From Aquificaceae bacterium (GTDB lineage Bacteria; Aquificota; Aquificia; Aquificales; Aquificaceae), in the NCBI GenBank assembly GCA_015490155.1, contig WFYI01000012.1:1-33058 (forward strand): DNA of 33,058 nucleotides, written 5' to 3'. Below are positions 1-33,058 of this stretch, in pieces. Both the position numbers and the translations under genes were made by a program. Position 1 is the stretch's first letter. Each line of letters starts with the position of its first letter. The notes beneath the pieces were generated by a model. The model saw only the letters and a program-made list of their open reading frames with translations. It was not told the origin of the DNA and searched no databases.

Positions 1-1295
1 AGAACCGCAGTAGGCTCTCCGTACTCGTCCATAATTACCTCAGCTTCAGGTAGGTCAAAGTCTATACTTCCCTGCTCCCATCTTCTCCTGCTGAGTATCC
101 TGTAGAGGAGTTCCATGTTCCGCAACGGAGTAACAAGCTCCGGATACCTATCCTCAAGGGCAGGGTCTCCGACGATAAGGGCTAAGGCTTCTTTATACGT
201 AAGTCTTGCCTTGCTCCTTATCACGCTCTCGTAAATGTCGTAGTCCACGAGCTTGCCCTTTTCATCAAATAGCATCTCACACGTGAAGGCGAGTTTGTCT
301 TCTAAGGGTCTTAAACTACAAAGCTCCGCGGAAAGTTTCTCAGGCAACATATGTATTGCCCTATCGGGGAAGTAGAAGGTAAATCCCCTTTTGTAAGCCT
401 CCTCATCCAGCTTACTACCTTCTCTAACGTAAAATGATACGTCCGCTATGTGTACAAAGAGCCTGTATTTACCTTCCGGTGTAATTTCCACAGCCACCGC
501 ATCGTCGAAGTCCTTAGCCTTCTCGGGGTCTATGGTAAAGCACAACTGCTTCCTTAAATCCTTTCTCCTTTTTATTTCCTCGTCGGGGATTTTATCAGGA
601 ATACTCTCGACTTCTTCCATTACCTCAGAAGGGTAATCCACTGGGAGATTGTACTTTCTTATGAGAAGTTCCATTGCAAGAAACTTTTCCTGGGGGTCAC
701 CGAGGACATCTTTTATCTTCACACTTCCCCTCGTCCTTTTGGAGGGGTAGTTTACCACTTGAGCTACAACGAGCGTTCCGTTCTTAAGCTCTTCGCATCC
801 CTTGGCAAGAAAGCTCAGGTGAGAGTTCTCATCTAACGGATAGAAGTAACATCTCTTCTTCCTACGCTCAATCTTCCCTATAAGTTCCTTTTTAGCTCTA
901 TTTAAGATTCGTTCAATCCTAACTTCGTTTTTACCTTTAAACTCCACTACCTTGGCTTTTACTCTGTCCCCCCCCATCAACCTTTTCATTTCAAAGGGTG
1001 GTATGTATATATCCTTATCTCGACCCTCTACCTCGAGAAAACCAAATCCTGCAGGGTACGGCAAAACTTTGCCGGTTACTACTTCCTCTTTATCCGCAAT
1101 TCTAAATTTTCCCCTGTCTACGCTGAGTTTTCCTTCCTTCTTAAGCTTCTTAAGAACCTTTTTGAGCTGTTTTCTATCCTTTTTATCAACACCGAGTTTT
1201 TTGGCTATCTGAAGGAAAGAAATAGGCTTATTACTCTTCTTTACAAGGTTTATAATCTCCCTCTCCTCTAAGCTCTTACCTTGCTTATCTCCCAT
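1..1295 (-). CDS. rnr: Ribonuclease R (VacB/RNB family), 3' end cut by window
   Basis: 3'-5' exoribonuclease that degrades structured RNA. Translating the minus strand from ATG at 1295 gives 431 residues with no stop before base 1. Seen: an N-terminal winged-helix-like segment (about residues 10-65), a first cold-shock/OB segment (about 72-130), a second OB segment (140-200), then the start of the RNB catalytic domain. The RNB motif IDPEKAKDFDDA places acidic residues at 256, 262, 264 and 265, the same spacing as the four metal-binding Asp of E. coli RNase R; VHIADVSFYV follows at 281-290. The rest of RNB and the S1 domain lie outside the window. It is divergent from motA across 52 bases. No Shine-Dalgarno sequence is seen, but TATAAT lies 10 bases upstream of the start. 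Confidence 0.95.
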   Translation of the reverse strand, partial: MGDKQGKSLEEREIINLVKKSNKPISFLQIAKKLGVDKKDRKQLKKVLKKLKKEGKLSVDRGKFRIADKEEVVTGKVLPYPAGFGFLEVEGRDKDIYIPPFEMKRLMGGDRVKAKVVEFKGKNEVRIERILNRAKKELIGKIERRKKRCYFYPLDENSHLSFLAKGCEELKNGTLVVAQVVNYPSKRTRGSVKIKDVLGDPQEKFLAMELLIRKYNLPVDYPSEVMEEVESIPDKIPDEEIKRRKDLRKQLCFTIDPEKAKDFDDAVAVEITPEGKYRLFVHIADVSFYVREGSKLDEEAYKRGFTFYFPDRAIHMLPEKLSAELCSLRPLEDKLAFTCEMLFDEKGKLVDYDIYESVIRSKARLTYKEALALIVGDPALEDRYPELVTPLRNMELLYRILSRRRWEQGSIDFDLPEAEVIMDEYGEPTAV

Positions 1296-1305
1296 GGAAT
1301 TTAAA

Positions 1306-1337
1306 ATTATAAGATATGAGGTTTTAACCGATATAGA
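1306..1337. promoter_or_regulatory. Divergent -10-like elements between rnr and motA
   Basis: On the minus strand TATAAT occupies 1311-1306, leaving 10 bases to the rnr ATG. On the plus strand TATAGA occupies 1332-1337, leaving 10 bases to the motA ATG. Neither gene shows a Shine-Dalgarno sequence. No convincing -35 hexamer is visible for either. Inference: both transcripts would start within about 4 bases of the start codon. Confidence 0.4.
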
Positions 1338-1347
1338 GTATTAAGCC

Positions 1348-2112
1348 ATGGATGTAGGAACGATTATCGGCATAGGCGGAGCTTTCTTAATGATAGCGAT
1401 ATCTATAGTTATAGGCGGAAGTCCGACCGCCTTTATAAACATACCCTCCATATTCATAGTCGTCGGTGGTGGAATGGCTGCTGCTTTAGGGAATTTTCCA
1501 CTAAAATCCTTCATCTCGGGAGTAACCTCAATAAAGGATGCCTTCCTGTGGAAACCCCCGGACTCTTTGGAGACTATCAACTTTCTCGGAGAACTTGCAA
1601 GCAAGGTCAGAAAAGAGGGAATTCTCTCCCTTGAGACCGAGATAGATACCTTCTACGAAAAAGACCAACTTTTGGGGGATATGATAAGGATGCTCGTGGA
1701 CGGGCTTGAGCTTGAAGAGATACGCTCGAGCGTGGAGGGGGCTATAGCCCAGATAGAGGAAGAGCTATCTACAAAAGTCGCAGTGTGGGAGAAGCTGGCA
1801 GACCTATTCCCCGCATTCGGGATGATAGGTACTTTGATAGGTCTTATCCAGATGCTCCAAAACCTGAATGACCCTTCCGCGCTGGGACCCGGTATGGCTG
1901 TTGCTCTGATAACTACGCTGTACGGAGCTATCCTCGCTAATGCTTTTGCTATACCAATAGCTGGTAAGCTAAAGAAAATGAAAGATACGGAAATTCTCTA
2001 CAAGAACATCTACTTCCTCGCTATTGAGGGCATACAGAAGGGGACAAACCCCAACATTCTAAGGCAATCCCTCTCGATTATGCTGGGCGTCGAGGTTCAG
2101 GAGGAGGCTTAA
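1348..2112 (+). CDS. motA: Flagellar stator protein MotA
   Basis: Inner-membrane stator subunit that, with MotB, forms the ion channel driving flagellar rotation. The 254 residues fit MotA/PomA: two N-terminal hydrophobic segments (about 5-22 and 28-48, with the GGG-rich turn IVVGGGMAAALGNFP), a large cytoplasmic Glu/Lys-rich domain (about 60-145), and two C-terminal membrane segments containing FPAFGMIGTLIGLIQML and MAVALITTLYGAILANAFA, the best conserved part of the family. It is followed with no gap by motB1 and then motB2, so it heads a stator operon. In A. aeolicus one MotA likewise serves two MotB proteins and was reported to work with Na+; the ion used here cannot be read from the sequence alone. 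Confidence 0.96.
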   Translation: MDVGTIIGIGGAFLMIAISIVIGGSPTAFINIPSIFIVVGGGMAAALGNFPLKSFISGVTSIKDAFLWKPPDSLETINFLGELASKVRKEGILSLETEIDTFYEKDQLLGDMIRMLVDGLELEEIRSSVEGAIAQIEEELSTKVAVWEKLADLFPAFGMIGTLIGLIQMLQNLNDPSALGPGMAVALITTLYGAILANAFAIPIAGKLKKMKDTEILYKNIYFLAIEGIQKGTNPNILRQSLSIMLGVEVQEEA

Positions 2113-2811
2113 TTGAAAAAGAAGGCGGAGGAGTGTAAAAAGCCTCCCGCATGGTTGACGAGCTTCGGAGACCTGATGTCCCTGCTTCTTACTTTCTTTA
2201 TCCTCCTTTACTCCATGAGCATAATATCCCTTGAGAAGTTCTTCCAGGTTCTAAAGGGACTGGTGGCGGCGTTTGGGGGTTCACAGGTCGTATATCAAGA
2301 AAATGCCCCCGTGGGAACCAACGTACCCTTGAACATGGAAAATATGTACCCAAGACTGAAAAAGTTCAAAAAGCTAAAGGAGGAGATTAAAGAACTCGAA
2401 AAGGCGTTAAACGAACAAGGTATAAAGAGCGATTACACAGTATTGGGTATGTGCATGAAGCTAAGGGTCAACACGGACAGGATATTTCCCTCCGGAAGTG
2501 AGAATCCCTATCCTCAGGCTATACCGATACTGAACGAGATATGTATGCGACTAAAGCCCTTTTCACTACCTCTAATAATAGAGGGGCATACGGACTCAAG
2601 ACCGATAAATACCGAAAGGTTCCCTACAAACTGGGAGCTGTCGGCGGCAAGGGCTGTAAGCGTTCTAAGGCTCTTTAAAAGCTGCGGATATCCGGAGGAA
2701 CTCCTTGCAGCCGCAGGCTACGGAGAGTACAGACCCTTAGTTGCGGAAGACACCCCTGCGGCACGGGAGATGAACAGGAGGATAGAGTTCTGTATAAAGT
2801 TGAACCCTTGA
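2113..2811 (+). CDS. motB1: Flagellar stator protein MotB, copy 1
   Basis: MotB anchors the stator to peptidoglycan and carries the ion-binding Asp. It starts at TTG directly after the motA stop, with a strong AGGAGGAGG (2099-2107) inside the end of motA. Seen: a short cytoplasmic tail, a single membrane segment (about 20-40) with Asp20 in SFGDLMSLLL at the position of the essential channel Asp, a linker/coil (80-115), and a C-terminal OmpA-like domain. That domain has both residues that contact diaminopimelate in OmpA-type domains: Asp of GHTD and Arg of LSAARA. The membrane segment is almost identical at DNA level to that of motB2. Confidence 0.95.
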   Translation: MKKKAEECKKPPAWLTSFGDLMSLLLTFFILLYSMSIISLEKFFQVLKGLVAAFGGSQVVYQENAPVGTNVPLNMENMYPRLKKFKKLKEEIKELEKALNEQGIKSDYTVLGMCMKLRVNTDRIFPSGSENPYPQAIPILNEICMRLKPFSLPLIIEGHTDSRPINTERFPTNWELSAARAVSVLRLFKSCGYPEELLAAAGYGEYRPLVAEDTPAAREMNRRIEFCIKLNP

Positions 2812-2821
2812 GGTTATAGCC

Positions 2822-3511
2822 ATGGCTTTTCAGAAAAAGGAAGAGTGTCCTAAGATTCCCGCATGGCTAACGAGCTTCTCAGACCTGATGTCCCTGCTTC
2901 TTACTTTCTTTATCCTCCTTTACTCCATGAGTTCCTTGGACGTGGCACAGCTTGAGCAGTATCTTTCCTATTTTCAGGGGGAAAAGGCAAAGTTCTCAAA
3001 GAAAACATCTATACTTGAACCTATACAGCCTTTCCCAAAGGATGTTGCCCTTAAAGTTAAGAAGAGGATAAAAAGCGTCCTACCTCCGTGGTCTTACCAG
3101 ATAGTTGTAACGGCGGAGTTCGTTAAGCTTAGATTGTTCGATAAGATACTCTTCGAGGAAAACTCCTTTTACCTGACACCTAAGGCTGTAAAAACCGTAC
3201 GGGGAATATCGGAGGTTCTATCGAACCTGAAGGGAAATTACAGTATCAGGATAGAGGGACATGTAAGCCCCAGCACGGAGGTTAAACCTACACAGATTGT
3301 AAAAGACAAATGGGAGCTTTCGGTAAGAAGAGCCACAGAGGTCTTAAAAGAAATGGTAAAAAACGGTATAGACCCCCATAAGCTTTCAGCAATAGGCTAC
3401 GGCGACTCCCGTCCATTGTACACTTGGAAGCAACCCATACTCATGCAGAGAAACAACCGGGTGGAGGTATACATATTTCTGGGAAAACTGAAAAGTACCA
3501 ATCCAGAGTGA
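2822..3511 (+). CDS. motB2: Flagellar stator protein MotB, copy 2, divergent peptidoglycan site
   Basis: Second MotB paralog, 10 bases after motB1. Asp21 in SFSDLMSLLL is the expected ion-binding residue, and the single membrane segment (21-38) matches motB1 closely. The C-terminal OmpA-like domain (about 100-220) is divergent: the usual GHTD is GHVS (146-149), while LSVRRA (166-171) and the NNRVEV end are kept. One of the two residues that normally bind diaminopimelate is therefore missing. It could form mixed stators with MotB1 or bind the wall differently. The pairing of one motA with two motB genes is also known in A. aeolicus. Confidence 0.93.
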   Translation: MAFQKKEECPKIPAWLTSFSDLMSLLLTFFILLYSMSSLDVAQLEQYLSYFQGEKAKFSKKTSILEPIQPFPKDVALKVKKRIKSVLPPWSYQIVVTAEFVKLRLFDKILFEENSFYLTPKAVKTVRGISEVLSNLKGNYSIRIEGHVSPSTEVKPTQIVKDKWELSVRRATEVLKEMVKNGIDPHKLSAIGYGDSRPLYTWKQPILMQRNNRVEVYIFLGKLKSTNPE

Positions 3512-3539
3512 TGGAATAAAATTATTAAATCCTATTATT

Positions 3540-4283
3540 ATGAAAGTAGCCTGCTTCACCAACAAAGGCAAAGTAAGGAGCAATAACGAAGACTCTATAC
3601 TCGTAGGTGAATTGCTCTTTAGTGAAAAGGACTTCCGAAGCTGTGAGTGTGTGAATGTGGAAGGTTCTAAGCTGCTGTTTGCCGTCGCAGACGGAATGGG
3701 CGGCCACGCAAAAGGTGAGGTAGCCTCAAGGCTCGTTCTTGAAAGCTTAAGGGACTCAGACCCGGCGTGCAAAGAGGAAGAAATTAGAGAAGCTTTAGCT
3801 CAGGCGCGCAAAAACTTGGAGGAATACGTGAAATCGCACCCGGAGTCTTACGGAATGGGTTGTGCGATTGCTGGTTTGGTAGTAGAAGGAGGCAAAGGTA
3901 TAGCCTTTAATGTAGGAGATTGTAGGGCTTACAGATTTATAAATGGCAAGCTCGTGAAGCTCACCAGAGACCACTCGGCGGTAGAGGAGTTGGTGCTTGA
4001 CGGCGTAATAACTCCTCAGGAGGCGAGAACACATCCCCAGAGGAATATCCTAACCTCTGCAGTGATAGGGGACGGATACACGACGGAGCTTAAGGTCTTC
4101 ACTACGGAAGTGGACAAGACAGCTGGCGGGAGGTTTTTGATATGCAGCGATGGACTGTGGGACGAGCTTGAAGATGATGAGATAGAGTCCTGCATGGCCA
4201 CGGAAAACCCGTGCCAAGAGCTTTTAAAGGTCATTGATACCAAACCTCTAAGGGACAACGTAAGTTTTATACTTTTACCTTAA
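3540..4283 (+). CDS. PP2C-family Ser/Thr protein phosphatase
   Basis: Metal-dependent protein phosphatase reversing Ser/Thr phosphorylation in the cytoplasm. The 247 residues show the PP2C motifs in order: RSNNED (13-18), FAVADGMGGHAKGE with metal-binding Asp51-Gly52, GDCRAYR in the middle, HPQRNILTSAVIG, CSDGLWD with a metal Asp, and DNVSFILL with the final Asp at the C-terminus. It lies 28 bases after motB2 on the same strand and may be read with the stator genes. No Shine-Dalgarno is visible; TAAAAT at 3517-3522 and TATTAT at 3533-3538 could be -10 elements. Its last 17 bases overlap the convergent FHA gene, a plausible phosphopeptide-binding partner. No kinase is in the window. Confidence 0.93.
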   Translation: MKVACFTNKGKVRSNNEDSILVGELLFSEKDFRSCECVNVEGSKLLFAVADGMGGHAKGEVASRLVLESLRDSDPACKEEEIREALAQARKNLEEYVKSHPESYGMGCAIAGLVVEGGKGIAFNVGDCRAYRFINGKLVKLTRDHSAVEELVLDGVITPQEARTHPQRNILTSAVIGDGYTTELKVFTTEVDKTAGGRFLICSDGLWDELEDDEIESCMATENPCQELLKVIDTKPLRDNVSFILLP

Positions 4284-4722
4284 GGGCAACCTGAGAGGAT
4301 AGCTTGATTACGTCTCCGTTTTTTATCTCTTGCCCGCTTCCCTGCGGCACGGGCTTATCGTTCACGAAGGTTCCGTTTGTGCTCCCCACATCTTCCACTA
4401 ACCACTTATCGCCCTTTTTATAGAACCTTGCATGTCTTCTGGATACGGTTTTAAATCCCCTTAAGCTTTCCGCTCCTATACCTTGCCTTCCTACCACATC
4501 TCCACTCTTTACCACTATGGAAAAGCCATCTCCCAGCAGGGTAAGTGTATCTGAAATTACTACAGTTCTCTCTTCTATTTCTTCTTCAGGCTCTCGGTTT
4601 GCACCTTCTTCTACTTCTTCATCAACCGGCTCAACACCCGTTAGGTCAGCCATACATTCCTTGCACACTATATCGTCTTCAGGATTCCTCGTTCCGCAAG
4701 AGGGGCAGACCTTGTAGCCCAT
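4267..4722 (-). CDS. Zinc-ribbon and FHA-domain protein
   Basis: 151 residues. The N-terminus has a four-Cys ribbon (Cys6, Cys9, Cys20, Cys23 in CPSCG...CKEC). An acidic linker (about 30-52) follows, then an FHA domain (about 53-151) with GRQ, VSRRHARF and STNGTFVN, which carry the Arg, Ser, His and Asn that recognise phosphothreonine in this fold. It probably binds phosphorylated partners and may itself be a phosphorylation target. It converges on the PP2C gene with a 17-base overlap. The specific pathway cannot be told. No Shine-Dalgarno; TATCAT lies 10 bases before ATG. Confidence 0.9.
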   Translation of the reverse strand: MGYKVCPSCGTRNPEDDIVCKECMADLTGVEPVDEEVEEGANREPEEEIEERTVVISDTLTLLGDGFSIVVKSGDVVGRQGIGAESLRGFKTVSRRHARFYKKGDKWLVEDVGSTNGTFVNDKPVPQGSGQEIKNGDVIKLSSQVALKVKV

Positions 4723-4725
4723 CTT

Positions 4726-4742
4726 GTGGTTTATGATACCAC
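4726..4742 (-). promoter_or_regulatory. -10-like hexamer in a short inverted repeat before the FHA gene
   Basis: GTGGT-TTATGAT-ACCAC is a 5-base inverted repeat with a 7-base loop, starting 4 bases from the ATG. On the minus strand it contains TATCAT (4738-4733), a possible -10 element that would start transcription about 4 bases before the start codon. The arms are too short to be sure this is an operator. Confidence 0.3.
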
Positions 4743-4788
4743 TTACACAGATTGACGTAGAACTTCTGTAGCTATACTATAAAAGTAG

Positions 4789-5235
4789 GTGATGAAAAAG
4801 CTCGTAGTTATCTTCTTATTCCTCGCATTCAGCGCCGGTTTCCCTAAAGAGACGGGTTTTACCCAGCAGGACAGGGAAAGGCTTATAAGGCTTGAGACTA
4901 CACTGAAGGTGTTTATGGAGCAAACTGACAAGCGTCTTAAGGAACTCAGGGAAGATATGAACAGAAGGTTTGAACAGGTAAACAGAGAAATAGATAGACT
5001 CGTTCAGATAATGATAGCTGTGTTTGCCGGGCAGGTGGGACTTGTAGGCGCAGTGATAGCCTTTGCCTGGTGGGACAGAAGGACGATTATCAGGGAAGCT
5101 AAAAGACAAACCTTAGACGAGCTTGAGAGGGAAACCAAGCCTGAGAAGCTCCGAAGGCTCTTAAACGTCCTGAGGGAGAAAGCCAAAACGGACGCAGAGC
5201 TTAGAGAGATACTTAAAAAGGAAGGGCTTTTGTAA
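4789..5235 (+). CDS. Coiled-coil membrane protein of unknown function
   Basis: Not recognised. 148 residues: a hydrophobic signal-like start (MKKLVVIFLFLAFSAGF), a charged heptad-like coiled coil (about 26-72), one membrane segment (about 73-95) ending in Trp-Trp, and a Lys/Glu/Arg-rich helical tail (97-148) that should face the side opposite the coil. If the first segment is cleaved, the coil is periplasmic and the tail cytoplasmic. The start may be GTG at 4789 or, more likely, ATG at 4792. TATACT (4773-4778) and TATAAA (4778-4783) are close upstream. It is followed by 122 bases and pdxJ, with no functional link visible. Confidence 0.75.
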   Translation: MMKKLVVIFLFLAFSAGFPKETGFTQQDRERLIRLETTLKVFMEQTDKRLKELREDMNRRFEQVNREIDRLVQIMIAVFAGQVGLVGAVIAFAWWDRRTIIREAKRQTLDELERETKPEKLRRLLNVLREKAKTDAELREILKKEGLL

Positions 5236-5270
5236 GCTCGCTTAGATACTTGATAAACTCCGAATATGTG

Positions 5271-5300
5271 AGCTTTAGTTTTTCATTCACCGCTAAAGCT
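5271..5300. repeat. Short inverted repeat in the gap before pdxJ
   Basis: AGCTTTAG at 5271-5278 and CTAAAGCT at 5293-5300 are perfect complements around a 14-base loop. The 122-base gap 5236-5357 is the longest in the window and holds little else. There is no GC-rich stem followed by a T run, so this is not a convincing intrinsic terminator. Confidence 0.25.
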
Positions 5301-5343
5301 TTCCATGCGTATTAGAAGAACTCAGAGAATAACCGGGCTGGGT

Positions 5344-5349
5344 TAAAAT
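5344..5349 (+). promoter_or_regulatory. -10-like TAAAAT before pdxJ
   Basis: TAAAAT ends 8 bases before the pdxJ ATG, and the intervening ACTTACCC offers no Shine-Dalgarno sequence. A start about 7 bases downstream would leave a leader of roughly 2 bases. No clear -35 element is seen. Confidence 0.35.
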
Positions 5350-5357
5350 ACTTACCC

Positions 5358-6080
5358 ATGAGGCTCGGAGTGAACATAGACCACGTTGCAACCGTTAGGG
5401 AAGCACGCAAGACCCACGAACCGAGTCCTGTTTTTGCCGCACTCCTTGCCCAGAAAGCGGGGGCAGACCAGATTACCCTCCACCTGCGCGAGGACAGGAG
5501 ACACATACAGGACAGAGACCTTGAGCTTATAAAGGAGCTTGTTATACTCCCGGTAAACCTTGAGATGGCTCCGGTGGAGGAGATGAAAGATATAGCTCTA
5601 AGGGTAAAACCCGACAGGATAACGCTGGTTCCTGAAAGGAGAGAGGAAATAACCACCGAAGGTGGTCTTGATGTTCTATCTATGAAAGATTATTTAATAG
5701 GATTTATAAATGATATAAAGGATGCCGGTATTGAGGTATCTATGTTCGTAGAGGCGGACAGAGAACAGATTTCCGCAAGTAAAGAGGTGGAAGCTGACGC
5801 GGTAGAGATTCATACAGGAAGGTACGCAAACCTCTGGAACGAACATAACTTTCAAGAGGTAAGAAAAGAGCTTGAGAGGATTAGGGAGGCTTCGCTCTAC
5901 GCAAAGAGCTTGGGACTGAGAGTTTACGCAGGACACGGCTTGACCTACCAGAACGTAAAAGACTTTCTTGAGCTTGGGGACTGCATAGAGGAGCTTAACA
6001 TAGGGCATTCCATAATAGCTAACGCTGTAATCATGGGGCTTGAGCAGGCGGTTTCTACCATGAAGGAACTTATAAAATAA
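5358..6080 (+). CDS. pdxJ: Pyridoxine 5'-phosphate synthase
   Basis: Condenses 1-deoxy-D-xylulose 5-phosphate with 3-amino-2-oxopropyl phosphate, the last ring-forming step of DXP-dependent vitamin B6 synthesis, in the cytosol. The 240-residue length is typical. Family blocks: [15 protein letters not shown] (3-17), [62 protein letters not shown] and [13 protein letters not shown] near the end. Conserved active-site His (DHVAT), Glu (NLEMA) and His (GHSI) are present. It is followed 12 bases later by galU on the same strand. Confidence 0.97.
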
Positions 6081-6092
6081 AGGGGGATTTAT

Positions 6093-6968
6093 ATGAGTAT
6101 AAGAAAAGCTGTTCTACCGGTTGCGGGCTGGGGGACGAGGTTTTTGCCCGCTACTAAGGCTATGCCAAAGGAGATGCTTCCGATAATCGATAAGCCCATA
6201 ATTCAGTTTATCGTCGAGGAGTTCATAGACGCGGGCATAGAGAACCTCATATTCGTAACCGGAAAGCACAAAAAGTCCATAGAGAACCACTTTGATGTAA
6301 ACGAATCCCTTGAAAAGCACCTGACGGAGTCCGGAAAAGACGATCTCCTTTACCAGATAAGAAGGATAAGCCACATGGTAAACCCTATATACGTGAGGCA
6401 AAAGGAGCAGCTGGGATTGGGACACGCCGTTCTTACCGCGGAGGCTGCAGTCGGGAACGAACCCTTCGTCGTGGCTCTGGGAGACATAATACTTGAGAAC
6501 GGTGAAGGGCATATCAGAAACATGATTGATATGTTTAGCAGGTTTGGCGGGAGTGTCATAGCCCTCTTTGAGGTAGAACCTGAAACCGTAAGTAAGTACG
6601 GCGTAGCCGTGGTTAAGGAAAAAGAAAACGGAGTTTTTAAGATAGAGGACGTGGTGGAAAAACCCTCTCCCGAGGAAGCTCCTTCGAACTTAGCCATAGT
6701 TGGGAGGTACGTGTTCACACCCTCGATATTTGATACCTTGAAAAGCACAAAGCCGGGAAAGGGCGGAGAGGTTCAGCTTACAGACGCCATAAAGCTCCTG
6801 TTAGAAAGGGAAGAGGTTTACGCCTACAAGGTGGACGGCAAAGTGTACGACACGGGGACTCCCATAGACTACTTGAAAACGGTAGTGGAGTTCGCTCTGA
6901 GGAGAGAAGATGTTTCCGAAGAGCTTACAGGGTTTATACAGAGCGTATTCAGTAAACAAAACCTATAG
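6093..6968 (+). CDS. galU: UTP--glucose-1-phosphate uridylyltransferase
   Basis: Makes UDP-glucose from UTP and glucose 1-phosphate for envelope polysaccharide and LPS sugars. 291 residues with the nucleotidyltransferase start LPVAGWGTRFLPATKAMPKE and MLPIIDKPI, then QLGLGHAVLTAE, ALGDIILE (uridine/metal region), VVEKPSPEEAPSNLAIVGRY and GKGGEVQLTDAI, all GalU hallmarks. AGGGGGA at 6081-6087 is a good Shine-Dalgarno for the ATG. Probably co-transcribed with pdxJ. The last 20 bases overlap the convergent Omp85 gene. Confidence 0.96.
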   Translation: MSIRKAVLPVAGWGTRFLPATKAMPKEMLPIIDKPIIQFIVEEFIDAGIENLIFVTGKHKKSIENHFDVNESLEKHLTESGKDDLLYQIRRISHMVNPIYVRQKEQLGLGHAVLTAEAAVGNEPFVVALGDIILENGEGHIRNMIDMFSRFGGSVIALFEVEPETVSKYGVAVVKEKENGVFKIEDVVEKPSPEEAPSNLAIVGRYVFTPSIFDTLKSTKPGKGGEVQLTDAIKLLLEREEVYAYKVDGKVYDTGTPIDYLKTVVEFALRREDVSEELTGFIQSVFSKQNL

Positions 6969-9588
6969 AAAGGTAAACCTTTAGGTTAGAGGTGGGCTTT
7001 AAAACTTTCTCAAGGGGCTTTGCAACATCGACCCTTATCAGTCCCACGGGTACGTCTATGGCTAAGGACGCACCGATGTCCTGCTTAGTTTCTTTCCAAA
7101 GCCTCTCAAAAGCGTTAGATACAGCTCCCGTGTCCGTAAACACAACTCCTTTTAAACCCCCGAAAATCGGGAATATAAGCTCTCCCCGTAAGAAGTAGTA
7201 AAACCTTCCCCCCTGGGGAAAGCCTATGGCTTCGTACTCGTAACCCCGCATATCCCTTAAACCTCCGAGGAAAAACCTATCGAACACCGGGGCTTCCTTA
7301 CCCACACCACCAAAAGCAAACCTCATGGTGATGGAAACACCTTCCTTGAACTGCAAAGGTCTTAGCAAAAAGCTATCGCTTTCAAACTTTACGTAACTTC
7401 GGGAGCCTGTAGATAGAGAGGCTCTGAAGCGTGTGTGAAAGACCCTCTTTGGAGCAAGGAGGTTATCCCTTTCGTCGTAGAGCAAAAATATACCGTACTT
7501 CCTTACGTCGTACTTTCCCTCCTGAAATCCAAAAACCTTGTTCCTGAGAGAGCTGAAAAACACACCTACCACAGCCCTCGGTTTCCACCTATAACCGAGG
7601 TTTATCGAGAAGCCCTCAGACTGAAGGTCGTAGCTGTTATGGAACTCTACACTTTTAAACAGGTTCAAATCTGTCAGAAATTTTCTTGAGAAGAGAAATC
7701 TATCCTCGAACTTCAGCCCGTAGGTTTCGTACTTTTGGCTCTTCGCATAGCTGGTAGTGGCAGAAATCCCAACCCCTAACAGGTTCTTGAGTCCCACTTC
7801 CATCTCAATCTTGAACTTCTCCTCGGTGTTGTAGGAGACAGCACCCTCAAAGTAGCCCCTGCTGTCCTCTCTTAGTTCAACAAGCCTGTGAACCAGCTTT
7901 CCATCTCTATCAACAAAGGTATCTACCTTTGCGGAGGTGAATATACCGCTCAAAACGAGGTTCCATATACTCTCGTCCACATCCCTTTCAGAATAGTACT
8001 CGTTCCCCACCAGCATGTAATGTATCTCTCGCTTTACGGTCTTATCGTTGCCGTATATCAAAGTTTCTCCGTACCTGTAGCGTTTGCCCTTTTTAACCCT
8101 GTAGATGTACGTGTACCTAATCTCTTCCTCGGACACTTCCACTTTAACGTCTGCTTCATACTTACCGTCAAGGAAGCCCTTATCCCTGAAGAATACTTCT
8201 ATATCCCTGTTTATGCTCTCGATTATCTTTGAATTGTAAACAGCAGGAAGTCTGGCTGTATAGCTCTTTAGAATTGAGGATATCTCCCTTTCCTTACCTA
8301 ATAAAAGCACGCCTGCAAGTATGAACCTCTTTCCCCTGTTTACGTCGATGGACAGGAAAACCACCTTCTTATCCTTATCCACGAGTTCTCTCTTGTCCAC
8401 GACTGGAAACGCGTACCCTTCACTTACAAGCCTATCTTTTATCTTTTTAATGGCACTTTCTATCGCCCGGGCGTCGTAGTACTCGGGAAGCTCGTCGTAA
8501 TTACCTTTATATTTAAGTTTGTACCTCGCCCCTTCGTTTATATTTACCTTCACCTTGTTCCCATCCTCAAGTACGGTTTCCACCTCCACATCCAAAAAAC
8601 CCTTTGACTTATAAAACTCCTTTACGGCCTCATTAATCTCACCTATGGAGAATATGTCTATGCTGAAAATCCTTTCCAATTTAACAAGGTGAAGGAGCTT
8701 ATCTCCCGGAAAGGATTTATTTCCGTGAAACTCAAACCTGTATCTCCTGCCTTCGACAACCCTATACTCGGGAAAGGCAAGCTTACCTCTTCCTAAAAGA
8801 GCTTTCCACGTAGCTATCGGGTGGGTCACGAGATTGTTGACGCCCATAAACAGGGAAAAGAGCTTGTCCTTAAAACCTTCTTTATGACTGCCGGACGATG
8901 GATACAGCACCCTTTTAAAACTCCCCTTAGTCTTCTTTTTGTAAATTTCTTTAAGAAACACGAAGCTCTCTATAAATCCCTCGTTCCTGAGGGTTTTTTC
9001 CATTAAAAATACAGAGTCTCCCACTTTACCCTCACGGAAGATTTCCCCTACCTTTAAACCCCCTCTGTAGAGCAAGTCTTCTTTTGGAAAGCTCTTTAAT
9101 CCTCTAAACACAACACCGCCGATGAAGTAAAGGTCTCCTTCGTTTACCTCTATGTCCAACTCAGCCTGCCCTTCGGAATCTACCCTTAGCTTTACCTTGA
9201 CACTCACGTCTAAGAAACCCCTCCCCCTGTAAAACTCTTCAAGGCGCGTTTTCAAATCGTCTAAATCTTCTTCCCTAAAAGGCTCACCTTCCCTTATGCC
9301 GAGAAAGGAAGTTATCTCACTGTCCCAGATTGCAAGGTTACCCTTTACCCTAATTTTCTTAACTGTGGGGAACCTCTCGATTAGAATTATGACGTTATCA
9401 CCCTCTTTGTAAGCTTGTACTTTCTTTATGTCTTCTACATTTTTTAGCAACAAGAGCATACGGGAGTAGTTGGTCTCATCGAGTACGTTGAGAAGGTTAT
9501 TGTTTCTCAGAGGATAATTGCTTTTTATAATTACCTGTCCTAAGGAGGCACTCACGTACGCGAGAAAAACCAGTAAGAAAGGAATCAT
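6949..9588 (-). CDS. Omp85-family outer-membrane protein with about seven POTRA-like repeats
   Basis: Outer-membrane assembly or translocation barrel protein (BamA/TamA superfamily), 879 residues. A signal peptide (1-17) is followed by POTRA-like repeats, recognisable by F-x-G-N and G-F-L-D turns: a degenerate one at 18-72, then about 74-151, 152-280 (interrupted by a roughly 60-residue insert at 213-275), 281-353, 354-418, 419-500 and 501-575. The beta-barrel spans about 577-879. FLGGLRDMRGYEY (774-786) is the lid-loop motif GG-x-R-G-Y/F typical of Omp85 proteins, and the protein ends in alternating hydrophobic residues with an aromatic terminus (FVY). Family BamA normally has five POTRAs and TamA three. 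It may be this organism's BamA or a second Omp85 paralog. No classical skp/lpx neighbour is present. Confidence 0.88.
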   Translation of the reverse strand: MIPFLLVFLAYVSASLGQVIIKSNYPLRNNNLLNVLDETNYSRMLLLLKNVEDIKKVQAYKEGDNVIILIERFPTVKKIRVKGNLAIWDSEITSFLGIREGEPFREEDLDDLKTRLEEFYRGRGFLDVSVKVKLRVDSEGQAELDIEVNEGDLYFIGGVVFRGLKSFPKEDLLYRGGLKVGEIFREGKVGDSVFLMEKTLRNEGFIESFVFLKEIYKKKTKGSFKRVLYPSSGSHKEGFKDKLFSLFMGVNNLVTHPIATWKALLGRGKLAFPEYRVVEGRRYRFEFHGNKSFPGDKLLHLVKLERIFSIDIFSIGEINEAVKEFYKSKGFLDVEVETVLEDGNKVKVNINEGARYKLKYKGNYDELPEYYDARAIESAIKKIKDRLVSEGYAFPVVDKRELVDKDKKVVFLSIDVNRGKRFILAGVLLLGKEREISSILKSYTARLPAVYNSKIIESINRDIEVFFRDKGFLDGKYEADVKVEVSEEEIRYTYIYRVKKGKRYRYGETLIYGNDKTVKREIHYMLVGNEYYSERDVDESIWNLVLSGIFTSAKVDTFVDRDGKLVHRLVELREDSRGYFEGAVSYNTEEKFKIEMEVGLKNLLGVGISATTSYAKSQKYETYGLKFEDRFLFSRKFLTDLNLFKSVEFHNSYDLQSEGFSINLGYRWKPRAVVGVFFSSLRNKVFGFQEGKYDVRKYGIFLLYDERDNLLAPKRVFHTRFRASLSTGSRSYVKFESDSFLLRPLQFKEGVSITMRFAFGGVGKEAPVFDRFFLGGLRDMRGYEYEAIGFPQGGRFYYFLRGELIFPIFGGLKGVVFTDTGAVSNAFERLWKETKQDIGASLAIDVPVGLIRVDVAKPLEKVLKPTSNLKVYLSIGFVY

Positions 9589-9628
9589 AGCCTACCGTTG
9601 GAATAGTTTACCTCAGAACGAAGGTAGT

Positions 9629-9658
9629 TTGGCTTAGCCGTACATCAGAGACTATAAT
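9629..9658 (+). promoter_or_regulatory. Promoter of mtnD (TTGGCT - 18 bp - TATAAT)
   Basis: TTGGCT at 9629-9634 and a perfect TATAAT at 9653-9658 are separated by 18 bases, a good sigma-70-type arrangement. Transcription would begin near 9665, which is after the first possible ATG (9662) and 3 bases before the second (9668). No Shine-Dalgarno is seen. Inference: the mRNA is leaderless or nearly so, and translation starts at 9668. Confidence 0.5.
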
Positions 9659-9661
9659 TTA

Positions 9662-10222
9662 ATGATTATGAGTAAGCTTATAGTGTACGGTGAAGAGGGA
9701 AGTTTGCTTGAGGAAGTCAGTGACTTTGAGGGCATATCTCGCAGGCTTTCGGAGATAGGTGTTTTATTTGAGCGTTGGGAACCAAAGATTTCCCTTAGCG
9801 TAGAAGATAGTGAAGATAGAGTCATGGAAGCTTTCAAAGAGGATATAGACCGCCTTATGAACGAGTACAGCTTCAAATCCTGTGACGTCATATCCCTTAC
9901 GCCAGACAACCCCAAAAAGGAAGAGCTTAGGCAGAAGTTCCTCGACGAGCATACCCATAGCGATTTCGAAGTGAGGTACTTCGTATACGGGGACGGCGTG
10001 TTTTACCTGCACCCGAACGATAAGGTCTATGTAGTCCACTGCGAGGGAGGAGACCTGATAAGCGTACCACCCAATACGCCCCACTGGTTCGACATGGGTT
10101 CTGAGCCGAACTTTAAGTGTATAAGGTTGTTTACGACCCCGGAAGGTTGGGTGGCTCAGTACACCGGTAGCGACATAGCTAAGAGGTTCCCAAGGTACGA
10201 GGAGATAGTCCAGCTTGGTTAA
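9662..10222 (+). CDS. mtnD: Acireductone dioxygenase (methionine salvage)
   Basis: Cupin-fold metalloenzyme converting acireductone plus O2 to the keto-acid precursor of methionine and formate. 186 residues. The metal site is complete: His97 and His99 in EHTHSDFEVRYF, Glu103, and His141 in PPNTPHWFDMG, the 3-His/1-Glu set of ARD enzymes. Two starts are possible (9662 or 9668); the upstream promoter favours 9668, removing two residues. mtnC follows with an 8-base overlap, so the two consecutive salvage steps are coupled. Confidence 0.95.
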   Translation: MIMSKLIVYGEEGSLLEEVSDFEGISRRLSEIGVLFERWEPKISLSVEDSEDRVMEAFKEDIDRLMNEYSFKSCDVISLTPDNPKKEELRQKFLDEHTHSDFEVRYFVYGDGVFYLHPNDKVYVVHCEGGDLISVPPNTPHWFDMGSEPNFKCIRLFTTPEGWVAQYTGSDIAKRFPRYEEIVQLG

Positions 10223-10892
10223 GGCAGTACTGACCGACATAGAAGGGACAACCTCCTCGATTTCATTCGTCAAAGATGTTCTTTTCCCTTACGCCAAAAA
10301 GAGGCTGCCGTCTTTCCTTAGGGAAAACGCGGAGGAGGTTAAGGAGATTTTAAAGGAGGTGGAGGCAATCGAAGGAAAGCCCTTAAGCCTTGAAGGTGCC
10401 ATAGACACTCTACTTAGGTGGATTGATGAGGACAAGAAAGCTACACCCCTTAAAGAGCTTCAAGGACTGATATGGGAAGAGGGGTACGCTAAAGGTGAGC
10501 TTAAAGGACACGTATACGAGGACGCTTACAGGAAGCTCAAGGAATGGCATCAAAGGGGCATTCCCATATACGTTTACTCCTCCGGCTCCGTAAAAGCTCA
10601 GATACTCCTCTTCTCAAATACAAATTACGGAGACTTAACGCATCTTTTCTCAGGATACTTTGATACCAAAGTTGGCAACAAGAAGGACTCTACTTCCTAC
10701 GAGAAAATCTCGGAGCGTATAGGTGTAAACCCTGAAAACATACTTTTCCTATCCGACAGTCCGGAGGAGATAGAAGCTGCCGCAAGTGTGGGTATGCAGG
10801 TTATTCGCTTTGCCAGAGAGGGGGAAAATGAACTCATCGAAGGCTTTCCCTTTCAGCAGGTTAAAAGTTTTGAAGAAATCACTATAATTTAA
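10215..10892 (+). CDS. mtnC: Enolase-phosphatase E1 (methionine salvage)
   Basis: HAD-family enzyme that enolises and then dephosphorylates 2,3-diketo-5-methylthiopentyl-1-phosphate to acireductone, the substrate of MtnD. 225 residues starting at TTG inside the end of mtnD. HAD motif I is LTDIEGTTSSI with Asp8 and Glu10, the E1-type signature; motif II is IYVYSSGSVKAQ; Lys and the terminal NILFLSDSPEEIEAA (motif IV, SDSxxE) follow. Length matches the bacterial family. Upstream salvage genes (mtnA, mtnB or mtnK) are not in the window. Confidence 0.95.
   Translation: MVKAVLTDIEGTTSSISFVKDVLFPYAKKRLPSFLRENAEEVKEILKEVEAIEGKPLSLEGAIDTLLRWIDEDKKATPLKELQGLIWEEGYAKGELKGHVYEDAYRKLKEWHQRGIPIYVYSSGSVKAQILLFSNTNYGDLTHLFSGYFDTKVGNKKDSTSYEKISERIGVNPENILFLSDSPEEIEAAASVGMQVIRFAREGENELIEGFPFQQVKSFEEITII
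10883..10888 (+). promoter_or_regulatory. TATAAT immediately before the GGDEF gene
   Basis: TATAAT ends 6 bases before ATG at 10895, so the predicted start point is the ATG itself. The surrounding 12-mer ACTATAATTTAA (10881-10892) is identical to the one at mtnD (9651-9662). No good -35 element is seen, and the hexamer also encodes the last residues of MtnC, so chance is possible. Confidence 0.3.
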
Positions 10893-10894
10893 CC

Positions 10895-12319
10895 ATGTCT
10901 CTAAGAAGTAAAGTTTTACTAACGATAATCTCTACGTCTACGTCACTTTTTGTTCTGTCCCTTGGGTTCATGGTATTTCTCTTCTACAAAGACCTAAATA
11001 ACGATATAGATAACACGTACAAAACCATCTATAACCTTTACAAAACTCTGGCGGAGAGTAGCGTAGGAAATCACAACTACGAAGCGGAGGTTGAGCTTAA
11101 AAATTGTGAAAGAAAAAGGGGATATTTCTTAGAAGTCGATGCCCTTTACGTGGGAAGTTTAGAGCGAAAAGGTGGTAAGTGTGTGTTCAGGGGTAGGAAA
11201 GTTAATGAGGTTCTGCGTGCAATTTCTGAGATACACGATGCCGTTTACCTGCTGGTGTACTACCGTGAGACCGTAGAAAGTTTAAAAGAGAGGGGTTCAC
11301 CAGATTTCTTCGATAGGTTTTTAAAAAAGAGAAAACTAATAGGCAATTACGTCGTCGAAGGAACTTACATACCGCAAATTTTAAAATCCTTAGAGAAGAT
11401 AAGGGGATACGACATAGTCGGCGGATTTACGGACAAAAAGCTCGTTATTGAATACCCAATCATAGACATAAAAGACATGCCCTTAGGTAGGATAGTGTTC
11501 GTAAAAGACATATCGACCGCGTTTAACAGGTTTTTCGCAAATGTAGGTATATTCGGAGCATACAACTTAATCCTGATAGGTATACTTTCTTTGGTCTTCT
11601 ACGCTCTATTCAACAAAATCCTTAGCGACGTGTACCTCTTGGAAAAACTGGCATCGGAGTTCCAAGCGGGTAAGTTTGAACATATAAGCCTGCTGTCCAA
11701 AAAAATCAAAAGGGGTAACGGAGACGAGATGGAAAGGTTAAAAAGGGCTGTTTACATAATGGCTTCCGAGCTTGAAGACTTGATAAACCAATTGAAAAAG
11801 GATAAGGAAAAGCTTGAGGAAATAGCCTACAAAGACCCCTTAACGGGTCTGTACAACAGAAGGTTCTTCTTAGAGCATGCAAAGGCTCTCTTTGAACATG
11901 CAAAAAGGTACAGTTCCCCTCTATCCGTACTGTTGATGGACATAGACAACTTCAAGAGGATAAACGATACATACGGACACGACGTAGGCGATATGGTTAT
12001 CCAAAGACTCGCCGAGGTAATAAAGTCCACATCCAGAGGTTCTGATATACCTGCAAGGTGGGGAGGCGAAGAGTTTATATTACTTCTGCCCTCTACAGAT
12101 ACCAAGGGTGCAAAGCTAGTTGCAGAAAGGGTAAGGAACCTATTCAAAAACTCGAGGTTAAAGGTAGGGAACGAGCAGGTTGGAACAACCGTAAGTATAG
12201 GTGTAAGTGAGTACAGGGGACAGGAAAAACTGGAGCAGCTTCTTAAAGAAGCCGACGAAGCTCTTTACACTGCAAAAAGGAGTGGTAAGGATAGAGTAGA
12301 GGTTTACACCTCCGAGTAA
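10895..12319 (+). CDS. Membrane-bound sensor diguanylate cyclase (GGDEF)
   Basis: Makes the second messenger c-di-GMP from two GTP. 474 residues: first membrane segment (about 8-31), a periplasmic sensor region (about 32-217) with no family I recognise, second membrane segment (about 218-240), a HAMP/coiled linker (240-305), then a GGDEF domain (about 308-470) beginning DPLTGLYNRRFF. The catalytic loop is GGEEF (390-394), an active form. RGSD at 381-384 is a canonical RxxD inhibitory site five residues upstream, so feedback inhibition is likely. It may control motility or surface attachment. The stop overlaps the convergent oxidoreductase by 16 bases. Confidence 0.95.
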   Translation: MSLRSKVLLTIISTSTSLFVLSLGFMVFLFYKDLNNDIDNTYKTIYNLYKTLAESSVGNHNYEAEVELKNCERKRGYFLEVDALYVGSLERKGGKCVFRGRKVNEVLRAISEIHDAVYLLVYYRETVESLKERGSPDFFDRFLKKRKLIGNYVVEGTYIPQILKSLEKIRGYDIVGGFTDKKLVIEYPIIDIKDMPLGRIVFVKDISTAFNRFFANVGIFGAYNLILIGILSLVFYALFNKILSDVYLLEKLASEFQAGKFEHISLLSKKIKRGNGDEMERLKRAVYIMASELEDLINQLKKDKEKLEEIAYKDPLTGLYNRRFFLEHAKALFEHAKRYSSPLSVLLMDIDNFKRINDTYGHDVGDMVIQRLAEVIKSTSRGSDIPARWGGEEFILLLPSTDTKGAKLVAERVRNLFKNSRLKVGNEQVGTTVSIGVSEYRGQEKLEQLLKEADEALYTAKRSGKDRVEVYTSE

Positions 12320-13686
12320 AGAGGTACTTCGTGGGAGGGATTTCCTAAAGACCTTATGTATAAATTTTTCAGAAGCCTTTTGTCGACCTCACCGAGTTCC
12401 CTGTTGAGTTTCAGGAAAGTATGGAACAGAACTCCAGAAGCCTCCAGCCCGAGACCTTTATCGTGTATCACCTTGTCTTTCCAAGAACTCAGTTTGCTTA
12501 AAAACGGGTTTGCCGCATTTATCCGTCTGTTCTTAGGAACCCCTACGAACTGATAACCCCTTACCTTACCCTCCCTTAGAAACACCTTCACGAGGTAGTT
12601 TTCATACTCAACACTCAAGGACTCCTCGGCATCCTCGAATATACCTCCGCTCCCCGCGGTCACGCCTCTGGTCTTCACCGCGTTGTAGTCCACCAGCCCC
12701 TCGTTAACAACCCTCTTCCCGGCCATGTTAAAACCGGCAACGTATCCCGCTTGCTGAGCCGGAGGGAAGAGAGCTATCCACCTGTGGTTCCCCCAAACGT
12801 CCACGCCTGAAGCTATATCCCCGGCTGCAAACACGTCCGGGTCTGAAGTCTGCTGATACTCATTAACGAGTATTCCCCCTATGGGTTTACCGAGCTTCTT
12901 ATCCGTGTGTATCTCTATATTAGTCCCCTCCACCAGGTAGGTTCGGGGTCTTACGCCCGTGGAGATAATAACCATGTCAGTCTTTATAAAGAAACTCCTA
13001 TCAGAACCTCGGGGCTTAACCTCAACGGCTTCAACCCAGTCCTTACCGTGAAAGGCTACAACCTGATGTTCAAGATAAAAGTTAATTCCCTCTTTCTGCA
13101 AAACTTGCATATACTTTAGTCCCATCTCTTTGTCTAACATTCGGGGGAGGACTCTGTCAAAAATCTCTACCACGGAGACCTCAACACCCATGTGTTTTAG
13201 AGTCTCTGCGTCCTCAATCCCTATAGGTCCCGCTCCCACTATAACTGCCCTTTTCACCTTGCCCGACACTACCCAGCTCCTTATCTTCAACGCATCGTCA
13301 AGGGTCTTAGCCGTCGTCACGCCCGAAAGTTTCACACCCTCTATGGGGGGTATAAAGGCAAAAGCGCCCGCCGCAAGCAAACACCTGTCGTAAGACACCT
13401 CCTCACCCTTGGCTGTTATAACGACCTTCCGTAGGTTATCCACCCTTACCACTTCGCTTTTGGGTCTGAAGTCAACCCTGTTGGTCTCGTAGAACCTTTC
13501 CCCTCCTTTGTAAAAAAGAGCCTCAGGGAGTATGTCGTCCCTTATCACGTTCTCCATGCAGTTGGGTGCGTAGGTGGGGTGTTCTTCGTCGGAGAGAAGT
13601 ATTATCTCGCTCTGTCTATCAACTTTTCTGAAAGCCTCTACCGCGCTCGCCGCCGCGGGACCGTTTCCCACTATAACAACTTTCAT
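12304..13686 (-). CDS. FAD/NAD(P)-dependent oxidoreductase, CoA-disulfide-reductase/NADH-oxidase type
   Basis: Pyridine-nucleotide disulfide oxidoreductase of 460 residues. Seen: FAD-binding start VVIVGNGPAAASAVEAF (3-19), second Rossmann motif VIVGAGPIGIEDAETL, and the flavin-ribityl motif VFAAGDIA. Single-Cys family members (CoA disulfide reductase, NADH oxidase/peroxidase) carry a redox Cys near residue 42-44; here Cys43 in YAPNCMENVI is in that place, although the local sequence is unusual. A C-terminal dimerisation-type domain (about 340-460) follows. The substrate cannot be decided. It lies 9 bases downstream of pepA on the same strand. Confidence 0.85.
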   Translation of the reverse strand: MKVVIVGNGPAAASAVEAFRKVDRQSEIILLSDEEHPTYAPNCMENVIRDDILPEALFYKGGERFYETNRVDFRPKSEVVRVDNLRKVVITAKGEEVSYDRCLLAAGAFAFIPPIEGVKLSGVTTAKTLDDALKIRSWVVSGKVKRAVIVGAGPIGIEDAETLKHMGVEVSVVEIFDRVLPRMLDKEMGLKYMQVLQKEGINFYLEHQVVAFHGKDWVEAVEVKPRGSDRSFFIKTDMVIISTGVRPRTYLVEGTNIEIHTDKKLGKPIGGILVNEYQQTSDPDVFAAGDIASGVDVWGNHRWIALFPPAQQAGYVAGFNMAGKRVVNEGLVDYNAVKTRGVTAGSGGIFEDAEESLSVEYENYLVKVFLREGKVRGYQFVGVPKNRRINAANPFLSKLSSWKDKVIHDKGLGLEASGVLFHTFLKLNRELGEVDKRLLKNLYIRSLGNPSHEVPLYSEV

Positions 13687-13695
13687 ACCAGCACC

Positions 13696-15147
13696 TTAGA
13701 TGGAAAGTATGTACTCAACGCACGTTCTAACACCGAATCCCGTACCGCCCTTCGAGTAGTAAGCGTAATCCTCCTTAGACCAAGCGGGACCAGCTATGTC
13801 CAAGTGTATCCACTTTATACCCTCGCCCACGAACTCCTGAAGGAACATAGCCGCGGTAATCGCCCCGCCGTACCTACCTCCGGTGTTGAGAACATCTGCG
13901 AAAGTATTTTTTATGTGCTTTCTTAACCGCTCGTCATCCATAGGAAGCTCCCAAACTCTTTCCCCGGTTCTCCCTGCTATAGATTTAAGCTCTTTTGCAA
14001 ATTTCTCATCGTTCGTGAAAAGTCCTGCGGTGTACTCTCCGAGGGCTACCATACATGCCCCGGTCAGCGTAGCCATGTCTATAATTCTTGAGGGCTTGAG
14101 TTCTGATGCGTAAGACAGAGCGTCCGCGAGGGTAATACGCCCCTCGGCGTCCGTGTTGTCCACCTCAATAGTCTTTCCGTTCTTAGCCCTTATTATGTCA
14201 TCTGGCCTGTAGGCACTCCCAGAGGGCATGTTCTCCGCCGCACCTATTATGCCGTGAACCTCAACCTTAGGTTTGAGCTGAGCTATAGCCCTCATTATCC
14301 CCAAAACCGCACAGGCACCCGATTTGTCCATCTTCATAGTTCTCATAAAATTGCCGGTCTTTATATTTAAGCCTCCGCTGTCAAAGGTCAGTCCCTTACC
14401 CACGATGGCTATCCTGTCCTTAGCCTTTCCCTTGGGCTTGTAGGTTATGTGTATGAACCTCGGGGGTGTAGCCGAACCCTTCCCCACGTTCCAGAGGGCG
14501 AGCATTCCCATGTCTTGTATTTCCTTCTCGTCGTAAATCTTGCACTCAAGCCCGTACTCTTCGGCGAGCTTTTTTGCTTCTTCCGCAAGGGTTATGGGGT
14601 TTATAACGTTCCCCGGTTCGTTCACGAGTCCCCTTGCGTATAGCTGAGCTTCCGCAAGTATTTTCCCTTTTTCCACTTCCTTTTTATCGCCTCCAACGAG
14701 GTTTACCCTTTTAACCTCAAACTTGCCCTCACCGTTATCCTTTGAGGTTTTATACTTCTCAAAGCTGTAATTACCGAGTATTAAACCTTCCGTCAGAACC
14801 TTTGAAAGCTCCTTCACGCGTCTGTCCTCCGTCAGAAGAACGTCCGCGGAGCTTACCTTGTCTTTTTTAAGTCTTTTGATAAGGTTGGCACCAGCCCTGC
14901 GGTATGTATCCTCATTCACAGCAGACCTCTTGCCCAAGCCAACGAGGTAAACTACGTCAACGCCTCCTTCGAGGGTTTGGAGCTTAACTACTTGGGACTC
15001 TTTGCCCTTGAAACTCTCAAGCCTTTTAAGTTCATTTATTCTCTTCTTGAGCTTGCTAGGTATTCCCTCGGGCAGTTTATCCCTGCCTTCGGGAAGGAAA
15101 ATTCCTAAAACCTTGGATTTTATATCTTTAACTACCTTAACGTCCAT
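13696..15147 (-). CDS. pepA: Leucyl (cytosol) aminopeptidase, M17
   Basis: Two-metal exopeptidase removing N-terminal residues from peptides. 483 residues: N-terminal domain (about 1-165), then the catalytic domain with VGKGLTFDSGGLNIK (metal Lys and Asp), MKMDKSGACAV, and the family signature NTDAEGRITLADAL. GGAITAAMFLQEF and WIHLDIAGPAW are further M17 blocks. GGAGGT-type Shine-Dalgarno precedes ATG (plus-strand ACCTCC at 15155-15160). E. coli PepA also binds DNA; nothing here tests that. Confidence 0.96.
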   Translation of the reverse strand: MDVKVVKDIKSKVLGIFLPEGRDKLPEGIPSKLKKRINELKRLESFKGKESQVVKLQTLEGGVDVVYLVGLGKRSAVNEDTYRRAGANLIKRLKKDKVSSADVLLTEDRRVKELSKVLTEGLILGNYSFEKYKTSKDNGEGKFEVKRVNLVGGDKKEVEKGKILAEAQLYARGLVNEPGNVINPITLAEEAKKLAEEYGLECKIYDEKEIQDMGMLALWNVGKGSATPPRFIHITYKPKGKAKDRIAIVGKGLTFDSGGLNIKTGNFMRTMKMDKSGACAVLGIMRAIAQLKPKVEVHGIIGAAENMPSGSAYRPDDIIRAKNGKTIEVDNTDAEGRITLADALSYASELKPSRIIDMATLTGACMVALGEYTAGLFTNDEKFAKELKSIAGRTGERVWELPMDDERLRKHIKNTFADVLNTGGRYGGAITAAMFLQEFVGEGIKWIHLDIAGPAWSKEDYAYYSKGGTGFGVRTCVEYILSI

Positions 15148-15228
15148 ACTATATACCTCCGTGGTAAGTGTAAAAAATATCCTAACCTAAACCGAGTGGA
15201 AACCCTTAGACTTTAATTGTATTCAGCT

Positions 15229-15648
15229 TCAGCAAATATCATAGATTAACTGCCGAACCTTTACCTCTACGGTATCTCTCACCTTTCTAAACTCACTGAG
15301 AATTTCATCTTTATTCCCCTCAACCTTTGCAGGGTCGGGTAGCCCCCAGTGCAGGGTATCTACCCCGGGAATAAACGGGCAGGTCTCAGCAGCGTCCTCG
15401 CAAAGAGTGATTACATAATCCAGCTCGCTTAGCGGGATGTCTTCAAGGGACTTAGATTTGTTCCTTGAGATATCTATCCCCTTCTCAGCCATGACCTTGA
15501 TAGCAAGTGGATGGACGTATCCACAAGGGTTAGAACCTGCGGAATACACCTCTATATCTTTTCCTAATTTTTTTGCGTAATACTTTCCGAACCCTTCTGC
15601 CATCTGGCTCCTTGCAGAATTGCCCGTACATATAAAGGCTACTTTCAT
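15229..15648 (-). CDS. arsC: Thioredoxin-coupled arsenate reductase / low-molecular-weight phosphatase
   Basis: 139 residues with an LMW-PTP fold. The P-loop is CTGNSARS (Cys7 to Ser14). Cys83 and Cys90 in LCEDAAETC match the Cys82/Cys89 pair of thioredoxin-type ArsC, and DPA (105-107) gives the general-acid Asp. This triple-Cys pattern favours arsenate reduction over pure phosphatase activity. No ars efflux or arsR gene is nearby. Divergent from thrC. No Shine-Dalgarno; TAGAAT lies 7 bases before ATG. Confidence 0.88.
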   Translation of the reverse strand: MKVAFICTGNSARSQMAEGFGKYYAKKLGKDIEVYSAGSNPCGYVHPLAIKVMAEKGIDISRNKSKSLEDIPLSELDYVITLCEDAAETCPFIPGVDTLHWGLPDPAKVEGNKDEILSEFRKVRDTVEVKVRQLIYDIC

Positions 15649-15655
15649 AAGCTTA

Positions 15656-15705
15656 ATTCTACCCGACCATCAAACCCTCTTAGAACCCGGTTGAGGTTTT
15701 ATAAT
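15656..15705. promoter_or_regulatory. Divergent -10 elements for arsC and thrC
   Basis: For arsC, TAGAAT (15661-15656, minus) leaves 7 bases to the start, predicting an almost leaderless mRNA. For thrC, TATAAT (15700-15705, plus) predicts a start near 15712, giving an 18-base leader that keeps the GGAGGAAG ribosome site at 15718-15725. The -35 regions are weak for both. Confidence 0.4.
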
Positions 15706-15729
15706 ATTAGGATTTACGGAGGAAGTTAA

Positions 15730-16959
15730 ATGGCTAAACTCAAAGGGCTTAAGTGCAGGGAATGTGGCAGAGAGTACCCTGTTGAGCCTATACACGTATG
15801 TGAGTTCTGCTTCGGACCCCTCGAGGTAGTTTACGATTACAAGGAGATTAAAAAAAACATAAGTAGGGAAAAGATAGAGGGTAGGGAGAAGAGCCTGTGG
15901 AGGTACGTGGAGCTTCTACCCGTGGAAAACCCGACCGTAGGACTCACGGCGGGCTTCACACCCCTGAGAAAAGCGGAGAATCTCGGAAAGGTTTTGGGAT
16001 TGAAGAATTTGTACATAAAGGACGACTCTGTGAACCACCCAACGCTTTCTTTCAAAGACAGGGTTGTCTCCGTAGCAATATCCAAGGCTAAGGAGTTCGG
16101 TTTTGATACGGGAGCATGTGCCTCAACCGGGAACTTGGCTAACTCGGTAGCTTCCCATTGCGCTCAAGCGGATATGAACTGCTTTGTCTTCATACCCGCA
16201 AACCTTGAGACTCAGAAGATAATAGGAAGCCTTGTATTTAACCCCACAGTTGTAGCTGTAGAGGGCAATTATGACGACGTAAATAGATTATGTTCGGAGA
16301 TAGCAAACGACTTGGGTTGGGCTTTCGTAAACATAAACATAAGACCCTATTACGCCGAAGGCTCCAAGACCCTTGCCTTTGAAGTTGTTGAACAGCTCGG
16401 CTGGAAGGCACCCGACGTTGTTGTAGCTCCCGCAGCTTCCGGCTCGCTGTACACAAAGATATGGAAAGGACTTAAAGAGCTTAAAGAAGTGGGATTGATT
16501 GATACTGTGAACACCCGTATGTTAGGGGCGCAGGCTCTCGGATGCTCCCCGATTGCCCAGGCTTGGAAGGAAGGGAGGGACTTTATAAAGCCCGTTAAAC
16601 CGGATACGATAGCCAAGTCCATAGCTATAGGAAACCCTGCGGACGGAATATACGCCCTGCAGGTGGCAAAGGAGAGCGGAGGGCTGTGGGAAACCGCTAC
16701 AGACTCGGAGATAATCGAAGCTATGAAGCTCCTTGCGGAAACGGAGGGCATATTTACGGAAACCGCAGGAGGAACAACCATAGCGGTACTCAAGAAGTAC
16801 GTTGAGCAGGGTGCTATAAGCCCGGAGGAGACGGTGGTAGCATACATAACAGGGAACGGGTATAAAACCATGGAGGTCTTACAGGGACAACTTCAGGAGC
16901 CTGTGAAGATACTTCCTACGTTGAAAGATTTTAAGGAAAAGGTTTTAGCAAAGGTTTAA
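15730..16959 (+). CDS. thrC: Threonine synthase with N-terminal zinc ribbon
   Basis: PLP fold-type II enzyme converting O-phosphohomoserine to threonine. 409 residues. Cys9/Cys12 and Cys24/Cys27 (CREC...CEFC) form an N-terminal ribbon, as in many archaeal-type ThrC. The PLP Lys is Lys109 in HPTLSFKDRV; GACASTGNLANSVA is the phosphate/substrate loop, and AGGTTIAVLKKY lies near the C-terminus. A strong Shine-Dalgarno is present. It is followed 19 bases later by a CysO-like sulfur carrier, so an alternative role as a fold-type II sulfur-incorporating enzyme deserves thought, although the motifs fit ThrC best. Confidence 0.92.
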   Translation: MAKLKGLKCRECGREYPVEPIHVCEFCFGPLEVVYDYKEIKKNISREKIEGREKSLWRYVELLPVENPTVGLTAGFTPLRKAENLGKVLGLKNLYIKDDSVNHPTLSFKDRVVSVAISKAKEFGFDTGACASTGNLANSVASHCAQADMNCFVFIPANLETQKIIGSLVFNPTVVAVEGNYDDVNRLCSEIANDLGWAFVNINIRPYYAEGSKTLAFEVVEQLGWKAPDVVVAPAASGSLYTKIWKGLKELKEVGLIDTVNTRMLGAQALGCSPIAQAWKEGRDFIKPVKPDTIAKSIAIGNPADGIYALQVAKESGGLWETATDSEIIEAMKLLAETEGIFTETAGGTTIAVLKKYVEQGAISPEETVVAYITGNGYKTMEVLQGQLQEPVKILPTLKDFKEKVLAKV

Positions 16960-16978
16960 ATTCTCAGGAGGTAGGAAT

Positions 16979-17275
16979 ATGGCTGTTACCGTTAGAATAC
17001 CCACACCTCTGAGGAGGTTAACCAACGGACAAGGAGAGATAGAGGTAGAAGCCGGGACGATAAGAGAGGCGATAGAGAAATTAGAAGAGCAGTATCCGGG
17101 TTTTAAAGAGAGGCTCCTTGACGAAAATGGAGAGGTACGCAGGTTCGTAAACCTCTATCTGAACGACGAAGACATAAGGTTTCTTAAAGGAGTTGAAACA
17201 GAACTCAAGGACGGAGATACCCTATCAATTGTCCCCGCCATAGCGGGAGGTAAAGGAAATATTCAAGAGCTTTAA
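16979..17275 (+). CDS. CysO/MoaD-like small sulfur carrier with a tail after Gly-Gly
   Basis: Ubiquitin-fold sulfur carrier, 98 residues. It resembles Mycobacterium CysO more than MoaD or ThiS: VTVRIPTPLRRLTNGQ at the start and RFVNLYLNDEDIRF in the middle correspond to the same blocks in CysO. The C-terminus reads PAIAGG followed by KGNIQEL. Carriers need a terminal Gly-Gly to be adenylated, so the seven extra residues would have to be removed (JAMM-type proteases do this in some CysO-like systems). No such protease or E1-like activator is in the window. AGGAGGT at 16966-16972 is a strong ribosome site. The last 51 bases overlap the convergent gdhA. Confidence 0.88.
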   Translation: MAVTVRIPTPLRRLTNGQGEIEVEAGTIREAIEKLEEQYPGFKERLLDENGEVRRFVNLYLNDEDIRFLKGVETELKDGDTLSIVPAIAGGKGNIQEL

Positions 17276-18436
17276 GGCTCTGAAGTAGTAAAACTCCTTT
17301 GCGTTCTTGAGACTTTCGGAAGATATTTCCTTAACGAGTTGGGAAATTTTTTCTCGCAGTTTGTACTCTATCTCCTTATCTTCGTGAAGTTCACCCTTTC
17401 CCTTTAACCACTCGTAATAGCTTACAAAGGCACCCCCTCCGTTCGCAAGTATGTCCGGAATGAGAAATATCCCCTTGTCTCTAAGAATCTTACAAGCCTC
17501 GAAGGTAACGGCTAAGTTGGCTCCTTCAACCAAAACTTTAGAAGACAGATGCCCTGCATTCCCTACGTTGATTACACCTTCCCTCGAAGCCAGAACGAGT
17601 CCATCAAAGCTGTAGTTTAGAAACTCCCCCGGACTGTTAATGTACTTGCCATACTCAGACAGAGACTTCCTACTCCTCTTGAGATTTACAAGTTCCGAAA
17701 GCTCCAGTCCCTTCTCGGAAATCAAACCTGCAGAGGAATCTGCCACACCTACGACCCTGTACCCTAATCTCTGAAGGGTCAGAGCAGTGTTTATACCCAC
17801 GCTTCCGAAACCGTGTACCGCTACCCTTTCAACGCCAAGGTTAAACCTTTCGTTGAACTCGTGCAGGGAGTAGGCAACCCCGTAGCCGGCAGCTTTACTC
17901 CTAAAGGCTATACCTCCCTTGTTTTCAGACTTTCCCACGGAAACAGAGTAAACCCTCCTTCCCACGAGTTTGGAGTACTCGTCCGCTATGGTATCCATAA
18001 TACTGCTTCCAGCTCCCATGTCAGGTGCTATAACGTCTACATCTTCGCCTATATCCCTCTGAAGTTTGTCTACAAAGCCCCTTACAACATTTTCAAGCGC
18101 ATTCTTAGACACAGAACGGGAGTCGAGCTTTATACCCCCCTTTGCACCACCGAAGGGTATACCGTAAAGAGCTTGCTTTAAGCTCATTAATACCGCAAGC
18201 TCTTTGAATAGCTCTAAAGATACGTCGCTGTGAATTCTGAAACCTCCTTTATAAACTCCCGTAAAGCTCTTGTGATGTACCCTAAAAGCCTCAACCGTTC
18301 TGAGCTTACCGGAATCCCAAAAGCTTATAGCCACAGATACGGCCCTATCGGGAACACTCAAGAACTCGTAGAATTCCCCCCACCCGTCTCCTACCTCAGA
18401 TTCAAGAAGTTCCTTTATATACTCAATAACCCTCAT
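17225..18436 (-). CDS. gdhA: Glutamate dehydrogenase (Glu/Leu/Phe/Val family)
   Basis: Interconverts glutamate and 2-oxoglutarate plus ammonia with NAD(P). 403 residues, slightly shorter than the usual 415-425. Seen: VYKGGFRIH, LMSLKQALYGIPFGGAKGGI with the catalytic-type Lys99 in GGAKGG, IAPDMGAGSSIMDTIADEY, and the nucleotide-binding VAVHGFGSVGINTA. ILANGGGAFVSYYEW is a typical C-terminal block. It is the last gene of a five-gene minus-strand run, and its start overlaps the preceding gene by 14 bases. Leucine or phenylalanine dehydrogenase activity is less likely but not excluded. Confidence 0.9.
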   Translation of the reverse strand: MRVIEYIKELLESEVGDGWGEFYEFLSVPDRAVSVAISFWDSGKLRTVEAFRVHHKSFTGVYKGGFRIHSDVSLELFKELAVLMSLKQALYGIPFGGAKGGIKLDSRSVSKNALENVVRGFVDKLQRDIGEDVDVIAPDMGAGSSIMDTIADEYSKLVGRRVYSVSVGKSENKGGIAFRSKAAGYGVAYSLHEFNERFNLGVERVAVHGFGSVGINTALTLQRLGYRVVGVADSSAGLISEKGLELSELVNLKRSRKSLSEYGKYINSPGEFLNYSFDGLVLASREGVINVGNAGHLSSKVLVEGANLAVTFEACKILRDKGIFLIPDILANGGGAFVSYYEWLKGKGELHEDKEIEYKLREKISQLVKEISSESLKNAKEFYYFRALKLLNISFTSRYGGDN

Positions 18437-18878
18437 CCTCTAACGATAGGTAGCGCCTTATCCTGTCCAGCAGGTACGCCATATCTTGCTTATTTTCGAA
18501 GCTTATCGTCAATCTATCGATACCGGGGAAGTGAATTATGAGCCTACCGTCGTCCTTAACTTCTATGAAGTTGATACTCTTTATGGGAATTATGTAGTAG
18601 GACTTTGTGCCAAAGTACTTGATTATCCCGTCCTCTACTATGAAGTCCGCGTCTTCCTGCTTGCCATCTTTATCCGAGGAAAACTCCTCCAGCTCCTTTT
18701 GTTTTCTGGCTATTTCCTTAAAAAGATGTATAACCTGTTTCTCAGAAAGTATATTCTTCCTGACAAGGGTTACGAATATATCCTCGTTTTCCGGCTTTCC
18801 TTCCAAAATTCGGGGGACATCTTCCTCTCTGATTATCCCCTTCTTTAAAAGCTCCTTTATGATAAATTCGTCGTCCAT
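18423..18878 (-). CDS. Unknown protein, helical N-terminus plus beta-rich C-terminus
   Basis: Not recognised with certainty. 151 residues. The N-terminal half has two similar units (IKELLKKGIIREEDVPRIL and TLVRKNILSEKQVIHLF) reminiscent of the N-terminal domain of GspE/MshE-type ATPases, which in some relatives binds c-di-GMP. The C-terminal half (about 78-150) is beta-rich with a final helix (YYIIPIKSINFIEVKDDGRL...YLLDRIRRYL), resembling a small PH-like domain. It is soluble, has no signal peptide, and lies between a methyltransferase and gdhA with a 14-base overlap into gdhA. Confidence 0.75.
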   Translation of the reverse strand: MDDEFIIKELLKKGIIREEDVPRILEGKPENEDIFVTLVRKNILSEKQVIHLFKEIARKQKELEEFSSDKDGKQEDADFIVEDGIIKYFGTKSYYIIPIKSINFIEVKDDGRLIIHFPGIDRLTISFENKQDMAYLLDRIRRYLSLEDEGY

Positions 18879-18881
18879 CCA

Positions 18882-19511
18882 CTACATACCGGGAGGTATA
18901 CGGAAGGGAACTTCGTGGAGCGGGTTTTCCTCCTCTTGGGGTACTACTGCGTAAACCCCGTAACAGTACTTACCTATCTCAACCACCCTTCCTACCCTCA
19001 CGCCGGAGTCGTCGAGGATAAGTCCCACCTCCCATTCCGATAGCACCTCTTCGGGGGGAGGTCCTTTATCCCTCTCCTCTTTCTTCCATTCTATTATACC
19101 TACAAGCCCGAAGGGCTTTGAAACTCTCTTGATTTCCTCCACAAATCTCCTCGGGTCTTCGAGTTCATGGAAGGTAAACACCATAAGTGTAAAGTCTACA
19201 GAGCTATCCGGAAGGGGTATGTGGTTCTCCTCGGATTTGATAAGCTGGACATTCTCAAGTTTATGTTCTTCAACTTTCTTCTCCGCAAGTTTAAGCATCT
19301 CCTCCTGGATATCAACTCCGTAGACCTTTCCCTTCTCTCCCACGAGTTTTGAAAGGTAGGGTAGGAAAAATCCCGTGCCAGTTCCCAAGTCCAAGACCGT
19401 TAGTCCTTCTCTTATTCCGAACTCTTTAAAGGTCTTCTCGGGATCAAAAAGCTCTAACCTTGAAGGGTCATCGAGTTTATGTGCCTTTTCCGGGTTAAAC
19501 TTGTGCGCCAT
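18882..19511 (-). CDS. Class I SAM-dependent methyltransferase
   Basis: 209 residues. Motif I is TVLDLGTGTGFFLPYL (SAM-binding Gly-rich loop), followed by KVYGVDIQEEML with the acidic residue binding the ribose, and FTLMVFTFHELEDP in the motif IV region. This is the UbiE/Methyltransf_11-like group; substrate unknown. Its first 17 bases overlap the end of scpA, and 3 bases separate it from the next gene. Confidence 0.87.
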   Translation of the reverse strand: MAHKFNPEKAHKLDDPSRLELFDPEKTFKEFGIREGLTVLDLGTGTGFFLPYLSKLVGEKGKVYGVDIQEEMLKLAEKKVEEHKLENVQLIKSEENHIPLPDSSVDFTLMVFTFHELEDPRRFVEEIKRVSKPFGLVGIIEWKKEERDKGPPPEEVLSEWEVGLILDDSGVRVGRVVEIGKYCYGVYAVVPQEEENPLHEVPFRIPPGM

Positions 19512-20127
19512 CTTCTACCTCCATTATTTCAATTAACAAATCTCCGTAAGGCTTTTCCTGATAAAGCTCAATTTTACCTTCAAAATATAGGTACATAAGA
19601 GCCATAAATTGGGGGACAAAGTTTCTTTTGTCAAGAAAGTTTATAAACTCAAGCCTCCTACCAACCTCAAGATTTTTAAAAAATTCCCACAGGTTCTCTA
19701 AGACATCTTCAAATCTCGATACGTGTAGTGGGATTTTCCTTCCGCCTCTTTTCTTAGAGTAGCCCTTCTTTCTTCTCCTTACTACCTTTTGTATCTTATC
19801 TATGTTCTCGGCTATCTCTTCCTGAATTTCCTGTCCCTCCTCCTCGAACATATCCACAAGCTCTTGGAGTGTGAACCTGTTTTTCCTGTTTATCTTCTTC
19901 TCGGGCTTGGGGAACAGAACCTCCACCTTTTTCCTTAGAAGGAATGAGGCGGCGAGGATAGCCCTTGCGGGAACTCTGAGGTCTAAGATTTCCCTTTTCC
20001 TGATTTCTTCCATGTACAGATTGGCAAGCTGAACTATGTCAACGTTCCAGGGGTCGAGTTTGCCCTCCCGTATCAGAGGAACTATGAGCGCAAAGGGGTG
20101 TTCATCTTCAATCACAAAGCCTTTCAT
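19495..20127 (-). CDS. scpA: Segregation and condensation protein A
   Basis: Kleisin subunit linking the SMC ATPase heads with ScpB in the chromosome condensin. 210 residues: the N-terminus PFALIVPLIREGKLDPWNVDIVQLANLY is the family signature (given in part), then RVPARAILAASFLLRKKVEVLFP. A basic/acidic middle (100-145) is followed by a winged-helix-like C-terminus (FINFLDKRNFVPQFMALMYL). ATG overlaps the mazG stop as ATGA. ScpB and SMC are not in the window. Confidence 0.93.
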   Translation of the reverse strand: MKGFVIEDEHPFALIVPLIREGKLDPWNVDIVQLANLYMEEIRKREILDLRVPARAILAASFLLRKKVEVLFPKPEKKINRKNRFTLQELVDMFEEEGQEIQEEIAENIDKIQKVVRRRKKGYSKKRGGRKIPLHVSRFEDVLENLWEFFKNLEVGRRLEFINFLDKRNFVPQFMALMYLYFEGKIELYQEKPYGDLLIEIMEVEDGAQV

Positions 20128-20924
20128 CCCACAACCCCCTTAGCCTCAAGCCAAAGCTCGTCCATCTCTTTCAGGCTCATATTCTCAAGTCGTTTACCAA
20201 GCTCTTTTGTTCTTCTTTCTAAGTACTGAAACCTCCTGATAAACCTATCGTTAGCTTTCTGGAGAGCTTCCTCCGCATCGACGTTCAGAAACCTCGCAAG
20301 CTCCACCACGGCGGTAAGTATGTCCCCGACCTCGTGTTCTATGTTTTTTACGTCACCTTCCTCTATGGACTCTTTAAGCTCCTGCACCTCTTCCTTGAAC
20401 TTATCAAAGACCTGCTCTATGTTTTCGAAGTCAAAACCCACAGAAGAGGCTTTGTCCTGAAGCTTCTGAGACCTCCTGAGTGCAGGGAGGTGCTTAGGTA
20501 TTCCATCGAGTATGCTCTCCCTGTTTTCAAGTTTCTTTTTCTCCCAGTTCCTTAAAACCTCTTGGGGGTCTGCGTCACCGAACACGTGGGGATGTCTATC
20601 TATCAGCTTGCGGACGAGCGTATCTATAACCTCCTCAACGGTAAAGGCTCCCCTCTCCTTGGCAATTTGGGAATGAAATACGGGTTGCAACAGTAAGTCT
20701 CCTAACTCCTCCTTGAGTTTTCCGTCGTCCCCTTCGTCTATAGCTTCCAGAACCTCGTAAGCTTCCTCTATCAGATACTTTTTGAGGCTCTCGTGCGTTT
20801 GCTCCCTGTCCCAAGGACACTTTTTTCTAAGCTCCTCCATAACTCTGAGTAAGTCTTCAAAGGAATACTTTTCCCTCTCCTTCTTATTCATGTTATTTGA
20901 AAATTTAATAGTCCTTTCCCACAT
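20124..20924 (-). CDS. mazG: Nucleoside triphosphate pyrophosphohydrolase
   Basis: All-alpha NTP pyrophosphatase that hydrolyses NTPs to NMP and PPi. 266 residues with two MazG domains. The first has CPWDREQTHESLKKYLIEEA, EVLEAIDEGDDGKLKEELGD and the metal-binding E-x-x-E...E-x-x-D pattern; the second has EEVQELKESIE and HEVGDILTAVVELARF. The start may be 11 residues later (ATG at 20891), which fits the usual N-terminus better; TATTAA lies shortly before it. Divergent from ktrB. Confidence 0.93.
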   Translation of the reverse strand: MWERTIKFSNNMNKKEREKYSFEDLLRVMEELRKKCPWDREQTHESLKKYLIEEAYEVLEAIDEGDDGKLKEELGDLLLQPVFHSQIAKERGAFTVEEVIDTLVRKLIDRHPHVFGDADPQEVLRNWEKKKLENRESILDGIPKHLPALRRSQKLQDKASSVGFDFENIEQVFDKFKEEVQELKESIEEGDVKNIEHEVGDILTAVVELARFLNVDAEEALQKANDRFIRRFQYLERRTKELGKRLENMSLKEMDELWLEAKGVVG

Positions 20925-20970
20925 TTCAAGTTCCCAAGTTTTTAATTAGACTTCACCTGAAGAAGGCGGT

Positions 20971-20976
20971 TAAAAT
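20971..20976 (+). promoter_or_regulatory. -10-like TAAAAT before ktrB
   Basis: TAAAAT ends 6 bases before the GTG start, which places the predicted transcription start on the GTG. There is no Shine-Dalgarno in TCTACT. TTAGAC at 20946-20951 is a possible weak -35 (19-base spacing). Confidence 0.35.
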
Positions 20977-20982
20977 TCTACT

Positions 20983-22317
20983 GTGAGGGTTAGCCTGAAC
21001 CCTTCGCAGGGTATACTCCTATCGTACTTGCTTCTCATAGCCTTCGGAACCCTCTTACTTTACCTACCTATTTCCCACCGCGGTAGCTTAGAGCTTATAG
21101 ACGCCTTTTTCACTTCCACATCTGCGGTTACAGTTACCGGCTTAACGGTGGTCGATACGGGCAGAGATTTTACGCTCTTCGGTCAGCTGGTAATACTTTT
21201 CCTAATACAGATAGGGGGGCTGGGATACATGACCCTCGCTACCTTCTTCCTAATAACACTGGGCAGAAGGATAGGACTTAAGGACAGGATGATTTTATCG
21301 GAAGCTTTGAACTATCCGGGACTATACGGGCTCGTAAGGTTTCTGAAAAGGGTGGTTATCTTAGTCATAGCAGTTGAGTTCACGGGCTTTTTACTCCTAT
21401 TTGCCCATTGGTATAAGGAGTTCTCACCGGAAAAAGCCTTCTGGCTATCTCTTTTTCATTCCGTATCCGCTTTCAACAACGCAGGTTTTTCTCTGTTCCC
21501 AAATAACCTCATGGATTACAGAGGAGACCTGTACTTGAACCTCGTAGTTAGCCTATTAATCCTTATAGGTGGCTTGGGCTTTTTCGTAATAAACGAGCTT
21601 TTACTTCTCTTGAGGGGGAGCATCAACCGATTATCTACTCACTCAAAGCTCGTTTTATCTATATCAGGGCTGTTAGTGGTTCTCGGAGCTTTGGGGATAT
21701 TTATTACCGAAGCGTTCCATTACGGCGGGCTTTGGGCTTTAAATCTAAAGGAAAGAGTTATATCCTCTTTTTTCCTGAGTATCTCGAGCAGGACTGCAGG
21801 CTTTAACACCGTTGATATACCTTCTCTCTCGGAATCAACACTCTTCCTCTTAATCCTCCTGATGTTTATCGGTGCTTCTCCCGGAGGGACCGGTGGAGGC
21901 ATCAAAACAACTACCTTTTCCGTTATAGTGCTTGCCGTCTTTTCTTACGTAAAAGGTAGGTCTGAGGTGGTGGTTTTCAAAAGAAAGGTTCCGGATGTTC
22001 AGATACACAGGGCTATGGTGATACTATCCCTATCCGCTCTGTACATAGCGTTTATAAACCTACTAATAGACAGGATTGAGGAAAAGGACTTTCTCTCAAC
22101 TCTATTCGAGGTAATATCCGCCTTCTCCACGGTCGGGCTTTCCGTAGGTAGCATGGGAGGACTGAGCTTCTCCGCTGGGTTCTCAGATTTAAGCAAGGTC
22201 TTAATAGCTATCACTATGATTGTGGGCAGAGTAGGAGTCCTGAGCTTTGCCATAGCCCTCATAGGTAGGGAGAGGAAAAGCGGTCTGAAACACGTTGAGG
22301 GTAAGATACTGATATGA
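20983..22317 (+). CDS. ktrB: K+ uptake channel subunit, KtrB/TrkH family
   Basis: Inner-membrane K+ (possibly Na+-dependent) transporter subunit. 444 residues, a KtrB-like size, starting at GTG. Four pore repeats are visible, each with a selectivity-filter Gly: SAVTVTGLTV (Gly53), SAFNNAGFSL (Gly168), SSRTAGFNTV (Gly273) and SAFSTVGLSV (Gly385). GASPGGTGGGIKTT (298-311) is the intramembrane gate loop region. The C-terminus overlaps ktrA as ATGA, so the pair is translationally coupled. Confidence 0.94.
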   Translation: MRVSLNPSQGILLSYLLLIAFGTLLLYLPISHRGSLELIDAFFTSTSAVTVTGLTVVDTGRDFTLFGQLVILFLIQIGGLGYMTLATFFLITLGRRIGLKDRMILSEALNYPGLYGLVRFLKRVVILVIAVEFTGFLLLFAHWYKEFSPEKAFWLSLFHSVSAFNNAGFSLFPNNLMDYRGDLYLNLVVSLLILIGGLGFFVINELLLLLRGSINRLSTHSKLVLSISGLLVVLGALGIFITEAFHYGGLWALNLKERVISSFFLSISSRTAGFNTVDIPSLSESTLFLLILLMFIGASPGGTGGGIKTTTFSVIVLAVFSYVKGRSEVVVFKRKVPDVQIHRAMVILSLSALYIAFINLLIDRIEEKDFLSTLFEVISAFSTVGLSVGSMGGLSFSAGFSDLSKVLIAITMIVGRVGVLSFAIALIGRERKSGLKHVEGKILI

Positions 22318-22973
22318 GGAATAAGCTCTTCGGTGTCATAGGTCTAGGTAGGTTCGGCTCTTCCGTTGCGAAAACCTTGGCTGAATCCGGCGTAGAAGTT
22401 ATAGCCATAGACAACCGGGAAGAACAGGTGAGGAGGGTAAGCGAGCTGGTCACTCAAGCTTACGTCGTTGATGCCCTTGACGAAAGGGGACTTGAGGAGG
22501 CAGGTATATTTAACGCGGACTGCGTGGTAGTAAGCATAGGTTCCAACGTGGAGGCAAGCATACTTACGGTCGTAATACTCATAAGCAGAGGTATCAAGGA
22601 GGTTATAGCAAAGGCTATAAATCCCCTTCACGGACAGGTCTTAAAGCGTCTCGGTGTTAAGAGGGTCGTTTACCCAGAAATGGAGATGGGTGTAAAGTTA
22701 GCCCGTTCCTTACTCGTAAGCGGTATAGTGGAGGAAATACCCTTCGCCGAGGGCTACAGCATAGTAGAGCTTAAGGTTCCAAGGTGGCTATACGGTAAAA
22801 CTCTGAAGGAATCGGATTTAAGAAACAAGTTCGGTATAACCGTCCTTGCCGTGAAGAGGGGAAGCGAGGTTATAGTCAACCCGAAAGCTCACGAAAAACT
22901 CATCGAAGGAGATACGGTACTTATACTCGGCAGAGAGGAAAAGGTTTTAAAACTCGGTTCTATGGAAGACTAA
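22314..22973 (+). CDS. ktrA: K+ uptake regulatory subunit, KtrA/RCK
   Basis: Cytoplasmic gating ring subunit of the Ktr system. 219 residues: RCK_N Rossmann domain with FGVIGLGRFGSSVAKTL (GxGxxG at 10-15), IAIDNREEQV with the ribose-binding Asp, VVDALDERGLEEAGI, and VKRVVYPEMEMG; then an RCK_C domain (about 140-215) with GKTLKESDLRNKFGITVLAV. The length equals typical KtrA (single RCK) rather than TrkA (two). Its last 4 bases overlap the convergent ferritin-like gene. Confidence 0.94.
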   Translation: MRNKLFGVIGLGRFGSSVAKTLAESGVEVIAIDNREEQVRRVSELVTQAYVVDALDERGLEEAGIFNADCVVVSIGSNVEASILTVVILISRGIKEVIAKAINPLHGQVLKRLGVKRVVYPEMEMGVKLARSLLVSGIVEEIPFAEGYSIVELKVPRWLYGKTLKESDLRNKFGITVLAVKRGSEVIVNPKAHEKLIEGDTVLILGREEKVLKLGSMED

Positions 22974-23851
22974 TCCCCGTCTATGCCTCCTACGGTCAAC
23001 CTCCTCATACTTCTGAAAAACTCTAAGAGCTTCTGTTTGTGGTAATCTTCCTGTTTCTCTATAAACTCTAAGAGTTTTTTTACCTTGGGGTTCTTTATTC
23101 TCTGAGCTTCCTTGAGGTAGGTTTCCTTAGAGCGCTCTTCAAAGGCAATACCCTCACTGACGCGCTCAGGCAGAGACACCTCTTTCGGAGGAGATAGGTC
23201 TGCGTCAATCTTGGGAGTTCCTCCCAGGCTTCCTATCTCCTCTCCGAGCCAACCCATGTGAACCATGCTCTCTACGGCAAGGTCTAACATTATGTCCTTG
23301 TATTCACAGTCCTTTGAGTGGAAGAACTGGTAAAGGTAGTCTATTATTATTCTGTACTCCTCTTGGAGGAGCTTATTTAAAAGCTCAACGGTCTCCGTGT
23401 CCACTTCGGTCTCTCTTCCTTCCTCTTCGCGAAGACTCTTGGCTTCCTCTAAAAGCTCTGTAAACTCTTCCCTATGCTGGGTCTCGTCGTTTATCACCCT
23501 CTCAAGGAGCTTCTTTACGGAGTCGTCTTTAACGACTTCTAACTGTTGAGAATAGACCTTTATTGCGTGTTCCTCTGCGTTAACGTCGTTTTGAAGCATA
23601 GACTCCACGGAATCCCCAATCTGAATTGCCTCCTCTACTCTGCCGAGGCTAACCTCCCCGCCCAGTTTGACTACTTTCTGGGCAAACCACTTTAGGTGCC
23701 TCATCTCTTGCCTGACTATAGTCTCTATGTCCTCGGTAAGGGACTTGTTGCCTATTAGAAATATGTGATAAAGGTACTGAACTATGGCAGAATGCTCTAA
23801 AGCCACATCGTACAAAAGGAGTTCTACGGTTTCTCTCTTACTCATTCTCAT
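22970..23851 (-). CDS. Tandem ferritin-like (bacterioferritin-type) protein
   Basis: 293 residues made of two four-helix ferritin-like modules (about 1-140 and 155-285). Module 1 has a full di-iron set: Glu19, Glu49-x-x-His52, Glu93 and Glu123-x-x-His126. Module 2 has Glu164/165, Glu238/239 and Glu268-x-x-His271, but at the position of Glu49 it has Ser195 (with Glu194 one residue earlier and His198 kept), so its site is altered. Likely roles are iron handling or peroxide/oxygen detoxification. Start may be the third residue (ATG at 23845), with TATAAG 8 bases before it. It overlaps ktrA by 4 bases. Confidence 0.82.
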   Translation of the reverse strand: MRMSKRETVELLLYDVALEHSAIVQYLYHIFLIGNKSLTEDIETIVRQEMRHLKWFAQKVVKLGGEVSLGRVEEAIQIGDSVESMLQNDVNAEEHAIKVYSQQLEVVKDDSVKKLLERVINDETQHREEFTELLEEAKSLREEEGRETEVDTETVELLNKLLQEEYRIIIDYLYQFFHSKDCEYKDIMLDLAVESMVHMGWLGEEIGSLGGTPKIDADLSPPKEVSLPERVSEGIAFEERSKETYLKEAQRIKNPKVKKLLEFIEKQEDYHKQKLLEFFRSMRRLTVGGIDGD

Positions 23852-23945
23852 ATCTTATACCCCGACACCGCTTTTGTAAAGTAAGAATTTGGGAAACAAA
23901 CTCACTCGGATATGTGTAAAACTTTAATCAGGGAGGTGTTTTGCC

Positions 23946-24935
23946 ATGGCAGTTTTAATCGTGTTCACACTTATGTTGGTAGGCATCACGCTTTCTCAAG
24001 TTGTAAGGGAAGAAATCGTGTTCCTAAACGAAGATGGTAAAAGTTCCATAGTATACAGCTCTACCCGTTCAGGATTTAGCAGTTACAACGTTTGGTTTTT
24101 AAGAGATGACATTAAAAAGCCCGAAGACCACCTGAGAGACTACCTTTACGTTTATCCCGAGAGGTACGATTGGAACACGAAAGACGAAAGATACGACATC
24201 TTAATGTTCCCGGAGGGGAGTTACGCTTTCCTAAAGTATCAAAAGCTCGCCAACCTTGAGATTAGAGACGATGGTGTATTCGTTTATAGAAACTGGGACG
24301 GAAAAACTAAAACTCCGGAGGGACATTACGGATATTGGAACTCGCCCTCTAACTATACGAGATTTGCTTACGTATGGGTTTTTCCAAAAAACTTCGAGAT
24401 AGTGTCTTACGAAAGCAATAGAAAGGGAAAGTGGGTTATAAGACACAATACTCTCGCGTACTACGGGAGCAACGTGAACGACCTGGTTTTCACCATAAGG
24501 TACAAGCCCGTTACGGCGGACATATACGCAAAGCTCAAACAATCAGGAGCAAAGGTAAAGGTCGCAGATGAAGGGGTAAAGGTAGAGCTTCAATCGAGAC
24601 TCCTTTTCCCCACGGGAAGTAGTGAGCTGTCCGATGAGGGCAAAAAAGTTCTCAGACGGATTGTTAAGTCCTTAGAAGATAGGGAGCTAAAGTTGATAAT
24701 TGAGGGACATACGGACAACAAGCCCTTACGGGGTAAACTAAAGGAAAAATACGGAAGCAACTGGGGGCTTTCCGCTGCGCGGGCGCTTGCAGTTATAGAG
24801 TACATGAGGAGCATAGGAGTTCCGGAAGACAGGTTGGAGCTTAGAGCTTACGGGGATACAAAGCCCATAGCGACAAACGACACAGAGGAAGGAAGAGCCA
24901 AAAATAGGAGAATTGAGGTTTTGATACTCAAATGA
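23946..24935 (+). CDS. OmpA-family envelope protein
   Basis: Secreted protein with a C-terminal peptidoglycan-binding domain. 329 residues: signal peptide (about 1-19), an aromatic-rich N-terminal domain (about 20-200) with many Tyr/Trp, including YVWVFPKNFEIVSYESN and NDLVFTIRYKP, a block shared by a group of OmpA proteins, and an OmpA domain (about 215-329). IIEGHTDNKPL and LSAARALAV hold both wall-binding residues (Asp and Arg). No barrel is seen, so it is probably periplasmic. GGGAGGT at 23931-23937 is a strong ribosome site. Its stop overlaps tlyA as ATGA. Confidence 0.9.
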   Translation: MAVLIVFTLMLVGITLSQVVREEIVFLNEDGKSSIVYSSTRSGFSSYNVWFLRDDIKKPEDHLRDYLYVYPERYDWNTKDERYDILMFPEGSYAFLKYQKLANLEIRDDGVFVYRNWDGKTKTPEGHYGYWNSPSNYTRFAYVWVFPKNFEIVSYESNRKGKWVIRHNTLAYYGSNVNDLVFTIRYKPVTADIYAKLKQSGAKVKVADEGVKVELQSRLLFPTGSSELSDEGKKVLRRIVKSLEDRELKLIIEGHTDNKPLRGKLKEKYGSNWGLSAARALAVIEYMRSIGVPEDRLELRAYGDTKPIATNDTEEGRAKNRRIEVLILK

Positions 24936-25663
24936 GCAAAGGGGTCAGGCTCGATAAGTTCCTTTGCGATAGGGGAATCGTACAGTCTCGGGAGAAGGCA
25001 CAGGCGTTAATCATGGCGGGTCAGGTTATAGTAAACGGTAGGGTAGTTGATAAAGCTGGGTTCAGGGTGAGCGAGGAGGACAAGGTAGAGGTAACGGAGC
25101 TTCCCCGCTTCGTCTCAAGGGCAGGGTACAAGCTTGAAGGAGCTATCAAGGAGTTCGGTATAGATGTAGGGGGAAAGCTCTGCTTAGACGTGGGGTCTTC
25201 TACAGGCGGTTTTACCGACTGCTTACTTCAGTACGGGGCAGAAAGAGTATACGCGGTGGACGTGGGAAAGGCTCAGATGGACTACAAGCTCAGGCAAGAT
25301 AAAAGGGTAATACTTTGGGAAGAAACCGACGCCAGAAGTCTCTCGGAGGAGCATATAAAGGAAAAGGTGGATTTAATCACGGTGGACGTTTCCTTTATCT
25401 CGGCTACAAAAGTTCTTCCCAACGTGGTTAGATTTCTGAAAGCTAAGGGCGAGCTTTTAATCCTAATAAAACCCCAGTTCGAGCTATGCCCTAAAAAGGT
25501 TAGAAAGGGAATAGTCAGGGAAGAGGTGTTTAAGAAGGAAGCCGTCGATAAGGTGGTCTCATTTGTGAAGGAGTTGGGATTTGAGGTAAAGGGGGTTATA
25601 AAAGCCTTTCCCAGAGGAGCTAAAGGAAATGAAGAATTTATGTGCTACGCTACTTTAAAATAA
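24932..25663 (+). CDS. tlyA: TlyA-family 16S/23S rRNA 2'-O-methyltransferase
   Basis: Ribose methyltransferase of the TlyA ('hemolysin A') family, which methylates rRNA and affects capreomycin sensitivity. 243 residues: an S4 RNA-binding domain (about 6-65) with VRLDKFLCDRGIVQSREKAQ, then an FtsJ-like methyltransferase domain with LCLDVGSSTGGFTDCLL, VDLITVDVSFIS, LLILIKPQFE and NEEFMCYATL. Overlaps the upstream OmpA gene by 4 bases; cstA follows after 9 bases. Confidence 0.94.
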   Translation: MSKGVRLDKFLCDRGIVQSREKAQALIMAGQVIVNGRVVDKAGFRVSEEDKVEVTELPRFVSRAGYKLEGAIKEFGIDVGGKLCLDVGSSTGGFTDCLLQYGAERVYAVDVGKAQMDYKLRQDKRVILWEETDARSLSEEHIKEKVDLITVDVSFISATKVLPNVVRFLKAKGELLILIKPQFELCPKKVRKGIVREEVFKKEAVDKVVSFVKELGFEVKGVIKAFPRGAKGNEEFMCYATLK

Positions 25664-25672
25664 GAGTTTACT

Positions 25673-27349
25673 ATGAGTGCCTTTTGGCTCGTGGTTTTCG
25701 CTTTTGGCATGTACCTCTTAGGTTACATCTTTTACTCGAGGTACATATCGGAAAAGGTCTTTGGAATAGATGAGAAAAGGGAAACCCCTGCAAGAGAGTT
25801 AGAGGACGGTATAGACTACGTTCCCACGAACAAGTGGATACTTCTCGGACACCACTTTACCTCAATAACAGGTGCGGGACCTATAGTTGGACCGGCGATA
25901 GCGGTTATATGGGGCTGGCTTCCGGCTCTGCTTTGGGTGGTTCTGGGCGCAGTCTTCATAGGGGCTGTTCACGATTTCGGTGCGCTCTTTACCTCTATCA
26001 GGAACAAGGGAAAGTCCATAGGAACAATCTTGGGAGATTATGTGGGTGAGAGGGTAAGAATTTTATTTCTCCTACTGATACTCGCCCTTGCAATACTTGT
26101 AAACGCGGTATTTGCCTATGTAATAGCAAAGCTGTTCACAGCCTACCCATCGAGCGTAATCCCGGCATGGGGAGTGATACCCCTCGCTGTGATATTCGGT
26201 TATCTGGTTTACAGAAGAAGCGCAAACTTTGTTCTTCTAACCGTCGTTGCCCTCGTAATTCTATACGCCCTAATAGGTGTGGGTAAGTTCGTTCCCGTGG
26301 ATATAAGTCCGGTAGCTCAGCTTTTTGGAACGTCTCCAATAATGTTGTGGATAGTTCTCCTTTTCGTTTACACCTTCTTCGCCTCATCACTGCCCGTGTG
26401 GTTACTCCTGCAACCGAGAGACTTTCTTAATGGCATACAGCTCATAGTTATACTCGCTTCCCTCTACATAGGTGTTCTCGTACTTCAGCCTAACATCGTA
26501 GCCCCCGTGCTAAACACTTCCCCTGTTGGCGCACCGCCGATGTTTCCCTTCCTGTTTATCACCATAGCCTGCGGAGCCTTGAGCGGCTTTCATGCCCTTG
26601 TGTCCTCGGGAACTACATCTAAACAGCTTGCAAGTGAAAGGGACGCCAGAACGGTGGGATACCTCGGCTTTCTGGGAGAAAGCTCCTTGGCAGTTGCGGT
26701 GATAATAGCCTGCGTCGCCGGTATAGCTCTCTTCGATGCAGGAAAGTTTCAGCAGGTATACGCCTCGTGGCCAGAGGCTAAAAAGGGCGCCCTTTTGGCG
26801 GTTGTCGAAGGAGGAAGCAACCTTATAACCGCCCTCGGTATATCCAAGGAGTTCGGTATAACGATGATATCAACTATGATAGTTCTCTTCTCAGCCACCA
26901 CTATGGACACGAGTGTCAGAATTCAAAGGTACATACTCAACGAACTCGGCGCGTCCTACAACCTTAGCTTTTTGAAAAATAAGTGGAGCGCCTCGGCTGT
27001 GGCTGTTATAACCTCTATGGCTCTGGTGCTGTCTAAGGAGGGCGGTAAAGGTGGTATGATTTTCTGGCCAGTTTTCGGAGCCGCAAACCAAATTCTCGCC
27101 GGGCTTGCTCTTCTCGTCACGATAGTTTATCTCAGAAGTGTAAACAAGCCTACCAAACCCTTTACCATACCCTTGATAGGAGTTCTCGTTATAACCTCAA
27201 CGGCGATGTTTATAAACCTCCTTAACAACATCCAGAGGGGAGATTACCTTCTTGCTTCTGTAAGCGGTATAATCCTCCTGCTTGAGGTTCTGATAATCTT
27301 TGAATCCGTCAAAGCCCTTGCAAGGGGGTCCGTAGAGGCAGGCACATGA
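25673..27349 (+). CDS. cstA: CstA-family transporter (peptide/pyruvate)
   Basis: Polytopic inner-membrane protein of the carbon starvation A family, 558 residues with about 14-16 hydrophobic segments. Signature blocks: [54 protein letters not shown] and [17 protein letters not shown]. coli CstA and YjiY (BtsT) are about 700 residues, so this belongs to the shorter form. Family members carry peptides or pyruvate; substrate here is unknown. Its end overlaps the next gene by 4 bases (ATGA), indicating a coupled small partner. Confidence 0.93.
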
Positions 27350-27588
27350 AACTTTCGGAATTTCTTGAGGAGATATACAGGCTAAAGTTCGGACAGGGTT
27401 TTCTAAAGGAGTCAAAAAACTTAGAAGACGTTTTTATGCTCTTCCTATTCTCCGATTACTTTGGTATTCCCAATCCCATGAAGTTTTACATACTCGAAGC
27501 CTATCCCTACATAATAGAAGACTTCCACAAATGGCATAAAAGGGTGGGTTTCGATAACTCTCCCCTCGATTGGATAAAATGCTGTTAA
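27346..27588 (+). CDS. Small Cys-Cys-tailed protein coupled to cstA
   Basis: 80 residues, soluble and acidic/aromatic, ending in IKCC. It starts inside the cstA stop (ATGA). Its size, its place after cstA and the terminal Cys-Cys recall a family of small cstA-linked proteins that NCBIfam, from memory, calls 'cory-CC-star'; I cannot verify membership. The two Cys could bind metal or be a redox pair. No function is established. Confidence 0.75.
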
Positions 27589-27622
27589 GTTAGTATATTA
27601 TTAAGGTAAGGAGGTTTATGGA

Positions 27623-27802
27623 ATGCATTTCCCTATGCCATGGCAGTTGATTTTAATACTCCTGATAGTACTTCTGCTGTTCGGAGCTTCCAGATTGCCG
27701 GAAATGGGTAAGTCCCTCGGAGCGGGCATAAGGAACTTTAAGAAGGGGCTTTCCGGCGAAGAGGAAGAAGGTAAAGACATCAAAAAGGCGGAGGATAAGT
27801 AA
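27623..27802 (+). CDS. tatA: Twin-arginine translocase TatA, copy 1
   Basis: Pore-forming subunit of the Tat export system for folded proteins. 59 residues: [20 protein letters not shown] membrane segment (about 6-20), then [20 protein letters not shown], the TatA hinge and amphipathic helix, and an acidic/Lys tail. AAGGAGGT (27608-27615) sits 7 bases before ATG at 27623; the other ATG at 27618 is in another frame and is only 2 bases from it. The stop TAA shares its last base with the next ATG (TAATG). Confidence 0.94.
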
Positions 27803-28044
27803 TGCTTCCAGGAGGAATATCCGTTCCAGAGCTTTTAATAATCTTAGCCATAGTGATGCTTCTCTTTGGTGCTTCTAAACTCCCGGAGACCGGGAAGGCT
27901 CTGGGAGCAGGTATAAGGAACTTTAAAAAAGCTCTATCAGGTGATATAGAGGAGGAAGAGGTTAAAGAGGTAAAGGCAAAGGAAGTTAAAGAGGATACGG
28001 AAAAGAAAACCGCCGAGAAAGAAAAAGAAAAGGTAGAGACCTAA
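27802..28044 (+). CDS. tatA: Twin-arginine translocase TatA, copy 2
   Basis: 80 residues. Membrane segment [17 protein letters not shown] followed by [20 protein letters not shown] and a long charged Glu/Lys tail. The [13 protein letters not shown] block and the 15 bases encoding IRNFK closely match copy 1, suggesting a tandem duplication. Translation is probably coupled through the TAATG junction because no separate ribosome site is visible. TatB and TatC are not in the window. The end overlaps rsmI by 4 bases (convergent). Confidence 0.94.
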
Positions 28045-28706
28045 GCTCTAAAAACCAAGACCACCTCACCCTTGAGGGTTTCCCTCTCCTTTATCTCTTC
28101 CATGACCTTCTTTAGTTTTCCCCTTATGTATTCCTCGTGGAGCTTGGTAAGCTCCCGAGCCACGCAAACGTCCACGTTTCCGAAAACCTCGTGAATAAGT
28201 ATGAGGGTTCTGTAAAGCCTTTTGGGAGATTCGTAAACCACAAACGTGGTATCTTCACAGCTTTTCAATCGCTCAAAATAACCCTTCGTTCCCTTTTTCG
28301 GAGGGAAGCCCAAGAATATAAACCTGTCCGTTGGCAGTCCTGAACCTATCAGGGCTGTGGTCATCGCAGTTGCTCCCGGCAGAACCTCTACGCTTATTCC
28401 TTCCTCCAAACACCTTCTAACGAGCCTAAATCCAGGGTCGGATATACCGGGCGTACCGGCGTCGGAAACCAGAGCCACGTCCTCGTACTCGAGAAGTCCT
28501 ATCAGCTTGGGTATCTGGGTATCCTCCTTGGGCTGATAGTAAGATATCAACTTCTTTCCCTCAATCTTGTAATGGTTCAGCAGAATTTTAGTCCGCCTCG
28601 TATCTTCACAAGCTATAAACTTTACCTTTTCCAGAACCTCCAAGGCTCTAAGGGTGATGTCCTTTAGATTTCCGATAGGGGTTGGGACAACGTAGAGCTT
28701 AGCCAT
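28041..28706 (-). CDS. rsmI: 16S rRNA (cytidine-1402-2'-O)-methyltransferase
   Basis: Methylates the ribose of C1402 in the decoding centre of 16S rRNA, using SAM. 221 residues: [19 protein letters not shown] (4-22), [27 protein letters not shown] and [12 protein letters not shown] are the diagnostic blocks of the tetrapyrrole-methylase-like fold. It lacks the C-terminal extension of the 286-residue E. coli enzyme. ATG overlaps the stop of the tautomerase gene by one base. Confidence 0.95.
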
Positions 28707-28891
28707 TACTTGTCCGAAAGCAGTTTTCCTCCCTTGCCCCAGTTGTCCCTGTCCACTTCCTCTATTACCACATAAGTCGCAGAGGGAGGTTTATCCGCTA
28801 CCTCTTCGAGGAGCTTTGTAATTCCCTCTACGAGCCTCTGTTTCTGCTCCTTACTAAGCTTCCCTGCAACTTTGACGTTTACGTAAGGCAT
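28706..28891 (-). CDS. 4-oxalocrotonate tautomerase family protein
   Basis: 61-residue small tautomerase starting MPYVNVKVAGKLSKEQKQ. The catalytic Pro is the second codon, exposed after removal of Met. Size and the KPPSATYVVIEEV block fit 4-OT proteins. No aromatic-degradation genes are near, so the natural substrate is unclear. Its TAA joins the rsmI start as TAATG. Confidence 0.9.
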   Translation of the reverse strand: MPYVNVKVAGKLSKEQKQRLVEGITKLLEEVADKPPSATYVVIEEVDRDNWGKGGKLLSDK

Positions 28892-28927
28892 GTTTACTAT
28901 GGTAGCACACCTGAGAATGCATATGGA

Positions 28928-29182
28928 TTAATCACCCTTTTTCTCTTCATTTGAAAACTCTTCAAGCTCAGCCCACCACTTCTTTAAGTAATACCAGACC
29001 ACGTAAAGCATAAGGAAGATTACAAAAAAGAAGGGAACGATGATTACATCTCTTCCGAAAACGAAAACCATAAGCAGAACCGCACCCACAAAACCAAGGG
29101 CGTAAAAGAGGAACATCAAGCCCCTAATTCCGAAGATAAATAGAATTCCGAGCAGAACAATCAGAAACAGAGCTAAGTCCAT
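28928..29182 (-). CDS. Small membrane protein of unknown function
   Basis: 84 residues, not recognised. Three hydrophobic segments (about 2-22, 24-43 and 46-66) are followed by a Trp/Tyr-rich juxtamembrane strip and an acidic cytoplasmic tail (EELEEFSNEEKKGD, residues 71-84). It is in a minus-strand gene run, separated by 36 and 30 bases from its neighbours. Confidence 0.7.
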   Translation of the reverse strand: MDLALFLIVLLGILFIFGIRGLMFLFYALGFVGAVLLMVFVFGRDVIIVPFFFVIFLMLYVVWYYLKKWWAELEEFSNEEKKGD

Positions 29183-29212
29183 GGGATAAATATTAGCACT
29201 TTATCGGAGCAG

Positions 29213-29668
29213 CTAACACTTGCCCATAGCCCTTCGGAACATCTTCTTCATCCTCTCGTAGTGTAGTCCCTTCCAGAGAAGCGTATCGCATTCGGGACAG
29301 TAGGTAAAGTCGTAGGCACTTGCGTAAACCTTGGGCGGTATCTTGCCTTTAAACTTCTCTTTGCTCACCTTCAAGAGTTTTCCTCCGCATCGGGGACATA
29401 GGTTCAGTTTAAGCTCCCTATCAAGCCCGAACTTCTTAACTACCATGCAGAGTTGAAGCTCCCAGTCATGCCTCGGGACTACAAGGTATCTCAGACCCAT
29501 CTTTCTGAGCGTATTTTCCCACCTCGTAGAGGTAGTTATAAATATCCTATCCTGATTGCCTGCAAGCACCGACACGCTGACAGCTGTATTCAGCACCTTT
29601 ACATCGTATCCCAAAAACCTGAGCCACTTTGCCAGCTTGGAGAGGTTGTTCTCAAGGAGGAACTTCAC
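29213..29668 (-). CDS. Mut7-C-like (PIN-like) protein with zinc ribbon, degenerate active site
   Basis: 151 residues. LAKWLRFLGYDV (12-23) and a C-terminal ribbon (Cys91/Cys94 and Cys124/Cys127 in CPRC...CPEC) identify the Mut7-C RNase-type family. The family's acidic residues look altered: the usual first Asp (VDGMLGRLARWLR-like) is Glu6-Asn7, the central Asp-Glu cluster is absent (NTAVSVSVLAG), and the usual T-R-D-R is TSTR (46-49). So it may bind RNA without cutting it. Starts inside the end of cdsA (ATGA). Confidence 0.75.
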   Translation of the reverse strand: MKFLLENNLSKLAKWLRFLGYDVKVLNTAVSVSVLAGNQDRIFITTSTRWENTLRKMGLRYLVVPRHDWELQLCMVVKKFGLDRELKLNLCPRCGGKLLKVSKEKFKGKIPPKVYASAYDFTYCPECDTLLWKGLHYERMKKMFRRAMGKC

Positions 29669-30387
29669 CGCACGGCTCTTTCCAGTATCAACAGGTAAAC
29701 GGGCGCGGAAAATATAAGCGAGTCAAACCTGTCCGTGAAACCCCCGTGTTCTCCCAAGGTATCTGCAAAATCCTTTATACCCACCTGCCGTTTTACAAAG
29801 CTCTTGAAGTAGTCCCCTATTGCACCGAACAGCAGGATATTAAATACTGTAAAGAGGCTCAGGAGAAAGCCCCAGCCCGAAAGCATCCAGAAAATCAAGA
29901 AGCTCACCACGAAAGCTCCCAGATAACCCTCCAGAGTCTTCTTAGGCGATATTTTTGGAAAAACCGACGTCCTGCCGAACCTCCTGCCGATGTAGTAAGC
30001 GGATACATCTATAGCCCAAACGGTAAGTACGAGAAGAAGTATGTACTTAAAGCCGTAGGCTTTGATGTCTATAAGAAAAGCGGGGAACAGCCCTGCGTAA
30101 ACGAGCGTGAGAAAAGAGAATGAAAACCCCTGCAAGCTCCAGCTTTTATAACCGTAAGCTAAGGATAAAATCCCTACTACAGGGAGAGTTAGGGGCTTCA
30201 AGGAGACATAAATCAGTGGGATTAGAAAGGCAAAGTAGGAAACCTCTTTCACCTGCAGGGCAGTTGAGACCTCCTTAGCTATCAGGAAAGACAGAACCGC
30301 TATCACGAAAATGAAAGCCTCTACGGGCAGAATTAGGGCAAGGAGCGTTAGTATTCCTACGAAAATACCTACGTTTTCCCTACTCAT
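29665..30387 (-). CDS. cdsA: Phosphatidate cytidylyltransferase (CDP-DAG synthase)
   Basis: Makes CDP-diacylglycerol from phosphatidate and CTP, the branch point of phospholipid synthesis. 240 residues with about seven membrane segments. The C-terminal signature SFVKRQVGIKDF followed by LGEHGGFTDRFDSLIFSAP matches the CdsA pattern (K-R...K-D...G-G-x-x-D-R-x-D); DVSAYYIGRRFGRTSV is another family block. It overlaps uppS by 8 bases; uppS-cdsA is a common gene pair. Confidence 0.94.
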   Translation of the reverse strand: MSRENVGIFVGILTLLALILPVEAFIFVIAVLSFLIAKEVSTALQVKEVSYFAFLIPLIYVSLKPLTLPVVGILSLAYGYKSWSLQGFSFSFLTLVYAGLFPAFLIDIKAYGFKYILLLVLTVWAIDVSAYYIGRRFGRTSVFPKISPKKTLEGYLGAFVVSFLIFWMLSGWGFLLSLFTVFNILLFGAIGDYFKSFVKRQVGIKDFADTLGEHGGFTDRFDSLIFSAPVYLLILERAVR

Positions 30388-31078
30388 TCAGTATTCCGCC
30401 GAACTTTCTTTCCCTTGAGGAGTAATCCCTCAGGGCGTTAGTAAACTCCTCCTCTCTGAAGTCTGGCCAGAGGGTTTCAGTAAAGTAAAGCTCCGTGTAA
30501 GCCAGGTTCCAAAGTAGAAAGTTTGAAATTCTCCTCTCACCCGCGGTTCTTATCAAAAGGTCTGGGTCTGGACAGGAAGCGAGGTCAAGGTAAGCGGAGA
30601 AGTCTTCCTCTTTAAGCTTCTTCTTCCCCTCGGTGAGGGCTTTGTTAACAGCCCTAACTATGTCGTCCCTTCCGCCGTAATCAACCGCAAGGTTAAGAAC
30701 CAGCCTATTAAATTTATCACTCTCCGCCTCTATAGTTTCCATGAGTTTGACCAAGCTTTGCGGAAGTCTATCCCTCCTGCCTATAAACCTTAACCTAACC
30801 TCCAGCTCGTAGAGTTCCTCCTTTTTTTCCTTAAGGTATCCCTCAAGTAGCTCAAAGAGGGCGTTAATTTCCTCGCGAGGTCTCTTCCAATTCTCGGTGG
30901 AGAAAGCAAAAAGCGTAAGGTACTTTATACCCAGCTCCCTTGAGAGCCTCACCACGCTCTCGGCGGACTTGACCCCTTCGTAATGCCCTGCCACACGCGG
31001 TAAGTTGCGAGCCCTAGCCCACCGGCCGTTTCCGTCCATGATAATAGCCACGTGGCTGGGCAGTTTTAAGTCCATCAC
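30380..31078 (-). CDS. uppS: Undecaprenyl (isoprenyl) diphosphate synthase
   Basis: Cis-prenyltransferase making the C55 lipid carrier for peptidoglycan and LPS. 232 residues: VAIIMDGNGRWARAR (Asp15 is the metal/diphosphate Asp), LFAFSTENWKRP, and RTAGERRISNFLLWNLAYTE (the substrate-binding end). Start may be GTG at 31078 or ATG at 31075; both overlap the upstream stop. Followed by cdsA with 8 bases of overlap. Confidence 0.95.
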   Translation of the reverse strand: MMDLKLPSHVAIIMDGNGRWARARNLPRVAGHYEGVKSAESVVRLSRELGIKYLTLFAFSTENWKRPREEINALFELLEGYLKEKKEELYELEVRLRFIGRRDRLPQSLVKLMETIEAESDKFNRLVLNLAVDYGGRDDIVRAVNKALTEGKKKLKEEDFSAYLDLASCPDPDLLIRTAGERRISNFLLWNLAYTELYFTETLWPDFREEEFTNALRDYSSRERKFGGILNE

Positions 31079-31860
31079 TCTCCGCGAAGCTCCTTTATCT
31101 TAAAGGCTTCTTCAGACATGGGATACTTTTCTACGAGCGCATCGTAGTACCTTTTGGCTTCTTCGTAATTTCCCCTCTCCTCGTAAATCCTTGCGAGCAT
31201 AAGGTAGGCGCTGGGAGCTTTGTTGCAGTCGGGCAACCTTTTAGCCTCGCACTTCTTTATAAGGCTTTTATAAACCGCCTCCGCCTTCTCCAAGTCTCCG
31301 AGTTCGTGGAATATCTTTCCCACCCAGAAGTAAGCGTTGTCGGTGTACTTATTGGGCTTGTAGTTCTTTATAAAGCTCAAAAACCTGTCCCTTGCCTCGT
31401 AAAGCCTTTTAAGTGTGTAAAGCTCGTGGGCTTTTCTGTAAGCCTCTTCAAAGTTATGCATGTCCATGGGTTCCGTAGCTACCTGTTCCTGAGAAGTTTC
31501 TTTTTTATCAACTACCTCCGCCTTCGGCTTCGGTTTTTCTACAACCTCTTTCTCATGATGTTCCTTATCTCTATCCCTTTCTCCCACCACCTCTAGGACT
31601 CCCCCTTCACTCATCTTTTTCAACCTCTCCTGTTCCAGCTTGACATTTTCCATGTCAACCCTTACATCGGATAGTATCTGGGAGAGCTTGTCAATCCTCT
31701 CGTTAGTTTTTACCAACTGCTCCTCAAACTTATCCTGCCTGCTCTCTATGTCCGCGAGCCGGCTCTCGAGTTCTCTTATCTTGCTTCTTTCGGGTTCCTC
31801 CTGTTGAACCGCACAGGAACTCAACAGTAAAACCACCGAAAGGAGTACCGTTTTCCTCAT
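31075..31860 (-). CDS. CpoB/YbgF-like lipoprotein with coiled coil and TPR
   Basis: 261 residues. Lipoprotein signal LLLSSC with Cys16 and Ala at +2 (predicting outer-membrane sorting). A coiled coil (about 25-85), a charged Pro/Lys/Glu linker (90-130), and a C-terminal set of TPR units (about 134-255) with YFWVGKIFHELGDLEKAEAV and YLMLARIYEERGNYEEAKRY follow. This layout fits the CpoB family linked to Tol-Pal and peptidoglycan synthesis, though BamD-like function is possible. No tol or pal gene is adjacent. Overlaps both neighbours by about 4 bases. Confidence 0.83.
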   Translation of the reverse strand: MRKTVLLSVVLLLSSCAVQQEEPERSKIRELESRLADIESRQDKFEEQLVKTNERIDKLSQILSDVRVDMENVKLEQERLKKMSEGGVLEVVGERDRDKEHHEKEVVEKPKPKAEVVDKKETSQEQVATEPMDMHNFEEAYRKAHELYTLKRLYEARDRFLSFIKNYKPNKYTDNAYFWVGKIFHELGDLEKAEAVYKSLIKKCEAKRLPDCNKAPSAYLMLARIYEERGNYEEAKRYYDALVEKYPMSEEAFKIKELRGE

Positions 31861-32162
31861 ACTTTTTCTTCCTCCTTGTAGAAAAAGTATTCCCTGTAGG
31901 GAATCCTGTGCTTAAAGTAATAGAAATAGTATAGCCTATCCCTCTCCCTATCCTTTACCACTCTGAGCATCAAGCCGTAGTTATCGGTGAGCTGTTCCAA
32001 GTATACAAACTCACGATTACTCTTGGAAAAATGCTCAACAACCTCCGGTCTTACCTTCTTACGAACCCTCTCCACAAGTTTGTTAAGCTCAACACTCTTC
32101 CTCAACTCTTCTTCGGAGAAGACCTTTCCCTTTATCTTTTCTATGAACCTTTCATGTATCAA
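31857..32162 (-). CDS. Unknown small charged protein
   Basis: 101 residues, not recognised, rich in Lys, Glu, Arg and Tyr, with no signal peptide or membrane segment; a basic helical N-terminus (1-45) precedes an aromatic C-terminal part (LYYFYYFKHRIPYREYFFY). Start is TTG at 32162, chosen because GGGAGG lies 5 bases upstream and the nearby ATG is in another frame. It heads the eight-gene minus-strand run ending with rsmI and overlaps the lipoprotein gene by 4 bases. Confidence 0.72.
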   Translation of the reverse strand: MIHERFIEKIKGKVFSEEELRKSVELNKLVERVRKKVRPEVVEHFSKSNREFVYLEQLTDNYGLMLRVVKDRERDRLYYFYYFKHRIPYREYFFYKEEEKV

Positions 32163-32210
32163 CTTTCCTCCCTTTCCTCTTTTCCAAGAGTCTTTAGTTT
32201 AAGTTAGTTT

Positions 32211-32229
32211 TTGAAATATACTATTTCAA
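32211..32229. promoter_or_regulatory. Perfect 19-base palindrome in the divergent promoter region before kdsA
   Basis: TTGAAATA-TAC-TATTTCAA has perfect 8-base arms. It lies between the TTG-started gene on the minus strand (49 bases to its start) and kdsA (43 bases to its start). It contains TATACT (plus) and TATATT (minus), which could be -10 elements for the two directions. Inference: a dimeric regulator may bind here and control both genes. Confidence 0.45.
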
Positions 32230-32248
32230 GCTTACCACAGGAGCTTAA

Positions 32249-33058
<810 letters not shown>

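Follow-up and report, generated by a model that had tools for sequence, protein, structure and literature searches.

Within-genome homogenisation of the plug/transmembrane segment of tandem motB paralogs, very probably by recurrent gene conversion

The mot cluster and its repeated segment

The sequence studied is a 33,058-nt stretch of DNA, referred to here as the window, and its genome is labelled G000 in the comparative set. The window contains a motA-motB1-motB2 cluster (Table 1). Both motB1 and motB2 present the hallmarks of MotB stator subunits, based on profile matches to Pfam MotB_plug and OmpA, and these two genes gave the only MotB_plug matches in the window's genome, which is 96.5% complete. 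The top NCBIfam match of motA was PomA, under the family cut-off. The only other MotA_ExbB-family match in the genome lies on a separate contig (G000:C27:489-812) and is perhaps a TolQ/ExbB protein, and no second MotA adjoining a MotB was seen among the matches to this family. Just past the mot genes, the interval 3540-4722 encodes a PP2C-type phosphatase (+) and an FHA-domain protein (-) whose genes share 17 bases at their 3' ends; the FHA-domain protein gave a weak zinc-ribbon match under the cut-off, and a 148-aa protein at 4789-5235 gave no Pfam match at E 0.001.

Table 1. Features of the mot cluster in the window
Feature	Position	Strand	Description	Profile match
motA	1348..2112	+	254 aa, first gene of the cluster	Pfam MotA_ExbB E 5.7e-26
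motB1	2113..2811	+	232 aa, plug/transmembrane segment and OmpA-like domain	Pfam MotB_plug 1.1e-15, OmpA 2.6e-11
motB2	2822..3511	+	229 aa, plug/transmembrane segment and OmpA-like domain	Pfam MotB_plug 6.7e-17, OmpA 2.2e-15
Conversion segment (putative), motB1	2145..2219	+	75 nt; exact 51 nt starts at 2169	
Conversion segment (putative), motB2	2857..2931	+	75 nt; exact 51 nt starts at 2881	
Gly19 codon GGA, motB1	2167..2169	+	precedes Asp20; paralog-specific, not homogenised	
Ser20 codon TCA, motB2	2879..2881	+	precedes Asp21; paralog-specific	

Comparing the two motB genes, we found that 2169-2219 of motB1 and 2881-2931 of motB2 are identical over 51 nt, and that the 75-nt segments around them differ at exactly four bases, located in a Leu codon (TTG/CTA, 2155 and 2157) and in the Gly/Ser codon (GGA/TCA, 2167 and 2168). 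A sequence-only reading of this DNA had described the 51-base identity and four differences in the flanking 24 bases (from 2145 and 2857), and both were exact on recheck. Same-strand repeated 20-mers in the window run from 2169/2881 to 2200/2912 and number 32, which is just what the 51-nt tract alone yields. Considering the codon usage of the window (9,892 codons from 32 ORFs), 19 of the 21 comparable segment codons coincide, compared with an expectation of 6.5, and codons 9-24 would all match with a probability of 2.5e-8, which agrees with the reading's claim that protein constraint alone is insufficient for the identical third positions. Beyond the segment, 44 aligned codons encode the same residue, excluding Met and Trp, and 20 of these are identical against 15.7 expected, so that the remainder of the two genes is strongly diverged, as had also been claimed.

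Synonymous codons shared within genomes

We searched 136 genomes of the phylum, including the window's own, and found relatives in 125. Loci were read in 70 of the 125 genomes, and 69 of these carry tandem motB1-motB2 with the segment intact; G072 was left out because its contig ends before motB2. The remaining 55 genomes lie outside the set, with truncated genes (G008, G022, G118 and others) or only a distant or weak match. In at least three genomes (G063, G091 and G013) the locus or contig stops before motB2 is complete, which affects the rest-of-gene figures alone. Some tests used a 63-pair set that lacks the six genomes of genus g12, which have Val inside the motB1 motif, and the main tests were repeated on all 69. 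In these six genomes (L085, L101-L105), Val replaces Leu in MotB1 (SLVLTFF) and MotB2 retains Leu. The channel Asp is present in 69 of 69 genomes for each paralog. Among the 37 loci from outside the genus (L004-L040), a MotB segment was found by pattern in 13 and a second one in none, with flanks of about 3 kb.

To place the duplication in time, we built a quick tree of the 69 genomes from alignment column 26 to the end, in which motB1 and motB2 form two clades with one label change and an SH-aLRT of 100. Based on this split outside the segment, the duplication is old, predating the five sampled families, and is thus older than the species compared, as in concerted evolution. A recent duplication of motB in this lineage, or a loss followed by re-duplication, would account for the identity itself and nothing further, but it is refuted by the two clades and keeps virtually no probability.

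In the segment (25 codons), motB1 and motB2 of the same genome share synonymous codons at 0.570 (69 genomes), whereas between different genomes of the same genus the values are 0.445 for motB1-motB2, 0.465 for motB1-motB1 and 0.487 for motB2-motB2. Between families they are 0.324, 0.318 and 0.317, respectively. In the rest of the gene, motB1 and motB2 share 0.460 within a genome; the same-genus values are 0.450, 0.511 and 0.523, and the between-family values are 0.374, 0.390 and 0.375, in the same order. As such, outside the segment orthologs are more alike than paralogs of the same genus or genome, as expected for divergence without conversion, and the reverse holds in the segment. Paralogs of one genome are therefore more alike there than orthologs between species, with the synonymous sites homogenised too, which is the pattern of concerted evolution. 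This comparison is the check that the sequence-only reading had proposed, and it favours gene conversion.

When motB2 was shuffled 20,000 times among genomes of one genus (64 genomes), the within-genome mean of the segment, 0.578, was not reached by any shuffle (permuted mean 0.472, sd 0.0141). Outside the segment, 0.466 was observed against 0.451 permuted, and 454 of 20,000 shuffles reached the observed value; this small excess owes something to common codon usage or to weak conversion in those parts. Both paralogs have a protein segment that hardly varies, so chance together with protein constraint and codon bias could be thought to produce identical codons. However, given the permutations across genomes and the match probability of 2.5e-8 in G000, this account is already refuted and we leave it next to no weight.

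The excess is concentrated in the segment. In the segment, motB1 matched the motB2 of its own genome strictly better than any other of the 69 motB2 genes in 20 of the 69 genomes; in the remainder of the gene it did so in 3. In windows slid along the gene (63-pair set), z values were 7.2, 6.6 and 3.8 at the segment and -1.3 to 2.8 in the other windows scored; several further windows had too few codons. After the 11 genomes with the longest runs were removed, the excess stayed (0.523 vs 0.435, p 1.1e-5; 47 genomes, 63-pair set), which suggests older, eroded conversions. A tree of the segment contained 7 within-genome sister pairs, the G000 pair not among them, against 0 in each of six control windows, although this count is a weaker test because in the control windows the protein sequence diverges as well. 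Shuffling positions within genomes identified 15 of 69 genomes at a 5% false discovery rate. In this test, homologous positions match at 0.570 and the same residue at other positions of the same genome at 0.298; the test probably overstates the effect, since homologous matches across genomes of the same genus (0.445) are also above 0.298, and we relied on the cross-genome null instead. A likely reason for that difference is slow exchange between the Ser and Leu codon boxes.

The sequence-only reading had offered selection on the DNA itself beside gene conversion, and of the two it is conversion that the within-genome excess in 69 genomes supports. Selection at the DNA or mRNA level, acting through codon choice for membrane insertion or through RNA structure, would fix the same synonymous codons in both genes, and both the partial likeness of segment codons across same-genus genomes (0.445) and the higher matching at homologous positions than at the same residue elsewhere would fit it. 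However, sharing in the segment between families is only 0.317-0.324, below that of the rest of the gene (0.374-0.390), with orthologs at 0.317-0.318 much like paralogs at 0.324, so that codons conserved in distant orthologs, which the reading had named as evidence against conversion, were not found. At 14 of the 17 positions listed at least three codons are used, the Asp and two Phe having two. Moreover, the tract sequence differs among the converted lineages shown, G086/G089 apart, which contradicts selection for a fixed sequence. We therefore consider selection of this kind very unlikely.

We also considered that short-read assembly could have merged the two segments, as each of the nine runs of 30 nt or more comes from a draft assembly (rounded contig counts of 30 to 230). 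Against this, in the 63-pair set, the excess holds in assemblies with 10 contigs or fewer (0.513 vs 0.401, 7/10 positive, p 0.042) and with 30 or fewer (11/15 positive, p 0.005), and run length is unrelated to contig number (rho 0.10, p 0.42). G122, assembled as one contig, has a 25-nt run, and the more natural outcome of merged paths would be loss of the interval, not one copy overwritten by the other. An assembly artefact thus seems highly improbable.

Recurrence of the tracts and the Gly/Ser codon

Identical runs of at least 30 nt were found in 9 of 69 genomes, belonging to 7 genera: G112 (81 nt), G000 (51), G124 (46), G089 (38), G016 (38), G073 (37), G086 (35), G119 (33) and G084 (32). Across genomes of the same genus, such runs appeared in 2 of 398 comparisons, both between G086 and G089 (63-pair set). 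Most other same-genus relatives have short runs, and G117, beside G119, has 29 nt. In G063, the genus mate of G000, the longest run measures 17 nt and 11 of 21 codons are identical. G001 shows no homogenisation (5 of 20 codons), and likewise some other genomes show none. Each converted lineage shown has a different tract sequence except G086 (L087) and G089 (L081), which have nearly the same one; their motB1 orthologs share 20 of 22 codons there compared with 90 of 171 in the remainder of that gene, and over the rest of the genes G089 is closer to G090 than to G086. This common tract would be a between-species transfer or an old shared event, and, counted once, it leaves at least eight events. 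As for direction, of 5 informative codons in G000, 4 agree with motB2 of G063 and 1 with its motB1, which points weakly to motB2 as the more likely donor to motB1 in G000; informative codons are few, and the direction is mixed among the events.

Immediately ahead of the invariant Asp, 64 of the 69 pairs have Gly in MotB1 with Ser in MotB2, and the exceptions are two S/S, two G/G and one S/G. In the 59 genomes that keep Gly/Ser and whose genus holds two or more of them, homogenisation was significant both to the left of this codon (codons 1-7, z 5.1) and to its right (codons 9-25, z 6.7), with 0 of 5,000 shuffles reaching the value on each side, as an aggregate rather than a per-genome result. 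In G016, codons 1-20 of the two genes are identical but for the one base that sets Gly or Ser, although the left part may be older because its relative G021 also has identical codons 1-7. The two G/G genomes are G112 and G113, a pair that includes the most fully homogenised genome. In the simplest reading, selection apparently removes conversions that erase the Gly/Ser difference; it is also possible that separate tracts on either side happened to stop at this codon. The conservation hints that the residue may have a distinct job in each protein. As a more speculative proposal, to which we give rather low probability, MotB1 and MotB2 would form a heterodimer in one MotA ring, where conversion would keep the helices alike to match MotA, the Gly/Ser difference would make the ion paths unequal and selection would shield that codon. 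The Gly/Ser codon marks a position beside the channel Asp where having a different residue in each paralog seems to be important, and it is a direct target for motor biologists.

Proposed mechanism and comparison with known systems

This analysis showed a within-genome excess that is concentrated in the segment and recurs, and old tandem paralogs with recurrent, lineage-specific gene conversion in the plug/transmembrane segment very probably explain these findings. Protein constraint would hold about 25 codons round this segment nearly invariant in both genes, so that a single short island of DNA similarity, its two copies separated by 712 bp in G000, would remain in genes that have diverged elsewhere. 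Non-reciprocal conversion by intragenomic recombination within the island would then copy about 30-80 nt, separately by lineage, and synonymous sites would drift apart between events. In G000, a conversion after the split from G063 would have made the 51 nt identical. We infer that conversion is confined to the segment because recombination needs long near-identity, which only the constrained segment offers, and that recombination is involved rather than, for example, template switching between nearby repeats. Selection for homogenisation would be unnecessary, but having MotA as a common partner may impose a degree of it.

Gene conversion is an established route to concerted evolution. The likeness of tufA and tufB spans the whole gene, and the conversion tracts of TLR1/TLR6 are longer than those in motB. 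In the sections consulted of each source, the nearest analogue is mtrA-1/mtrA-2 of methanogens (PMC4632066), ancient paralogs of one operon in which, as in motB1/motB2, one domain is homogenised over the long term and the other stays distinct; the homogenised mtrA domain is a non-transmembrane one, whereas in motB it is about 25 plug/transmembrane codons with one codon kept different. A survey of 26 prokaryotic genes (PMC6053082, in part) likewise describes recurrent paralog conversion across an order, nuoL being given for Aquificales, but those genes are alike over nearly their full length, whereas motB is homogenised in a short segment only, and motB is absent from the 26-gene list in Tables 1 and 2. 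In the same portion of that source, tufA/tufB also undergo recurrent intragenomic conversion in bacteria, Aquificae included, with copies in different genomic contexts, unlike tandem motB1/motB2. TLR1/TLR6 are likewise tandem paralogs with conversion whose products pair with a common partner, though mammalian (PMC2077338, in the part consulted).

In Aquifex aeolicus, according to the consulted part of PMC4525482, the gene order motA-motB1-motB2 is as in the window, the N-terminal/transmembrane regions of MotB1 and MotB2 are 97% identical with Gly20 vs Ser20, the periplasmic regions are 23% identical, and MotB chimeras with MotA form an ion channel that drives rotation. The remark on likeness there is at the protein level in one species, whereas the present comparison covers synonymous codons in 69 genomes; the terms 'gene conversion' and 'synonymous' have zero occurrences in its main text. 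The consulted part of PMC4987623 contains nothing on conversion, and no report of conversion in motB was found among the titles and abstract openings listed in searches of open-access papers. The motB genes thus provide a clear bacterial case in which constraint would leave a small island of DNA similarity in ancient tandem genes and recombination would rewrite it phylum-wide. Caution is also needed with trees or rates estimated from the membrane segment of motB in these organisms, as they mix the paralogs. In an exploratory look at the sliding windows of the 63-pair set, a weak second rise (z 2.1-2.8) lay at columns 137-185, round the IEGHTDSRP motif of the OmpA-like domain, where rare conversion perhaps occurs at the other conserved island.
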